Shown here: positions 1 to 64,000 of the stretch, piece by piece
Position numbering within the stretch: position 1 is the first letter of the stretch
How the letters are laid out: each line of letters opens with the position of its first letter
NCBI RefSeq assembly: GCF_002156705.1
Contig: NZ_CP019893.1
Coordinates: 992,001-1,056,000, forward strand
Reading direction: 5' to 3'
Length of the DNA stretch: 64,000 bases
From: Natrarchaeobaculum aegyptiacum
GTDB lineage: Archaea > Halobacteriota > Halobacteria > Halobacteriales > Natrialbaceae
The notes under the pieces: model-generated
What the model was told of the DNA's origin: nothing
The model's input: only the letters and a program-made list of their open reading frames with translations
The model's database searches: none
Made by a program: the position numbers and the translations under genes

Positions 1-2
1 CG

Positions 3-227
3 GCGCTCGCGACGGCCGTCTCTCTTACAGTCGTCTTCGGTGGGTCGCTCATCTTCGGCTACCTCTACGCGAAGACCGACAACCTCGTCGCCCCGACGGC
101 CGCACACGCGGCGTTCAACGCCGTCCAGTTCGCGCTGCTGTACCTCGGCATGGTGTTGGATCTCGAGTCCGTAGAGTCGACCCCGACGGGACTGCTGGCC
201 GCCGTCGGTCCGGTGGTCGGCTGGTAA
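3..227 (+). CDS. CPBP family intramembrane metalloprotease, C-terminal part
   Basis: The gene is cut by the left window edge, so only its last 74 residues are present. The fragment is hydrophobic and contains a short HAAFN motif after a predicted membrane segment (GSLIFGYLYAKTDNLVAPTAAHAAFN). That matches the third conserved motif of CPBP (Rce1/Abi-type) intramembrane proteases, where the His and Asn help build the metal site. A further membrane segment and a polar loop follow before the TAA stop. The EExxxR and FxxxH motifs that would confirm the family lie outside the window. Substrate unknown; haloarchaeal members are usually uncharacterised. Confidence 0.7.
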   Translation, partial: ALATAVSLTVVFGGSLIFGYLYAKTDNLVAPTAAHAAFNAVQFALLYLGMVLDLESVESTPTGLLAAVGPVVGW

Positions 228-283
228 TCGCTCGCCAGTACGAGTGGGGACCTCGGGTACTGTCACCCCGCCTGCGTCCGGCA

Positions 284-291
284 CTTTATTA
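284..291 (+). promoter_or_regulatory. TATA box for hjc
   Basis: CTTTATTA lies 24-31 bp before the hjc ATG, the spacing expected for an archaeal TATA box feeding a leaderless or nearly leaderless transcript. Confidence 0.5.
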
Positions 292-314
292 GGATCCGCA
301 CGGGAGAGAGGGGT

Positions 315-833
315 ATGTCTCAGGCGAAGGGCGACCGCCGCGAACGCGAACTCGTCAACGCACTCGACGAGGCCGGCTTCGCGGTGATGCGCGCCCCCGC
401 GAGCGGCTCTGCGACCGAACGCGAACTCCCCGACGTGCTCGCCGGCAACGGCGAGGATTTCTACGCGATCGAGGCGAAATCCAGTTCCGGCAAGCCGATC
501 TATCTCACCGGCGAGGAGGTCGAGGCCCTGATCTACTTCGCCCGCAACTTCGGTGCAAAGCCCCGCATCGGTGTCCGCTTCGACCGCGAAGACTGGTACT
601 TCTTCCACCCCGGCGACCTCCACGTCACCGACGGCGGCAACTACCGCGTGAAAAAAGAGACCGCCCTCGCCGACGGCACCGACTTCCCAGAGTTCGTCGG
701 CGACAGCGTAAAAGTGACCCTCGCTGAAGTCGGCCAGAAACAGTCGGGGCCCGACGATGAGATCCTGCGAATCCTGAACGCCGTCAAACAGGACGTAATG
801 GACGTCGAGGAAGCGGCCGAGATGCTCGAGTAG
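315..833 (+). CDS. hjc: Archaeal Holliday junction resolvase Hjc
   Basis: Predicted structure-specific endonuclease that cuts four-way DNA junctions symmetrically during homologous recombination. The nuclease core occupies about residues 1-110 and shows the archaeal Hjc/PD-(D/E)xK signature: an N-terminal [10 protein letters not shown] helix with the first catalytic Glu, LPDVLA with the metal-binding Asp, and AIEAK with the E-x-K pair. At 172 residues it is longer than crenarchaeal Hjc (about 140). The extra acidic C-terminal tail (residues 115-172) fits haloarchaeal versions. The start is set by the ATG just after a TATA box at 284-291. It stands alone as a single transcription unit; the fold and motif order leave little doubt about the family. 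Confidence 0.92.
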
Positions 834-1003
834 CGCCGCACTCTGTCGACCCGACCGGCGCGTCGTCACAGGCGGTCGCTCGAATTTCGTGTCGCTTTGC
901 ATATTGTTTTTCTCCGCCAACAGCCGCTCGAGTCAGTCTACTGGCCAAAATCGTCATATGTCCACCCTGCCAGAAACTTCGCGTACAAGGTATTCAGTTC
1001 ATT

Positions 1004-4000
1004 ATGACGTTCTCTCTACCGGATCAGTCCTTTCTCTGGACAGTCGCTGTCGCGCTGGTGCTGGCCCTCTCGCTGCTGGCACCGCTCGGTGCGGGGCTGG
1101 CCGGTGCCAGCGTGGCACCCGGCACGGTCCTCTCCGGCGACGGGTCGGACTCGACGGAGAGCGTCCCCACCCAGTCACCGGCCGACGTCGACATCGATCC
1201 CGCGCTCGAGGACGCAGCCGATCGGTCGGGTCTGGGGACCCAGACGGCCGCCGACGAGCCACTCGAGGTCGTCGTCCGCATGGACGCAGAACGCTCCGCG
1301 GTGGCATCGCCGCAGGCCGATACCTCACCCGACGGGCTCAAAGTGGAGGCGAGGGAAACCCAGCAGGCGCTCGAGGCCTTCGCAGAGGCTCACGATGGCG
1401 TCGAGATCAAAACCCAGTTCTGGATCGCGAATGCCGTCGTCCTCGAGATCGATCCCGACGACGTGGCGCTCGAGGCCGTTGCAGGCGTCAGCGGAGTCGA
1501 TCGGTTGCACACGAACTTCGAGGTGGAACGGGCGAGCGAAAGCGCGCTCGATCGGACAGCCGGAGCGGCTGGGTCGCATCCTTCGATTTCGACTCCCCAC
1601 CCGACCGTCACGACCGGATCCACGGCCGCAACGTACGGTCTCGAGCAGAGTAACGCGACGACGGTCTGGGACGAGTACGACACCCGGGGAGCGGGGACCA
1701 CCGTGGCCGTGCTCGATACCGGAGTCGACGTCGACAACCACACCGATCTCGAGGCGGCGCTCGTCGAGGACGGATGGTACGACACTATCGACGGGAGTGC
1801 GACTCCGGGCGACGTCGAGGGTCACGGGACCCACGTTAGCGGGACCGTCGTCGGGTACCAGACCGATAGCGGTGTCCACTACGGTGTCGCACCCGAAGCC
1901 GGATTGTTACACGCCAAAGTGCTCGACGACGCAGGGTCCGGATCACTCGAGGACGTTCTCGACGGCCTCCAGTGGGCACTCGACCACGACAGCGACGTCG
2001 ACGCCGTGGCGATGTCTCTCGGCGCGAAGGGGTACGTCAGTGCGTTCATCGAGCCGGTTCAGAACGCTCGAGAGATGGGGGTCGTCGTTGTGTCGTCGTC
2101 TGGAAACAAGGACGATGGCACGTCGACGTCGCCCGGAAACGTCTACGAAACGTTCGCCGTCGGTTCGACCAACGACCGGTACGAGGTCGCCCAATCGTCG
2201 AGCGGCGAAGAGATCGATACCGACGACGCGTGGGGTGACGACGCCCCCGACGAGTGGCCCGACGAGTACGTCGTTCCAGACGTCGTTGCACCGGGTGTCG
2301 GCGTTACGAGTGCCGTTCCCGGTGGGGAGTTCGAGAAAAAATCCGGCACGAGCATGGCTGCACCACACGTCGCAGGGTCGGTTGCCCTCTTGCGATCGAT
2401 CGACGGCGACCTCGAGCCGGACGAACTCGAGTCAGTTCTCGAGGGGACGGCCTGGAAACCAGACGGCGCGCCGGACGAGCAGGACACGAGGTACGGCCAC
2501 GGGATCATCGACGTGCACGCAGCAGCACTCGAGGTGACTGGGACAGGATCGATCGCCGGAGCCGTTACCGCCAGCGGCGATTCGAGTGCTGTCAGCACCG
2601 AAGACGTCGTCTCGAGCGGCGAGCCGATCGAGAACGCCTCGGTGACCGTCACCAACGAGGCCGGAACGACCTGGAACGCGACGACGGACGAGGACGGCTC
2701 CTACGAGCTGACGGCTCTCCCGACGAGCGTCGGACCCGAGAACGAGTACGACGTCACCGTCGACGCGGGTGCAAATTACACCACGGAGACAGTTTCCGGG
2801 GTTGGCGTGTCGCCCAACGAGACGACGACGGTCGACGTCGAACTCGACTACGCCGAGACGGGGACCATCGAGGGAGCCGTCTCGATCGACGTCGTCGGTC
2901 CCGACGAGACGATTCCCGTGACGATTGAATCGGAAGATGACCCCGCGAGCGAGCCGGTCGAGCTGGCCCTCGAGCACGGGATCGAGTCGGCTTCCTATAC
3001 CCTCGAGGACGTCAGCCTCGCCGTCGACGGCGACGAACGGACGATCACGGCGTCGGCAGCCGATTACGAATCCGCCGCGGCGAGCGTCTCCGTCGAGCCC
3101 GGTGAGACGACCGAGGACGTCGACCTCGGACTCGAGCGCGAGCCAGACACGCTCGATGGGTGGTACAACCTGACGCACAACGAAACGAACGCCCCGGTGA
3201 CCGAAGGTGACGTGCTCGAAGTCGACGTGGACGTCGAGAACCTCGCTGCCGCCGACACCCAGTCGGTCGAACTTCTCGCCGACGGGGAGACTGTCGACGA
3301 AACCGACGTCGAACTCGAGGCGGGCGAGGAGACGACGATAACGCTCGGCTACGAAACCAGTGACGGGGACAGTCCCGGCGTCGAACTCGAGGTGCGAAGC
3401 GACGACGATTCGATCGTGACCACAGAGCGCGTCCGGGCCGGCACACCGGCGACGTTCGCGGTCGGGGATATCGACGTCGCTGGCGATCAGACCGTCAACG
3501 AGACGATCACGGTAAACGCGATCGTGGCCAACGACGGCGACCTCGCCGGATCCGACGACGTCACCCTCGTCTTCGATGGCGAGCCGGTCGACCAGCAGGC
3601 ACTCGAGCTCGAGGGCGGCGAGAGCGAGACCGTCTCGTTCGACTACGACATTCCACCGACACCGCGAGCGGGCAGTCACGACGTCGACGTCGCTGTCGAG
3701 TCGACAGACGACGCCGGGGAGACCACACTCGAGGTCGACTACGAGTCGATCGCGAGCGGAATCGCCGCACTCGAGCGCGACGGGGACGGCGACCTGGTCG
3801 GCGACGGGGTCGTCAGGGTCGCTACCGGTACGTACGACGAGACGGTGACGGTCGAAGAGTCCGGCGTGACGATCCGGGGTGAGGACGCGTCCGAAACGGT
3901 CCTCGAGCCCGCCGGCGACGTCGGGGTCGCGGTCTCCGGTGACGACGTGACGCTCTCCCGGCTGACCCTCGAGCCGGGCGACGGTGAAACGGGCGTCTCC

Positions 4001-6049
4001 CTGACCGACGAGGCGAGCGACGTCACCCTCTCCCGAGTGAGCGTCACCGGAACGGACGCGGCGACGGGAATCGACGTGACCGACTCGAGCGGCCACACGA
4101 TCAGGTACGGTTCGATCACCGGGACGGAAACGGGGATTGGGCTCGAGAGATCGGCAGACGTTCTCGTCACCGGGCCAGATGTCGAGGGCGACGACGGCAT
4201 CGTCGTCGGCGACGGCGCGAGCGAGACGACGATCCGGAACGCCGATCTCTCGGTCAGTGAAGACGCCCTGACGGTCGCCTCGAGCGCCAGGTCGGGAACG
4301 CTCGTCGAGCGGAACAACCTCGTCGGTGAGAACGCGAGCGTCGTCGTCGGGGCGGAGCTGTCGACTGCCGGGTTCGCCACCGTCGAGACCAGCGACTCGT
4401 CGGACGTCGACGCCGATGGTAATTATCGAGACGGTGACGTCGTCGGGGAGTTCGAAGACGACAACGAAGCAGACGAGCCCTACGACTCGGCCGAGTTCGA
4501 GGCGACGTTCGAGACGGTTCCCGGCAACGTCACTGCCGGCGAGTCACTCGAGGTCGACGTGCTGGTCGAGAACGTCGGGGATCGAACCGGGAGCCAGGAC
4601 GTCGTGTTCTCGGTCGGCGAGACCGCGGTCGCAACCGAGGACGATCTCGAGCTCGACGCTGGTGACGACGAGACGATTTCGTTCTCGTACACACCCGCCG
4701 AATCGGACGCGGGGGCAGAGATCGACCTGACCGTCGAGACCGAGGACGAGAGCGACGAGAGGGACGTCGAGGTCTACGAACGCCCAGCCTTCGAGATAAC
4801 GGACCTCGAGGCACCCACGAATGCAACGCAGGGTGAGGACGTGACCGTCACCGCGACGGTGAAAAACACCGGCGGGCCCGGAGCGGACGAAATCGCCCTC
4901 CGGATCGGGAGCGACCTCGAACAGCCGGGATCGTACACGCAACTCGAGACCGACGAACGCGACCTCGAGTCCGATCAGCACACGTCGATCGAACTCACCG
5001 GGGCGGTCCCCGCCGAGGAACCGACGGGACTGCGAATCGTCGGCGTCGTGACCGGGGCAGACGCCGACGACTCGTTCCTCGTGGTCGAGGAGAGTGAGGA
5101 GCCAGAGAACGGCGACGACAACGGTGACGATAATGGTGGCAACGGCGGTAACGGGGGTGGCGGTGGTGGCGACAGTGGTGGCCAGGGCGGCGGCGGTGGT
5201 GGCTCCGGCACGCCTCACACGCCAGCACCGTTCCCACCGGACGACGTCAACGTCACCGAAGACGTCCGATCGCCGCTCCGGACCGACGCCTCGGGGACCA
5301 GCACGGTCACCTTCGACCGCGTCGGCCAGCGCAGCGCCGTCGAACGGATCACCGTCGACGAAGCCGACCTCGTCGGCGACGTTCGCGTTCGCGAGTACGA
5401 CCGCAGTTCGTCCGTGACCGGACACCCGCCGGGATCGACGGTTCTCGCGATGGAGATTCTCGTCCCCCGGGGCGTGGAGTCACTGTCAGCGACCGTCGAG
5501 TTCCGCCTCGACTCGAGTGCCTACACCACCCTCGAGGCCGACGTCGAGAACGTCCACCTCGCCCGGTACCACGACGACAGCTGGCAGGTTCTCGAGACGA
5601 GCGTGGTCGAGGAAACCACGGATGGAGCCGTCTTCGAGGCCGAGACACCCGGGTTCTCCCACTTCGCGATCGTCGCGGTGGGCGAGCCAACCGCGGTCGC
5701 GTCCGTCGACCCCGATTCGGTGACGGTGGGCGAGGAGGCGACCCTCGATGGGGCTGGCTCGAGCGATCGGTTCGGTGAGATCGAGTCCTTCGAGTGGACC
5801 GTCGGCGACGAGACGGCCACAGGCGAGACGGCAACGGTCGCGTTCGACGAGTCTGGCGAGTACGACGTGAGCCTGACTGTGACCAACGACGCTGGCGAGT
5901 CCGACACTGCAACGACCACGCTCACCGTCACGGACCCCGACGACGGACTGCTCACGGGCGACGGCATTCCCGGGTTCGGGCTCGTACTCGCGATCGGAGC
6001 CGTACTGGCAGCAATGGGTCTTCGTGCGCGCCTCTACCGACGACCGTAG
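1004..6049 (+). CDS. Secreted subtilisin-like (S8) serine protease with CARDB, beta-helix, PKD and PGF-CTERM anchor
   Basis: Large 1681-residue exported protease. A hydrophobic signal (residues 10-33) is followed by an inhibitor-like propeptide (about 85-175) and an S8 catalytic domain with Asp238 (VLDTG), His274 (GHGTH) and Ser450 (GTSMAAPH). Downstream are two carboxypeptidase-regulatory-like Ig folds (about 515-710), two CARDB-like repeats (718-915), a right-handed beta-helix region (about 917-1144), two more CARDB-like repeats (1163-1363), a Gly/Asn linker (1367-1404), a PGF-pre-PGF domain (about 1412-1561), a PKD domain (1563-1645) and a C-terminal PGFG plus membrane helix plus Arg tail. 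The tail is the PGF-CTERM signal processed by archaeosortase A, so the mature enzyme is probably lipid-anchored on the cell surface. Substrate unknown. All triad residues are intact, so it should be active. Confidence 0.93.
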   Translation: MTFSLPDQSFLWTVAVALVLALSLLAPLGAGLAGASVAPGTVLSGDGSDSTESVPTQSPADVDIDPALEDAADRSGLGTQTAADEPLEVVVRMDAERSAVASPQADTSPDGLKVEARETQQALEAFAEAHDGVEIKTQFWIANAVVLEIDPDDVALEAVAGVSGVDRLHTNFEVERASESALDRTAGAAGSHPSISTPHPTVTTGSTAATYGLEQSNATTVWDEYDTRGAGTTVAVLDTGVDVDNHTDLEAALVEDGWYDTIDGSATPGDVEGHGTHVSGTVVGYQTDSGVHYGVAPEAGLLHAKVLDDAGSGSLEDVLDGLQWALDHDSDVDAVAMSLGAKGYVSAFIEPVQNAREMGVVVVSSSGNKDDGTSTSPGNVYETFAVGSTNDRYEVAQSSSGEEIDTDDAWGDDAPDEWPDEYVVPDVVAPGVGVTSAVPGGEFEKKSGTSMAAPHVAGSVALLRSIDGDLEPDELESVLEGTAWKPDGAPDEQDTRYGHGIIDVHAAALEVTGTGSIAGAVTASGDSSAVSTEDVVSSGEPIENASVTVTNEAGTTWNATTDEDGSYELTALPTSVGPENEYDVTVDAGANYTTETVSGVGVSPNETTTVDVELDYAETGTIEGAVSIDVVGPDETIPVTIESEDDPASEPVELALEHGIESASYTLEDVSLAVDGDERTITASAADYESAAASVSVEPGETTEDVDLGLEREPDTLDGWYNLTHNETNAPVTEGDVLEVDVDVENLAAADTQSVELLADGETVDETDVELEAGEETTITLGYETSDGDSPGVELEVRSDDDSIVTTERVRAGTPATFAVGDIDVAGDQTVNETITVNAIVANDGDLAGSDDVTLVFDGEPVDQQALELEGGESETVSFDYDIPPTPRAGSHDVDVAVESTDDAGETTLEVDYESIASGIAALERDGDGDLVGDGVVRVATGTYDETVTVEESGVTIRGEDASETVLEPAGDVGVAVSGDDVTLSRLTLEPGDGETGVSLTDEASDVTLSRVSVTGTDAATGIDVTDSSGHTIRYGSITGTETGIGLERSADVLVTGPDVEGDDGIVVGDGASETTIRNADLSVSEDALTVASSARSGTLVERNNLVGENASVVVGAELSTAGFATVETSDSSDVDADGNYRDGDVVGEFEDDNEADEPYDSAEFEATFETVPGNVTAGESLEVDVLVENVGDRTGSQDVVFSVGETAVATEDDLELDAGDDETISFSYTPAESDAGAEIDLTVETEDESDERDVEVYERPAFEITDLEAPTNATQGEDVTVTATVKNTGGPGADEIALRIGSDLEQPGSYTQLETDERDLESDQHTSIELTGAVPAEEPTGLRIVGVVTGADADDSFLVVEESEEPENGDDNGDDNGGNGGNGGGGGGDSGGQGGGGGGSGTPHTPAPFPPDDVNVTEDVRSPLRTDASGTSTVTFDRVGQRSAVERITVDEADLVGDVRVREYDRSSSVTGHPPGSTVLAMEILVPRGVESLSATVEFRLDSSAYTTLEADVENVHLARYHDDSWQVLETSVVEETTDGAVFEAETPGFSHFAIVAVGEPTAVASVDPDSVTVGEEATLDGAGSSDRFGEIESFEWTVGDETATGETATVAFDESGEYDVSLTVTNDAGESDTATTTLTVTDPDDGLLTGDGIPGFGLVLAIGAVLAAMGLRARLYRRP

Positions 6050-6058
6050 CAGACCGGC

Positions 6059-7909
6059 TTACGCCGACGAGAGGATTTCGAGCGTTCCCTCCTCGTCGAC
6101 CGACTCGTACCGAACGATCGCGTCGAAGGCCTCGAGCGGCAATCGATCGCCGCTGGTGATTCCCCGGGCATCCCGCGACTCGAGTTCGTTCGCGACGAAC
6201 TGCCGGGCGACCAGTGCCAGCCTGCCGGTTCCGTCCTCGAGTTCGCGCTGGGCCTCTGCGAGCAACAGCGCGGCCGTGAACACCTCGAAGACGTAGTGGG
6301 CGAGGTGCTTGGCCGAAAACTGGGCGTACTCGGGCCCCTCCTCGGCGAGCGTGGCCATCGCAGCCGTGAGGTCGTGGAACTCCGATTCGACGATCGACGC
6401 CGCCTCCGCGAGCGCCGGATGGGTGACCGTCTCGAGTCGGTCGGTGACGACCTGCGCGAACGGCTCGTGGGCGGCCTCGCGCTCGAGCGCCCGGAGGACG
6501 TCGAGCGAGAGGACGTTCTCCGTCCCCTCCCAGATTGGCAACACCTGGGCGTCTCGCAGGAGCCGGTGGGTGACGAAGTCGTTCACGTAGCCGTTGCCGC
6601 CCTGGATCTCCATCGCGTACGAGGCGGTGTCGACGGCCATCCGGCCCGTCCTGAGCTTGGCGATGGGGATCAACAGGCGGAGCAGGCGGTAGGTGTCCTC
6701 GAGCTCGTCCGGATCGGAGTCCTCGGCGTAGCCACTCGCATCCCGCTCTGTGCGCTCGCGCTCTGCGAACAGCCGCCCGGTCTCGAGGACGAACGCCGTC
6801 GCAGCCTCGTAGTCGACGGCCATCTCGACCAGATCCGACCGCATCAGCGGGAACTGGTCGATCGTCTGACCGAACGCCTCGCGATTCGCGGCGTGAACCT
6901 TGCTCTCGAGCAGCGCCCGGCCCATGATTCCACAGGAGGCGGCGGCGTTGGCCAGTCGCTCGAGGTTGAGCATCTCGACCATCTGCCTGAAGCCGTTTTC
7001 TTCCTCGCCGACGAGGAGCGCGGGCGTGTCGTCGAACTCGACCTCACCCGTCGGAACGGCGATGGTCCCGAGTTTGTCCTTCAGCCGGCGGTACAGCTGG
7101 TCGTTTACCGCCTCGCCCGGCGGTGCACCGTCGAACGCTTGCCGATCACCTTTCGTGAAGACACCCTCGTCGGGGTCGCCGTGGGGGACCAGAAACATCG
7201 AGAGGCCGTCGGTGCCCGCCGGCGCGTCGGGCGTCCGGGCGAGCGCGAGCGTCCCCTCGGCGTCGATGTTCGAGCAGAACCACTTCTCGCCGGTGAGTCG
7301 CCAGCCGTAGTCGGGGTCGTACTCGGCGACAGTCTCGTTGGCCCCGACGTCGCTGCCGCCCTGTTCTTCGGTCAGGAACATCGCCCCCTCGATCAGGTCG
7401 TCGTACTCCCGGCTCACGAGTCCCTCGTAATAGGGCTCGAGTCGGTCGTCGCCGAACTTCTCGAGGACGAGCGCCGAACCGGCGGTCATCGCGACCGGAC
7501 AGCCGAAGCCGGCGTCGGCGTAGCTCAACAGGTGGAGCATTGCGAGGAAGTGCGTGTGGGGCATGGGCTCGTCCCGGCCCGGCGGGGCCTCGAACGCGTC
7601 GGCGACGATGCCTGCCTCGTAGACCAGTTCGTCGTTCTCGAGCTGTTCGGGCGGATACCGGACGAAATTCTGGACCCCGCCGTGGCGGTCGTAGGGCTCG
7701 AGTTCGGGGCCGTGGTCGTCGACGACGTCTGCGTTTTCGGCGACCGTGTGGCCCACCAGTTCGCCGAACGCCTCGAGTCGTGACTCGGCCCAGTCGAACT
7801 CCTCGGGCCCGTAGGCTCGACGGACCGCACGCTGGAGCGTTCGGTCGAGGCTCCAGTAGTTGACGTACTTCCCCTCCTCGAGTGCACCGTAGTCGATTCC
7901 CTCGGCCAT
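6059..7909 (-). CDS. Acyl-CoA dehydrogenase family flavoprotein (AidB/long-chain type)
   Basis: FAD enzyme expected to introduce an alpha-beta double bond in an acyl-CoA. The 616-residue protein has the family order: helical N-domain, beta middle domain (AMFLTEEQGGSDVGANET, TGEKWFCSNID), and a C-terminal helical domain with IQGGNGYVNDF and PIWEGTENV. The latter holds the Glu-containing loop seen in AidB-like and isovaleryl-type members. A further C-terminal helical extension (about 490-616) makes it longer than the roughly 380-residue short-chain enzymes and closer to AidB-like proteins. I chose the internal ATG at 7909 (MAEGIDYG) because the 15 upstream residues look non-coding; 7954 is the alternative. 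Substrate not predictable. It converges with the subtilase gene with a 9-bp gap. Confidence 0.85.
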   Translation of the reverse strand: MAEGIDYGALEEGKYVNYWSLDRTLQRAVRRAYGPEEFDWAESRLEAFGELVGHTVAENADVVDDHGPELEPYDRHGGVQNFVRYPPEQLENDELVYEAGIVADAFEAPPGRDEPMPHTHFLAMLHLLSYADAGFGCPVAMTAGSALVLEKFGDDRLEPYYEGLVSREYDDLIEGAMFLTEEQGGSDVGANETVAEYDPDYGWRLTGEKWFCSNIDAEGTLALARTPDAPAGTDGLSMFLVPHGDPDEGVFTKGDRQAFDGAPPGEAVNDQLYRRLKDKLGTIAVPTGEVEFDDTPALLVGEEENGFRQMVEMLNLERLANAAASCGIMGRALLESKVHAANREAFGQTIDQFPLMRSDLVEMAVDYEAATAFVLETGRLFAERERTERDASGYAEDSDPDELEDTYRLLRLLIPIAKLRTGRMAVDTASYAMEIQGGNGYVNDFVTHRLLRDAQVLPIWEGTENVLSLDVLRALEREAAHEPFAQVVTDRLETVTHPALAEAASIVESEFHDLTAAMATLAEEGPEYAQFSAKHLAHYVFEVFTAALLLAEAQRELEDGTGRLALVARQFVANELESRDARGITSGDRLPLEAFDAIVRYESVDEEGTLEILSSA

Positions 7910-8020
7910 ACCGTGAACGACGATACCGATTGACAAGAATCCGGCCGGTTTCAACGGATGGTCGATTCATCGCCGTTGCAACGAGCGGCGAACGCCGAGT
8001 GCCGAGCGAGGACTGGGGCG

Positions 8021-8644
8021 TCAGTCGGCGTTCTCGAGGCGAGTCCGTGGGAACGTGTAGACCGTGAGTTCTCGAGGGACGACGCCGTTTACCTTGACGC
8101 TCGCGTGCGGGTAGATCGCGCCGACGACCGGAACGTCGGGCTCGTAGCGGTCGTTGGTGCCGTACTCCGCGACGGTACAGTCTGCCTCGCGGATGGTGAC
8201 GGCGTCCGCCCGGAGGTCCGAGACGTCGACGACGGTGAGCCGGTCGCCAGTCTCGCGGTCGACGACAGTGTCTCCGGGTCGGATCTCGTGATTCGAACAG
8301 TAGATCGGCTCCGGTTCGTCTTCGTCGACGAACACCGGATCCCCGCAGTCGTGACACTCGATCGCGAGCGTTCCCGGCGGAGGCGTCCGTCCCTCGGTGA
8401 TTTCGATAGCGACCCGACGGATGTGCTTACACCGGACGTCGCGGAAGACGTGGTCCGGGCAGGTACAGCGGCCGCTCTCGAGGTCGACCAGGTAGGTGTG
8501 ATCGCTCGCGGACTCGACCTCGTAGAGACCGTCGCCCAGCGGGAGCACGGACATCGGCTCCGTCCGGGCACGGCGCGAGCGCTCGGCGAGATGCTCTGAC
8601 GTCGGAACTGGCAGTGGGGCTTTCGGTGACGCGTGTGTGTTCAT
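8021..8644 (-). CDS. SWIM zinc-finger domain protein
   Basis: 207-residue protein with a SWIM-type zinc site near residue 57 (CTCPDHVFRDVRCKHI, pattern CxC-xn-CxH), a fold that binds DNA or protein partners. A second putative zinc site follows (IECHDCGDP ... IYCSNHE). The C-terminal half is a small beta-rich region with no recognised family. The start is placed at the ATG at 8644 (MNTHASPK); longer starts add a low-complexity segment. In archaea SWIM proteins are sometimes linked to recombination or RadA paralogs, but nothing nearby shows that here. The divergently placed coiled-coil gene at 8847-10019 is on the same strand upstream and may or may not be co-transcribed. Confidence 0.75.
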   Translation of the reverse strand: MNTHASPKAPLPVPTSEHLAERSRRARTEPMSVLPLGDGLYEVESASDHTYLVDLESGRCTCPDHVFRDVRCKHIRRVAIEITEGRTPPPGTLAIECHDCGDPVFVDEDEPEPIYCSNHEIRPGDTVVDRETGDRLTVVDVSDLRADAVTIREADCTVAEYGTNDRYEPDVPVVGAIYPHASVKVNGVVPRELTVYTFPRTRLENAD

Positions 8645-8846
8645 GGGGTGCGTCGAAGTGGGTGCCGGCGCCAGCGAACTGACGGCGGCGAATGCGGTCG
8701 GCTGGCTACTCGGTGGAGGTAGGATCTCGAGGCGTAAAACGGACTCGCCAGCAGTCAACACGACTGTCTATCGGGAAATCCGACGTTCGGTCGGACGGCA
8801 GTGGGAGGACAGTCGACAGGGGACCGGACCCACAGCGGATCGACCG

Positions 8847-10019
8847 TCAGACCGGGTCCTCGACTTCGAGTGCGGCCTGCAACCGCTCGCGCTCTTCCCG
8901 GAGCGCCTCGAGTTCGTCGGCGACACGGCCGTTTGCCAGTCGGTCGCGCTCGTCGGGCGAGAGCTGAACCACTGCCTCGGCGGCGGTCTGAAGCCGGTCG
9001 TAGTCCGTCTCGTGCGTCCGGCGACTGACTCGTCGCAGAGCGGCGACGGTCTCCTCACCGGCGATGCGCTCGACGAACGGGCGGTACTCCCGCGCCCGTC
9101 GCTGGAGCACGCCCGCGGGTTCGGGCGGCCACGGAAGAGTCAGCGGCCCGGCACCGATGGCCTCGAGGTACGTCTGCTGGGTCGCCACCCGTCGCTTGAG
9201 TTCGTCGGCGTCCGCGACGAGGTGGGTGAGCTTCGACCGCGAGTAGTCGGCGTACTCGAGCAACTCCGGAATCGTGTACTCGCCGTCCGGACTCTCCTGG
9301 ACGTACGCTCGGAGGTCCTCGGGCGGCCGCTCGAAATCGACGAACGGATAGAGACGACTGCGCTCGAGCAGGTCGAACACCTCGCGGGTCGACGCCTCGT
9401 CCAGGTAGGTCGCCATCGCCGACCGGACCGCGTCGTTGTACGCCTCGATCGGATCCCGGAGCTTCTCGACGGGAGCCTCGAGGTCGGCATCCCCGAGGTC
9501 GAGCAACCGTTCGCGCTCGTCGATGGCGTCGTCGATCTCGCGGACGCGAAGCGCGGCCCCCTTCCGGGCGTCGTCGAGCGTTTCACGGGCGGCCTCGCGT
9601 TCGTCGATCAGATCGGCGTACCGCTGGGCCGGCTCGAGTTTCCCGCGAGCACGGTCGAAGTCCGACTCGCTAAGCCGGCGTTTGTCGATCGCGTCGAGGG
9701 CGTCCTCGAACGCGTCGCGCCCCCGCAGGTCGTCTGGAAGGGAGTCGACGAGGGAGGCAAACTGCCCCTCGAGTTGTACGTAGGCCTTGAAGTTCTCCCG
9801 GCCGGTGCCCGTCGCCCGGTCGACGTACCGGTCGAGTAACTCAATCGCCGTCCGATAGGCGTCTGCGGCCTGTTCGACCGCCTCGCCGCCGTGATCGTCG
9901 ATCTCGCGCTCGGCACGCTCGAACCGGTCGCGGGCAGCTTCGAGGTCCTCGAGCGGGGTCGATTCGTCTGTGGTTCGGCCGTCGGCGCTCGGGGCGGTCG
10001 CGTGTGCGTGGTCGCTCAT
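8847..10019 (-). CDS. Conserved haloarchaeal coiled-coil protein of unknown function
   Basis: A 390-residue soluble, acidic, largely alpha-helical protein. Heptad-like Leu/Ala spacing with charged residues suggests coiled coils at about residues 20-75, 110-190 and 350-385. A short proline-rich stretch (LPWPPEPAG, about residue 305) splits the helical parts. No signal peptide, membrane helix, metal motif or nucleotide-binding motif is visible. It starts at an ATG at 10019, 55 bp beyond the hisI stop on the same strand, so it could follow hisI in one transcript. The helical architecture resembles proteins that organise chromosomes or filaments, but this is only a resemblance and no function is assigned. 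Confidence 0.7.
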   Translation of the reverse strand: MSDHAHATAPSADGRTTDESTPLEDLEAARDRFERAEREIDDHGGEAVEQAADAYRTAIELLDRYVDRATGTGRENFKAYVQLEGQFASLVDSLPDDLRGRDAFEDALDAIDKRRLSESDFDRARGKLEPAQRYADLIDEREAARETLDDARKGAALRVREIDDAIDERERLLDLGDADLEAPVEKLRDPIEAYNDAVRSAMATYLDEASTREVFDLLERSRLYPFVDFERPPEDLRAYVQESPDGEYTIPELLEYADYSRSKLTHLVADADELKRRVATQQTYLEAIGAGPLTLPWPPEPAGVLQRRAREYRPFVERIAGEETVAALRRVSRRTHETDYDRLQTAAEAVVQLSPDERDRLANGRVADELEALREERERLQAALEVEDPV

Positions 10020-10074
10020 GAGTGGCGTATCGGTCGTCGGTAGTCGCTCGTCGCTCGATCGGCAGTATCGATCC

Positions 10075-10446
10075 TCAGTCGTCGTACACCGCGTCGGGGT
10101 CGAACACCTGCTCGCCGACGTTCTCGCCGTCGACCGTGCGGTAGAAACACGAGCGGTGACCCGTGTGGCAGGCCCCGCCCTCCTGATCGACCAGGTACAG
10201 CAGGGTGTCGGCGTCGCAGTCGACCCGTACCTCGGAGACGTGCTGGACGTGCCCGCTCGTCTTGCCCTTCTGCCACAGCTCGTCCCGGCTCCGGGAGTAG
10301 TAGTGGGCCAGCCCCGTCTCGCGCGTCCGCTCGAGGGCGTCGGGGGAAACGTAGGCGAGCATCAACACCTCGCCGGTTTCGGCGTCCTGTGCGACGGCGG
10401 GGACCAGGCCATCCTCGCCGAAGTCGACCGCAACGGCGTCGTCCAT
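10075..10446 (-). CDS. hisI: Phosphoribosyl-AMP cyclohydrolase HisI
   Basis: Third step of histidine biosynthesis: Zn/Mg-dependent hydrolytic opening of the adenine ring of phosphoribosyl-AMP in the cytoplasm. The 123-residue length and sequence are typical of a monofunctional archaeal HisI. Signature segments are [33 protein letters not shown], the metal-binding [10 protein letters not shown] (D-x-D-x-D) and the zinc-binding [10 protein letters not shown] near residue 95. It is not fused to HisE. No other his genes are near, as is usual in haloarchaea where they are scattered. Confidence 0.95.
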
Positions 10447-10582
10447 AGTTCGATGGACGTTCGTCGTGCCGATAGGTCTTTTGTCACTCGAGCGCCCGCG
10501 CGTCAGCGCGGCCGCGACGACGTCGGGGAGCGGAGAGCCGTCCCCGACACTTTTGTCCGAACCCGTTGGATCTCCGCGAGAG

Positions 10583-11488
10583 ATGTCACTCAGTACGAAC
10601 GCGCCGCTTCCACCGATTCCGTCGGCCGAACGGGATCACCGCCTCGTCGACGGCGTACGACTCCACGTGGTCACGGCGGGCGACCCCGAGGATCCGCTGG
10701 TGGTCTTCCTGCACGGCTTCCCCGAGTTCTGGTACGAGTGGCGCGGCTACGTCGAGCGGTTCGTCGACGCCGGATACCGCGTACTGATCCCCGACCAGCG
10801 CGGCTACAACCTGAGCGAGAAACCCCATGGGATAGCGGCCTACCGACTGCCGCGACTCTCGAGTGACGTCGCCGGACTGATCGCGAGCGAGGGAAAAGAC
10901 ACCGCCCACGTGATCGGCCACGACTGGGGTGCGGTGGTCGCCTGGGACCTCGTGCTGCGCCGCCCTGCAGTCGTCGACCGGCTCGGCATCGTCAACGTCC
11001 CGCACCCGTCGGTATTCGGGCAAACGCTTCGCACGAACCCCAGACAGCTACTCAAGAGCTGGTACATCTACTACTTCCAGATACCACGGCTCCCGGAGTG
11101 GGGATCGAGACGCGCGGACTTCGCGCTCTGGCGACGGGCGATGGTCGGACCAGCGAAACCGGGAACGTTCACAGACACCGACCTCGAGCGCTACCGGCGC
11201 GCCTGGTCCGAACCGGGAGCGCCGACCGCGATGATCAACTGGTACCGGGCGATGGTCCGCCACCGCGACGGACCGCCGCGAGACCGCGTCCAGGCCCCGA
11301 CGCTCGTCGTCTGGGGCGAACGCGATCAGGCGCTCGTTCCCGAGATGGCCCCGATGAGCATCGACTACTGCGAGGACGGCACGCTCGCTCGCTTTCCGTC
11401 CGCGACGCACTGGGTGATCCACGAGCATCCCGATCGCGTGTCGGAATTGCTGCTCGATCACCTCGCAGGCCGGTCTCCCGGGGGCTGA
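10583..11488 (+). CDS. Alpha/beta-fold hydrolase, epoxide hydrolase/dehalogenase type
   Basis: A 301-residue alpha/beta hydrolase. The oxyanion-hole motif [11 protein letters not shown] precedes the nucleophile elbow [10 protein letters not shown], where Asp114 rather than Ser or Cys is the nucleophile. With a late acid in WGERDQAL and His276 in SATHW, this is the triad of epoxide hydrolases, haloalkane dehalogenases and fluoroacetate dehalogenases. RGYNLSEKP is also characteristic of the epoxide-hydrolase branch. The substrate cannot be told from sequence. The start is the ATG at 10583, giving the usual length; the open frame extends upstream to 10466 without supporting features. Divergent from hisI. 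Confidence 0.85.
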
Positions 11489-11550
11489 CTCGAGTCTGCC
11501 ACCGACCGCGGCCACGTTCGGACTCGCGAGGCCACTGCATCACCCGCGTC

Positions 11551-11685
11551 TCATTTGTCGAGTGCGAACCGGAGGACGAGCCCGAGCGCGATGACGAGCG
11601 CGCCGGAGATCGTCGCGATCGGCGGGATCGGAACGAACAGCAGGACGATCCCGGCGAGGATCACGATCGTCGAGAGCCTGACCAT
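11551..11685 (-). CDS. Small two-helix membrane protein (44 aa)
   Basis: Very short ORF starting with the ATG at 11685 (MVRLSTIVILAGIVLL). It encodes two hydrophobic segments joined by PIPPIATISG and ends in a charged DK. The sequence reads as a natural membrane hairpin, and this strand carries third-position G/C bias. The type is common in haloarchaea as conserved small membrane proteins, but I cannot assign a function. Upstream extension to 11793 is arginine-rich and not convincing. Confidence 0.6.
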   Translation of the reverse strand: MVRLSTIVILAGIVLLFVPIPPIATISGALVIALGLVLRFALDK

Positions 11686-11864
11686 ACGCGAATGTCGACG
11701 ACCCAACGGGTAGTGGTGTGGCCGGCACTCGCAGCCGATTACCACCAGTGGGCGGCGAGCAGCGGGGACAGCGATGGCCGATGTGACAGCCACCGACTCG
11801 AGTCCTGTGAAGACCTAGCCCAGCCCTCCGATACGTTTTCCCGACTGTCAGTCGTCGACGACGT

Positions 11865-12659
11865 ATGGTCGACGCGACCCTCACGCCGGTCGAGCGCGGC
11901 ACGATCACCACCGACGCCAACAACGTCCTCGAGGGGGCTGTCCAGGGAACGGCCGCCGATCCGAACCCGGATCTCCTGCTGGGCGACGGCCCGGTCTACA
12001 ACCTCGTGATCGAACACCCCGAGGCGACGATCCTCTGGGACACCGGCTCCCACCCCGAGGCCGACGCGGGCCACTGGCCCGCCGACCTCTACGATGCCTT
12101 CGAACACACCGGCCTCCGGCCGCTCGAGGACGACCTCGCAGACGCTGGGTACGACCTCGAGGAGATCGACGCGGTGATCCAGAGTCACCTGCACCTCGAC
12201 CACGCGGGCGGTCTCTCCGCCTTCGCTGGCACCGACGTCCCGATCTACGTCCACGAGCGCGAACTGAAGTACGCCTACTACAGCGCCAAGACCGACGCGG
12301 GCGACGAGGCCTACATTGCCGGCGACTTCGACCACGACCTCGCGTGGCAGGTCGTCCACGGTGACCGCGAGTATCTCCACGACGGCCTCGAGTTCCTCCA
12401 CCTGCCGGGCCACACGCCGGGTCTCCTCGGGGTCGTGCTCGAGGCGGACGGCGCGGGAACCGTGATCCTCGCGGGCGACCTCGCGTACTCGCGGACGAAC
12501 TACGAGGACGAACACCCGATGGGTGGCAGCCTGCTCTGGAGCAAACGCCACTGGCTCGAGAGCGTGCGAACCGTCACAGACCTCGAGCGCCGCCACGACG
12601 CGACCGTGATCTGCGGACACGACGAGGCTGATCTCGAGCGGTTGCGAACCCTCGAGTAG
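11865..12659 (+). CDS. Metallo-beta-lactamase-fold hydrolase, AHL-lactonase-like
   Basis: 264-residue di-metal hydrolase with the complete HxHxDH motif (QSHLHLDHAGG, near residue 107) and downstream metal ligands in HLPGHTPGLLGV, LAGDLAYS and VICGHDEADL. Length and motif spacing place it in the N-acyl-homoserine-lactonase (AiiA/AttM)-like branch of the superfamily rather than glyoxalase II or RNase Z. The catalytic metals would open a lactone or similar ester; the true substrate is unknown. ATG at 11865. Followed after 77 bp by a thioesterase on the same strand. Confidence 0.82.
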   Translation: MVDATLTPVERGTITTDANNVLEGAVQGTAADPNPDLLLGDGPVYNLVIEHPEATILWDTGSHPEADAGHWPADLYDAFEHTGLRPLEDDLADAGYDLEEIDAVIQSHLHLDHAGGLSAFAGTDVPIYVHERELKYAYYSAKTDAGDEAYIAGDFDHDLAWQVVHGDREYLHDGLEFLHLPGHTPGLLGVVLEADGAGTVILAGDLAYSRTNYEDEHPMGGSLLWSKRHWLESVRTVTDLERRHDATVICGHDEADLERLRTLE

Positions 12660-12736
12660 CCGCTCAGCCGCGAGTGACTGGCCCCATCGACTGCCGGTGC
12701 CGGTACGACTTTGCTCCTCGAGACGGCGTGCAGTGT

Positions 12737-13228
12737 ATGGACGAAGACCTGGCAGAGACACCCACACACGATACCGGATCGATCGAAACCGACGACCCGG
12801 CCATCGACCCGACACCCGACTTCGAGCCGCTGTTCGAACACCGTGTCCGGTTTGCCGAGACTGACATGCAGGGTGTCGTCTTCTACGGCGAGTACTTCAC
12901 CTTTCAGGACGAGGCCGTCTCGGAGTTCTTCCGCCAGCTCGAGCACAGCCACGACGAGCAGGTCAAAGACGGCTGGCAGGTCCACGTCGTCAACGCCTCC
13001 CTCGACTATCGCGACACGTCGACCTTCGGCGACGTGCTCACCAACGAGTTGCGCGTCGCCGAGATCGGGACCTCGAGTCTCACGTTCGACCACCGGGTCG
13101 TTCGCGAGGACGGAACGGTCGTCGCCGAGGGAACCGTGACCCACGTTGCCGTCGACGTCGAGACCGAGCGGCCGACGCCGATTCCCGACGCGTTCCGGGA
13201 GGCAGTCGCAGCGTTCCAGAACGGGTAA
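12737..13228 (+). CDS. Acyl-CoA thioesterase, 4HBT hotdog fold
   Basis: 163-residue single hotdog domain. The central motif VRFAETDMQGVVFYGEYFTFQDEA (read in pieces around residues 37-60) is the hallmark of 4-hydroxybenzoyl-CoA thioesterase/YbgC-type enzymes, with the Asp of ETDMQG in the catalytic position. It should hydrolyse short or aromatic acyl-CoA thioesters. The first 30 residues are acidic and low-complexity. Start at the ATG at 12737 (MDEDLAET). It lies between two MBL-fold hydrolases, converging with the second; a shared pathway is possible but not shown. Confidence 0.85.
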   Translation: MDEDLAETPTHDTGSIETDDPAIDPTPDFEPLFEHRVRFAETDMQGVVFYGEYFTFQDEAVSEFFRQLEHSHDEQVKDGWQVHVVNASLDYRDTSTFGDVLTNELRVAEIGTSSLTFDHRVVREDGTVVAEGTVTHVAVDVETERPTPIPDAFREAVAAFQNG

Positions 13229-13261
13229 CCCGCACGAGCGAACCGACCAGCCACTCGACGC

Positions 13262-14206
13262 TCACTCGAGGGCGTACTCGCCAGTCGCCGCGTCGAACGA
13301 ACAGACGCCCTCGTGGGCCAGGTGGTCGAGGTGGGCGAACGCCTCTCCGGGACCGTGGAGGATGTGAACGCCCGAGAGGTCGCCGAAGAGGTGGGCGCTG
13401 ACCGTCCAGGCGTCACAGGGGCCGTACTCGGCGAGTATCTCGCGGACCCGTGCCGACCGCTCCTCGTGGTGCTCGAGGATCTCCCGCGCTCGCTCGGCTG
13501 GCTCCTCGATCGGATCGCGGTGACCCGGCCAGACCCGGTCGTAGTCACGTTCGAGGAGTCGTTCGAGCGTCTCCCGGTAGGTCTGGAGCGGACGATCCAC
13601 GCGGACGTCCGCCCCACCGATGTTGGGCGTGTAGACCGGCAGCAGGGCATCCCCGACGAACGCTTCCGCGCCGCCGTCGAGTTCGTAGCTGCAGTGACCA
13701 GCGGTGTGACCGGGCGTGTGGATCGTCTCGAGTCGGTGGCCCGCCACCTCGAGTACCTCACCGTCTTCGATGGGAGTCACGTCGGCGGGCTCGCCCTTGA
13801 GGTGGATCGCGGCCTCGGCGAACGCGAGGAGTTCTTCCCGCGCATCCGCGGGGACGGCCCACTGGTCGAACCGTTCCTCACGGCGCGCCTCGAGTTCGTC
13901 CTCGACCCCCTCGGCCTGGGCGACCAGCGGGGCGTCTGCCTCGTGGACGTAGACGGTCGCATCACCCGCCGACTGGATCTCGCCCGCCAGCCCGGCGTGA
14001 TCGACGTGGTAGTGGGTGAGAACGATCGCGTCGACGTCGGAAAACTCGTAGCCTCTGGCGGCCAGCCCCTTCTCGAGTTGCTCGCGCACCTCGGGCGTCG
14101 AGACGCCCGTGTCCACCAGCGCGAGTTCGTCACCGGAGTCGCGCTCGAGAACGTAGGCGTCGTTCAGGCCCTCGAACTCGTCGTTACCCAGCGTGATGCG
14201 GTCCAT
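13262..14206 (-). CDS. Metallo-beta-lactamase-fold hydrolase (glyoxalase II-like)
   Basis: 314-residue cytoplasmic MBL-fold enzyme. Metal motif LTHYHVDHAGL (HxHxDH) is near residue 62, with later ligands in HTPGHTAGHCSYEL, FVGDALLP and WPGHRDPI. A C-terminal helical domain (about 225-314) carries ERAREILEHHEERSARVREIL and a winged-helix-like end, as in the LACTB2/glyoxalase-II-like subgroup. The substrate could be a thioester, and a nuclease activity is also possible in this subgroup. ATG at 14206 with an AT-rich upstream region (AATTGTTTGATAATAAG) as the likely promoter. Confidence 0.83.
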   Translation of the reverse strand: MDRITLGNDEFEGLNDAYVLERDSGDELALVDTGVSTPEVREQLEKGLAARGYEFSDVDAIVLTHYHVDHAGLAGEIQSAGDATVYVHEADAPLVAQAEGVEDELEARREERFDQWAVPADAREELLAFAEAAIHLKGEPADVTPIEDGEVLEVAGHRLETIHTPGHTAGHCSYELDGGAEAFVGDALLPVYTPNIGGADVRVDRPLQTYRETLERLLERDYDRVWPGHRDPIEEPAERAREILEHHEERSARVREILAEYGPCDAWTVSAHLFGDLSGVHILHGPGEAFAHLDHLAHEGVCSFDAATGEYALE

Positions 14207-14347
14207 GAAAACTCTCGATGAATTGTTTGATAATAAGACGCGGGGTTCCGGAAGTGGCCGCCCTCATCCGGTGTATGTACGCGAGTGACACACGAAATGT
14301 GTCGAAAAAGAGGTAATATGTCCCGAGAGAGCCTCCCAGCGGGCAGC

Positions 14348-15838
14348 CTACCCCTCGAGTTCCGCACGCAGCAACTGGTTCACGTCACCGGGGTCGGCAC
14401 TGCCCCCGGTCTTTTGCATGACCTGTCCCACGAGGAAGTTGATCGCGCCGTCGTCGCCGGACTCGTAGTCGGAGACAGCACCCGGATTCTCCTCGATGGC
14501 TTCCTTGACGGCCACCTGCACCTCGTCGGCGTCGGTCTTGCCGAGTCCTTCGGCCTCGACGATCGCGTCGGGCTCGTCGCCCTCGTCGAGCATCGTCCGG
14601 AGGACCACTTCTCTGGCGTTCTTGGCCGTGATCGCCTCGTCGGCGACGAGTTCGACGAGTCGGTGAACCTCCTCGAGTCGCCCCTCGAGGTCCGTAATTT
14701 CCATGTCGCGGTAGTTGAGTTCGCCGAGCAGTTCGTCGGCGACCCAGGTCGCCGCGAGGTCCGGGTCGAACTCCTGGGCGACGTCCTCGTAGAAGTCCGC
14801 GACCTGCTTGGTCGAGGTCAGCTTCGAGGCGGCCTCCTCGCTCAGGTCGTACTCCTCCTGGAACCGCTCGCGACGAGCAGAGGGCAGTTCTGGAATCGCA
14901 ATCTCGTCTTTCCAGTGAGAGACCCGCAGCGGTGGCAGGTCGGCCTCACGGAAGTACCGGTAATCTTTCTCCGCTTCTTTCGAACGCATCGAAACCGTGA
15001 TCCCGCGGGCCTCGTCCCAGTGGCGGGTCTCCTGTTCGACCGCGCGCCCGCGCTGGATGGCGTTTCTCTGGCGAGTCTCCTCGTAGGCCAGCGCCTTCTC
15101 TGCACCCTTGTGACTCGAGATGTTCTTGACCTCCGTCCGGTTTGCGGCCTCGAGTGCTTCGTCGCCGATCTCGTCGACGTCATCGCCGTCGATCTCTTCG
15201 TCGGGGATGATCGAGAGGTTAGCGTCGACGCGCAGGCTGCCGTCGCGGGCGGCGTCGAACACGCCCAGATACTCGAGGACCTCCTCGAGTTCGGCGAGGA
15301 AGGCCCTGACCTCGCCTGGGCTGCGGAAGTCCGGCGCGGTGACGATCTCCATCAGCGGCGTCCCCGCGCGGTTGTAGTTCACGAGCGTGTAGTCGGCGGT
15401 ATCGATCCCGCCGCCGACGTGCTGGAGGCTCCCCGGGTCCTCTTCTAAGTGCGCGCGCTCGATCGTGATCGTCCGACGGGTGCCCTCGACTGCCACCTCG
15501 AGTTCGCCGTCGGCACAGATTGGCTCGTCGTACTGGGTGATCTGGAAGTTCTTCGGCAGATCGGGGTAGAAGTAGTTCTTCCGGTGAAAGCGCGTCTCCT
15601 CCGGGATGTCGGCGTCGATCGCCTTGCCGATCTTGACGGCAGCCTCGACGGCGGCCTCGTTTATCACCGGGAGCGCACCGGGCAGGCCGAGACAGACCGG
15701 GCAGACGTGCTCGTTGGGCTCGTCGGTCTGTTCGGTCGAACAGCCACAGAAGATCTTCGTGTCGGTCTCCAGCTGGACGTGCACCTCGAGGCCGATGACG
15801 GTCACGAGGTCGCCCTGCTGGACGGTCTGGGCAGTCAT
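14348..15838 (-). CDS. gatB: Asp-tRNA(Asn)/Glu-tRNA(Gln) amidotransferase subunit B
   Basis: Kinase/transamidase core of GatCAB, which converts misacylated Asp-tRNA(Asn) to Asn-tRNA and Glu-tRNA(Gln) to Gln-tRNA. The 496 residues span the conserved N-terminal catalytic part (VIGLEVHVQLET; Cys pairs CGCST and CPVCLG for zinc; RKNYFYPDLPKNFQITQYDEPIC; EDPGSLQHV) and the C-terminal helical and YqeY-like tRNA-binding tail ending in VGQVMQKTGGSADPGDVNQLLR. Length is normal. GatA and GatC are not in the window. ATG at 15838; promoter presumably within the spacer to the right. Confidence 0.96.
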   Translation of the reverse strand: MTAQTVQQGDLVTVIGLEVHVQLETDTKIFCGCSTEQTDEPNEHVCPVCLGLPGALPVINEAAVEAAVKIGKAIDADIPEETRFHRKNYFYPDLPKNFQITQYDEPICADGELEVAVEGTRRTITIERAHLEEDPGSLQHVGGGIDTADYTLVNYNRAGTPLMEIVTAPDFRSPGEVRAFLAELEEVLEYLGVFDAARDGSLRVDANLSIIPDEEIDGDDVDEIGDEALEAANRTEVKNISSHKGAEKALAYEETRQRNAIQRGRAVEQETRHWDEARGITVSMRSKEAEKDYRYFREADLPPLRVSHWKDEIAIPELPSARRERFQEEYDLSEEAASKLTSTKQVADFYEDVAQEFDPDLAATWVADELLGELNYRDMEITDLEGRLEEVHRLVELVADEAITAKNAREVVLRTMLDEGDEPDAIVEAEGLGKTDADEVQVAVKEAIEENPGAVSDYESGDDGAINFLVGQVMQKTGGSADPGDVNQLLRAELEG

Positions 15839-15947
15839 TAACGGCGATTCGGGCCGGCGGGGGTAAAACGTAACGGGACGAACTCGCTAGTCGATTGTCG
15901 TGCTCGGTGAAACGACTACAACTCGGTTGATGTCACCACGAAAGCCC

Positions 15948-16038
15948 CTGCCGGCGTCCAGTCGATGGGCTCGCTGTGCGCTTCAGTCGCTTCGCTCCTT
16001 CCAGTGCTTACGTCGCCCGTCTTCCCGGACGCCGGCAG
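15948..16038. repeat. 12-bp inverted repeat with long loop (possible structured RNA)
   Basis: CTGCCGGCGTCC at 15948-15959 is the exact reverse complement of GGACGCCGGCAG at 16027-16038, with a 67-nt loop. Read on the minus strand the stem is flanked by G-runs on both sides and leads out of the adjacent GTGGGAATGAAAGGGG arm. Confidence 0.6.
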
Positions 16039-16100
16039 CCCCTTTCATTCCCACCCATGTCGACTGACCGGTCAAGCTACGCCAGTGGGAATGAAAGGGG
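16037..16100. repeat. 16-bp perfect inverted repeat around a palindromic centre
   Basis: The arm CCCCTTTCATTCCCAC near 16038-16053 and its exact reverse complement GTGGGAATGAAAGGGG near 16085-16100 are separated by about 31 nt, which contain the 10-bp palindrome TGACCGGTCA. The arrangement looks like two divergent ends of a dispersed element, or a remnant such as an IS200/IS605-type end, but no transposase reading frame is next to it. Confidence 0.7.
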
Positions 16101-16184
16101 CCGAACGGGTCGACCATCCCCGACGAAGCAAGCACGACTACCCCACCATATTGTCTGACCAGGACTGGTCCACGCAGCAAGGAA

Positions 16185-16192
16185 GTTTATAC
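16185..16192 (+). promoter_or_regulatory. TATA box for the DUF5828 gene
   Basis: GTTTATAC is 31 bp before the ATG at 16223, consistent with transcription starting at or just before the start codon. Confidence 0.5.
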
Positions 16193-16222
16193 CAGTCGGC
16201 GCCTTACCACCGCGCCAGCCGA

Positions 16223-16945
16223 ATGGAAGAGAGCATCTCGGGATTCAAAGTCCGCGGCGACTGGGCCGACGTCGTCGAACACGGCGAGCGGATCACGCGC
16301 GCGCTGCGCGACGCCGGCGTTCACGACCCCGGTGGCACCCACGCCGAGCGCTTCGTCGACGCCTTCGAGGAGTGGGACGAGTGGCGACCCAAGGCCCACG
16401 AGACCCTCGAGGCCGACGTCAACGAGAAGACCGCAGAGCAGGCCCACGTCGAGGAAGGGAAAGGAGAGAAAGCCGGCAAGGGACCAGACGAGGACATCAA
16501 GACCGCCGGCGAGAAGCTCTCTGAATCCTACGAACAGCTCGAGGAGGACGACCCGGAGGGAGCAGTCGACAACTGGAAGGAGTCGATCGACTACGTCGCG
16601 CGGGCGGCCGACTCCGCGGGTCGAAAGGCACTGCGCCGGGTCGAGGACACCGTCTACCAGAACGTGATGACCCAGCTCGCTCCGTACTACTTCGACAACG
16701 AACTGGTGAGTGCGAACATCCAGCAGTCGGCTCGTGGCGCTGACAACGGCGAACAGTTCGTCTTCGAGGTCAACGTCAACGACGACGCCCTGAAAGACGA
16801 CGTCTCCGATCGACTCGCCGAATTCGACGACGAAGTCGACCGCTGGCACGTCGAGGTCGAAAAGGATACCGACGCCGCGGAAGCGATCGAGGGTGCCGAA
16901 CCACCGCCGGAGCCCGACGACACCTCGAAGTCGACGACGAACTGA
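16223..16945 (+). CDS. DUF5828-type haloarchaeal protein
   Basis: 240-residue, very acidic, mainly helical cytoplasmic protein. It opens with ISGFKVRGDWADVVEHGERITRALRDAG and has a charged low-complexity middle (EEGKGEKAGKGPDED, about residues 75-95). A more globular end holds RKALRRVEDTVYQNVMTQLAPYYFDNELVSANI and a beta segment NGEQFVFEVNVND. I recognise the general type as the haloarchaea-specific DUF5828 family; no enzymatic motif is visible. The ATG at 16223 was chosen over the longer frame from 15965 because that extension runs through the inverted-repeat element and because a TATA box sits at the right distance. Confidence 0.75.
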   Translation: MEESISGFKVRGDWADVVEHGERITRALRDAGVHDPGGTHAERFVDAFEEWDEWRPKAHETLEADVNEKTAEQAHVEEGKGEKAGKGPDEDIKTAGEKLSESYEQLEEDDPEGAVDNWKESIDYVARAADSAGRKALRRVEDTVYQNVMTQLAPYYFDNELVSANIQQSARGADNGEQFVFEVNVNDDALKDDVSDRLAEFDDEVDRWHVEVEKDTDAAEAIEGAEPPPEPDDTSKSTTN

Positions 16946-17089
16946 GAACGACCGACACCCCTTCGACTCGTATGCGAGACATCGCATGAGCGTGTCGTCA
17001 CGTCCACACGAGACGGCAGTACTGTCTCGCTCGCTCGAGCGGGCGGCCCAAAGAGGTTGGTTCCGTCGGTCCGTCCGGTCAGACGACCG

Positions 17090-17719
17090 ATGATCACGGC
17101 ATCGCTACAGATTCGATTACCCGAGGAGACGTGGCTCGCAGCGGTGTCGACCACGTACCCGAGTGCGACCTTTCGCCTCCTGACAGGGATCCGGACCGGG
17201 GAGACCGCGGTCGAGCTTGGCGAGGTCGTCGCCGACGATCCGATCGCCGTCTCGGAGACGATCGCTGCCCAGCCGTCGATCGTCCACTACGAACGCCTCG
17301 AGGCGACCGACGATCGCGGGCTCGCGAAGTACGAAACGACAGAGACTCGACTCTACGAGTTCATCGAAGCGTCGTCGTTGCCACCGGAGTTCCCGATCGT
17401 CGCTCGCGATGGCTGGTACGAACTGGACTTTACCGGCACGCAGGACCAACTCGATCAGCTCCGCGCCGGCCTCGAGGCGCTCGACCGATCGTACGAACTC
17501 CTCTCGATCGTCCAGACCCGGGAGGCGAACGACCTGCTTACAGAGCGACAGCGAGAGGTGCTCGAGGCTGCGTTTCGGGCTGGCTACTTCGAGGTCCCGC
17601 GGGAGTGTACGCTCGAGGAGCTTGCTGCGGACCTCGAGGTCGACAAATCGACAGCGAGCGGCATCCTTCGGCGCGGCGAACGGCGAGTGCTGCAGCGAGT
17701 GCTGTCGGGCGCTCGGTGA
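17090..17719 (+). CDS. Bacterio-opsin activator-like HTH-10 transcription regulator
   Basis: 209-residue predicted DNA-binding regulator. The C-terminal segment LTERQREVLEAAFRAGYFEVPRECTLEELAADLEVDKSTASGILRRGERRVL (about residues 150-203) is the HTH_10 domain of Bat-type haloarchaeal regulators. The N-terminal 150 residues form a small sensor-like domain with alternating beta strands and helices, as in many single-domain Bat paralogs that lack PAS or GAF modules. Starts at the ATG at 17090. Its target is unknown. The convergent membrane gene at 17819 is the nearest neighbour. Confidence 0.85.
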   Translation: MITASLQIRLPEETWLAAVSTTYPSATFRLLTGIRTGETAVELGEVVADDPIAVSETIAAQPSIVHYERLEATDDRGLAKYETTETRLYEFIEASSLPPEFPIVARDGWYELDFTGTQDQLDQLRAGLEALDRSYELLSIVQTREANDLLTERQREVLEAAFRAGYFEVPRECTLEELAADLEVDKSTASGILRRGERRVLQRVLSGAR

Positions 17720-17818
17720 GAGTCCGGGTGGGCGACGGATCGGGCCGACCCTCGTGGCGTCCGGTCGGAGGGCAACTGATCGGATCGACGGAGTGGCGCT
17801 CGACTCGGAAACCGTCGA

Positions 17819-18550
17819 TCACGCACCGGGCGCGAACTGGGGGGTGTACCTCCGGATCGCGTACCCGATGAGCGGAACGCCGAGGGCCGTTGGGCCGAGC
17901 CAGCGTAACAGCGGCGGAATCGACGTGAGGTTGACCGTGACGGCAGCCGTCACGGTCGCGATGTACGCCCCGCCCATGAAAGCGATGTGGGACTGGATCC
18001 ACGGCGGGCGAGCGAGGGGACCGCCACGGGTGCTCACGAGCGTGAACACCGCGAACGCGGCACCAATCCCACCGAAGGCGGCGAGGGCGGGTGCCAGTCC
18101 GATCGGCCCGGTAACCGTCTGCCAGCCTCCGGCAATCACCATCGCCGTGCCGACGACGATCATCGTTCCGTGGCCGGTGTAGTCGATCGTCGTCGGTCGC
18201 GTCGACGCGGCACGCCGACTGCGAGCACGGTAGCCGCCGAAGACGAGGTAGCCGCTGAAGACGGCGATCGCCAGCAGGAACCAGTTCGACGCCCAGTAGG
18301 CCATCGGAAGGGCCGTGACGACCACGACGCCCATCGTCAGCGCGTAGCAGCGGCCGACGAGGCGATGTCGTCGACCACCTTTTCGCGTCAGTATCGCGCC
18401 GAGTCCCGCGCCGAGGGCGATGACACCCGCAGCGATGTGGACGGCAAACACGAGCGCGATACCGAACCCTGCACTGGCACCGCTATCGATGGCCGGAATC
18501 GATCCGACGACAGTCGATGGTGGAATCGAGTTCGTCACGACGAGTGACAC
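17819..18550 (-). CDS. Multi-spanning membrane protein, DUF2306-like
   Basis: About 243 residues with six or more hydrophobic segments and short loops: FGIALVFAVHIAAGVIALGAGLGA, LVGRCYALTMGVVVVTALPMAYW, FLLAIAVFSGYLVFGGY, GTMIVVGTAMVIAGGW, LAAFGGIGAAFAVFTL and HIAFMGGAYIATVTAAVTV. Conserved-looking His residues within membrane segments (VHIAAG and QSHIAFMGG) and the KGGRRHRLVGR loop resemble DUF2306 membrane proteins. There is no ATG near the expected start; I placed it at GTG 18550, with GTG 18625 as an alternative. Function unknown. Confidence 0.65.
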   Translation of the reverse strand: MSLVVTNSIPPSTVVGSIPAIDSGASAGFGIALVFAVHIAAGVIALGAGLGAILTRKGGRRHRLVGRCYALTMGVVVVTALPMAYWASNWFLLAIAVFSGYLVFGGYRARSRRAASTRPTTIDYTGHGTMIVVGTAMVIAGGWQTVTGPIGLAPALAAFGGIGAAFAVFTLVSTRGGPLARPPWIQSHIAFMGGAYIATVTAAVTVNLTSIPPLLRWLGPTALGVPLIGYAIRRYTPQFAPGA

Positions 18551-18730
18551 TCCCGGAGCACGACCGGAATAGCTTCCCCCAACACGTTGGGCTACACTCG
18601 AGACCCGGGACTGCGCCCCGGCCACGTCCGATCCGTACCTGTGGGTACTCGAGGTACGACATACAGAACTACCGCACGGAGTCCCAGCGGACGAATGTAT
18701 CCCGCGACGGGCATACGCGGGAATCGAGAG

Positions 18731-19729
18731 TCACTCCGTCGTGCCCTGCTGCCGTCCGTCGGCACTGCCGATCCCGGGGACGGCGACGCGGCGCTCGACG
18801 CGGTCCATCAGGTTCGTCGCCGAGAGGACGATTCCGATGTAGACGATGGCCAGCAGCGTGAAGATCGGCGTGTACTCGAACGTCGACGAGGCGATCCTGC
18901 TCGCCCGGTAGTACAGTTCTGGCACCGTGATGAATCCGGCCAGCGAGGAGTACTTGATCAGGTAGACCAGTTCGTTCGTCCACGCCGGAATCGCGTACCG
19001 GAGCGTCTGTGGAAGCACGACGTGGCGAATGCCCTCGAGTTTCGAGAGGCCGATCGCCCGCGCGGCGGTCAGCTGTCCGTCGTCGACGCTCTCTAAAGCC
19101 CCACGGATGTACTCGGCCTGATAGGCCGAGCCGTTGATCGTGAAGCCGATGATGGCGATCCAGAAGGCGTAGTCGGGGACGAACCCATGGCCGACGACCT
19201 CCATGTCGTTGAGCCAGATCGGCAGGTACGGCGTGTAGTAGAGGACGAACAGCTGGGCGAGCAGCGGCGTCCCACGGATCAGTTCGGTGTAGGTGAGCGA
19301 GAGCCACCGGAACGGGCCGCCGTAGACCCGGAGCACCGCTACCGGCACGGCGATGAAGAAGCCGAGGACGATCGCGACCGACGTGATGACGACCGTGTAC
19401 CACGCACCGGTCGCCAGCGCAGGGCCGATGTCGATCGCGAGTGCGAGCCCGTCGACGAACGCGGCGGGCCACTCGAGCGGGATGTGAACGGGACCGAGCG
19501 CGATCACCGACCCCTCGAGCGTCTCGGCGACGGCCTCGAGCGGTGCCGACGAGAGAAACGGCTCGCCCTCGCCGGGGCCAAACCCCGTGCGAGAGAGCGC
19601 GAAGTCGTACACCCAGCGAACGAGCAACCAGGCCCAGAAGAGAGCGAGCGCACCCACTAACAGGCGTTGCTCGAGGTCGACGCTCGAGGCGCGGAGCCGT
19701 TCGAGGCCGAGGCCCTTCGAGACGCTCAT
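18731..19729 (-). CDS. Polar amino-acid ABC transporter, permease (HisM/GlnP type)
   Basis: 332-residue integral membrane subunit. An N-terminal helix and a long extracellular segment precede the five-helix HisMQ core, which holds GAWYTVVITSVAIVLGFFIAVPVAVLRVYG, LSLTYTELIRGTPLLAQLFVLYY and the EAA loop SAYQAEYIRGALESVDDGQLTAARAIGLSKLEGIRHVVLPQTLR that docks the ATPase. It is the last gene of the leftward four-gene importer, 51 bp after the ATPase. With the second permease at 20578-21504 it should form the heterodimeric membrane channel. Confidence 0.92.
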   Translation of the reverse strand: MSVSKGLGLERLRASSVDLEQRLLVGALALFWAWLLVRWVYDFALSRTGFGPGEGEPFLSSAPLEAVAETLEGSVIALGPVHIPLEWPAAFVDGLALAIDIGPALATGAWYTVVITSVAIVLGFFIAVPVAVLRVYGGPFRWLSLTYTELIRGTPLLAQLFVLYYTPYLPIWLNDMEVVGHGFVPDYAFWIAIIGFTINGSAYQAEYIRGALESVDDGQLTAARAIGLSKLEGIRHVVLPQTLRYAIPAWTNELVYLIKYSSLAGFITVPELYYRASRIASSTFEYTPIFTLLAIVYIGIVLSATNLMDRVERRVAVPGIGSADGRQQGTTE

Positions 19730-19780
19730 CGACGCGCGGTCACCTCCTGACAGGAACTGGACTCGCCGGGGCGACAGGCG

Positions 19781-20581
19781 TCAGTCATGGCTGATGCTCT
19801 CGAAGAACCGCTTCGTTCGCTCGTGTCTGGGGTCGTCGAACATCCGGTCCGGCGGGCCGCGTTCGACGATCTCGCCGCCCTCGAGGAAGGAGATGCTCGA
19901 GGCGGCCCCGCGGGCGAAGCGCATCTCGTGGGTGACGACGACCATCGTCATCCCATCGTCGACGAGTTCGCGCATGACCGCGAGCACCTCGTTGCTGAGT
20001 TCGGGATCGAGTGCGCTCGTCGGTTCGTCGAACAGCATCACCTTGGGGTCCATCGCGAGTGCGCGGGCGATGCCGACGCGCTGTTTCTGTCCGCCCGACA
20101 GCTGTGCCGGGTAGGAGTCGGCCTGATCCCCCAGTCCGACGCGCGCGAGTTCGGCGTCTGCGCGGTCGCGCGCCTCCGCCTCGCCCATTCCGCGGACCTT
20201 CTGCAGGCCGAGCATGACGTTCTTGCGAGCAGTGAGGTGCGCGAAGAGGTTGATGTCCTGGAACACCATCCCGATCTGCTGGCGGATCTCGTCCGGGTCG
20301 GTGTCGCCGGTCACCTCGACGTCGCCGAGGAAGATGTGCCCCTCGTCGACCTCCGTCAGGCGGTTGAGACACCGCAACAGCGTCGACTTGCCGCTGCCGC
20401 TGGGGCCGACGAGCACCTCGACGTCGCCGCGGCCGATCTCGAGGGAGACGCCGTGGAGGACGCGCTCGTCGCCGTAGGACTTGTAGACGTCGTCGATCCG
20501 CAACAGCGGCTCGGTTCGATACTCCGTCCCTGTCTCCGTCTCGGTGTCGGTCGCGTCTGTCGTCGGTTCGGTATCGGTCAC
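19781..20581 (-). CDS. Polar amino-acid ABC transporter, ATP-binding subunit
   Basis: 266-residue ATPase that powers the importer. Walker A is GPSGSGKST, the Q-loop is in GMVFQDINLF, the signature is LSGGQKQR, Walker B is VMLFDEPTSALDP and the switch His is in VVTHEM. These are the features of the GlnQ/HisP family. An acidic, Thr-rich N-terminal extension of about 25 residues precedes the domain. It starts with GTG at 20581, which overlaps the stop of the upstream permease (GTGA), indicating translational coupling. Confidence 0.95.
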   Translation of the reverse strand: MTDTEPTTDATDTETETGTEYRTEPLLRIDDVYKSYGDERVLHGVSLEIGRGDVEVLVGPSGSGKSTLLRCLNRLTEVDEGHIFLGDVEVTGDTDPDEIRQQIGMVFQDINLFAHLTARKNVMLGLQKVRGMGEAEARDRADAELARVGLGDQADSYPAQLSGGQKQRVGIARALAMDPKVMLFDEPTSALDPELSNEVLAVMRELVDDGMTMVVVTHEMRFARGAASSISFLEGGEIVERGPPDRMFDDPRHERTKRFFESISHD

Positions 20582-21504
20582 GCTGTCTCACCCGGAATCG
20601 CGAATCTGTGGCTCAGGTAGTCGAGCAGCCGGTTCGTGCCGAAGGTCAGCACGAAGTAGACCAGGCTGATGAAGACGATTACTTCCAGCACGGCCGACGT
20701 CTCCTGAATGAAGAGGTCGTGGCCGCGCTTGAGCAGTTCGCCGAGGCCGATCGCAAACGCGATCGACGTGTCTTTCAGCACGATCGTGAACTCGTTCTGG
20801 AAGCCGGGGACGCTCCGACGCATCGCCTGGGGGACCATCACGTGTCGGATCGCCTCGAGTCGGCTCATCCCGATCGAGCGGGCGGCCTCCATCTGGCCGT
20901 CGTCGATGCTCTGGAGTGCTCCGCGAAAGATCTGTGACTGGTAGGCCGCGCTGCGGAAGCCGAGCGCGAGCGTCGCCGCGAGGAACGCCTCGGGGACTTC
21001 CGCCGGCACGGGAACCGGCGTCGATGCGAACATCACCTCGAGTGCACGTCGGACGAATTCGGCCGCGTCGAGGATGGGACCGATCGGGAGCACGAAGTAC
21101 GTAAAGATCATGATCACCAGGATCGGCGTGCCCCGGATCAGGACGCCGGCTTTCCTGACGAACGCCCGTGAGTACCCCGACCCGTACACCTCGATCGCCC
21201 CCGCGGGGAAGCCAGCGAGAAAGCCGAGCAGGATGCTCGTCAGCGTCAGGGCGACCGTGATCGCCGCCCCCCACAACAGGTAGTCTGCGTTGTCGAGGAC
21301 GAACTCCACGTTATCGACGGCGGACTCCCAGTCTTCGCCGAGATAGGTCGTGGCGTACTCCTCGAGCAGCGAGGCCTCGAGCGGCACGGCCGCTGTCGAG
21401 AGCAGTGAGGGGTCGAACGCCGTCGACGCGGCAACCCCGGTGATCGCCGACCACAGCGAAAGCGCCGCGACGACGGTAGACGGTACGACGAGTTCACCTG
21501 CCAT
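20578..21504 (-). CDS. Polar amino-acid ABC transporter, permease (HisQ/GlnP type)
   Basis: 308-residue membrane subunit paralogous to the permease at 18731-19729. After an N-terminal helix and about 50 extracellular residues comes the HisMQ core: YLLWGAAITVALTLTSILLGFLAGFPAGAIEVYG, VLIRGTPILVIMIFTYFVLP and the EAA loop AAYQSQIFRGALQSIDDGQMEAARSIGMSRLEAIRHVMVPQAMR. It lies directly after the binding-protein gene (11-bp gap) and overlaps the ATPase start by 4 bp. The two different permeases imply a heteromeric channel. Confidence 0.93.
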   Translation of the reverse strand: MAGELVVPSTVVAALSLWSAITGVAASTAFDPSLLSTAAVPLEASLLEEYATTYLGEDWESAVDNVEFVLDNADYLLWGAAITVALTLTSILLGFLAGFPAGAIEVYGSGYSRAFVRKAGVLIRGTPILVIMIFTYFVLPIGPILDAAEFVRRALEVMFASTPVPVPAEVPEAFLAATLALGFRSAAYQSQIFRGALQSIDDGQMEAARSIGMSRLEAIRHVMVPQAMRRSVPGFQNEFTIVLKDTSIAFAIGLGELLKRGHDLFIQETSAVLEVIVFISLVYFVLTFGTNRLLDYLSHRFAIPGETA

Positions 21505-21515
21505 GACCGGTCAGG

Positions 21516-22346
21516 TTACTCGTCGAACCACTCCCGGGTGATGTCGTCGTACTGGCTCGACTCCCGGACGGCCGTGATCCCCTCGCTCAGTGCCTGCTGG
21601 AGGTCGTCCTCGCCCTGTCGGACGCCGAAGCCGTACTCTTCGCCGGTCTCGAACGTGAACGCGATCTCGACGTCGCGGTCGTCCGCGAACGACTCGGCGA
21701 CCGGTTCGTCGATGACGATCGCGTCGAGAGTCCCACGCTCGAGTTCCTCGATCGCGAGGACGTAGTTGTCGTACGAATCGTAGTCGCCCTCGTCGATCAG
21801 TCCCTCCCCGATCAGTTCGTCCTCGACGATCCCCTCGCCGGTCGTCCCTGACTGAGCGCCGACGTTGTGGCCCTCGAGGTCGGCCAGTTCCGCGGGCTGG
21901 ACGTCCCCGCCGGTCTGGACGAGCACCGTCTGGTCTGCGCTGTAGTACGGGTCGCTGAACGCGATCGTCTCCTCGCGCTCCTCGGTGATCGTCATCGCCG
22001 CCGCGATGACGTCGATGTTCTCGTTCTCGAGAGAGGGGATCAGGCCGTCGAACTCGATCTCCTGCCAGCCGGCGAGTTCGTACTCGGTCTCGTCGATCAC
22101 CGCCTCGAGCAGGTCGATGTCGAAGCCGACGAGTTCGCCGTCGATGACCATCTCGAACGGCTCGAAGCCGGGTGCCGTGCCGGCGACGATCTCGTTGTTT
22201 TCGTCGTCGTCACCGCCATCGGCTGTATCGTCGTCACCGTCGTCTGCGTCCTGAAGACAGCCAGCCAGGCCGACCGTTGTGATACCTGCTGCACCGGATA
22301 GTTTCAGGTACGTCCGCCTGTCGAATTGTCTCGTCTGGTCCACCAT
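21516..22346 (-). CDS. Amino-acid ABC transporter substrate-binding lipoprotein
   Basis: 276-residue periplasmic-type binding protein, first gene of the importer operon. The N-terminus has a twin-arginine motif (DRRTYLKLSG), a hydrophobic stretch and a lipobox LAGC near residue 30, so it is probably Tat-exported and lipid-anchored. An acidic Asp-rich spacer follows. The mature part has the SBP-family-3 pattern: GFEPFEMVIDGELVGFDIDLLEAVIDE, IPSLENENIDVIAAAMTITEERE and GAQSGTTGEG. This family binds polar or charged amino acids; the exact ligand is not readable. Start ATG 22346. Confidence 0.93.
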   Translation of the reverse strand: MVDQTRQFDRRTYLKLSGAAGITTVGLAGCLQDADDGDDDTADGGDDDENNEIVAGTAPGFEPFEMVIDGELVGFDIDLLEAVIDETEYELAGWQEIEFDGLIPSLENENIDVIAAAMTITEEREETIAFSDPYYSADQTVLVQTGGDVQPAELADLEGHNVGAQSGTTGEGIVEDELIGEGLIDEGDYDSYDNYVLAIEELERGTLDAIVIDEPVAESFADDRDVEIAFTFETGEEYGFGVRQGEDDLQQALSEGITAVRESSQYDDITREWFDE

Positions 22347-22353
22347 TGTCTAC

Positions 22354-22366
22354 GTGGTAGTACCAC
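22354..22366. promoter_or_regulatory. Operator-like palindrome of the amino-acid importer
   Basis: GTGGTAGTACCAC is a perfect 6+1+6 inverted repeat. It lies between the TATA box (22373-22383) and the binding-protein ATG at 22346, where a bound repressor would block the polymerase start. The regulator is not identified. Confidence 0.55.
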
Positions 22367-22372
22367 GGAACT

Positions 22373-22383
22373 GGTTTATAGGT
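22373..22383 (-). promoter_or_regulatory. TATA box of the amino-acid ABC operon
   Basis: On the minus strand the sequence reads CCTATAAACC, about 27-37 bp before the binding-protein ATG. A second A/T-rich run (TCTTAACC/TTTAAATC) just upstream could be the BRE or part of the divergent pit promoter. Confidence 0.55.
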
Positions 22384-22540
22384 TAAGATTTAAACCGCTG
22401 TTCCGGATGGCCGAGCAATAATTTACTTCGGTCACGGCGATCGAATCGACCGCTCCGGTTCGGGCCGATCGATCCACCCATCTCGAGTGACAGTTCGCTG
22501 TCGGCACACACTTGTACTGGCCGCTGTAACCCCCGGGTAG

Positions 22541-23740
22541 ATGGTCGAGATCGCGACGATCGCGACGTTCCTGATCGCCGCCGTCGCCAGCATGTTCATG
22601 GCGTGGGCGATCGGGGCGGGCTCGAGTGGGTCGACGCCGTTCGCGCCGGCGGTCGGGGCCAACGCGATATCTGTGATGCGGGCAGGGTTTCTGGTCGGCA
22701 TCCTCGGATTCGCCGGTGCGGTGCTCCAGGGGATGAACGTCTCCGAGACGATGGGCGAAGACCTGATCGGTGGGGTGGTCCTCTCGCCGTCGGCGGCGAC
22801 GATCGCGCTCGTCATCGCGGCGACGCTCGTGGCGATCGGGATCTTCACTGGCTACCCGATAGCGACGGCGTTCACGGCGACCGGGGCCGTCATCGGCGTC
22901 GGACTCGCCATGGGTGGGGACCCGGCGTGGTCGACCTACACGGAGATCGCCGCGATGTGGATTCTCACGCCCTTCGTCGGGATCGCACTCGCCTACGTCA
23001 TCGCTCGAGCGCTCCGTGACGAACCCCTCCCGGAGCGCTACGTGATGATCGGACTGGCTGGGCTCGTCGGCTTGCTCGTCGCCAACATCGAGTTCGCGGT
23101 GCTCGGGTCGGACGGCGATGGGGCGTCGCTGGCGGAAACGATTGGCTCGCTGTTACCGGTTCCCGCCGTCGTCGGCATCGTGATCGGGACCGTGGGGATG
23201 ATCCTCCTGTGGGTCGTTCCGACGGCGCTGGCGGTGCGCAACGATCCGGAACGCGCCCAGCGACGGTTCCTGCTGGTGATGGGTGGACTCGTTGCGTTCT
23301 CCGCGGGCGGCAGTCAGGTCGGGCTGGCGATCGGCCCGCTCGTGCCCCTATCCGGCGACATCGGCTTGCCGATGCTCGCGTTGCTCTTCGGCGGCGGCGT
23401 CGGACTCCTCGTTGGCTCGTGGACCGGCGCTCCCCGGATGATCAAGGCGATCTCACAGGACTACTCCTCGCTCGGCCCACGCCGGTCGATCGCCGCGCTC
23501 ATCCCCTCGTTCGCGATCGCGCAGGCAGCGGTGCTCTTTGGCATCCCGGTCTCGTTCAACGAGATCATCGTCAGCGCGATCATCGGCAGTGGGTACGCCG
23601 CGAGTGGCTCCGGCGGGGGCGTCAGTGCCCGCAAGATGGGCTACACCGTCCTCGCGTGGATCGCCTCGCTGACGGGCGCAATCCTCATCGCCTTTACCGG
23701 CTACTGGACGTTCTCACTCGCAGTCTCGTCGCTCTTCTAG
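22541..23740 (+). CDS. Inorganic phosphate transporter, PiT family
   Basis: 399-residue membrane permease expected to import phosphate with a cation. Two inverted PiT repeats can be seen. The N-terminal one has MAWAIGAGSSGSTPFAPAVGANAISVMRAG and the C-terminal one has FSAGGSQVGLAIGPL and SFNEIIVSAIIGSGYAASGSGGGVSARKMG. The paired G-A-N-(D/A) signature regions are modified, the first Asn lying in VGANAIS. About 10-11 membrane segments are predicted. Divergent from the amino-acid importer; ATG at 22541. No phoU-like partner gene adjoins it. Confidence 0.9.
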   Translation: MVEIATIATFLIAAVASMFMAWAIGAGSSGSTPFAPAVGANAISVMRAGFLVGILGFAGAVLQGMNVSETMGEDLIGGVVLSPSAATIALVIAATLVAIGIFTGYPIATAFTATGAVIGVGLAMGGDPAWSTYTEIAAMWILTPFVGIALAYVIARALRDEPLPERYVMIGLAGLVGLLVANIEFAVLGSDGDGASLAETIGSLLPVPAVVGIVIGTVGMILLWVVPTALAVRNDPERAQRRFLLVMGGLVAFSAGGSQVGLAIGPLVPLSGDIGLPMLALLFGGGVGLLVGSWTGAPRMIKAISQDYSSLGPRRSIAALIPSFAIAQAAVLFGIPVSFNEIIVSAIIGSGYAASGSGGGVSARKMGYTVLAWIASLTGAILIAFTGYWTFSLAVSSLF

Positions 23741-23792
23741 ACGGGCGACGCACATCGAACGGGCTTTACCCCATCAGTGACCAAATCGGCAC

Positions 23793-24524
23793 ATGGACGT
23801 GGCCGAGGATCCGTTCGACTCGAGTCTCGACGGCGACGACACCGTCCAGTGGCGACGCGACGCCTCGAACTCGTGGACGGTTCGCCTGCTGTGGTCACTC
23901 GGCGTCGGTACCTTCCTCGCGATGATCAGCATCGTCGTCTTCTGGCGCTTCTACGACATCGCCCGGCAGACCGACGCCGGGATCGCCGTCCTCGCCGTCC
24001 TCGCACTCGTCGCACTGACACTCCTCGTGCTCGCAGTCGTCCCCAGCGCCCCGCGACGGCTCGCCAACCGCCTCTCTGTGGAGCGCGTGAGCGAACGCGG
24101 GCTGGATCGGATCAGCCACGCGGCAGCGGGCACGCTCGTGATGGGGCTCGTCATCGGGCTCCTGATGGCCGCCGGGAGACTCGCCGCCCACGACGGAGCG
24201 TTCGGCGAAATTGGTGACGGACTGTTCACCGGCATCGCGGCGCTCTCCCTGCCGCTGGCGCTCGTCGCACTCGCGTTCGCTTCGTTCGCGAGTTCTCGCG
24301 GCGCGATCGACTGCGAGGAAGGCGTCCTCTACGTCGACGAACCTGACCAGGCGATCGACCTCGAGTACGTCGTCAACGCCTCGAGCAGGGAGATCGGCGG
24401 AGCGACCTACGTGAAGCTCACCTACGCACGACCCGACAACACGTACGTCCCGGGCCCGCGACGCCTGATGGTCCCGCCGGAGATCGCGAGGGAACTCGAG
24501 CGAACGGTCGCCCAGACGTCGTGA
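23793..24524 (+). CDS. Haloarchaeal four-helix membrane protein, function unknown
   Basis: 243 residues. An acidic N-terminus (about 30 residues) precedes two membrane helices (LWSLGVGTFLAMISIVVFW and AVLAVLALVALTLLVLAVVPS), then two more (GTLVMGLVIGLLMAAG and IAALSLPLALVALAFASF). The C-terminal soluble part (about 175-243) is a small beta-rich domain similar in style to PH-like domains of membrane proteins. No family motif is recognised. It lies 52 bp after pit on the same strand. Confidence 0.65.
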   Translation: MDVAEDPFDSSLDGDDTVQWRRDASNSWTVRLLWSLGVGTFLAMISIVVFWRFYDIARQTDAGIAVLAVLALVALTLLVLAVVPSAPRRLANRLSVERVSERGLDRISHAAAGTLVMGLVIGLLMAAGRLAAHDGAFGEIGDGLFTGIAALSLPLALVALAFASFASSRGAIDCEEGVLYVDEPDQAIDLEYVVNASSREIGGATYVKLTYARPDNTYVPGPRRLMVPPEIARELERTVAQTS

Positions 24525-24608
24525 CTGTGGGTGCTGCGTCCCGGATCGAAAAGTGACCACCTCGACGATTCGCCACCAGCCGCGCTCAAAAGAGAGCGAC
24601 GAGAGAAC

Positions 24609-25994
24609 TCACCCGCTCGAGTCGCCCGCCTCGTCTGCGACCGCCTCGTCGGTCCCCGACTCCACCTCGAGTTTCTGGAGCCGAGCTTTCATGATGCGGG
24701 TGTTCTCGACGGTCTCGACGGTGATGCGGACGCCGTCGTAGGTGATCTCCTCGCCTTCCTCGACCAGCCGACCGGCGCGATTGAAGATGAAGCCGGCGAT
24801 GGTTTCGAACTCCTCGCCTTCCGGCAGGTCGATCTCGAGAGCCTCGTTGACGTCCTCGATGTTGACCTCGCCGCGGACCAGAATTGTTCGCTCGTCGAGG
24901 TCCTCGATCGGGAGTTCCTCGCCGCCCTCTAAGATCTCGCCGACGATCTCCTCGACCATGTCCTCCATCGTGACCAGTCCTTCAGTGGTGCCGAACTCGT
25001 CGATGACGATCGCCATGTGGAGGCGGTTTTCGCGCATCTCGGTGAGGAGTTCGTCGACGTTCTTCGACTCGGGAACGTGCAGCGTCGGCTGGATCAGGTC
25101 GTCTAGCTCGAGGTCGTCGTCGGCTTCGCCGTAGTTCAGGTCCCGGACGAGGTCGCGAATGCGGACGACGCCGAGGATGTTGTCGAGGCTCCCGTCGTAG
25201 ACGGGGATCCGGCCGTGACCGCTCTGGATACAGGTCTCGATCGCCTCGTCGATGTCGGCGTCTTTCGGGACGGCCGTGACGTCGAGTCGCGGTGTCATCA
25301 CCTCCTTGACGATAGTGTTGTTGAACCGGAAGATCCGCTGGAGCATCTCGTGTTCTTCTTCCTCGAGGACGCCTTCGCGCTCGCCGGACTCGATCATCTC
25401 CTGGATCTCGTCGCGGGTGACGTAGGGGGTCTCGATCGCGCCCGTCGAGCCGGTCAGACGGTTGACCTGCCGGGTGAGGTAATCGAAGAGGACGATGAGC
25501 GGAAAGAGCAGGTACTCGGTCGCCTTCAGCGGCTTCGAGATGCGGACCGCCCACGACTCGGTATTCTCGACCGCGTAGGACTTGGGGACGCTCTCGCCGA
25601 AGAGGAGCACGATCGCGGTGATGCCGAACGTCGCGAGGACGACCGCAGTCAGGCCGCCGAAATAGAGGCCGAGGAGGGCGGTCGCGATCGACGACATCGC
25701 GATGTTGACGATGTTGTTCCCGACGAGGATCGTCACGAGCAGGCGGTGGGGGTCGTCCTTGAGCCGTTTGACGAGGGCGGCCCCCTCGACGCCGTCCTCG
25801 ACCATCCCCTCGAGGCGGTGGCGCGGCAGGTTGAACATCGCGATCTCCGACGAGGAGAAAAAGCCGGAGAGCGCGATGAGTACAGCGACTGCGAGCACGC
25901 CGAGAGCCGTCACCGTCGACTGGTCGACCTCGAGGCCGACCACGGGGACGTCGGCGGCCGCGAGCACCATCTCGAGGGGGAGCCAGAAGGCCAT
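24609..25994 (-). CDS. CNNM/DUF21 and CBS-pair transporter (CorC/HlyC family)
   Basis: 461-residue membrane protein. The N-terminal DUF21 (CNNM) transmembrane domain holds ALSGFFSSSEIAMFNLPRHRLEGMVEDG, VTILVGNNIVNIAMSSIATAL and FGESVPKSYAVEN (about 20-190). A tandem CBS pair follows (about 200-345: MTPRLDVTAVPKDADIDEAIETCIQSGHGRIPVYDGSLDNILGVV), then the CorC_HlyC domain (about 360-445). This family is linked to Mg/Co efflux or other cation handling; CBS pairs bind adenine nucleotides. The ATG at 25994 is preferred over the TTG at 25997. Confidence 0.92.
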   Translation of the reverse strand: MAFWLPLEMVLAAADVPVVGLEVDQSTVTALGVLAVAVLIALSGFFSSSEIAMFNLPRHRLEGMVEDGVEGAALVKRLKDDPHRLLVTILVGNNIVNIAMSSIATALLGLYFGGLTAVVLATFGITAIVLLFGESVPKSYAVENTESWAVRISKPLKATEYLLFPLIVLFDYLTRQVNRLTGSTGAIETPYVTRDEIQEMIESGEREGVLEEEEHEMLQRIFRFNNTIVKEVMTPRLDVTAVPKDADIDEAIETCIQSGHGRIPVYDGSLDNILGVVRIRDLVRDLNYGEADDDLELDDLIQPTLHVPESKNVDELLTEMRENRLHMAIVIDEFGTTEGLVTMEDMVEEIVGEILEGGEELPIEDLDERTILVRGEVNIEDVNEALEIDLPEGEEFETIAGFIFNRAGRLVEEGEEITYDGVRITVETVENTRIMKARLQKLEVESGTDEAVADEAGDSSG

Positions 25995-26147
25995 CAATGT
26001 CGTCCGTAGCGCCCGGATCGGTTAACAGTTTACCATTTTTCCGCGCGAGTGCAGGCCGTCGTTTCGTTCGACGACTCGAGTGGGGTCGATCCGGTCGGTG
26101 TCTCCGCGGACGATACGGTTATCCGACCGTTCGTCCAACGGTGGTCC

Positions 26148-26453
26148 ATGAGCGACGCTCCCGACCAGGATTCAGCGCCAGCGCTGACGCTGTATCGCCT
26201 GCAGGCCTGTCCGTACTGCGAACGCGTCGTCCGCGTACTCGACGACCTCGAGGTTCCGTACCACTCGCGGTTCGTCGAACCGATGCACTCCGACCGCGAC
26301 GTGGTCAAGCGCGTCGCCGGCGTGCGGACGGTGCCGGTGATCGTCGACGAGCGCACCGGCGTCACGATGGCCGAGAGCGCGAACATCGTCGACTACCTCG
26401 AGCGGACCTACGGTGACGGAGAGCGCCCGGCCAGCGGCGAGGTGAGTAGCTGA
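26148..26453 (+). CDS. Glutaredoxin/GST N-terminal domain protein
   Basis: 101-residue thioredoxin-fold protein with a CPYC redox motif (LQACPYCERVVRVLDDL, about residues 22-25). The cis-Pro strand VRTVPVIVD and the C-terminal helix ESANIVDYLERTY resemble the N-terminal domain of glutathione S-transferases. Haloarchaea use gamma-glutamylcysteine instead of glutathione, so it may reduce or bind that thiol. The ATG at 26148 gives the correct domain length. Its TGA overlaps the next ATG by one base (TGATG), implying co-translation with the redoxin-like gene. Confidence 0.85.
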   Translation: MSDAPDQDSAPALTLYRLQACPYCERVVRVLDDLEVPYHSRFVEPMHSDRDVVKRVAGVRTVPVIVDERTGVTMAESANIVDYLERTYGDGERPASGEVSS

Positions 26454-26965
26454 TGGTCGACTTCGAGGTCGTTGCCCTCGAGCCCACCGATCACCCGGAA
26501 TCTGGGGACGAAGCACCCGATTTCACCCGGCCGCTGGTCACCGACGAGTTCTGGGAAGACCGGTCGCTGTCGGGGCTCGCCAGCGAGGTCGACGGGCCGA
26601 CGATCCTCGTCTGTACGCCGATGATCGGCTCCTATCCCGGCACGTACGTCTGGGAGGAGCTACACGAGCGCGGCTGGCACGAAGAGGCCGGTGCCGTCGT
26701 CGGGGTGTCCATCTCGACACCGTACGCGATCAAACAGTTCCTCGAGACGACCGACTCCCCGTTCGCGGTGTTCAGCGACCCGCAGAACCGCGTCGCCGAA
26801 GAGTACGGCATCGTCAACGACCTGGACGGGATGGCGGGTCTCGACGAACCTCGACCAGCCGTGTTCGCCCTCGACGCGAACCTGACCGTCGAGACCGCCT
26901 GGGTCGCCGAGGAGTGGCCCGAGTTCCCGCCGTACGACGACCTCGAGAGCGAACTCGGGTTCTGA
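26453..26965 (+). CDS. Redoxin/peroxiredoxin-like protein lacking the peroxidatic Cys
   Basis: 170-residue AhpC/TSA-like fold: GDEAPDFTRPLVTDEF, GPTILVCTPMIGSYPGTYVWEELHERG, VVGVSISTPYAIKQFLE, SPFAVFSDPQNRVAEEYGIV and RPAVFALDANLTVETAWVAEEWPEFPPYDDLE. Active peroxiredoxins have P-x-x-x-T/S-x-x-C after the third strand. Here that Cys position is Gly (PMIGSYPG), and the only Cys comes earlier (VCTP). It may therefore be a binding or scaffold partner rather than a classical peroxidase, or use the shifted Cys. It is translationally coupled to the glutaredoxin-like gene. Confidence 0.8.
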   Translation: MVDFEVVALEPTDHPESGDEAPDFTRPLVTDEFWEDRSLSGLASEVDGPTILVCTPMIGSYPGTYVWEELHERGWHEEAGAVVGVSISTPYAIKQFLETTDSPFAVFSDPQNRVAEEYGIVNDLDGMAGLDEPRPAVFALDANLTVETAWVAEEWPEFPPYDDLESELGF

Positions 26966-27359
26966 CACGACATGCAGCGCGACATGTATCGAGCTACAGG
27001 CTGTGCCAACGGATATAGTGGCCTGAGACGCCCCAGAAGAGACACTCGAAGCGGGCGACACGAGCCAACGGAACGTCGACGAGGAGGACAATCTCTCGGT
27101 GGACGCCGTCACGCAACGACACGGCGCGTTCGGCGGTTTCGAGCCAGTTTCGATGGGTGGAGACGGCCAGGAAATACACGAGCGTGCGGGCCACGACACC
27201 GAGATGCTCGAGTCAGTCACCCGACGATCCGTTTTCCAGACCTCGAGCGTTACTGAGCGGATCGAGGGTACAGTACCTGCTCTCTCGAGTCCAGCAACGA
27301 AATATTTCTCGGAAGTGGTGTGTTTCGTGAGCGGACAGCTCTCGAGTGGCGGCCCAGGT
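26966..27359. other. 394-bp non-coding or decayed spacer
   Basis: No convincing gene. A 66-residue frame on the minus strand (26994-27194: LVYFLAVSTHRNWLETAERAV ... FECLFWGVSGHYIRWHSL) has good third-position G/C bias and protein-like composition. It could be a remnant or a small unknown gene, but it has no clear promoter or family. Confidence 0.4.
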
Positions 27360-27731
27360 TCAGGGGTTCAACAGCCCGCCGAGTGCACCGGCGATGGCGC
27401 TCTCGAGTGCAAAGAGCATCGCGAGGAGGACGCTCGCGCCGAAGATTCCGATGCCGGCGACGCCCGTGGCCATGCCACCGGCGGGACCAGCCGCCCAGCC
27501 CGCGAGTGCGACGAAGAGGCCGATCAGAAGGCCAACGAGGATACCACCGAGTGCACCGGCGAGTAACCCGTGCCAGAAGCCTCGAGCGAGACCGCCACCG
27601 GCGAGGTAGCCCGCGACGAAGCCACCGATCAGTCCGGCCGCGAGCTGTCCGACGCCGGGGAGGGTTAGCCCGATCAGGCCGAGAACGGTCGCGGTGAGAA
27701 AGCCAGCGACGACGGCACGCCAGTCTGTCAT
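27360..27731 (-). CDS. DUF5518-type small membrane protein
   Basis: 123 residues, almost wholly hydrophobic, with four membrane segments rich in Gly and Ala: AVVAGFLTATVLGLIGLTLPGVG, LAAGLIGGFVAGYLAGGG, GLLAGALGGILVGLLIGLFVALAGW and GIGIFGASVLLAMLFALES. This composition and length fit the haloarchaeal DUF5518 family of unknown function. Starts at the ATG at 27731 (MTDWRAV); the longer frame adds a non-membrane stretch with no support. It lies on the same strand and just downstream (86 bp) of the ABC permease. Confidence 0.75.
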   Translation of the reverse strand: MTDWRAVVAGFLTATVLGLIGLTLPGVGQLAAGLIGGFVAGYLAGGGLARGFWHGLLAGALGGILVGLLIGLFVALAGWAAGPAGGMATGVAGIGIFGASVLLAMLFALESAIAGALGGLLNP

Positions 27732-27816
27732 ACCCAAATCGGGGACTCGAGCGCCGATAAGCCCACCGTTCGCGTTCGAACACGGATTCGGAGCTGACGA
27801 GAATGGGACAGCCGGA

Positions 27817-29436
27817 TCAGCTGAGGTCACCCTCTTCCTGAAACAGCATGACCAGCATCGAGAACCCGGAGATGAGGATCAACAGAAGTGCGGGGATGGC
27901 CGCGTACCGGTAGGCCAGCGCGTTCTGGGCGTCCCAGATGATCGAAACGAGGGTGTCCATCCCGATGGGCTGGAGCATGAGCGTCGCTGGCAGTTCCTTC
28001 ATCGTCGTCAAGAACACGAGGACCGCGCCAGCGACCAGCCCCGGCATGATGGCCGGCAAGGTAACGCGACGGAACGTCTCGATCCGCCCCGCGTTGAGCG
28101 TGCGCGCAGCTTCGATGGTTTTGTCGTCGACCTGGAGGACCGACGAGCGGACGGTGCCGACGGCCTGCGGAAGGAAGCGGACGACGTAGGCGAACACGAG
28201 CAGCCACACACCCTGCCGATAGAACGACGGAAGTGTTCGAGTCCCCAGGAATACCAGGGCGAGGCCTATGACCACGCCGGGGACCGCGAAGCCAACGTAG
28301 GTCGCGCGCTCGAGGATCCGCGAGACCAGCGAGTTCGTCCGTCCGGAGTAGTAGGCGACCGGGAGCGCGAACGCGCAGGCAACCAGTGCGGCCAGTACGG
28401 CGAGGTACATCGAGTTGAACGCGAACTCCCACTGGAACTCGAGGGATGGAATCGGATCGCCTTCGCTCCGGAACAGCCAGCTCGTGAAGATCGTAACGGG
28501 CACGACGAGTGTGACCACCCCGAGTGCCGAAACGAACCCCATTGCCGGCCACTTCCAGATTCCGAGTCGGATCGTGCTCCCCACCCGCGTGCCACCGCTC
28601 GCGTCTTCGTCACGCCCGATGCCAGCCTCGATGACGAGAACGACGGCGACGATTGCGACCAGTTGCAACGCGAGTAAGGCGGCGTACTCGACGTTGAAAT
28701 TGCCGAACTCCCAGTAGATCATGCTCGTGAAGACGCTGGCCTGCATGAACGCGGGTGTTCCGAAGTCGGAAATCGCGTAGAGGCCGGCGAGCAACGCGCC
28801 GGCTGCGATCCCTGGCCTGATCTGGGGGAGCGTGACCCGGCGGAAGGCTTCGAACGGACCGGCGTTGAGCGTCCGTGCGGCGTCGGGGAGCGAACTGTCC
28901 ATCGACAAAAGCGCCGCCCGGGTCGTCAGGAACACGTACGGGTAAGTGTACAACGTGATAATGAACGTCGCGCCGGACAGGCCGTCTATCCGTGGGATCG
29001 ATACTCCGAATAGCGAGTCGATTTCACCGCCCGAGCCGAACATGCCGGTGAACGCGATCGCGCCGATGTAGCTCGGAATCACGAGCGGGAGTGCGGCCAC
29101 GACAGTCCAGAACCGTGGATACGGAAGGTCGGTCCGGGTCGTCAACACGGCGAGTGGCACGCCGAGTACGATCGAAAACACCGTCACGAACAGCATCAAG
29201 CCAATGCTGTTGGCCGTGATGCGTGCAGTCTGGGAGGAAACGATGAGGTCGTACGCGCGTAGCAGTTCGACCGTCGACGCCTGCCAGACCAGCCAGAACA
29301 TCGGCAACACGACGAGGAAGGCGACGAGCGCGCTCGCGGCTGCCAGGGCGACCATCCAGAGATCAGCACGCTCGAGTCGATCCGTGACCGTCTGGACGTG
29401 CTGTGAGGTCTGGACGGCGTCTGTGATGGATTTCAT
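27817..29436 (-). CDS. Iron(III)-type ABC transporter, fused double permease (FbpB/AfuB/ThiP family)
   Basis: 539-residue permease that is a tandem duplication of the six-helix BPD domain, so a single polypeptide supplies the whole channel. Two ATPase-docking EAA loops are visible: SLPDAARTLNAGPFEAFRRVTLPQIRPG (about residue 190) and KTIEAARTLNAGRIETFRRVTLPAIMPG (about 455). This architecture is typical of Fe(III) (FbpB) and thiamine (ThiP) importers. With the FbpA-like binding protein upstream and an iron-box-like operator, iron is the likely cargo. No ATPase gene follows; the next gene is DUF5518. Start ATG 29436. Confidence 0.9.
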   Translation of the reverse strand: MKSITDAVQTSQHVQTVTDRLERADLWMVALAAASALVAFLVVLPMFWLVWQASTVELLRAYDLIVSSQTARITANSIGLMLFVTVFSIVLGVPLAVLTTRTDLPYPRFWTVVAALPLVIPSYIGAIAFTGMFGSGGEIDSLFGVSIPRIDGLSGATFIITLYTYPYVFLTTRAALLSMDSSLPDAARTLNAGPFEAFRRVTLPQIRPGIAAGALLAGLYAISDFGTPAFMQASVFTSMIYWEFGNFNVEYAALLALQLVAIVAVVLVIEAGIGRDEDASGGTRVGSTIRLGIWKWPAMGFVSALGVVTLVVPVTIFTSWLFRSEGDPIPSLEFQWEFAFNSMYLAVLAALVACAFALPVAYYSGRTNSLVSRILERATYVGFAVPGVVIGLALVFLGTRTLPSFYRQGVWLLVFAYVVRFLPQAVGTVRSSVLQVDDKTIEAARTLNAGRIETFRRVTLPAIMPGLVAGAVLVFLTTMKELPATLMLQPIGMDTLVSIIWDAQNALAYRYAAIPALLLILISGFSMLVMLFQEEGDLS

Positions 29437-29736
29437 AGTCTGTGTGGCCGAGCGAATCGGTTCTCCTACGAGTCGGTCGGCGCTCGATTCTCTTGAATTG
29501 CCTGATTAGGTTCTCGGTCCGGGAGCGGGCTAGCGGCAGGAATCGGTTACAAAGCGGCTACCGCGGTCGAACGGTCTCGGGTGATCGGAACACGGGGTTC
29601 GAGCGACGACGTCTGGAGAGTCCAACTGACACGTCTGTGAGTGCTGAATGGTGGGAATGCGGGTATGGACAGTCCGGGCGGAGCGGACGACTGTCGATGA
29701 TCAGGACCGATATTGCGGCCCGTCCGTCGATCGAGG
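29437..29736. other. 300-bp spacer between ABC permease and binding protein
   Basis: No gene or clear regulatory site seen. The gap is long for an operon, so the permease may have its own promoter. Confidence 0.4.
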
Positions 29737-30957
29737 TTACAGCGGCATCATTCCTTCGTCTTCCAGGAGTTCGTTAGCTTCCTGCAGCTCCATGTCGAAC
29801 GCGCTGATGTCGTAGGTCGGCGAGTCGAGGTCGGCCGGGCCGGGCAGCGGGCCAACGTAGTCGACGCCTTCGACGACGGGGAACTCCCCGTTGTCGTCCA
29901 TCATGAACTCCTGTCCCTCGACGGCGACGAGGTGACGGACGAACTCGGCGACGAGTTCCGGATCGTCGACGGTGTTCGTGACGGCGACGCCAGCGACGCT
30001 GAAGAGGGCACCTGCGTCGCCTTCTGTGAACGCCACGCGAATCGGCGAGTTGGGATCTTCGTTGACGAGTCGGGCGGCGTAGTAGCTGTTGCCGAGTGCA
30101 ATGATCGGGTCGTCGTCACCGCCCCGTTCGACGGCTGCAGCCTGGTCGCTGCCGCCGGAGAACAGCTGCGGGTCCTGATCCATGAAGTCCCTGACCCACT
30201 GTCGCGTCGCGTTTTCGCCCTCGAGGTCGACCATCGCCTGAATGAACCCGCGGAACGTCCCGGAGTTCGGCCGAGTCGAGATGATGCCCTCGAACCGGTC
30301 GTCGGTCGCGTACTCGAAGATGTCCGTCGGAAGGTCGTCCCAGCTATCGAGACCCGGGACCTCGTCCAACCGATCTTCGTTGTACTGAATCGAACGCACG
30401 CGGCCGCTGACCCCGGTCCAGTAGCCGCTGGGTTCGCGGTAGCTCTCGGGAACCGTCTCGACGACGTCGCTCGGAAGCTGCTGGACGAGCCCCATGTCGT
30501 GAACTGCGCCGAGTGCGCCCGGGTCCTGGGAGTAGAACACGTCCGCCGGCGTCGCGTCTCCCTCCTGTTCTAACTGGTTGACCTGGACGTCGTTGTCGTC
30601 GTAGTCGCGGTTGATCGTCAGTCCGTCGTACTCGTTCTCGAGTTCTTCGAACACGAGATCTATCTGGTCGGGAGTTCGACCGGAGTAAATCGTGATTTCA
30701 CCCTCGAGGTCGCCGAGGTCGTCCCAGGTGACACCGCTCGGGTCCACGGGTGCACCGAGTGGGTCGGCATCTGCGACGGCACCCCCACCGGAGCCGCCAC
30801 CATTTCCGCCTCCACCGCTTCCCGCGTCGCCGTTTTCGTCTCCGTTCCCCAGGCAACCCGCCAGACCGCTCACCAAAGCGGCTGAGAGTCCCGTCGTGGC
30901 AAGGAATCGGCGGCGTCCAGTCAAAGATCGTGCGTCTGATGCGTCCGTGTTCGTCAT
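29737..30957 (-). CDS. Iron(III)-type ABC transporter substrate-binding lipoprotein
   Basis: 406 residues. The Tat motif GRRRFLATTG and lipobox LAGC (about residue 35) precede an acidic Gly-rich spacer. The mature domain is the FbpA/AfuA type: DLEGEITIYSGRTPDQIDLVFEELENEYDGLTI, GDATPADVFYSQDPGALGAVHDMG, PESYREPSGYWTGVSGRVRSIQYNEDRL and YYAARLVNEDPNSPIRVAFTEGDAGALFSVAGVAV. This group binds Fe(III), often with Tyr ligands. Start ATG 30957, only a few bases after the operator-like palindrome. Its ABC permease is the next gene; the ATPase must be elsewhere. Confidence 0.9.
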   Translation of the reverse strand: MTNTDASDARSLTGRRRFLATTGLSAALVSGLAGCLGNGDENGDAGSGGGGNGGGSGGGAVADADPLGAPVDPSGVTWDDLGDLEGEITIYSGRTPDQIDLVFEELENEYDGLTINRDYDDNDVQVNQLEQEGDATPADVFYSQDPGALGAVHDMGLVQQLPSDVVETVPESYREPSGYWTGVSGRVRSIQYNEDRLDEVPGLDSWDDLPTDIFEYATDDRFEGIISTRPNSGTFRGFIQAMVDLEGENATRQWVRDFMDQDPQLFSGGSDQAAAVERGGDDDPIIALGNSYYAARLVNEDPNSPIRVAFTEGDAGALFSVAGVAVTNTVDDPELVAEFVRHLVAVEGQEFMMDDNGEFPVVEGVDYVGPLPGPADLDSPTYDISAFDMELQEANELLEDEGMMPL

Positions 30958-30965
30958 ACACCTAG

Positions 30966-30983
30966 TTTTAGGTCGACCTAAAA
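30966..30983. promoter_or_regulatory. Iron-box-like operator (site 1) at the iron-importer promoter
   Basis: TTTTAGGTCGACCTAAAA is a perfect 18-bp palindrome 9 bp before the binding-protein ATG, immediately downstream of the TATA box (30984-30993). The TTAGG-N4-CCTAA core resembles DtxR/IdeR-type metalloregulator boxes; a repressor here would block transcription initiation. Confidence 0.7.
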
Positions 30984-30993
30984 CACTTATAGC
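30984..30993 (-). promoter_or_regulatory. TATA box of the iron-importer binding-protein gene
   Basis: Minus-strand GCTATAAGTG, about 27-36 bp before the ATG at 30957, leaving the operator exactly between the TATA box and the expected transcription start. Confidence 0.55.
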
Positions 30994-31085
30994 TATCGAT
31001 TCTATTTGGGAAAACGGAGAGAAACTGCCACGGGAGCGGACGTGGGATGCGGCCTCGAGACACCCGTGTGTCGCCCCCTGACTGA

Positions 31086-31101
31086 TTTAGGAGGTCCTAA
31101 A
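31086..31101. promoter_or_regulatory. Iron-box-like site 2
   Basis: TTTAGGAGGTCCTAAA has 6-bp inverted arms of the TTAGG-N4-CCTAA pattern with a non-symmetric centre. It lies 120 bp from site 1, between the importer and the Nog1-type gene. Confidence 0.5.
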
Positions 31102-31121
31102 ACACAAGTATGTGCCGATTT

Positions 31122-31135
31122 TTAGGACTACCTAA
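31122..31135. promoter_or_regulatory. Iron-box-like site 3
   Basis: TTAGGACTACCTAA matches the same TTAGG-N4-CCTAA pattern, 21 bp beyond site 2 and 90 bp before the ATG at 31225. It may serve either neighbour. Confidence 0.5.
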
Positions 31136-31224
31136 GAGACCGGGAGGGACACGCCCCAGCACACCTCGTGAACTGCCCGATCGTAACGAACGACCTTTTA
31201 CGCCAGCGCGCCGTATCGCCGAAT

Positions 31225-32271
31225 ATGATTTTCGAAGACCTTCCGACGACGCCCACGTCGGAAGAGCTGATCGACAAGGCGTTCTCGCGGGCGGCGCGGG
31301 CCGGACGGGCCAAAGGCGGCCTCGAGGCACAGCAGTCGATGCTCCAGACGGCCTCGAGTATTATCTCTGACAACCTCGAGAACGTCGTGACGGCGTGGCC
31401 GGACTTCGCCTACGAAGACGAGGTCCACCCGTTCTACTACGAACTCGCGGATGCGATCTTGACCTCGTCGTCGGTATCGGCACCGCAGTCGTCGGGCATC
31501 GACGGCGAGACCGCCGGCGTCGACGCGCTCCGCCAGAGCCTCTCGGAGGTGATGTGGGCGAGTCGCAAGGCTCGCGAGATCCACGACGAGTACCAGCCTC
31601 GTCTCCGGAAGACCGACGTCGACACCGCGCGCAAGCACCGCAAGCAGGCGTTCGCCCGCCTCGCCGACGTCGTCGAACAGGTAGACGACGAACTGCTGTT
31701 CATCAACGAGGCACGCAACGCGCTGCGTGACCTGCCCGAGATCGATCCCGAGGAACCGACCATCGTCGTCGCAGGCTACCCCAACGTCGGCAAATCGTCG
31801 TTCGTCAACGACGTTACGAACGCCCGCGGCGAAACCGCCTCGTACCCCTTTACGACGAAAGGGATCGGTCTCGGCCACCTCGAGCGCGACCACATCCGCT
31901 ACCAGCTCGTCGACACCCCCGGCCTGCTCGACCGCCCACCGGAAGAGCGAAACGAGATCGAGACCCAGGCCGTCTCGGCCATCGAACACCTCGGCGACTG
32001 CATGCTCGTCCTGCTCGATCCCACCGGCGAGTGTGGCTACCCCCTCGAGTCACAGCTCGAGTTGCGCGACGCCGTCGCCGACCAGTTCGGCGATCTCCCC
32101 GTGCTCACCGTCGCCAACAAGGTCGACCGACGCGACGTCTGGACCGACGACGACCACGACCTCGACGCCGACTACGAGATGAGCGTCGAGACCGGTGAGA
32201 ACGTCGAAACCGTACTCGAGGCGGCGATCGAGGCGATCGATTACGAGCCGACACTGCCGTTCGAATCGTGA
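31225..32271 (+). CDS. NOG1-type GTP-binding protein
   Basis: 348-residue translation-factor-class GTPase. The N-terminal helical region (1-160) has the Nog1 signature SRKAREIHDEYQPRLRKT. The G domain follows with G1 GYPNVGKSS (about 188), G2 in YPFTTKG, G3 DTPGLLD and G4 NKVD. In eukaryotes Nog1 works in 60S ribosome biogenesis; archaeal members are presumed to act on the large subunit. The C-terminal extension of the eukaryotic protein is absent, as normal in archaea. The ATG at 31225 is 25-32 bp after a CCTTTTACG element, so it is probably leaderless. Confidence 0.9.
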   Translation: MIFEDLPTTPTSEELIDKAFSRAARAGRAKGGLEAQQSMLQTASSIISDNLENVVTAWPDFAYEDEVHPFYYELADAILTSSSVSAPQSSGIDGETAGVDALRQSLSEVMWASRKAREIHDEYQPRLRKTDVDTARKHRKQAFARLADVVEQVDDELLFINEARNALRDLPEIDPEEPTIVVAGYPNVGKSSFVNDVTNARGETASYPFTTKGIGLGHLERDHIRYQLVDTPGLLDRPPEERNEIETQAVSAIEHLGDCMLVLLDPTGECGYPLESQLELRDAVADQFGDLPVLTVANKVDRRDVWTDDDHDLDADYEMSVETGENVETVLEAAIEAIDYEPTLPFES

Positions 32272-32314
32272 TTCCCGGGGCGGCGAGTGTGACCACGTCC
32301 CGGAAGCAACACCG

Positions 32315-32635
32315 ATGAAACGACTGGGCCTCTTCGACATGCTCCAGCTCGCCGCCGGCTTCTCGATGGCCGGCCCGATGTTCTTCATCGGGATCGAGTT
32401 CCTCCGGACGGGCCGACCGTCCGGCGTCGGCTTCCTCGTCGTCGGCGCGTTCGCGCTGTACTTCCCGACCTATCTCGTCAATCGGATCGGTGGGCCGAAA
32501 ACGTGGATTCGTCGGCGACTCGGACGGCCGGACTCCAACTCCGACACCGCCGATACGTCGTCGACCGACACTGCCGACCCGACCTCACCGACTGACGGCG
32601 ACGAGACGAGTCTCCTCGATCGGCTGCGTCGGTAA
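32315..32635 (+). CDS. Small haloarchaeal membrane protein
   Basis: 106 residues with two membrane helices (LLQLAAGFSMAGPMFFIGIEFLRT and VGFLVVGAFALYFPTYLVNRIG), then a basic patch (WIRRRLGR) and a Ser/Thr/Asp-rich tail ending LLDRLRR. No family motif is visible to me; similar two-helix proteins are common in haloarchaea. Start ATG 32315, 43 bp after the Nog1-type gene, which suggests co-transcription. Confidence 0.7.
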   Translation: MKRLGLFDMLQLAAGFSMAGPMFFIGIEFLRTGRPSGVGFLVVGAFALYFPTYLVNRIGGPKTWIRRRLGRPDSNSDTADTSSTDTADPTSPTDGDETSLLDRLRR

Positions 32636-32720
32636 TTGCGTAGCCGGTCGGCGTCTACGGAGATGGCTCCCCAGCTGAGACGGTGGTTCCAGAATGGGTC
32701 GAGAGAATTGCAGGGCACAC

Positions 32721-34040
32721 TCACATCTCGACCTGTCCGACGTACCTGATCTCGACCGTGACGTCCTCGTTCGTCTGGGCCGTGATCCGCTCGTTCAGTC
32801 GTGACTCGAGTTCGCCAGATCGTTCGTCTGGCGGCCCCCCGAGGGTCACGATCACGCGTTCGGGAACCAAGAACGGATAACCCCCACCGGTTTCGACCTC
32901 GAACTCCAGCAGCGTGTACTGGGCGAAGGCCTCGTCCTCGAGGACGGCTTCGGTCTCTGCAGTCGCGTCGTTTTCGAACGTCGAGACGGCGTAGGAAGCG
33001 TAGGTGATGCCGCCGAGAAAGGCTGCGAAGATCATGACGATCAGCCCGAGCGCGATGACCCGTTTTCGAACCCGCTGTTCGGTCGACCGCAACGAGAGCA
33101 GGTTCTCCGGCCGGTACCCGGCGTACCACAGCGTCACGAGACCAGCGAGGTTCACCGAGAGCACGTTCACGAACACGAGCGCCGTCGACCCGGTCGCCGC
33201 CGCCGGTTCACCCCACGCGATCGCGATTCCCGCGGCCGCCGCTGGCGGGATGAGTGCAGCAGCGATCATCACACCAACCAGCGCCGTCGATAGCTTGGTC
33301 GCGATGCTGATGATCCCCGCCACACCAGCCCCCAGTGCGACCGCCAGCGAGAGCAGGTCGGGCGTGAGCCGTTCGGCAATTTCGTCGACGTCGCCGATCT
33401 CGAGTCCGGGCGGAACGATGTTGGTCACGCGGACCATCCATGCGAAGATCGCCGCGGCGACGATCGCCACCACGACGCCGAGCAACTGGTAGACGACGCT
33501 CTGGCGGAACAGGTCCTCGTTGTCGATTACCGAGCCAACGCTGGCACCGAGTGCCGGCCCGATCAGTGGCGCGATCACCATCGACCCGACGACCACCGCG
33601 GGAGAGTCGAGCAAGAGCCCCGCCGTCGCGACGATTGCACTGACGACCGTCATCGTCACGTAGATCCCGAACGACGGCGTCAGATCCTCGGCTTCCGTCT
33701 CGAGTTCCTGTCTCGAGATGCGTTCGGAGCCGACGTCACCAGTCTCGTACTCTTCGCGAAGTTTCTCGAATCGCTGGGAGACGACCGTCTCCGCGTCGAC
33801 GACGACGGTGTAGGCGTCTTCGTCGATTCCCGTCTCCTGCAGTTCGTCGAGGACGGGCTCGACCGCCGGCGTCGGCAACGGAAAGTAGACCACTGCCGTG
33901 TACTCGCGGCGACTGTGCTCGTCAGTCACCACGTAGTCGATCCCACGAGCGTCGAGCGTCTCGAGGACCGCACCTCGCATCCCCGTCGGAACCGTCAGCT
34001 GTACGAGCCGCACACCCTGTGATACCGAGTCGTCCCCCAT
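32721..34040 (-). CDS. DUF389 (TIGR00341-type) membrane protein
   Basis: 439 residues. The N-terminal soluble part (about 1-125, [31 protein letters not shown]) has an ACT-like pattern. The DUF389 transmembrane domain holds [31 protein letters not shown] and [22 protein letters not shown], two related P-rich loops typical of the family, with about six helices. A soluble C-terminal domain follows (about 345-439). Function is unknown; transport has been proposed for the family. The ATG at 34040 is taken as the start; upstream in-frame ATGs overlap the engB promoter. Divergent from engB. Confidence 0.85.
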
Positions 34041-34099
34041 AATGGTGCTGCACATGGTCAGACGACGCCGAACTGGCGCGACACGTCCGACGCGGCACG

Positions 34100-34106
34100 C
34101 ATATAC
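34100..34106 (+). promoter_or_regulatory. TATA box for engB
   Basis: ATATACC is 23-29 bp before the engB ATG at 34129, which predicts a leaderless mRNA. Confidence 0.5.
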
Positions 34107-34128
34107 CTTCTCCGACCAAACTCGGAGT

Positions 34129-34749
34129 ATGTTCGAGACGCGTCCCGACCGCGACGCCGAGGTCGCCCTCGTCGGTCGCTCCAACGTGGGGAAGTCCACA
34201 CTCATGCGCGAGCTCACCGGCCACGACAAGTTCGACACCGGCGGCAAACCCGGCGTCACGCGCGAGCCCAACCACTACGACTGGGCTCCCGAAGACTTCG
34301 TCATCACCGACCTCCCCGGTTTCGGCTTCATGAGCGGCGTCCACGAAGAGTACCGCGAGGAGATCAAGACCAACATCGTCCGCTACCTCGAGGCCTACGC
34401 CGAACACATCCTCGTCGCCATCCTCGTCCTCGACGGCAAGAGCGCCGTCGACATCATCGACCGACATTCGGGACCCGACGAGATTCCCTACGACGTCGAG
34501 ATGTACCACTTCCTCCAGGACCTGGGCATTCCGACCGTCGTCGCGGTCAACAAGATGGACAAGGTCGACGACCGGGACGAGCGACTCGACGACATCTGCG
34601 ACCGCCTCGGACTCTACCCACCGTGGCAACAGTGGCAAGACGTCGTCGCGCCGATCACCGCGAAGAACGGGCAGATCGATCCGCTGAACGAAGCCGTCCG
34701 CACACACCTCCACGAGGAAGGGCGGGACGACCTGTTCAAATTCTTCTAA
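34129..34749 (+). CDS. engB: EngB-type GTP-binding protein
   Basis: 206-residue TrmE-Era-EngA-EngB-Septin GTPase. G1 is [10 protein letters not shown] (about residue 14), G2 in [10 protein letters not shown]3 DLPGFGFM and G4 NKMDKVDD; the G5 region reads APITAKNGQ. EngB/YihA helps assemble the large ribosomal subunit in bacteria; the archaeal role is presumed similar. The start is the ATG at 34129, one TATA-distance after the promoter; the 29 upstream residues of the open frame belong to the divergent spacer. Confidence 0.92.
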
Positions 34750-35186
34750 CGACCTTTTGCTCTACGTGTGCGCCGATGGCGCACCCTCGGCCGCGTGGCG
34801 GCTTCGCCGCCACGTTGTCGGTGGTCGGCGGGGCCGACCACCCAGTCGATCAAAAGCCTCCTCCCTCCGTTCGGGACACTCCGCGTCCCTCACATCGGTC
34901 GTCGGCCCGCTCGCGCCAGCGGCGCTCGCGGTTGCTGACAGTGTCTCACCTGCCCTTCCCCGGGTTGCACGACTCTCGTCGTCCTCGAGTCGTGCGCCCG
35001 GCCGCAGGCGGGTAGTGGTGCGGCGTCGGCACAGTCGACCGCTCGAGCAGCGAAGTGGCCACTCGTCGAGGCCTCCGGGGACACACGTGTCGTGGGGAGA
35101 GTCCGGCCACGACGAGCAAACGAGCGCTCAACCGGTGGTTGCCCCGCAAACAGTTAACCCCCGATCCGTTGAACTGCGGGTACGCT
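34750..35186. repeat. 437-bp spacer with a cluster of perfect hairpins
   Basis: No gene supported. Three hairpins with 3-nt loops follow one another: GTGCGCC/GGCGCAC (34768-34784), CGTGGCGGC/GCCGCCACG (34794-34814) and GTGGTCGGC/GCCGACCAC (34821-34841). A fourth is GCACGACTC/GAGTCGTGC (34967-34995). They could act as transcript 3' ends after engB or belong to a dispersed repeat. A TATA-like CAGTTAACC for the next gene lies near 35148-35156. Confidence 0.6.
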
Positions 35187-35942
35187 ATGAGCCACTTCGA
35201 CAGCGACGTCGCACTCGTGACTGGAGCCGGATCGGGTATCGGGCGAGCAACTGCACGGCGATTCGCCGCGGAGGGCGCACGCGTCGTCGTCTCGGACGTC
35301 GACCCCGACGGGGGCCAGGAGACGGTCGACCTGATCGACGACGAGGGCGGCGAAGCCACGTTTATCGAGGCAGACGTCACCGACGAGGACGCCGTCGCCG
35401 ACCTGATCGCGGAGATCGACGACACGTACGGCCGACTCGACGTCGCCCACAACAACGCCGGAATGGCCCCACCGATCGAGGCCATCGAGGACGTCGACCT
35501 CGAGTCCTATCAGGCGGCGATGGACGTCAACCTCACCGGCGTCGTCAACTGCCTGAAACACGAACTCCCGCTCATGGTCGAGACCGACGGCGGCGCGATC
35601 GTCAACACGGGCTCGACCGCCTCTATCGGCGGCGGCAACTCGCCGCTCGCGTACGTCGCCGCGAAACACGGCGTTCTCGGCGTCACCCGCGTCGCCGCCA
35701 CCCAGTACGCAGCCGACGGGATTCGGGTCAACACAGTCTGTCCGACGACCGTCGAGACACCGCTGCTCGAGGGGCTCTCCGAGGAGGAACTCGAGCAGTT
35801 CTCGGCGGGCATCCCGATGGACCGGATCGGTCAGCCAGACGAGGTCGCAGCCGCCGTCGTCTGGCTGTGTTCGCCGGAATCGTCGTTTATCACCGGACAG
35901 CCACTCGTCATCGACGGTGGTCGATTCGCTGCGGTGGAGTGA
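35187..35942 (+). CDS. Short-chain dehydrogenase/reductase (SDR)
   Basis: 251-residue classical SDR, NAD(P)-dependent oxidoreductase. Cofactor motif [10 protein letters not shown] (about residue 12), an Asp after strand 2 ([10 protein letters not shown]) favouring NAD, NNAG, catalytic Ser in [10 protein letters not shown] and YVAAKHG holding the Tyr-x-x-x-Lys pair, then a C-terminal VIDGGR. Substrate unknown. The ATG at 35187 is 30-38 bp after a TTAACC element, so probably leaderless. Confidence 0.88.
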
Positions 35943-35983
35943 GTCGAGAGAAGACGGCTCTCAACCGATGGGTCCCGACCCGG

Positions 35984-36484
35984 TCACTCCTCCCTGACGG
36001 TGCTCCCGATCACGAGCGCCGCGCCGATGATGACGAGATTCTTGACGATGTACTGGCCCTCGACCGTCAGCGCGTACGGGAACCCGTGGTAGACGACCTC
36101 CGGCAGGAGGATCATCGGCAGGAACGTCCCCGGCAACTGGAGCGCGAGGAGCAAGATCCCCAGCCGGATCAGCGGCCGGTAGAGCAGACAGAGCCCGATC
36201 AGGATCTCCCAGACGCCGAGGACCGGCACGAACACCTCGGCGGGAACGACGTAGACGGTCGCGGCGACGAGTTCGCCCGCCGGCGAGTCGCCGATCACCT
36301 TGAGCGCGCCGAACCAGACGAAGACGATCGCGACCGCGACGCGCAACACCGGGATCCCCCACCGATCCATGGTCACCGCGATCGTCTCGTCGAGGCCCTC
36401 GAGTGCGTTCCGGTACCTGAAGCGCCGGCTCTGGGTGCGCTCTCGATCCTGCTCTCGTCCCTCCGACGAGCGCTCCCGGGACAC
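35984..36484 (-). CDS. DoxX family membrane protein
   Basis: 166 residues. About 38 charged N-terminal residues precede four membrane helices of the DoxX/DUF6790-like bundle: WGIPVLRVAVAIVFVWFGALKVIG, PVLGVWEILIGLCLLYRPL, LGILLLALQLPGTFLPMILLP and VKNLVIIGAALVIGS. The GALKVIGDSPA and FVPVLGVWEI pattern is typical. DoxX-like proteins support redox or thiosulfate chemistry in some species, but the role here is unknown. Start GTG 36484; convergent with the SDR. Confidence 0.8.
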   Translation of the reverse strand: MSRERSSEGREQDRERTQSRRFRYRNALEGLDETIAVTMDRWGIPVLRVAVAIVFVWFGALKVIGDSPAGELVAATVYVVPAEVFVPVLGVWEILIGLCLLYRPLIRLGILLLALQLPGTFLPMILLPEVVYHGFPYALTVEGQYIVKNLVIIGAALVIGSTVREE

Positions 36485-36578
36485 GATACTCGAATCGACT
36501 CACGTCAGCGAGCGCGGAAAAACCCGGTCCCAGATACGTTGGTCCCGTCAGTGCGCGGCTCGTTTCAGGGATGGGCGA

Positions 36579-37520
36579 TCACACCACACGATTGACGAAC
36601 GCCTCGTCGGACTCGAGTCGCTCGACGTTCTCCCGGACGAGATCCGCGACGCCACGATAGTAGTCCTGCGTGAATCCCGCCGCGTGGGGCGTGACGATCA
36701 CTTCCTCGATATCCCAGAGCGGCGAGTCTGCGGGGAGTGGCTCCTCCTCGAAGACGTCGAGGGCCGCGCCCGCGAGGGAATCGGACTCGAGGGCCGCGAC
36801 CAGCGCCGCCTCGTCGACGACCGGCCCCCGGGCGACGTTGACGAGGTAGGCGTCGTCGCCCATAGCGTCGAAGACGCCTTCGTCGAAGAGGTGATGGGTG
36901 TCGTCAGTGAGCGGCACGGTGGCAATCACGAAGTCGGCGTCCGCGATGGCCTCGAGCAGATCGTCATTCGCGTACATCTCGTCGAACGCGGGCAGTGGCT
37001 CACTCGAGCGCCGAACGCCGATCACCTCGAGACCGAGCGGGCCGAGGACGGCGGCGACGCCCTGTCCGAGCGTCCCCGTTCCCACGACACACGCGGTCGC
37101 CCCGGAGAGCGTGAACGCCTCGTCCCACGCGGGCCGGGCCCAGCGTCGCTCCTGCTGGTGGGCGACGTGGTCGTGCAATCGGCGGGCGAACGCGAGCAGG
37201 TAGCTCGCGACTGACTCACCGATCGGCCGGCCGTGGATGCCCGAACTGTTCGTGAGCCCGACGCCGGCAGCCTCGAACTCGTCGATCGGAAACCGGTCGA
37301 CACCCGCCTGGATCGAGTGAATCCACGCGCAGTCGAGGTACGCCTCCCGGTGCTCGAGGGTGACGACGGCGTCGCAATCGGCGATCTCGTCGTCGCCGAT
37401 CACCGACACCGACAGCGAGAGGTCCTCGAGCGCGGTCGCGAGCACCTCGGGTGGAAAAACGGCGCTGACGGAGTCGTGGACGCCGAGTCTGTCGATCGTT
37501 GACGCGGCAGGTGGTGCCAT
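36579..37520 (-). CDS. D-isomer-specific 2-hydroxyacid dehydrogenase
   Basis: 313-residue NAD(P)-dependent dehydrogenase that interconverts a 2-keto acid and a D-2-hydroxyacid. Rossmann motif VVGTGTLGQGVAAVLGPLG lies at about residue 140. Catalytic residues fit the family: Arg in NVARGPVVDE, Glu in DVFEEEPLPADSPLWD, and His in VTPHAAGFT. The N-terminal half is the catalytic domain. Compact length resembles the glyoxylate/hydroxypyruvate reductase group. Starts at ATG 37520. Substrate not predictable. Confidence 0.9.
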   Translation of the reverse strand: MAPPAASTIDRLGVHDSVSAVFPPEVLATALEDLSLSVSVIGDDEIADCDAVVTLEHREAYLDCAWIHSIQAGVDRFPIDEFEAAGVGLTNSSGIHGRPIGESVASYLLAFARRLHDHVAHQQERRWARPAWDEAFTLSGATACVVGTGTLGQGVAAVLGPLGLEVIGVRRSSEPLPAFDEMYANDDLLEAIADADFVIATVPLTDDTHHLFDEGVFDAMGDDAYLVNVARGPVVDEAALVAALESDSLAGAALDVFEEEPLPADSPLWDIEEVIVTPHAAGFTQDYYRGVADLVRENVERLESDEAFVNRVV

Positions 37521-37656
37521 CGTTCACTCTTGGCACCGGTCGACAGTGAACGTTCGGCAAACGGCGAGAATCGAATCGGTCTGCCCGAGTCGAAGCGAGG
37601 CGAATCAGCCCCGGCTCGATCGAACCGGACCCACCCGAACTGCGGCGAGACCGGAC

Positions 37657-38733
37657 CTAGTCGTCGGCCGGAACGGCTTCCTGGCTCTGGTCGTCGGCCA
37701 TCGCGAGCACGTCGTCGAAGAAGTCGAGGGTGTCCTTCGGACCGGGATTGGCCTCGGGGTGGTACTGGCGGGTGATGACGTCGTACTCGACGCCGTCGAG
37801 CCCTTCCGGCGTATCGTCGTTGACGTTCACCTGGGTCACCTCGAGGTGCTCGCCCGGCTCGTCGACCGTGTAGCCGTGGTTCTGGGTCGTCATGACGACG
37901 CGGCCGGACTCGAGGTCGATGACCGGCTGGTTGACTCCGCGGTGACCGAAGGTCATCTTCTCGGTCGTTCCACCGAGGGCCTCGGCGACGATCTGCTGGC
38001 CGAGACAGATGCCGGCGACGGGACGGTCTTCGACGAACGTCTGGACGAGCGAGATGGCGTCCTCGTAGTTCGCCGGATCACCCGGGCCGTTCGAGATGAA
38101 CAGCACGTCCGGATCGACGGCCTCGACGTCGGCCTCGTCGGCGTCGTATGGCAGCACGTGGACCGTCGCATCACGCTCGAGCAGGGAGTCGACGATCGAG
38201 CCCTTCGCACCGCAGTCGACGAGCGCCACGTCGACGCCGTCGTTGTCCGCGCCGTGGGCGACCGGCTCGTCGACGCTGACCTGCGCGCCGATGTCGGTGT
38301 GTTCGCTCATTGCCTTGCAGGCCTCGAGTTGCTCGAGAGCGTCTTCCTCGGTGACGTCCTCGCCAACGGCGATACCACACTTCATCGCACCCTCGTCACG
38401 GATGTCGGTGACGACCTCGCGGGTGTCGAGGTGGTCGATCGCCGGCACGCCCTCATCGGCGAGCCAGTCGGCGACGTCCTCGGTGAGTTCCTTCGCGAGC
38501 ACCGCACGCGGGTGCACGCGGTCGTCCTCGAACCGTTCCTCACGGACCCCGTAGTTCCCGATCAGCGGGTACGAGAACGTCAGGACCTGTTCCTCGTAAG
38601 AGGGGTCGGTCAGACTCTCCTCGTATCCCGTATACGCTGTCGTGAAAACCAGTTCGCCACGAGCCGTCCCCGAAACGCGACCACGCCCCTCGAGTACGTG
38701 GCCACCTTCCAGTGCAACGTAGGCCGCTGTCAT
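37657..38733 (-). CDS. carA: Carbamoyl-phosphate synthase, small (glutaminase) subunit
   Basis: 358 residues. The N-terminal CarA-specific domain (about 1-150; YVALEGGHVLEGRGRVSGTARGELVFTTAYTGYEESLTDPSYEEQVL) is followed by a class I glutamine amidotransferase domain with the nucleophile Cys in GICLGQQIVAEALGG and the His-Glu pair in RQYHPEANPGP. It supplies ammonia to CarB for carbamoyl phosphate, used in pyrimidine and arginine synthesis. CarB is not in the window. The start ATG 38733 overlaps a candidate Lrp site; a TATA-like ACTTATG lies 25-33 bp upstream. Confidence 0.95.
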   Translation of the reverse strand: MTAAYVALEGGHVLEGRGRVSGTARGELVFTTAYTGYEESLTDPSYEEQVLTFSYPLIGNYGVREERFEDDRVHPRAVLAKELTEDVADWLADEGVPAIDHLDTREVVTDIRDEGAMKCGIAVGEDVTEEDALEQLEACKAMSEHTDIGAQVSVDEPVAHGADNDGVDVALVDCGAKGSIVDSLLERDATVHVLPYDADEADVEAVDPDVLFISNGPGDPANYEDAISLVQTFVEDRPVAGICLGQQIVAEALGGTTEKMTFGHRGVNQPVIDLESGRVVMTTQNHGYTVDEPGEHLEVTQVNVNDDTPEGLDGVEYDVITRQYHPEANPGPKDTLDFFDDVLAMADDQSQEAVPADD

Positions 38734-38747
38734 TACGAAGTCCGTAC
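38733..38747. promoter_or_regulatory. Candidate Lrp-type site at the carA start (degenerate)
   Basis: TTACGAAGTCCGTAC matches the palindrome at 38785-38799 (TTACGAA-N-TTCGTAA) except for two positions in the right half. It begins on the last base of the carA ATG region, so binding would cover the transcription start. Confidence 0.4.
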
Positions 38748-38784
38748 TGGTCTCGCACCCATAAGTGTTGTCTTCGAAGCTGAG

Positions 38785-38799
38785 TTACGAAATTCGTAA
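38785..38799. promoter_or_regulatory. Candidate Lrp operator between carA and lrp
   Basis: TTACGAAATTCGTAA is a perfect 7+1+7 inverted repeat, 37 bp before the Lrp/AsnC ATG and about 50 bp from carA. The position and symmetry fit autoregulation by the adjacent dimeric regulator. Confidence 0.55.
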
Positions 38800-38835
38800 T
38801 CGGTAAGTGCACCTCGGTCGTAGAGTCGGATCTCC

Positions 38836-39261
38836 ATGGACGAGCTGGACCGACAGATCCTCGACGTGCTCCGGCGGGACGCCCGGACGCCGTACACCGA
38901 GATCGCAGACGAGGTCGGGACGAGCGAGGGCACCGTCCGCAACCGCGTCGAGCGGATGATGGACGACGGCATCATCGAGCGCTTTACCATCTCCACGCGG
39001 ACGGGGAACGTCAAGGCGATGATCGAAATTGGCGTCGCCGTCGACGTCGACACCGGTGCGATCGCCGAGCGGATGGCCGAGTGGGAGGAAGTCGACTTCG
39101 TCTGGATGGTCTCGGGCGAACAGGACGTCGTCCTCGTCGTCGACGCCGCCGACACCCGCGGCGTCAACGATCTCATCACGCAGGCACGCGAGCAGGACGA
39201 GGTCGTCAGCACGAAGACCAGGCTAATCCTCGACGAAGAACTCGGGTACACCAACGGGTGA
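38836..39261 (+). CDS. Lrp/AsnC family transcriptional regulator
   Basis: 141 residues. The N-terminal winged helix (LDRQILDVLRRDARTPYTEIADEVGTSEGTVRNRVERMMDDGII, about 4-50) is typical of AsnC. The C-terminal RAM/ACT domain (about 62-135, KAMIEIGVAVDVDTG ... WMVSGEQDVVLVVDAADTRGVNDLIT) binds an amino acid or forms the octamer. Being divergent from carA, with a TTACGAA-N-TTCGTAA palindrome between them, it probably controls carA and itself, perhaps in response to an amino-acid effector. Ligand not readable from sequence. Confidence 0.92.
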   Translation: MDELDRQILDVLRRDARTPYTEIADEVGTSEGTVRNRVERMMDDGIIERFTISTRTGNVKAMIEIGVAVDVDTGAIAERMAEWEEVDFVWMVSGEQDVVLVVDAADTRGVNDLITQAREQDEVVSTKTRLILDEELGYTNG

Positions 39262-39303
39262 CTTCGGTCCGAACCCGCGAGCGTACTCTTCCGGAACGCA
39301 CAC

Positions 39304-39765
39304 TCACACGTCGTGTGGCACCGCGACCACCGGACAGTCCGCGTTCAACAGTAACGACTGGGTCACGCTCCCGAACAGCACCTGTCCGAGCGGCCGACGC
39401 TTCCGCCCGCTCACCACGATGTACTCCGCACCGTGCTCGGCCGCGTAGGTCCTGATCACCTCCGCCGCATCACCCACCAGCCCGACCGCCTCGTACTCCT
39501 CGAGACCGTCGACGCCGGCGGCAGCGTTCTCAGCAACCTCGGTCGCCTCCGCCTGGACGCGCTCGACGACCTCCTCGGAAAACTTCCCATTGTGAACCCG
39601 GAGCGCATCCGCAGAGACGTCGGTAAAGTCCTCCCGGAAATCGACCGTCGGATCCGCCACGTGGACCACGTGGAGCCCCACCCCGTACTCTTCGGCCAGT
39701 TCGTGTGCCTGTGCGACCACTGCTTCAGAACGACCGGAACTGTCCACTGCCGCGACGATTGCCAT
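39304..39765 (-). CDS. Universal stress protein (UspA family)
   Basis: 153-residue single UspA domain. AIVAAVDSSGRSEAVVAQAHELA opens the fold and VVHVADP follows. The nucleotide-binding loop VVSGRKRRPLGQVLFGSVTQSLLLNADCPVVAVP (about 115-150) follows the G-2x-G-9x-G-S/T pattern, so ATP binding is likely. Start at ATG 39765; the longer open frame to 39990 overlaps the tRNA-side spacer. Convergent with the Lrp-family regulator gene. Confidence 0.9.
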   Translation of the reverse strand: MAIVAAVDSSGRSEAVVAQAHELAEEYGVGLHVVHVADPTVDFREDFTDVSADALRVHNGKFSEEVVERVQAEATEVAENAAAGVDGLEEYEAVGLVGDAAEVIRTYAAEHGAEYIVVSGRKRRPLGQVLFGSVTQSLLLNADCPVVAVPHDV

Positions 39766-39868
39766 ACCTGCCGTTTCGACGTCGCCCGTATTAGGACTGC
39801 GGCCCTCGGGCGTCGACCACCGCTGGACAGGTCCACGCTGGTAGCTCACGGACTGGAACGCGACGACG

Positions 39869-39890
39869 CGCTCGAGACGGGACTTGAACC
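39869..39890 (-). repeat. Degenerate copy of the tRNA-Asp 3' end
   Basis: This 22-bp stretch matches the last 22 nt of tRNA-Asp (acceptor and T-arm) at 20 positions, with two transitions. It is about 120 bp downstream of the tRNA at 40010-40082 and resembles an integrase core-site relic. Confidence 0.5.
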
Positions 39891-40009
39891 ACGCCGAGAC
39901 GTGCTCGTTGCGCTGCGACCGACTCGTTCGAATCCCTGGTTGTCGGCCTCCGACTTCGGATGTTCGCGACCGGTAAGACCGGTCGCTCACGGATCGAAAA
40001 TCGAAGAAG

Positions 40010-40082
40010 CGCCCGAGACGGGATTTGAACCCGTGTCACGACCGTGACAGGGTCGTATGATAGGCCACTACACCACCCGGGC
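40010..40082 (-). tRNA. tRNA-Asp (anticodon GTC)
   Basis: The minus strand folds as a complete 73-nt tRNA. The acceptor GCCCGGG pairs with CTCGGGC plus discriminator G; the anticodon stem CGACC/GGTCG carries the loop CTGTCAC with anticodon GTC; the T-arm is GGGTTCAAATCCC. The 3' CCA is not encoded. A CCTTAAG-like box at about 40110-40117 is suitable as the promoter. It is identical to the copy at 42056-42128. Confidence 0.96.
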
Positions 40083-40105
40083 TTGCAACTGTTCGTTTCC
40101 CGGTG
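40010..40105. repeat. 96-bp direct repeat containing tRNA-Asp, copy 1
   Basis: Bases 40010-40105 are identical to 42056-42151 and include the whole tRNA plus 23 bp of 5' flank. Sequence identity stops abruptly on both sides. Confidence 0.85.
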
Positions 40106-40282
40106 AGACGCTTAAGGGTTTTGTTCCGCATCGATCGCTGTCTTGCTATCTCGAACCACGATCCGAGTCGACGAGCACGTTCGTCGAGCGCTGCCACCGA
40201 CTCGAGGGGCACGTGGCACGGCCAGCGTATCGCGGCGAAGGCGACAGGTTGCGATCGGACAGCGACGGGACACACGACGAGG

Positions 40283-41428
40283 TCACGATTCGACGGCTGG
40301 CAACGAAAACGAGAACGTCGATCCGCCCTCGGGGTCAGACTCGACCCAGATCTGGCCGCCGTGGTGCTCGACGATCCGCTTGCAGAGCGCGAGGCCGATG
40401 CCGGTCCCGGGGTGTTCCTCCCGACTGTGGAGTCGCTGGAAGACGTCGAAAATTCGATCCTGATCGTCGGAATCGATACCGATCCCCCAGTCGCGAACCG
40501 AGACGACCCAGTCTTGACCCCGCCGGTGGGCACTGACGTGAATACGTGGCGGCTCGTCACCGCAGTACGTGATCGCGTTACTCACCAGATTCTGGAACAC
40601 CTGACGTAACTGCCGACGGTCACCATCGACGAGCGGGAGTGAATCCCACGTGACGGCTGCGCCACTCTCGTCGATCCGAACGTGCAGGTTCGCGAGTGCA
40701 TCCGTGAGCACGTCGTCGAGGTCGACCCTGTCGAACGAATCACTGTCCGCCTCGACGCGGGAGTACTCGAGCAGCCCGTCGGTCATCTCCTGTAAGCGAT
40801 CGGCCCCGTCGATCGCGAACGCGACGAACTCCCGGCCGTCCTCGTCGAGTGCGTCGGCGTACCGATGCTCGACCAGCGTCAGATACCGCGTGATCATCCG
40901 CAACGGTTCCTGCAGGTCGTGGGAGGCGGCGGAGGCGAACTGCTCGAGCCGATCGTTCGACTCCTCGAGCAGCGCCTGCATCCGCCGCAGTTCCCGATTA
41001 CGACGGTCGACTTCCAGCGCTCGCGTCCTGGCTCGAGCGTCGTAGATGCCGACGCCGAGCCCGGCGACGCTGCTGAGTGCCGTGAACATGAGGAAGCTCC
41101 GGTGCGGGTTCCGAAAACTGTCTGCGGGCTGAAAATGGTAGAGCGACAGAATTGCAGTCATGACGACGATCGCCCCGAGACACCACTGACCGATAACGGG
41201 ATAGTAATTGGGGGTGATATCGTACGCTGGCAAGCGATGGGCCCCATAGATGAGTATCACGCCCGGCCCCACGATCAACGCCGTCACGATGAGAACGTTG
41301 AGAGATGGCTCGCCGCCGGTCGCTCGAACGTACGCCCAGCCGCCAGCAAACACGATATACGCCGCCCCGAGGGTGGCGACCGTTCGCCGCCCAGTGGTTC
41401 CGGAGACCGTCCCTCGCGCAGGAGACAT
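40283..41428 (-). CDS. Membrane histidine kinase (HisKA-HATPase)
   Basis: 381 residues. Four membrane helices (LGAAYIVFAGGWAYV, LIVTALIVGPGVILIYGA, WCLGAIVVMTAILSLYHF and MFTALSSVAGLGVGIYDA; about 20-130) form the whole input region with no large extracellular domain. A coiled coil leads to the H-box AASHDLQEPLRMITRY (about 180), then N (QNLVSNAITYCG), G1 (DWGIGID), F and G2 (GTGIGLALCKRIV) boxes. It autophosphorylates and passes phosphate to an unseen response regulator. The gene lies between the two identical tRNA-Asp copies. Confidence 0.92.
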   Translation of the reverse strand: MSPARGTVSGTTGRRTVATLGAAYIVFAGGWAYVRATGGEPSLNVLIVTALIVGPGVILIYGAHRLPAYDITPNYYPVIGQWCLGAIVVMTAILSLYHFQPADSFRNPHRSFLMFTALSSVAGLGVGIYDARARTRALEVDRRNRELRRMQALLEESNDRLEQFASAASHDLQEPLRMITRYLTLVEHRYADALDEDGREFVAFAIDGADRLQEMTDGLLEYSRVEADSDSFDRVDLDDVLTDALANLHVRIDESGAAVTWDSLPLVDGDRRQLRQVFQNLVSNAITYCGDEPPRIHVSAHRRGQDWVVSVRDWGIGIDSDDQDRIFDVFQRLHSREEHPGTGIGLALCKRIVEHHGGQIWVESDPEGGSTFSFSLPAVES

Positions 41429-42055
41429 TGCACCCGGTAAGCCGAGAGTTGCGATATGCGTTTTGGAGTGAGATATCGTGCCACATCTCGAGAGCGGCTT
41501 CGATTATTGGTTGAATGTACAAACCAGGTGAGTATCACAGGACCAACCTGAAGGGGGTCTGAGCCCGCACGACGACGCCGACCAGGAGATGGACATGGAC
41601 GAGGTCCACTCCAAACCCCCGTGTGGTTTTCGAGGACCGGCGACTCGCTGGGCTCACGGCTTTGCCGTTCGCCATGTCGTGGCGCTGCGGGCCACGCACC
41701 GCTCGTCGGTTTGGTCCTGGAAAAACGCCCGAGACGGGATTTGAACCGCGGTCGCAGCGAAGCTGCTCCCTGATTCAAATCCCTCGTGTGGTTTTCGAGG
41801 ACCGGCGACTCGCTGGGCTCACGGCTTTGCCGTTCGCCATGTCGTGGCGCTGCGGGCCACGCACCGCTCGTCGGTTTGGTCCTGGAAAAACGCCCGAGAC
41901 GGGATTTGAACCGCGGTCGCAGCGAAGCTGCTCCCTGATTCAAATCCCTCGTGTGGTTTTCGAGGACCGGCGACTCGCTGGGCTCACGGCTTTGCCGTTC
42001 GCCATGTCGTGGCGCTGCGGGCCACGCACCGCTCGTCGGTTTGGTCCTGGAAAAA
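41429..42055. other. 627-bp spacer holding a 165-bp tandem repeat
   Basis: Contains the kinase promoter region, then the tandem repeat. Open frames crossing it on both strands stay open only because the 165-bp unit is a multiple of three; they repeat the same 55 residues and are not called as genes. Confidence 0.7.
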
Positions 42056-42077
42056 CGCCCGAGACGGGATTTGAACC
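41621..42077. repeat. 165-bp tandem repeat carrying tRNA-Asp 3' ends (2.8 copies)
   Basis: Units begin at 41621, 41786 and 41951 and read as exact copies by eye. Each includes the last 22 bases of tRNA-Asp (41726-41747, 41891-41912 and, in the complete tRNA, 42056-42077). The third unit runs into the real tRNA gene, where identity ends. Repeated tRNA 3' ends are the usual footprint of integrase attachment sites. Confidence 0.85.
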
Positions 42078-42128
42078 CGTGTCACGACCGTGACAGGGTC
42101 GTATGATAGGCCACTACACCACCCGGGC
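42056..42128 (-). tRNA. tRNA-Asp (anticodon GTC), second identical copy
   Basis: Same 73-nt tRNA as at 40010-40082, with no differences. It has its own upstream flank with a CCTTAATAC box at about 42154-42163, so it may be transcribed independently. The 3' end touches the 165-bp tandem repeat. Confidence 0.96.
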
Positions 42129-42151
42129 TTGCAACTGTTCGTTTCCCGGTG
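42056..42151. repeat. 96-bp direct repeat containing tRNA-Asp, copy 2
   Basis: Identical to 40010-40105; the two copies are 2,046 bp apart in the same orientation and enclose the histidine kinase gene. Confidence 0.85.
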
Positions 42152-42335
42152 GAAGTATTAAGGCTTTCCAATCGGCCACCGTTTGGTACGGGGAATCGCG
42201 CCACGGACAGTCCGTGCTATACAGACTCACCCTCCACAAGGAATTTAACCGTGAGCGGGGTACTCCCACACGTGATCGGCTCACCCGGTCCGGTTTGCCC
42301 GGTCGGATAGCCACGGTGCCCGCTCGAGTTAGTAA

Positions 42336-42345
42336 CCCTTAACTG
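42336..42345 (+). promoter_or_regulatory. Candidate TATA box of the rpo operon
   Basis: ACCCTTAACTG-like element about 75-85 bp before rpoH. It would give a 5' leader of about 50 nt. A second A/T-rich element (GGAATTTAACC) lies near 42240-42250. Confidence 0.35.
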
Positions 42346-42419
42346 TGTGCCGCCGGTAGCTGCCTGTAGTATCTCGTGACAGCCACTTCTCTCCCCATAG
42401 CCCACACGCACATCGACAC

Positions 42420-42647
42420 ATGGTAGACGTAAGCAAACACGAACTCGTTCCGGAGCACCGCCTGCTCGAGGAGGAGACCCTCGAGGAGGTGCTCGTGGAA
42501 TACGACATCGACCGTACAGACCTGCCGAAGATCAAACGAAACGACCCTGCGCTGCCCGACGAGGCGGAGGTCGGCGACGTCGTCGAGATCATCCGGGACT
42601 CGCGAACAGCCGATCAGGCAGTCGTATATCGACTCGTGGTGGAATAA
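42420..42647 (+). CDS. rpoH: DNA-directed RNA polymerase subunit H (Rpb5-like)
   Basis: 75-residue RpoH, equal to the C-terminal domain of eukaryotic Rpb5, at the downstream-DNA jaw of RNA polymerase. The sequence [17 protein letters not shown] ... [41 protein letters not shown] is diagnostic. It opens the archaeal rpo operon and is followed with no gap by rpoB''. Confidence 0.97.
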
Positions 42648-44225
42648 ATGGCACTGGAACTCGACCGAGACACACGACGGGACATTTCGCGCGAATACTT
42701 CTCGAGGGAACGGCTCGCAGAACACCACTACCGCTCGTTCAACGCGTTCCTCAACCGGGGGATGCAGGAGGTCGTCGACGAGAAGGCGACGATCGACACC
42801 GACATCGGTGACAAGGAAGGCGAGGAACCCGTACACGTCGAACTGGGCGACGTGCGCGTCGTCACGCCCCGCGTCCGGGAGGCAGACGGCTCCGAAGAGC
42901 TGCTCTACCCACAGGAGGCTCGCCTGCGTAACATCACCTACTCCGCGCCGGTGTTCATGGAAATGTCCATCGTCAAGGGCGAGGAAGGCGACGAGCGGGT
43001 CGTCGACTCGACCGAGACGAAGATCGGTCGGATGCCGATCATGGTCGGCTCTGACAAGTGTAACATCGCCGGCTTCTCCGACGACGAACTCGTCGAGATC
43101 GGCGAGGACCCCGCCGACCCCGGCGGCTACTTCATCGTCAACGGCTCCGAGCGGGTGCTGATGACCAGCGAGGACCTCGCGCCGAACAAGATCCTCGCCG
43201 AGTACGACACCAAGTACGGCGACGAGATTCAGGTCGCGAAGACCTTCAGCCAGCGCCGTGGCTACCGCGCACTCGTCCTCTGTGAGCGTACCCGAAACGG
43301 CCTGCTCGAGGTCTCGTTCCCCTCGGTGTCGGGCTCGATCAACTTCGTCACGCTCGTGCGTGCACTCGGGCTCGAGTCCGACGAGGAGATCGTCCACAAG
43401 GTCTCGAACGACCCCGAGGTCGTCAAATACATGCTCGAGAACTTAGAGGAAGCCGAAGTGCAGACCGAGGAGGAAGCCATCGAGGCCCTCGGGAAGCGCG
43501 TCGCCTCCGGGCAGGGCAAGAACTACCAGCTCAAGCGGGCCAACTACGTCATCGATCGCTACCTCCTGCCGCACCTCCACGAGGAGGGCGTCGACGAGGA
43601 AGACGTCCGGATCAACAAGGCCCACTACCTCTGCCGGATGGCCGAAGCTTGCTTCGAACTCGCCCTCGGGCGGCGCGACTCCGACGACAAGGACCACTAC
43701 GCGAACAAGCGGCTGAAGGTCAGCGGCGACCTGATGAAGGACCTGTTCCGGACCGCGCTGAACAAGCTCGCCCGGGACGTGAAGTACCAGCTCGAGCGCG
43801 CGAACATGCGTAACCGGACGCTGTCGGTCTCGACTGTCGTCCGGTCGGACGTGCTCACCGAACGACTCGAGCACCCGATCGCGACGGGCAACTGGGTCGG
43901 CGGTCGCTCCGGCGTGAGCCAGCTGGTCGACCGGACGAACTACATGGGCGTTCTCTCGCACCTGCGACGGCTGCGCTCGCCGCTGTCGCGTTCGCAACCG
44001 CACTTCGAGGCACGGGACTTACACGCGACCCAGTGGGGTCGCATCGGGCCCTCGGAGACGCCGGAGGGGCCGAACTGTGGGCTGGTGAAGAACTTCGCCC
44101 AGGCGGTCGAACTCTCCCAGAACGTCGAGGACGAACAGGCACTCAAACGCGAACTGGCGTCGATGGGCGTCGAGGGGATTCCGGGCCTCGAGGGCATCGA
44201 CCGAGCAACACCGGCAGACGACTAA
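42648..44225 (+). CDS. rpoB2: DNA-directed RNA polymerase subunit B''
   Basis: 525-residue N-terminal half of the split RNA polymerase beta-like subunit (lobe and protrusion). Landmarks are REYFSRERLAEHHYRSFNAFLNRGMQE, MPIMVGSDKCN, GGYFIVNGSERVLMTSEDLAPNK, and near the end HPIATGNWVGGRSGVSQLVDRTNYMGVLSHLRRLRSPLSRSQPHFEARDLHATQWGRIGPSETPEGPNCGLVKN. The start ATG is 1 bp after the rpoH stop. Split B''/B' is usual in haloarchaea and methanogens. Confidence 0.97.
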   Translation: MALELDRDTRRDISREYFSRERLAEHHYRSFNAFLNRGMQEVVDEKATIDTDIGDKEGEEPVHVELGDVRVVTPRVREADGSEELLYPQEARLRNITYSAPVFMEMSIVKGEEGDERVVDSTETKIGRMPIMVGSDKCNIAGFSDDELVEIGEDPADPGGYFIVNGSERVLMTSEDLAPNKILAEYDTKYGDEIQVAKTFSQRRGYRALVLCERTRNGLLEVSFPSVSGSINFVTLVRALGLESDEEIVHKVSNDPEVVKYMLENLEEAEVQTEEEAIEALGKRVASGQGKNYQLKRANYVIDRYLLPHLHEEGVDEEDVRINKAHYLCRMAEACFELALGRRDSDDKDHYANKRLKVSGDLMKDLFRTALNKLARDVKYQLERANMRNRTLSVSTVVRSDVLTERLEHPIATGNWVGGRSGVSQLVDRTNYMGVLSHLRRLRSPLSRSQPHFEARDLHATQWGRIGPSETPEGPNCGLVKNFAQAVELSQNVEDEQALKRELASMGVEGIPGLEGIDRATPADD

Positions 44226-44228
44226 TCT

Positions 44229-46058
44229 ATGAGCAGCCAACAGCGAGAAGCCAAAGTCTACGTCAACGGGTCGCTGGTCGGGACCCACCCCGACCCCCAC
44301 GAACTGGCCGAACAGATCCGCGAAGCGCGACGCATCGGCGACGTTAGCGAGATGGTCAACGTCTCCGTCAAAGAGCGTACCCGCGAAGTCATCATCAACG
44401 CCGACGCCGGTCGGGCGCGTCGCCCGTTGCTCGTCGTCGAAGACGGCGAACCCCGCATCTCCGAGGCCGAGATCGATGCGATCCAGTCGGGCGACCTCGA
44501 ATTCGAGGACCTGGTCGACCACGGCTACGTCGAGTTCATCGACGCCGAGGAGGAAGAGGACATCTTAGTCGCCGTCGACGAAGAACACCTCACCGAAGAT
44601 CACACCCACCTCGAGATCGACCCGTCGCTGATCTTCTCGATCGGTGCGGGGATGATTCCGTACCCAGAGCACAACGCCTCGCCGCGTATTACGATGGGCG
44701 CGGGGATGATCAAGCAGTCGCTGGGTCTGCCGAGCGCAAACTACCGGATCCGCCCGGACACGCGCCAGCACCTGCTGCACTATCCGCAGCTCTCGATGGT
44801 CAAGACCCAGACCACCGACCAGATCGGCTACGACGATCGGCCCGCCGCACAGAACTTCGTCGTCGCCGTGATGAGCTACGAGGGGTTCAACATCGAGGAC
44901 GCGCTGGTGATGAACAAAGCCAGCGTCGAGCGCGCGCTCGCGCGATCGCACTTCTTCCGGACCTACGAGGGCGAGGAACGACGCTATCCCGGCGGTCAGG
45001 AGGACCGCTTCGAGATTCCCTCCCAGGACGTCCGCGGCGCACGCGGTGAAGAGGCGTACACCCACCTCGACGAGGACGGCCTCGTCAACCCCGAGACGGT
45101 CGTCGACGAGAACTCCGTCTTGCTCGGGAAGACGAGCCCGCCGCGGTTCCTCGAGGAACCCGACGACATGGGTGGCCTCTCGCCCCAGAAGCGCCGCGAA
45201 ACGTCGGTGACGATGCGCTCGGGCGAATCGGGTGTCGTCGACACCGTCACGCTGATGGAAGGCGAGGACGGCTCGAAGCTCTCGAAAGTGAGCGTTCGAG
45301 ACGAACGAATCCCCGAACTCGGGGACAAGTTCGCCAGTCGCCACGGCCAGAAGGGGGTCGTCGGCCACCTCGCACCGCAGGAAGACATGCCCTTTACCGA
45401 GGAGGGCGTCGTGCCCGACCTCGTCGTCAACCCGCACGCGCTGCCCTCGCGGATGACCGTCGGGCACATCCTCGAGATGATCGGCGGCAAACTCGGCGCG
45501 CTGGAAGGCCGACGCGTCGACGGGACGCCGTTCCTCGGCGAGGACGAAGAGAAACTCCGCAGCGGACTCGAGGACGCCGGCTTCGACTCCGCGGGCAAGG
45601 AGGTCATGTACTCCGGCGTCACCGGCGAGAAGGTTCAGGCCGAGATCTTCGTGGGCGTGATCTTTTACCAGAAGCTCTACCACATGGTCTCGAACAAGCT
45701 GCACGCCCGCTCGCGCGGGCCGGTGCAGGTGCTCACCCGACAGCCGACGGAAGGTCGCGCCCGCGAGGGTGGGCTCCGTATCGGGGAGATGGAACGGGAC
45801 GTGTTCATCGGTCACGGGGCGGCCATGACGCTGAAAGAGCGCCTGCTCGACGAGTCCGACCGCGAGTTCATCCACGTCTGTGGATCGTGTGGGATGAGCG
45901 CCGTCGAGAACGTCGAACAACGTCGGGTCTACTGTCCGAACTGCGACGAGGAGACCGATATCCACGAGATCGAGATGAGCTACGCGTTCAAGCTCCTGTT
46001 AGACGAGATGAAGGCGCTGGGTATCGCACCACGACTGGAACTCGAGGACGCCGTCTAA
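44229..46058 (+). CDS. rpoB1: DNA-directed RNA polymerase subunit B'
   Basis: 609-residue C-terminal half of the split beta-like subunit, forming the hybrid-binding and wall parts of the catalytic centre. Diagnostic segments are [100 protein letters not shown], and a C-terminal zinc site [24 protein letters not shown]. Begins 4 bp after rpoB''. Confidence 0.97.
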
Positions 46059-46061
46059 ACC

Positions 46062-48989
46062 ATGCGAAACAGCACACCAAAAGACATCGGGACGATCAAC
46101 TTCGGGCTGATGGAGCCCGAGGAGTACCGGGAGATGAGCGCGACGAAGATCATCACCGCCGACACGTACGACGACGACGGCTTCCCCATCGACATGGGGC
46201 TGATGGACCCGCGGCTCGGCGTGATCGACCCCGGACTCGAGTGCAAGACCTGCGGGAAGCACTCGGGGTCGTGTAACGGCCACTTCGGTCACATCGAACT
46301 CGCCGCGCCGGTGATCCACGTCGGCTTTACCAAACTCATCCGTCGATTGCTGCGGGGGACCTGTCGAAGCTGTTCGCGACTCCTGCTCACCGAAGACGAG
46401 CGCGAGGAGTTCCGCGGACAGATCGACCAGACTCGCAAACTCGGCCGGGACCTGAACGACGTGACCAAGGCCGCGATCCGACAGGCTCGAAAGAAGGATC
46501 GCTGCCCGTTCTGCGGCGAGGTCCAGTACGACATCGAACACGAGAAACCGACCACGTACTACGAGGTCCAGCAGGTGCTGACGAGCGAGTACTCCCAGCG
46601 CATCGCGGGTGCGATGCAGGGGGACGAAGAGGAAGGCATCGAGCGAACGACGCCCGACGAACTCGCCGAAAAGACCGAAATCGACCTCACGCGGATCAAC
46701 GAGATCCTCTCGGGGTCGTTCCGCCCGCGTGAGAGTCAGCGCGAGGCCATCGAGAAGGCTCTCGACATTGACCTCACCGAGGAGGACACGAACAAGCTGA
46801 TGCCCTCGGACATCCGCGACTGGTTCGAGGCCATCCCGGACGAGGACATCGAGGTGCTCGGGATCGATCCCGACCGCTCGCGTCCAGAGTGGATGATCCT
46901 GACGGTGCTGCCAGTGCCACCCGTAACGGCGCGACCGTCGATCACGCTCGACAACGGTCAGCGGTCGGAAGACGACCTCACGCACAAGCTCGTGGACATC
47001 ATCCGGATCAACCAGCGGTTCATGGAGAACCGCGAGGCCGGTGCCCCACAGCTGATCATCGAGGACCTGTGGGAACTGCTCCAGTACCACGTGACGACGT
47101 TCATGGACAACGAGATTTCGGGAACGCCACCGGCGCGACACCGCTCCGGCCGGCCGCTCAAGACCCTCTCCCAGCGCCTGAAGGGCAAGGAGGGGCGATT
47201 CCGTGGCTCGCTCTCGGGGAAGCGCGTGAACTTCTCCGCCCGAACCGTCATCTCGCCGGACCCGACGCTCTCGCTCAACGAGGTCGGCGTCCCCGACCGC
47301 GTTGCGACGGAGATGACCCAGACGATGAACGTCACCGAACGAAACGTCGAGGAGGCACGCCGCTACGTCTCGAACGGCCCCGAGGGTCACCCCGGTGCCA
47401 ACTACGTGCGCCGACCCGACGGCCGACGGCTGAAGGTGACCGAGAAGAACTGCGAGAAACTCGCCGAGAAGGTCGAGGCCGGCTGGGAGGTCAACCGCCA
47501 CCTCATCGACGGCGACATCGTCATCTTCAACCGCCAGCCGTCGCTGCACCGGATGTCGATCATGGCTCACGAGGTCGTGGTCATGCCCTACAAGACGTTC
47601 CGGCTCAACACCGTCGTCTGCCCGCCGTACAACGCCGACTTCGACGGCGACGAGATGAACATGCACGCCCTCCAGAACGAGGAGGCCCGTGCCGAGGCGC
47701 GCGTCCTCATGCGGGTGCAAGAACAGATCCTCTCGCCCCGATTCGGCGAGAACATCATCGGGGCCATTCAGGACCACATCAGTGGGACGTACCTGCTCAC
47801 CCACGACAACCCGCGGTTCAACGAGACGCAGGCGCTCGACCTCCTGCGTGCCACCCGGATCGACGAGCTTCCGGAACCGAGCGGCATCGACGACGAGGAC
47901 GAGCCGTTCTGGACCGGACGCGACGTCTTCTCCGAACTCCTGCCCGACGACATGAACCTCGAGTTCACCGGTACCGTCGGCGACGACGTCGTCGTCGAGG
48001 ACGGGCAACTCGTCGCTGGGACGATCGCCGAAGACGAAGTCGGCGAGTTCGGCGGCGAGATCGTCGACCACATCACGAAGGCCTACGGCAACACCCGCGC
48101 CCGGATCTTCATCAACGAAGTCTCGACGCTCGCGATGCGTGCGATCATGCACTTCGGGTTCTCGATCGGGATCGACGACGAGACGATCCCGGCGGAAGCA
48201 CAGGGTCGCATCGACGAGACGATCGAAGACGCCTACGACCGCGTCGAGGAACTCATCGAAGCCTACGAACGCGGCGAACTCGAGAGCCTGCCGGGTCGAA
48301 CCATCGACGAGACCCTCGAGATGAAGATCATGCAGACGCTCTCGCGTGCGCGTGACAATGCGGGTAACATCGCCGACGAGCACTTCGACGACGACAACCC
48401 CGCCGTGGTGATGGCCAACTCCGGTGCCCGTGGGTCGATGCTGAACCTGACCCAGATGGCCGGTGCGGTCGGCCAGCAGGCAGTTCGGGGCGAGCGGATC
48501 AACCGCGGCTACGAGAATCGCACGCTCAGCCACTACAAGCAAAACGACCTCTCGGCGGAGGCCCACGGCTTCGTCGAGAACTCCTACACCAGCGGCCTGA
48601 CCCCGCGGGAGTTCTTCTTCCACGCGATGGGTGGCCGTGAAGGGCTGGTCGACACCGCCGTTCGGACGTCCAAGTCCGGGTACCTCCAGCGCCGACTGAT
48701 CAACGCGCTGTCGGAACTCGAGACACAGTACGACGGTACCGTCCGCGACACGAGCGATACGATCGTCCAGTTCGAGTTCGGTGAGGACGGTACCTCGCCG
48801 GTGAAGGTCTCCTCGGGCGACGACAACGACATCGACGTCGAGGCGATCGCCGAGCGCGTCCTCGACGAGGAGTTCACCTCCGAGGAAGAGCGTCAGGAGT
48901 TCCTTGGAACCCGACCGCAGCCGACGAACCTCTCCGAGCACGCCGATCATCGCCTCGCCGAGGATCTGGGGGTGAGCTCCGATGACTGA
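46062..48989 (+). CDS. rpoA1: DNA-directed RNA polymerase subunit A'
   Basis: 975-residue N-terminal two thirds of the largest subunit. An N-terminal zinc region ([18 protein letters not shown]), a second Cys group ([13 protein letters not shown] ... CPFCGE) and the catalytic Mg motif [10 protein letters not shown] (residues 524-530) are present. An archaeal insertion has the shape of an HTH ([39 protein letters not shown], about 200-240), and the bridge-helix region reads [22 protein letters not shown]. The last 8 bp overlap rpoA''. Confidence 0.97.
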
Positions 48990-50172
48990 GGTCGACTTCG
49001 ACGTCTCCGACGACGTGATCGCCGTCGTCGAGGACAGCGACCTCCCTCGCCGCCTCAAAGACGAGGTCTACGAGGTAGTCGAAGACCGGGGTGCAACCGT
49101 CGAGGAGGCCAACGAGCTGACAGAGGCCGTCGAGGCCCGCTACGTCGACACACGGGTCGACCCGCTCGACCCCGTCGGAACCGTCTCCGCCCAGTCGATC
49201 GGCGAACCCGGGACCCAGCTGACGATGAACACGTTCCACTACGCGGGTGTCGCAGAGATCGACGTCACCCAGGGGCTGCCGCGGCTGATCGAACTGGTCG
49301 ACGCCCGGAAGACCCCGGACACGCCGATGATGACGGTCCACCTGGAAGACGAGTACGCCACCGAGCGCGAGAAGGCCCACGAGGTCGTCTGGAAGATCGA
49401 GGCGACGAAGATCCTCGCGCTGGGTGACGTCTCGACGAACGTCGCGGACATGCGCGTCCAGATCTCGCTCAACGAGGACACTCTCACCGAGCGGATGATC
49501 ACGCCCGAACAGGTCGCCGAGACGATCGAAGATCACCTCGGCGTCTCGACGGTCCAGCAGGGAACCCAGATCGAGTTCGGCCCCGAGGAACCCTCCTACC
49601 GCGATCTGCTCCAGCTGGTCGAGGAACTGCGCGACATCACGTTCAAGGGCATCGAAGAGATTTCGCGAGTCGTCATCCGCCGCGAAGAGATGGACGACGG
49701 CAGCGAGGAGTTCGTCCTCTACACCGAGGGATCGGCCTTCGGTGACGTCTTAGAGATCGAGGGCGTCGACGCCTCCCGGACGACGTGTAACAACATCCAC
49801 GAGATCTACCGCAACCTCGGCGTCGAGGCCGCCCGCGAGGCCATCATCGAGGAGACGAACAACACGCTCGCCGAGCAGGGGCTGGACGACGTGAACGTCC
49901 GCCACCTGATGCTGGTCGCCGACATCATGACCAACGAGGGGACGATCGAGTCGATCGGCCGCCACGGCATCTCCGGCTCGAAAGACTCCGTGCTCGCCCG
50001 CGCGGCGTTCGAGGTGACGGTCAACCACCTGCTCAACGCCGCCATCCACGGCGAGAAAGACGCCCTCGAGGGCGTCACCGAGAACGTCATCGTCGGGAAA
50101 CCGATCAAGCTCGGGACCGGCGACGTCGACCTCCGGATGGGCTCGACCGGCCCAGGCAGTCAGGCAGACTGA
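48982..50172 (+). CDS. rpoA2: DNA-directed RNA polymerase subunit A''
   Basis: 396-residue C-terminal third of the largest subunit, with the trigger loop and jaw. Diagnostic parts are [53 protein letters not shown] and [79 protein letters not shown]. The 8-bp overlap with rpoA' implies coupled translation. Confidence 0.97.
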
Positions 50173-50175
50173 TCG

Positions 50176-50712
50176 ATGACCGTCACCCTCGACGACGAGG
50201 CTCGTCGGTACCTCGCGCTGTTCGAAGACGTCACGGGGGCGACCGGCATCGATTGCGTCCTCGAGTTCCAGTCCGGCTCGGAGGCGGTCAGTGACGGCGG
50301 CGACGGGGTCACCGTCGGCGATAGCAGCGACGCCCCGACCGTGACCATCGTCGCAGACAGCGACGGCGTCGACTCGGCTGCAGCCGACCGCCTGATCGTC
50401 GTCGTCTCGAGCGGCCAGATGGGCGAGGCGATCGGTCCCGATGGTCGAACGGTCAAGCGGTTTGAAGAGCGGGTCGACCTGCCGGTTCGGCTGGTCGAAG
50501 CGGCGGACGATCCCGAAACCTTCGTCGCTAACGCGCTCGCGCCCGCGGCGGTCTACAACGTCACGATCAGTGAAAACGAAGACACCGTGGCGTACGTCGA
50601 GGTCGCCGAGGCCGACCGCGGAGTGGCCATCGGCTCGAGCGGACGCACGATCGAGGCCGCCCGCGTGCTGGCGGATCGTCACTTCGACGTCGACGACGTC
50701 CAGCTGATCTAG
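50176..50712 (+). CDS. nusA: NusA-like transcription termination factor
   Basis: 178-residue archaeal NusA, made of two KH domains without the S1 and N-terminal domains of bacterial NusA. Strand and GxxG-like loops can be seen in SSGQMGEAIGPDGRTVKRFEERV (first KH, about 75-95) and RGVAIGSSGRTIEAARVLADRHFDVDDVQLI (second KH, about 148-178). It probably binds RNA and acts with RNA polymerase. It sits 4 bp after rpoA'', as in other archaea, but the usual next gene rps12 is 2.8 kb away here. Confidence 0.95.
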   Translation: MTVTLDDEARRYLALFEDVTGATGIDCVLEFQSGSEAVSDGGDGVTVGDSSDAPTVTIVADSDGVDSAAADRLIVVVSSGQMGEAIGPDGRTVKRFEERVDLPVRLVEAADDPETFVANALAPAAVYNVTISENEDTVAYVEVAEADRGVAIGSSGRTIEAARVLADRHFDVDDVQLI

Positions 50713-50786
50713 CTGGCAGCCGACGTCCGATTCGACCGACCCGAGCGCGACAAGCTATTTTTTGTCGGCCTGTAAATGAGTTGGCT

Positions 50787-52022
50787 ATGGACGACGAGCG
50801 CACACCACCGTACGGTCGCGAGCGACTGATCGAGGTCTACACCCAGGGGATGCTGGGGGGACAGACGCCGTCGGTTCCGCCCCGGTTCGAGGACCTCGAG
50901 ACGCAGGCAAAAGCGAAACTCGAGTCGGAGGCATACGCCTACGTCGCGGGGAGCGCTGGTGCCGAGCGGACCGACCACGAGAACCGCGAGGCGTTCTCCC
51001 GGTGGCGGATCGTCCCCCGGATGCTCAGGGACGTCGCCGAGCGCGACCTCTCGGTCGAACTGTTCGGTGAGCGCTATCCGGCACCGGTCGCGCTTGCGCC
51101 GATCGGAGTGCAATCGATCCTCCACGAGTCGGCCGAACTGGGTTCGGCACGCGCGGCCGCGGACCTTGGCGTGCCGTTCGTCCAGAGTTCAGCCGCGACC
51201 GAGCCCATGGAGGACGTCGCCGAGGCGGTCGGCGACGCGCCGGCGTGGTTCCAGCTCTACTGGAGTTCGAACCGCGATCTGGCTCGAAGCTTCGTCGAGC
51301 GAGCCGAGGCGGCAGGCTACGAGGCACTCGTTGTGACCGTCGACACGCCGGTCATCAGCTGGCGCGAGCGGGACGTCGAACAGGCATATCTCCCGTTTCT
51401 CGCCGGCGAGGGCGTCGGGAACTACTTCACCGATCCCGTCTTCCGGGAGCTGCTGGGACAGCCGCCAGAAGAAAATCAGGACGCCGCAGTCATGCAGTTC
51501 GTCGACGTCTTCGGCGACGCCTCGCTCACCTGGGCGGACCTCGAGTGGCTCTCTGGCCTGACCGACCTGCCGATTCTCGTGAAGGGAATCGTCCACCCGG
51601 AGGACGCGGTGCTCGCCCTCGAGTCGGGTGCCGACGGCGTGGTCGTCTCGAATCACGGCGGTCGGCAGGTCGACAACGCGCTGCCAGCGATCGAGACGCT
51701 GCCGCAGGTGGTCGACCGGCTTCGTGAGGAGGGTCACGACGACGCCCCGGTACTGTTCGACAGCGGGATCAGGCGCGGGGCCGATGCCGTCGTCGCGCTG
51801 GCGCTGGGTGCAGACATGGTGCTCCTCGGGCGGCCGTACGTCTACGGACTCGCACTCGAGGGCGAAGACGGCGTTCGCGACGTCTGCCGGAACTTCCTCG
51901 CGGATCTCGACCTCACGATGGGGCTGTCGGGGCAGGCGTCGGTGGACGAACTGGACCGGTCGATGCTGGTCGAGCGTGAGTCGGCGGCGACACACAGTAG
52001 CGACCTCGAGAGCGGACGCTGA
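50787..52022 (+). CDS. FMN-dependent alpha-hydroxyacid oxidase/lactate 2-monooxygenase-like
   Basis: 411-residue flavoenzyme of the glycolate oxidase/lactate monooxygenase family. Key parts are YAYVAGSAGAERT (about 50), PVALAPIGVQS, a central loop extension (WRERDVEQAYLPFLAGEGVGNYFTD) longer than in lactate dehydrogenases, the active-site SNHGGRQVDNALPAIE (His base), and DSGIRRGADAVVALALGADMVLLGRPYVYGL (phosphate-binding). It should oxidise an L-2-hydroxyacid such as lactate. The start is the ATG at 50787 (TTG at 50781 possible). Inserted between nusA and rps12 with its own A/T-rich upstream (AAGCTATTTTTTG). Confidence 0.88.
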   Translation: MDDERTPPYGRERLIEVYTQGMLGGQTPSVPPRFEDLETQAKAKLESEAYAYVAGSAGAERTDHENREAFSRWRIVPRMLRDVAERDLSVELFGERYPAPVALAPIGVQSILHESAELGSARAAADLGVPFVQSSAATEPMEDVAEAVGDAPAWFQLYWSSNRDLARSFVERAEAAGYEALVVTVDTPVISWRERDVEQAYLPFLAGEGVGNYFTDPVFRELLGQPPEENQDAAVMQFVDVFGDASLTWADLEWLSGLTDLPILVKGIVHPEDAVLALESGADGVVVSNHGGRQVDNALPAIETLPQVVDRLREEGHDDAPVLFDSGIRRGADAVVALALGADMVLLGRPYVYGLALEGEDGVRDVCRNFLADLDLTMGLSGQASVDELDRSMLVERESAATHSSDLESGR

Positions 52023-52196
52023 CCCGTTTCACGAGCCACGAGCAGCGAACGCCATTCAGCCGAGACGACGCCGTCGATCAGATCTGTCGGCGGCAGACGG
52101 GAGAGCACGCAATCGTTATTCGCATCCCCTGCGAGCAAACAATCATACTATTTCGTTCCAAAAATAATAAATTACCGCGTTCGTAATCACGAGTTG

Positions 52197-53306
52197 ATGT
52201 CAGGAAGAAGATGGGATTTCCGGGGGAAATCGACCGCAGTGGGTGCCGAGACGAGCCGCCGAGAATACCTCCACAGATCTGCTGGCGGGATAGCAGCGCT
52301 GGCGGTCACAGGCGTTGGCGTCGGTACTGCACCGATCGGTGGCGTCGCCGCGTCGGACGACGAACCGGCGGTGATCGACGACTTCGACCGCGGCGACCTA
52401 GAGCCCTACGAGAACATCGACGACGAAGATGGGGTTCCAGGCAACTACGACGTCACGTCGACCGGGAACGTCTACAGCGGTGAGTACGCACTCGAGGTGG
52501 GGACGTCGGCCAGTGGCACCGGGATTGTTTCCGAGGACGGCCTCGAGTACTACCCGAAACGCGGCGACCGCCTCGAGTGGGTCCAGTGGTTCGAGGGGCG
52601 TCACAGCTGGGGACGACGCTACGGCACGCGGTGGCGGGTCGTCCTCGTCGGGCCAGATGGCGACGCCTACCGCGTGCTCATCACCGGACGGGAAGGACAC
52701 GCCGTCGAACTGCACCACCTGACGGACGTCGACGACGACGAGGCGGTACTCGACGAACAGGAAGTCGACGACTGGGGTGAGTACGAAGAACAGTGGCTCC
52801 GGACTGCCTTCGACTGGGACAGCGACGGCGAGGGAAGGCTCACCGTGACGCTGACCGACGAAGACGGCGAGGAGGTCGCGTCACTCGAGGCAGATCACGA
52901 CGACGGTCCGGACGAAGCGGCCGCCGTTCGATACCGGATGACGAGTGACATCGACGACTTCGGGACGGTCTATTTCGACGAGTTTGTGGCGAACCCGGAC
53001 CCCGAGAAAGGGATCGATGATGCTGAAACGGACACACAGACGGACGATTCAGGAAGCGACGACGCTAGCGAGGACGACACAGCCGATTCGACCGACGGTG
53101 GTGTGGCCGACGACGAAAGCGACGCGGATGACGCAGACGGCAGGAGCGACGACACCAGCGGCGACGATGGCGAGACCGATGCAGGTGAGGAGGACGACGG
53201 CATCCCCGCACCCGGCCTCCTCGCGGCCGTCACGAGCCTCTTCGGCGGCGGCTATCTCCTGAAACGGCGTGCAGAAACCGACTCGAGCGAGTCGACGCCC
53301 CGCTAA
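52197..53306 (+). CDS. Tat-exported acidic surface protein with PGF-CTERM-like tail
   Basis: 369 residues. The Tat signal SRREYLHRSAGGIAALAVTGVGVGTAPIGGVAA is followed by a domain of about 220 residues with a beta-sandwich look (VIDDFDRGDLEPYENIDDEDGVPGNYDV ... YALEVGTSASGTGIVS ... TVYFDEFVANPDP), close in style to concanavalin/LamG-like modules. A long Asp/Ser/Thr-rich stalk (about 275-330) precedes IPAPGLLAAVTSLFGGGYLLKRR, a motif, helix and Arg tail resembling PGF-CTERM. Predicted cell-surface anchored. The ligand is unknown. The ATG at 52197 is chosen; TTG 52194 is possible. Confidence 0.8.
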   Translation: MSGRRWDFRGKSTAVGAETSRREYLHRSAGGIAALAVTGVGVGTAPIGGVAASDDEPAVIDDFDRGDLEPYENIDDEDGVPGNYDVTSTGNVYSGEYALEVGTSASGTGIVSEDGLEYYPKRGDRLEWVQWFEGRHSWGRRYGTRWRVVLVGPDGDAYRVLITGREGHAVELHHLTDVDDDEAVLDEQEVDDWGEYEEQWLRTAFDWDSDGEGRLTVTLTDEDGEEVASLEADHDDGPDEAAAVRYRMTSDIDDFGTVYFDEFVANPDPEKGIDDAETDTQTDDSGSDDASEDDTADSTDGGVADDESDADDADGRSDDTSGDDGETDAGEEDDGIPAPGLLAAVTSLFGGGYLLKRRAETDSSESTPR

Positions 53307-53446
53307 CCGAGTGCAGACGGGTTCGTGACCCTCCGAGCGCCAGTCACTGGCCGAGAGCGACCCTCAAGAGACGAAACGCCACGAGATTGCTTCGTTACCC
53401 CCCATCGAGCGCTCTCGAGCCGTAACGCCCCGAGTCGAAACGGGTT

Positions 53447-53455
53447 GCTTAAGTG
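53447..53455 (+). promoter_or_regulatory. TATA box of the rps12-rps7 unit
   Basis: GCTTAAGTG is 23-31 bp before the rps12 ATG, suggesting a leaderless mRNA. It gives the ribosomal pair its own promoter despite the insertion that separates it from nusA. Confidence 0.5.
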
Positions 53456-53477
53456 CCTCCGTCGGATATCGACCCCC

Positions 53478-53906
53478 ATGGCAAACGGCAAGTACGCCGC
53501 GCGCAAGCTCAAGAAGGACCGCCAGAACCAGCGGTGGTCCGACTCTGACTACGCGCGCCGCGCCCGTGGACTTCGCGAGAAGTCCGACCCGCTCGAGGGC
53601 GCACCACAGGCCCGCGGTATCGTACTCGAGAAAGTCGGCATCGAGGCAAAACAGCCCAACTCGGCGATCCGAAAGTGCGTTCGAGTTCAGCTGATCAAAA
53701 ACGGCAAGCAGGTCACCGCCTTCTGTCCCGGTGACGGTGCTATCTCGTTCATCGACGAACACGACGAAGTTACCATCGCGGGTATCGGTGGGGCGAAGGG
53801 TCGTGCGATGGGTGACCTCTCGGGGGTCAACTACAAGGTCGACAAGGTAAACGGCGTCGCGCTCCTCGAACTGGTGCGCGGGAACGCAGAGAAACCGGTG
53901 CGATAA
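53478..53906 (+). CDS. rps12: 30S ribosomal protein S12
   Basis: 142-residue archaeal uS12. Basic N-terminus [22 protein letters not shown], then the decoding-site loop [41 protein letters not shown], with KQPNS at the place where streptomycin-resistance changes occur in bacteria (KxPNS). The ATG at 53478 is favoured over the long upstream frame because of length and a TATA box. Followed by rps7 after 2 bp. Confidence 0.97.
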
Positions 53907-53908
53907 CC

Positions 53909-54517
53909 ATGGCAGCCGAAGAACAACCAGACCCCGACGCCCCCGCCGGTGGCGCAGACGTCAGCGCGAAGCTCTTCGGGACCTGGGAGATCGACGAGAT
54001 CGCCTACGAGGACCCCTCGACCGAGCGCTACATCGCGGTGACGCCGGTGGCTCACACCGCCGGTCGCCACGCGAGCAAGCAGTTCCAGAAGTCCCAGATC
54101 TCGATCGTCGAGCGGTTCATCAATCGGCTGATGCAGACCGAAGAGAACACGGGCAAGAAACAGCAGTCGCTCAACCACGTCCGTGACGCGTTCGAGCTGA
54201 TCCACGACCGCACCGAGGAGAACCCGGTCCAGATCCTCGTTCGCGCCGTGGAGAACGCGGCCCCCCGCGAGGAGACCGTCCGCCTGAAGTACGGTGGCAT
54301 CTCCGTCCCGAAGGCCGTCGACGTCGCACCCCAGCGACGAGTCGACCAGTCGCTGAAGTTCCTCGCCGAGGGCGTCTACAACGACGCGTTCAAGACGGCG
54401 ACGCCGGTCGAGGAGGCCATCGCCTCCCAGCTCGTCGGCGCGGCCAACTACGACGTCCAGACGTACGCGATCAGCCAGAAAGAGGAGAAAGAGCGCGTCG
54501 CGGCGGCTGCCCGCTAA
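53909..54517 (+). CDS. rps7: 30S ribosomal protein S7
   Basis: 202-residue archaeal uS7, head protein of the small subunit that contacts 16S rRNA and tRNA. Family segments are VAHTAGRHASKQFQKSQISIVERFINRLMQ, NPVQILVRAVENAAPREETVRLKYGGISVPKAVDVAPQRRVDQSLKFLAEG and TPVEEAIASQLVGAANYD. An acidic haloarchaeal N-terminal extension of about 25 residues is present. ATG at 53909. Confidence 0.97.
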   Translation: MAAEEQPDPDAPAGGADVSAKLFGTWEIDEIAYEDPSTERYIAVTPVAHTAGRHASKQFQKSQISIVERFINRLMQTEENTGKKQQSLNHVRDAFELIHDRTEENPVQILVRAVENAAPREETVRLKYGGISVPKAVDVAPQRRVDQSLKFLAEGVYNDAFKTATPVEEAIASQLVGAANYDVQTYAISQKEEKERVAAAAR

Positions 54518-54775
54518 CGCGGTTTTACCTTCTGTTTCGGACCCGTCTCGAGTAGCAACTGGTTTCTGTCGGCTGCCAGCAAAGCCAGCGGTACCAGCAG
54601 ACGCGAGCCCGGATCGTCGGGGTCCGAGTCACTGCCACCGGGAGGCACGACATACAGGCTCGATAAACGGCGCGTCGGTTTTCTTTCGGTGAACAGTCAT
54701 CACCGTTCATCGTGGTAAACGTAACACATGTTTCGATAGATAGTAACATCGCTGGATCGGCGGTATACGACACGT

Positions 54776-57670
54776 ATGAGTGTGGTACACGGGTCGTCAG
54801 CAGCCGAAACGAGCGTTCGAACCGGGATTCTCTCGGCCGGAATCGCGGCCGTGGTGATCGTCGCCGGGTGGGTAGCTGGGCTGGCAGGATTGCTCGCCGG
54901 GGGCGCACTGATCGTCGTCGCCGGAACGGTGACCGGCTATCACGCGGGGAACCGCGTCGACGAGACGGTCGACCGACTCCAGACCGAGGTACAGTCGGTC
55001 GAGGCGGACGACGATGCGTTCGAATCGGTCACCGACCTCGAGGACGTCGCCGACGTCGTTGGGTCGACGGTGCAGGACAATCGCCGGCTTCGCGAGCGCA
55101 CCCGGGAACTCGAGGAGACGGTCGACCGACTCGAGGGGCGAAACGAGCGGATCGAGGCGCAGGCAGCGGAACTCGAGGAGGCGATGCAACTGTGTGCGGC
55201 CGGTCGCCTCGCCCACCGACTCGAGCCGGACGAGGAGGCACCGCTGTCGGTCGCCGACGAGTTCAACGCCATGATGGACGAACTCGAGGGGACGATCCGT
55301 CACCTCAAGAACTTCGTCACGCTGGTCGTGACCTCGAGTGACGAACTCATGGCCGGTGTCGAACAGGTGACGACGGCGAGCACGGAGATCAGCGACGACG
55401 TTCAGCAGATCGCAGACGGTGCGTCGGTCCAGTCGCAACGACTGGACGCCGCAACCGCCGAGATGGGCGTTCTCTCGTCGAACATCGAGGAGATTGCGAG
55501 TCACTCAGAACGCGTCGCGACGCTCTCTGCGGAGACCGTCCGAACTGGTCGAGACGGGAAGCAAGCCGCGAAAACGGCGATCGACGGCCTCGAAGAGATC
55601 GAGGCCGGGTCGGCCGAGGCAGTCGAAGCGATCGAGCGGTTGCGTGCGGACGTCGACGAGATCGACGAACTGGTCGAGATGATCGCGGAGATCGCCCACC
55701 AGACGAACATGCTGGCGCTGAACGCCAACATCGAAGCCTCACGGGGCGCGAGCCAGGGTGGTGACGGCGAGGGATTCGGGGTCGTCGCCTCGGAGATCAA
55801 ATCGCTCTCCGGCGAGGTGCAGTCTGCAGCCGAGGCCATCGAGACGCGACTCGACCGGATCCAGACCCGGACCGAAGAGACGACCGAGACTGTCACGGAA
55901 ACCGAGACGATGATTGCGGCCCACACCGACGCCGTCGATCGGGCGCTGACCGCACTCGAGGAGATCGCCGAGTACGCAGAACAGACCAACGACGGCGTTC
56001 AGGAGATTCACGCGGCGACCGACCAGCAGGCGCAGTCCACCCAGCAGGTCGTCGCACTGGTCGACGAGACGGCGACGATCGGCGACCGGACGTCGTCACT
56101 GTCCGAGAACGTCGCGGCGTCGGCCGAAGAACAGGCGAGCGCGCTCTCGACGGTCTCAGAGCGCGCAGCCGAGCTTTCGGAGAACGCGGCGTGGCTTCGA
56201 GACACGCTCGACATGTACAAGGCCCGACGGGACGTTCCGGGGCAGGACCACCCGCCAGCAGCGTCTGCGTCGGTATCGGCATCGGCAACCGCCGACCGCT
56301 CGAGTTCGAGCGCGACCGGAGGAGTCGACGCCACGACGGGAGTCGGTTCGGGCGAGAGCGCCACCGGGGAACCAGCAGAGCCGGCGTCCGGCCACGGAAA
56401 GCAACCGACGTTCGAATTCGGCGGCGTCGACGACGAAGACGACGCTGGACTCTCGACGCAGTTCGCAAGCGGCTCCGCCGTCGGTGACGACGGGTTCGAG
56501 GTCGGGAAACGGGCGGCGACCCGGGCGGCGGCAGGCCTCGAGACCGACGGCCGCGTCGACTTCGGGCAGGTGTTCTGTTCGCCCGCGTACGACTACGAGG
56601 CCGTGCTCGAGGGAATTCGCTCGGTGGTCGGCGAGGAGACCGACCTGATCGGGTCCTCGTCGTCCGGTGAGTTCACCGAGGAGACGAGTACCGACGGGAG
56701 CGTGACGGTCGCACTCGTCGCGAGTGACACCGTCTGCTTTTTCACCGGGATCGGGACCGACCTCTCAGACGGCGTTGCCGCGGCAGTCAACGAGGCCGTC
56801 GACTCGTTCCCGGCGTCGGTCGAGGGCTACCCACACCGGTCTGCGATCGTCCTCCACGACGGCCTCGCGGGCGTCGGCGATCAGGTCGCGGTGGCCACCC
56901 AGCGAAACCTCGGGCACGACGTGAGTCTCGTCGGTGGATCGGCCGGAGACGATCTGGCGATGGAGGCGACACACGTCTTCTGCAACGAAACCGTCGCCAC
57001 CGACGCAGTCGTCGTGGGGCTGCTGGCCTCGAAGACCCCCACGACGGTCAGCGTCGACCACGGCCACGCACCGATCTCGGAACCGCTGACGGTGACGCGA
57101 TCGGACGGTGGGCGCGTCCTCGAACTCGACGGCAAGCCGGCGTTCGAGGCCTGGCGAGCGGTCGTCGAACCCTACCTCACAGAGCGCGGCCGGAACGTCG
57201 ACTTCGACGCCCTCGAGGACGACAGCCGGGAGCTACTCGACTTGCTGACCGAGTTCGAGTTTGGCATCGAGGAGGGTCGTGGCGCGAGCGACGACGGCTA
57301 CAAGATCCGGTGGCCGGGGCTGTCTCTGACGACGGCAGGTCACCTCGACTTCCCGGTCGGCGTCCCCGAAGGGACGGAACTGCGCGTGATGCACAGTCCC
57401 AAACCAGAACAGATCGAGTCGGCCCGGAACACCGCTCGCGAGGCCGTGGCGAACACTGGCCAGACCGGGATCGCCGGCGGCTTCGTCTACGACTGTGCCT
57501 GTCGGTCGATCATCCTCGAGGACTCGTTTGGCGAGGCCGTCGACGCGATGGCCGACGAACTCGAGGTGCCGTTTACCGGCATCGAGACGTACGGGGAACT
57601 CTGCATGGAGCGAGGACAACTGAGCGGCTACCACAATACGACGTCGGTCGTCATGTTACTCCCCGAGTGA
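54776..57670 (+). CDS. Chemoreceptor (MCP) signalling protein fused to a FIST sensor domain
   Basis: 964 residues. Two close membrane helices (about 16-57) are separated by only a few residues, so there is no extracellular sensor. A HAMP-like helical stretch (about 60-190) leads to the MCP cytoplasmic coiled coil (about 190-470) with the hairpin tip IAHQTNMLALNANIEASRGASQGGDGEGFGVVASEIKSLSGEV (about 303-345), which docks CheA and CheW. After a Ser/Thr-rich linker (about 475-575) come FIST-N (about 575-765, VFCSPAYDYEAVLEGIRSVVGEETDLIGSSSSGEF) and FIST-C (about 770-960, WPGLSLTTAG ... GIAGGFVYDCACRSIILEDSFGEAVDAM). FIST binds small ligands such as amino acids. The sensor follows the signalling domain, an unusual order. 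Confidence 0.9.
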   Translation: MSVVHGSSAAETSVRTGILSAGIAAVVIVAGWVAGLAGLLAGGALIVVAGTVTGYHAGNRVDETVDRLQTEVQSVEADDDAFESVTDLEDVADVVGSTVQDNRRLRERTRELEETVDRLEGRNERIEAQAAELEEAMQLCAAGRLAHRLEPDEEAPLSVADEFNAMMDELEGTIRHLKNFVTLVVTSSDELMAGVEQVTTASTEISDDVQQIADGASVQSQRLDAATAEMGVLSSNIEEIASHSERVATLSAETVRTGRDGKQAAKTAIDGLEEIEAGSAEAVEAIERLRADVDEIDELVEMIAEIAHQTNMLALNANIEASRGASQGGDGEGFGVVASEIKSLSGEVQSAAEAIETRLDRIQTRTEETTETVTETETMIAAHTDAVDRALTALEEIAEYAEQTNDGVQEIHAATDQQAQSTQQVVALVDETATIGDRTSSLSENVAASAEEQASALSTVSERAAELSENAAWLRDTLDMYKARRDVPGQDHPPAASASVSASATADRSSSSATGGVDATTGVGSGESATGEPAEPASGHGKQPTFEFGGVDDEDDAGLSTQFASGSAVGDDGFEVGKRAATRAAAGLETDGRVDFGQVFCSPAYDYEAVLEGIRSVVGEETDLIGSSSSGEFTEETSTDGSVTVALVASDTVCFFTGIGTDLSDGVAAAVNEAVDSFPASVEGYPHRSAIVLHDGLAGVGDQVAVATQRNLGHDVSLVGGSAGDDLAMEATHVFCNETVATDAVVVGLLASKTPTTVSVDHGHAPISEPLTVTRSDGGRVLELDGKPAFEAWRAVVEPYLTERGRNVDFDALEDDSRELLDLLTEFEFGIEEGRGASDDGYKIRWPGLSLTTAGHLDFPVGVPEGTELRVMHSPKPEQIESARNTAREAVANTGQTGIAGGFVYDCACRSIILEDSFGEAVDAMADELEVPFTGIETYGELCMERGQLSGYHNTTSVVMLLPE

Positions 57671-57736
57671 GCCGTCACTCTCCCGGTGGTCGTGGGCCGT
57701 CCAATCGACTACCGGGTGAAACCACGACGGATCGTC

Positions 57737-58492
57737 TCAGTCGGCCGCCGGTCCCTCACCGCCGACGTACGACCGCGTCGCGTCGACGAGCACCTGTCGG
57801 TAGGCACTCGAGTCCGGGTCGCGGGCGAGTTCGCGGAAGCGGCGCTTGAACCCCTCGAAGTCGACGTCGGGGGCGTCCATCGCGGCGACGTGGGCGAGGT
57901 CGTACAGTCGGTGGTCGTCGTCGACAAGGTCGTGACGCTCGGCGAGAGCGAGCGCGAACGCCGCGTTGACGGCCGTGATGTCGGGGTCGGCGCTCGGAGA
58001 GAGCCGCTCGAGCCCCGGGCGAGCGGGCGTGTCGGGCCGGTCGGCGATGGCCGCCGCGAGGCTGGACTCGAGGTAGGCGAGCAGTTTCTCTCCGGGGCCG
58101 ACCGAGAGGGTGATGTCGTCGGCGTAGATGTCTTTCATGTGGTTTGCGATCTGGTGGCAGTGTGCGAGTTTGCGCCGTTCGACCCGGCGGCCTGCGAGGG
58201 CGAGGTAGAGCACTTCCTCGATCGACTGGGTGTGTGAGGGGTGAGCCTGCTCGTAGCGAGCCATGTGGGAGAACTCGTGGAGGGCGAGTTCGCGGGCCAT
58301 GGCACTCGAGGCGGCCTGCCGGGAGATGTTCAGCACGTGGCGGTCGTCGTAGTGACCAGCCCACGTGCGGACGTCCGGATCGTCACGGAGGCGGACGTAG
58401 ACCGGCAACGAGAGGTCGTGCTCGGTCTCGAAGAGGTCTCGAGCGCTCAGAAAGGGAGACGTGGGACCGGGGCCCTGAACGCGGATATCCAT
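57737..58492 (-). CDS. DUF5781-type protein with HExxH metallopeptidase motif
   Basis: 251 residues. The N-terminal beta-rich part (MDIRVQGPGPTSPFLSARDLFETEHDLSLPVYVRL) leads to the zinc-binding HExxH motif HEFSH in ELALHEFSHMARYEQAHPSHTQSIEEVL (about residue 85). The remainder is helical with no membrane segments. I recognise it as a haloarchaeal DUF5781-type protein commonly found next to the EF-2 gene. The motif suggests a zinc peptidase, but a third ligand is not obvious. ATG at 58492; convergent with the MCP-FIST gene and divergent from the next lipoprotein. Confidence 0.78.
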   Translation of the reverse strand: MDIRVQGPGPTSPFLSARDLFETEHDLSLPVYVRLRDDPDVRTWAGHYDDRHVLNISRQAASSAMARELALHEFSHMARYEQAHPSHTQSIEEVLYLALAGRRVERRKLAHCHQIANHMKDIYADDITLSVGPGEKLLAYLESSLAAAIADRPDTPARPGLERLSPSADPDITAVNAAFALALAERHDLVDDDHRLYDLAHVAAMDAPDVDFEGFKRRFRELARDPDSSAYRQVLVDATRSYVGGEGPAAD

Positions 58493-58665
58493 GTGTACCG
58501 GTATCAGGGGTTGGGACTGTATGGCTCTTTCGCCCAGTTCGTCGAGTGAACGATCGGGTGACGACGCCGTCGACGTCGGTCCGGTGAGATCCTGTCCGTT
58601 CCCGCAACTATTCACCGAGTTGGAAGAGTCTTTAAGCAACCAGATTCATAGTAAATTACGAAGAC

Positions 58666-59268
58666 ATGGTGTCGAGACGACTGCTGCTCGCGTCGGTCGG
58701 TGGAACGGTAGCGACGAGCGGTGTCGCCGGATGCCTGTCCCAACTGTCGTCGGACGACGAGAGTAGCGAAGTGCTCTCCAGGTGGATGGTTGACAGGAAG
58801 ACAGTTACCATTCGATGGATCCCCGATCTGGAAGAGTCGGTCGCGTTCAGTACGGGACTGTTTCAGCTCAACTACATGCGGCCGGATCGGGTCACTGGTG
58901 ACGTCCCACAGGAGTACGACGAGCAGTATTCCTCGCCGGCGTCGTTTACCATTCCGGCCGACTTTCACGAGTACGTCGAAGACGAGTACGACGAGATCTA
59001 TTACGAAATCGGCTTCGTCGACGTCGAAGGGGAAGAAATTCAGAACGAGTACCGGGACGAACACCTCTCTCGAGAGGATTTCAATCGCGTTCAACTCGGT
59101 GACGCAATCGACATCGAACTGCCGGACGGCGGCTCCGTCGCAGATGAGGGAACCATCCTCGACGTCGAATCGTTCCACGACGTCGACGGCCTCGAAGAAG
59201 ACGTCGACGTGTACAGTTTCGCTGAGTACCGGCGCGAACGGAGGGCAGACCGCCGAAACGACGAGTGA
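58666..59268 (+). CDS. Small lipoprotein of unknown function
   Basis: 200 residues. Paired Arg ([11 protein letters not shown]), a short hydrophobic stretch and a lipobox VAGC near residue 23 point to Tat export and lipid attachment. The rest is acidic with beta strands ([35 protein letters not shown]) and no family that I recognise. A TATA-like TCTTTAAGC at 58628-58636 is 30-38 bp before the ATG. Lower-GC wobble than the neighbours hints at a more recently acquired gene. It is placed directly upstream of the EF-2 gene. Confidence 0.7.
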
Positions 59269-59450
59269 TCGTCTGCGGCCGTCTCGACGGACGCGGGCGG
59301 CGGACTCGGCTTCCGTCCGACACGGACGGTAACCTGATTGTTATTCACTCACGCAATAAAGAGAGTTCGGTGCTCAGCCCCAAGAAACCGGCAGATCCGA
59401 CGCCGACGAAACACTACCCTTTTGACCCCGCTACCGGTAGAGAGGGGTAT

Positions 59451-61637
59451 ATGGGCCGACGCAAGAAGATCGTCCAAGAGTGTGAACGGCTGATGGACGA
59501 ACCGGAGAACATCCGGAACATCGCCATCGCCGCTCACGTCGACCACGGTAAAACGACCCTTTCTGACAATCTCCTCGCGGGTGCGGGCATGATCTCCGAC
59601 GAGACCGCCGGCGAACAGCTCGCGATGGACACGGAAGAAGACGAACAGGAACGTGGGATCACCATCGACGCGGCGAACGTCTCGATGACCCACGAGTACG
59701 AGGGTACCAACCACCTCATCAACCTCATCGACACGCCGGGCCACGTCGACTTCGGTGGCGACGTCACCCGTGCGATGCGCGCCGTCGACGGTGCGCTCGT
59801 CGTCGTCGACGCCGTCGAAGGTGCGATGCCCCAGACCGAGACCGTTCTCCGGCAGGCCCTGCGCGAGGGCGTCAAGCCAACCCTGTTCATCAACAAGGTC
59901 GACCGCCTGATCTCCGAACTGCAGGAAGGTCCCGAAGAGATGCAGCAGCGACTCGTCTCGGTCATCAGCGACGTCAACGAACTTATCGCCGGCATGACCG
60001 AGGACATGGACGACGTCGACGACTGGACCGTCTCCGTCGAAGACGGCACCGTCGGCTTCGGATCCGCCCTCTACAAGTGGGGCGTCTCGATGCCCTCGAT
60101 GCAGCGCACCGGCATGGACTTCGGCGAGATCATGGAACTCGAGCGGTCGGACAAGCGCCAGGAGCTCCACGAGAAGACGCCGCTGTCGGACGTCGTCCTC
60201 GACATGGTCTGTGAGCACTTCCCGAATCCCGTCGACGCCCAGCCCCGGCGTATCCCCCGGATCTGGCGTGGCGACGACGAGTCCGACCTCGCAGAGCAGA
60301 TGCGTCTGGTCGACGAAGACGGCGAGGTCGTCTTCATGGTCACCGACATCTCGATGGACCCACACGCCGGCGAAATCGCCTCCGGTCGCGTCTTCTCGGG
60401 CAGCCTCGAGAAGGGCCAGGAGCTGTACGTCTCCGGTACTGCGGGCAAGAACCGCGTCCAGAACGTCGGCATCTACATGGGTGGCGAGCGTGAGGAAGTC
60501 GATCAGGTCCCGGCGGGGAACATCGCCGCCGTCACCGGCCTGCGCGACGCTATCGCTGGCTCGACCGTCTCCGAAACGGATATGACGCCGTTCGAGTCGA
60601 TCGAGCACATCTCCGAGCCGGTCATCACGAAGAGCGTGGAGGCCCAGACGATGGACGACCTGCCGAAGCTCATCGAGACGCTGCGTCAGGTCTCCAAGGA
60701 GGACCCGACCATTCAGGTGACGATCAACGAGGACACCGGCGAGCACCTGATCTCCGGGCAGGGTGAACTCCACCTCGAGGTCATCACCCAGCGTATCGAG
60801 AAGAACCAGGGCATCCCGGTCAACACCGGTGAGCCGATCGTCGTCTACCGCGAGGCCGTCCAGCAGTCGAGCGACACGGTCGAGGGGATCTCGCCGAACC
60901 GCCACAACCGCTTTTACATCTCCGCAGAGCCCCTCTCCGAGGAGATCGTCGAGACACTCAAACTCGGCGACGCCTCGATGGACATGCCCGAACTCGAGCG
61001 CCGTGAAGCGCTCATGGACGCCGGCATGGACAAAGACGACGCGCAGGTCGTCGAGGAGATTCACGGGTCGAACATTCTGCTGGACCAGACGAAGGGGATC
61101 CAGCACCTGAACGAGACGATGGAGCTGTTCATCGAGGGGCTCGAGGAGGCCCTCGACAACGGTCCCCTCGCTAACGAACCCGTTCAGGGCACTCTCATCC
61201 GGCTTCACGACGCGAAGCTTCACGAGGACACTATCCACCGCGGTCCGGCACAGGTTATCCCCGCGACCCGCGAGGCCGTCCACAAGTCGCTGATCGACGC
61301 GAAGATCAAGATGCTCGAGCCGATGCAGGACGTGCGCATCGACGTGCCAAACGACCACATGGGTGCCGCCTCCGGCGAGATCCAGGGTCGACGTGGTCGC
61401 GTCGACGACATGTATCAGGAAGGTGACCTCATGGTCGTCGAAGGGATCGCCCCCGTCGACGAGATGATCGGCTTCGCGAGCGACATCCGCTCTGCGACCG
61501 AGGGTCGTGCCTCCTGGAACACCGAGAACGCCGGCTTCGAGGTCATGTCCGACTCGCTCCAGCGTGAGAAGATCATGGAGATCCGCGAACGCAAGGGCAT
61601 GAAACTCGAGCTGCCGCCGAGTATCGACTACATCTAA
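59451..61637 (+). CDS. fusA: Translation elongation factor 2 (aEF-2)
   Basis: 728-residue EF-2, the GTPase that drives tRNA-mRNA translocation. G1 is [11 protein letters not shown]3 DTPGHVDF and G4 NKVD. Switch I reads [10 protein letters not shown]. The diphthamide-modified loop [18 protein letters not shown] has His596 in the modified position. The C-terminal domains give the usual archaeal length (about 728-730). Starts at the ATG at 59451 after a purine-rich GAGAGGGG; the longer frame from 59265 runs through non-coding sequence. Confidence 0.97.
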
Positions 61638-62004
61638 CGGCACCGCGACCGCGGCACGAACGCGATTTCTTTCGACGGCACTCGTTCGACGAGAGTGGTC
61701 TGTGGCGGTGCTCCACTGCGGCGAGCCACTCCCAGTAGTCGACCACTCGTTATTTTAATCCGACATATGAACGACTGATATTGTGCACCTTCATACCCGT
61801 TCACAATGTAAAAAACTCAAAACCATTTGCTATAGATTTACCATTTTTAATCAACAATATTTAACACTACGATCCTATTTTGTTGTCCCACTCACACGCA
61901 AGAAAGCCTGCGTGGGTACGTGAGCGGGCAGTGTCGTTCGCCGACGAGTGGCGACGCTGTGAGTCCGCCAGCGCCGGGCGTCGTACGGCGTCGAACGATC
62001 AGAC
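61638..62004. promoter_or_regulatory. AT-rich upstream region of the repeat-protein gene
   Basis: A 367-bp spacer. The stretch about 61750-61890 is strikingly A/T-rich for this GC-rich genome, with several T- and A-runs and TATA-like elements (CTATAGATTTACC). Short inverted repeats (ATTGTG/CACAAT) are present. Candidate control region with a leader of about 100 nt or more. No gene seen. Confidence 0.45.
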
Positions 62005-63537
62005 ATGAACCGACGAGCATTCATCGTAGGAACGGGCGGTATCGGCACAGCAGCAATCGGCGGCGCAGTCGTCCTCTCGGGGTCGGCAGCGGCCGAAATC
62101 GAGGATCACACGTTCTCCGGAACGAGCATTAGCGGGGAAAGCGACGACGGGTCCGTCGACGACATTCGCGCGGGAGCGACGGGCGTCGGCTTTCGGTACG
62201 AGGGGCTCAACGAAGAGCCAGAGGAAGCGACGGTCGAACTGCAGGTGGTTCACGACGGCGACGTCGAGACCATCGACGAGGCGACGACCGACGTGAGCGG
62301 AACCAGTGATTCGAACGTCCCACTCGGCGAGGACCTCGAGGGCAGTGTCCTCGATCACGACGGTCTCTCGGCAAACGACTTCCAGGCGGACGAAGACGGC
62401 GGGATGACCGAGAAGGACGTCACCCTCCGCCTCGAGGTAACGATCACCGACGTCAGCGGGTCGAGCGAGACCGACCTGAACGTCGTCATGCGCAACACGG
62501 AAGCCCGCGCGAACGTCGGCGGCGAAGCCGAAGGCGAGGTCGTCACCGACGAAGACGAGGACGACGATGACGACGAGACGGGGCCAGTCGATGAGATCAA
62601 CGCCATCGTCGACGACGTCAACGCCGAACTCGAGAACGTCGATCCGGTCGAGACCATCGACGACACCGACGACGACACCATCGAGGGGCTGATCGAGGAC
62701 GTCTTCAGTCAGGTCACAGCCGAGATCGAAGCACAGACCGGCATCGAGTACGACGTCTCCACGCCCGAGGAAGCACGAGACGAGGCCGCCGAGGCCGATC
62801 TCCCACCCGTCGCCGACGCACTCGAGAACGCCGCCGACGCCGTCGAAGACATCGCAGACATCGCCGGTTTCGACCTCGACGACCTCGAGGACGACGATGA
62901 CGACGAGACGGGGCCAGTCGATGAGATCAACGCCATCGTCGACGACGTCAACGCCGAACTCGAGAACGTCGATCCGGTCGAGACCATCGACGACACCGAC
63001 GACGACACCATCGAGGGGCTGATCGAGGACGTCTTCAGTCAGGTCACAGCCGAGATCGAAGCGCAGGCGGGCATCGAGTACGACGTGAGCACGCCAGACG
63101 AGGCCCGCGACGAGGCCGAGGACGCGCCGCTGCCCGACATCGCGGACGCACTCGAGAACGCCGCCGACGCCGTCGAAGAGATCGCCGACCTCGCCGACTA
63201 CGAACTCGAGGACGGTGACGACGGCGACGACGAAGACGATCAGGAGGCGATCGACGAGATCAACGCCATCGTCGACGACGTCAACGCCGAACTCGAGAAC
63301 GTCGATCCGGTCGAGACCATCGACGACTTAGACGACGGGACGATCGACGACCTCACAGACGACGTCTTCAGTCAGGTCACAGCCGAGATCGAAGCGCAGG
63401 CGGGCATCGAGTACGACGTGAGTACGCCCGACGAGGCACGTGACGAAGCCGAGGACGCACCGCTGCCGGACATCGCGGACGCACTCGAGAACGCCGCCGA
63501 CGCCGTCGAGGAGATCGAATCCCTCGCCGAGGGGTAG
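62005..63537 (+). CDS. Secreted acidic repeat protein
   Basis: 510 residues. An N-terminal RR motif (MNRRAFIVGTGGIGTAAIGGAVVLSGSAAA) suggests Tat export. Residues 32-175 form a beta-rich domain (VELQVVHDGDVETIDEATTDVSG). Three repeats of about 110 residues follow (starting near 186, 296 and 407), each with DEINAIVDDVNAELENVDPVETIDD, FSQVTAEIEAQ-GIEYDVST and ALENAADAVE, separated by Asp/Glu runs that may bind cations. The first two copies share 177 identical bases, signs of recent duplication. No enzymatic motif or membrane anchor is visible; possibly a secreted structural or calcium-binding protein. Confidence 0.75.
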   Translation: MNRRAFIVGTGGIGTAAIGGAVVLSGSAAAEIEDHTFSGTSISGESDDGSVDDIRAGATGVGFRYEGLNEEPEEATVELQVVHDGDVETIDEATTDVSGTSDSNVPLGEDLEGSVLDHDGLSANDFQADEDGGMTEKDVTLRLEVTITDVSGSSETDLNVVMRNTEARANVGGEAEGEVVTDEDEDDDDDETGPVDEINAIVDDVNAELENVDPVETIDDTDDDTIEGLIEDVFSQVTAEIEAQTGIEYDVSTPEEARDEAAEADLPPVADALENAADAVEDIADIAGFDLDDLEDDDDDETGPVDEINAIVDDVNAELENVDPVETIDDTDDDTIEGLIEDVFSQVTAEIEAQAGIEYDVSTPDEARDEAEDAPLPDIADALENAADAVEEIADLADYELEDGDDGDDEDDQEAIDEINAIVDDVNAELENVDPVETIDDLDDGTIDDLTDDVFSQVTAEIEAQAGIEYDVSTPDEARDEAEDAPLPDIADALENAADAVEEIESLAEG

Positions 63538-63596
63538 CGATCACGCCGCGTCTCCCGCGACACGATCGCGGACGGCCGTCCCAGTGGCTGCTCCCC

Positions 63597-63617
63597 GGAC
63601 GGTCACCCTGACCGTCC
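63597..63617. terminator. Hairpin between convergent genes
   Basis: GGACGGTCA-CCC-TGACCGTCC is a perfect 9-bp stem with a 3-nt loop in the spacer between two convergent genes; a candidate two-way transcript end, though no T-run follows. Confidence 0.35.
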
Positions 63618-63711
63618 GATCGACTGACACACCACGCTCCCGTTCGATTTTTGCGTCGTCCGGTCGCCTACCGGATCCGTGCCGAAAACGGCGACGGGAC
63701 GATAGTCCGTC

Positions 63712-64000
63712 TCAGCAACAGGAGAAACCGCCGTCGACGACGAGGGCATGCCCGGTGACCCAGGCGGCGTCGTCGCTGGCGAGGAAGGCCATCGCACCGG
63801 CAACGTCCTCGGGGCGACCGAGTCGCTTGAGCGGGTAGTGTCTGGCCATCTCGGATTTCGTCGCTGCCCACTCCTCCTCGGAGCGGTTCTTCCGGGGCAT
63901 CGGGGTGTCGGTGACGCCCGGACAGACCGCGTTCGCCCGGACGCCGTGCGGGCCGACCTCGGCGGCGACCGTCCGCGTGAAGTTGACCACGGCACCCTTC
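63712..64000 (-). CDS. Short-chain dehydrogenase/reductase, C-terminal part
   Basis: The gene enters from the right edge, so the N-terminal NAD(P)-binding and catalytic parts are outside. About 95 residues are seen: [31 protein letters not shown] (helix and strand after the catalytic Lys), the variable loop [57 protein letters not shown], the classical SDR C-terminus, then Ser-Cys-Cys. Substrate unknown. Confidence 0.88.

Follow-up and report, generated by a model that had tools for sequence, protein, structure and literature searches.

Echoes of a tRNA 3' end around a paired tRNA-Asp locus

Why should the 3' end of a tRNA gene recur several times in the immediate surroundings of that gene, and what do these echoes represent? 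The question is raised by a locus in the window, the whole stretch of 64,000 nucleotides analysed here, which comes from a 3.93-Mb haloarchaeal genome (G000:C1:992001-1056000; coordinates without a prefix are those of the window). Two tRNA-Asp(GTC) genes, both on the minus strand, were recovered by ARAGORN and by the Rfam tRNA model (58.9 bits for each): copy 1 at 40010-40082 (40009-40082 in the ARAGORN output) and copy 2, which adjoins rpoH, at 42056-42128. Both lie in a 96-bp block that is identical at 40010-40105 and 42056-42151, and thus the doubling reported in a preliminary description of this DNA is exact. The same description had placed a histidine kinase between the tRNA genes and additional 22-bp tRNA ends beside them, and both observations hold. 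The only large gene in the gap, as judged from its open reading frame and Pfam profiles, encodes a histidine kinase with HisKA_4TM, HisKA and HATPase_c domains (40283-41428, minus strand). The motif GAGACGGGATTTGAACC occurs five times in the window with 3 or fewer mismatches; 0.28 occurrences would be expected and 100 shuffles never gave more than 2, so that the motif is far more frequent than by chance. Echoes aside, the tRNA-Asp end is found at only two gene sites in the genome.

The copies at 41726-41747 and 41891-41912 are exact, and the one at 39869-39890 shows 2 mismatches in a 20-nt search. Two aspects had been overlooked earlier: the exact copies sit inside a 165-bp tandem array (41612-42077; 2.8 copies, 99% matches), and each copy is one half of a hairpin, in which it forms the right arm and an inverted T-arm forms the left. 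Chance repetition is ruled out by the shuffles together with a reversed-pattern control given below. Spurious ORFs cross the tRNA ends and echoes (e.g. 39304-40047 and 41623-42093, reading ..ETGFEPVSRP and ..MVFEDRRLAGLTALPF..), and haloarchaeal annotations may list ORFs of this kind as hypothetical proteins. Elsewhere in the window, a 330-bp repeat (62556-63517; 2.9 copies, 89% identity) encodes an acidic Asp-rich stretch.

Anatomy of the element

Read on the tRNA strand, the repeated unit opens with a trailer hairpin and continues with a left arm, the complement of the T-arm; then come a core that stays constant (TCAGGGAG-stem-CGACCGTGG) and, last, a second copy of positions 54-73 of the cognate tRNA. 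The element is non-coding and its unit measures roughly 90-165 bp. The target gene of the array is tRNA-Asp copy 2, and all units of the window lie on the minus strand. The trailer hairpin of unit 1 (41956-42055; predicted fold -45.4 kcal/mol) starts right at the tRNA 3' end and contains GGCGAAC..GUGAGCC with tandem G-A mismatches. It is followed by the T-arm hairpin (41891-41955; predicted fold -32.4 kcal/mol), which is matched by the covariance model R1 (see below) at 3.9e-12 (G000:C1:1033896-1033953). This hairpin comprises the left arm GAGGGATTTGAA, which complements T-loop and T-stem, the core TCAGGGAG-GCAGCTTCGCTGC-GACCGCGG, and a right arm (41891-41912) that equals positions 53-73 of the cognate tRNA-Asp, so that its right end is the last 21-22 nt of that tRNA. 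Unit 2 repeats the same trailer sequence at 41791-41890, as seen from the repeat array, the sequence and the predicted fold, and continues with a T-arm hairpin at 41726-41790 (right-arm copy 41726-41747), supported by its fold and an R1 match of 3.9e-12 (G000:C1:1033731-1033788). Unit 3 (41612-41725), recognised from the 165-bp array and its sequence, is truncated and retains the trailer and the start of the left arm, without core or copy.

Behind tRNA-Asp copy 1, a trailer hairpin (39939-40009; predicted fold -32.0 kcal/mol) precedes a decayed T-arm hairpin (39869-39938; predicted fold -22.7 kcal/mol), which has the core GTCGCAG..ACGTCTCGGCGTGG, the left arm GGGATTCGAA and the copy at 39869-39890. 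Its core is of a second type that is also found after other tRNAs of the genome; in the form GAGA..GTCGCAG...AACGTCTTCGCGTGG it takes the position of the main core at loci L154, L164 and L168 as well as at 39869-39938. Shorter echoes with the T-stem/acceptor part only (e.g. GGATCCCTCCCGGCCCG) follow GC-rich hairpins at L248:1100-1200, L313 and L276, and perhaps represent a third type.

The left arm could be copied directly from the 5' strand of the T-stem or could be the complement of its 3' strand, and the informative G-U positions are split between these two readings, 17 versus 11; no similarity to the variable loop was seen 5' of this arm. Manual fitting to a kink-turn/L7Ae motif found tandem G-A pairs in both hairpins, and the three-base bulge did not fit. 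An intron of the bulge-helix-bulge (BHB) kind is ruled out, as the tRNA in front is complete without the element.

A family of elements behind haloarchaeal tRNA genes

The hairpin pattern was detected in 22 of 41 related genomes, and the reversed-pattern control gave 0 matches. A stricter core pattern retrieved at least 120 stretches from GTDB genomes; among the matches listed, all strict-core records belong to haloarchaea or to unresolved hypersaline/euryarchaeal assemblies. Of 124 pattern matches, 110 are preceded by a tRNA gene on their own strand, at a median distance of 65 nt, and the tRNAs concerned represent 14 amino acids. Using 56 members we built the covariance model R1, which finds 20 copies in the source genome at E<=1e-4. 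All arrays there but one are situated behind tRNA genes, and by our count about 18 of its ~48 tRNA genes thus carry the element. In a survey of the phylum, R1 was positive in 35 of 40 sampled Halobacteriales genomes and in 0 of 157 others. When 60 matches from the surveyed genomes were fetched with their flanks as an independent sample, 57 proved to be less than 450 nt downstream of a same-strand tRNA gene (24 isoacceptors in total), and two of the remaining three are truncated where the fetched sequence stops. The distance from tRNA to copy ranges from 30 to 330 nt. Only a subset of the tRNAs in a given genome bears the element, and this subset differs between genomes.

Rfam contains no matching family; its gathering score was reached by tRNA genes only, and in the absence of a match to any curated covariance model a known Rfam RNA family is ruled out. 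The open literature yielded no description of the element, its nearest remark being that on partial tRNAs beside full copies in Haloferax gibbonsii (PMC7921747). This search covered open papers and an earlier description elsewhere is possible; this haloarchaeal element behind tRNA genes is apparently undescribed.

The preliminary description had considered a worn or captured integration site as one possibility. In this explanation the echoes would be remnants of viruses or plasmids that tyrosine recombinases had inserted at the 3' ends of tRNA genes and that were subsequently deleted, and the tRNA 3'-end copy would be the normal attR product. Indeed, tRNA genes are frequent targets of archaeal integrases (PMC8371274), and true prophage-flanking tRNA duplications occur in haloarchaea (PMC3119063, PMC7921747). 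Against this stand a constant structured core and a target-complementary arm that recur after many tRNA types at 30-330 nt, as well as the duplication of a protein-gene end (see below), which such scars leave unexplained. The strict pattern has 0 matches in IMG/VR and the relaxed pattern has one, in a provirus host flank, while a 187-bp query found no plasmid match. We regard integrase scars as very unlikely; no integrase was found, and the insertion reading proposed below needs none. The single IMG/VR match (L332:13744-14010, on a contig with viral tail genes) consists of a tRNA-Glu followed by the element and has the appearance of host DNA flanking a provirus; viruses themselves thus seem not to carry the element.

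The copied end is that of the element's own tRNA

When aligned at T54, the copy shows an identity of 0.84-0.99 to its own tRNA over positions 61-73, versus 0.21-0.65 to non-cognate tRNAs, with the exception of position 61 (0.99 for both). At position 74 the cognate match drops to background (0.56 vs 0.50). The left arm pairs with tRNA positions 54-65, i.e. the T-loop and T-stem, and not with the acceptor. Across the T-loop variants TTCAAAT, TTCGAAT, TTCGATT and TTCGAAC, arm and copy track their own tRNA and the core stays constant. Arm and inner-stem pairs are altered on both sides in 99 cells, versus 36 expected by shuffling, and all slid controls are far lower; the mirroring of the tRNA by the arm accounts for part of this covariation.

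Both the trailer and the hairpin are more stable than their shuffles (mean z -2.7 and -5.7, respectively). The trailers, which played no part in selecting the matches, are more stable on the tRNA-sense strand at 64 versus 32 loci (p = 6e-5, an optimistic value because related loci are not fully independent); tRNAs behave likewise, and downstream control stretches do not. Orthologous tRNAs across genera retain the element, with trailer stems rebuilt by compensating changes, which suggests that it also folds as a single strand.

These properties bear on the strongest rival explanation, namely that the element is a functional tRNA-trailer RNA, which is compatible with the insertion reading. A read-through pre-tRNA would then contain the 3' quarter of a tRNA twice, and the second one, with its T-arm hairpin and acceptor strand, could compete with the first for the acceptor 5' strand, or else a stable trailer RNA would be freed for processing, termination or regulation. 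The fold z-scores, the sense-strand bias of the trailers, the covarying pairs, the orthologous elements kept across genera with compensated stems, and the termination of the copy at the mature tRNA end are all points in its favor, as is an observation from H. volcanii: according to PMC3544259, an earlier study of this organism traced nearly all tRNA fragments to 3' trailers. The varying subset of tRNAs that bears the element in each genome speaks against it, and so does the element behind a protein gene, which copies the end of that gene as a trailer function would not predict. In a test of acceptor pairing, 27 of 74 acceptor-copy mismatches preserved pairing against 16 expected under uniform change, so that this test of a tRNA-switch model gave a weak excess, one that transition bias could explain. 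We consider a trailer RNA a real if doubtful possibility.

An array behind a protein-coding gene

The sole non-tRNA array seen in the source genome (G000:C1:475881-476142) has three identical 102-bp units after a gene for a DUF35-like protein. The gene ends in ..WDGYRFEPV*, its coding end GGTTCGAGCCGGTCTGA can fold in a T-arm-like manner, and this end is repeated in every unit. Of 41 related genomes, 35 have this gene, and its end is very similar in them. At this locus, G007, a member of another genus, has an array of its own, G030 has remnant-like repeats, G022 has only a trailer-like hairpin, and most relatives have the gene end alone, apparently an empty site. The T-arm-like end duplicated by arrays in the two genera is GGTTCGA(A/G)CCGGTCTGA. 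Counted from the equivalent of T54, the shared stretch extends over 19 nt in the source genome and over 13 nt in G007 before divergence, the latter perhaps through later mutation. That an unrelated gene has its end copied is predicted by target duplication, but not by a role in tRNA processing. No clean pair of empty and filled sites at a tRNA gene was found in two near-identical strains, and hence the length of the duplication rests on position-wise identity and the two protein-gene arrays.

The kinase gap and endonucleases at tRNA genes

Among 29 other genomes of the family, about half have paired tRNA-Asp genes upstream of rpoH, without the kinase, and such pairs recur in two further families, indicating that the pair is old. 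A recent tandem duplication that took the kinase along, as had been suggested, does not agree with these kinase-free pairs; of the refuting observation named in the preliminary description, an old doubling shared by relatives, the tRNA pair is borne out and the kinase is not. Many relatives instead have a gene for a PF11645 PD-(D/E)XK (PDDEXK_5) homing-type endonuclease at the tRNA-Asp locus. In G009, G012 and G030 the order is tRNA-Asp, endonuclease, tRNA-Asp, with the endonuclease in the place of the kinase, and in G040 the gap holds a DUF418-like gene fragment. No close full-length homologue of the kinase was found in the three other genomes of the genus, and the kinase is therefore probably a passenger in an insertion-prone gap rather than a part of the element. 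Near rpoH, two genomes show four tRNA-Asp genes in about 0.7 kb (L245:341-1031 and L263:609-1337; ARAGORN), arranged in pairs that overlap or are separated by less than 20 nt.

The earlier notion of an integration locus stands in part: the copies are target-type duplications and the locus is an insertion hotspot, as the endonuclease gene of the relatives illustrates, but an integrase attachment scar is not supported. Could the endonucleases themselves have produced the echoes, by breaking tRNA genes whose repair made the 3'-end copies and the doubled tRNA-Asp? Among 19 PF11645 matches in relatives, 16 have a tRNA gene within 1.5 kb in the fetched flank, 11 of these being tRNA-Asp, and the three genomes with an endonuclease between tRNA-Asp genes parallel the kinase arrangement. 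One PF11645 enzyme is encoded within a split tRNA-Lys(TTT) (L260:1430-1965, G034), which is interrupted after the anticodon with short complementary junctions (AAGCCTT / AAGGC); this insert looks like a tRNA intron carrying a homing endonuclease. The source genome, however, has about 20 elements and 0 PF11645 genes, other element-rich genomes are similar in this respect, and simple break repair does not give a constant core. An origin from homing endonucleases is unlikely.

Tandem growth and concerted change

At Leu, Lys, Met, Gly and Asp tRNAs the element forms tandem arrays of 2-4 units. The rpoH/tRNA-Asp locus carries 0 to 3 echoes, the number differing between species. At this locus 25 of 26 clear copies have the tRNA variant of their own species, with three variants represented, a pattern of concerted change.

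A proposed insertion-type micro-element

We propose, with a probability of roughly one half, that the echoes are copies of a haloarchaeal micro-element of the insertion type, which settles behind tRNA genes, duplicates its target and grows in tandem. The element would recognise a T-arm-like sequence GGTTCRA..CC. On insertion, some 20 nt of the target would be duplicated, counted from T54; for a tRNA this means T54 through the discriminator base. The front copy would leave the tRNA or protein gene intact and the rear copy would become the echo. The complementarity of one arm to the target, together with folding that is specific to one strand, suggests that the element is active as a folded single strand, either RNA or ssDNA. 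We infer both the duplication of ~20 nt and the single-strand intermediate. The units would then multiply in tandem and be homogenised with the tRNA. In the window, tRNA-Asp 2 is followed by two full units and a truncated one, and tRNA-Asp 1 by one old, decayed unit.

Neither a transposase or recombinase gene with linkage to the family nor a long, autonomous version of it was found, and we know of no insertion mechanism in which a target-complementary arm takes part. Orthologous tRNAs in different genera retain the element while its stems change in a compensatory manner; this resembles a maintained function and counts against the insertion reading. A bolder version, tentative and as a whole rather doubtful, holds that this is a new, haloarchaea-only mobile nucleic acid: the target-complementary arm of the folded strand would find T-arm-shaped targets, the strand would insert downstream of the gene, which would stay intact thanks to a 20-nt target duplication, and the arm would be retuned for each tRNA. 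If the proposal is right, a large share of the tRNA genes across an archaeal class are followed by a so far unrecognised element in which the gene's own end is copied, which would account for puzzling partial tRNAs in haloarchaeal genomes and for many spurious small ORFs. It would further imply either a new T-arm-directed insertion mechanism or a new layer of tRNA processing.

Comparison with known systems

Like attR remnants of tyrosine integrases, the element leaves the tRNA in front intact and directly repeats its 3' end further downstream (positions 53-73, cognate). It differs from them in its constant core, its inverted arm, its occurrence at 30-330 nt after many tRNA types and its lack of an integrase or any coding capacity, and it seems not to be virus-borne. 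The loci of PF11645 PDDEXK_5 endonucleases at tRNA genes share the same target class and, in relatives, the same tRNA-Asp locus, but the endonuclease gene is absent from the source genome and the element is non-coding.

Casposons are Cas1 elements that carry cas1 and terminal inverted repeats and generate 14-15-bp duplications. They insert at the 3' ends of tRNA genes, duplicate their target and grow in tandem, as is proposed for the element, whereas cas1, terminal inverted repeats and a 14-15-bp duplication are not seen in the element.

With MITE- and REP-like palindromic repeats, the element shares its short, non-coding, multi-copy and hairpin-forming nature as well as a probable target duplication. 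On inspection of the window unit and the alignments its ends (TTTTTCC.. and ..CGACCG) are not inverted copies of each other, and the terminal inverted repeats of MITEs are thus not apparent by this inspection. It is further set apart from these repeats by one arm that adapts to each target, by its almost exclusive location behind tRNA genes and by its probable ~20-nt duplication.
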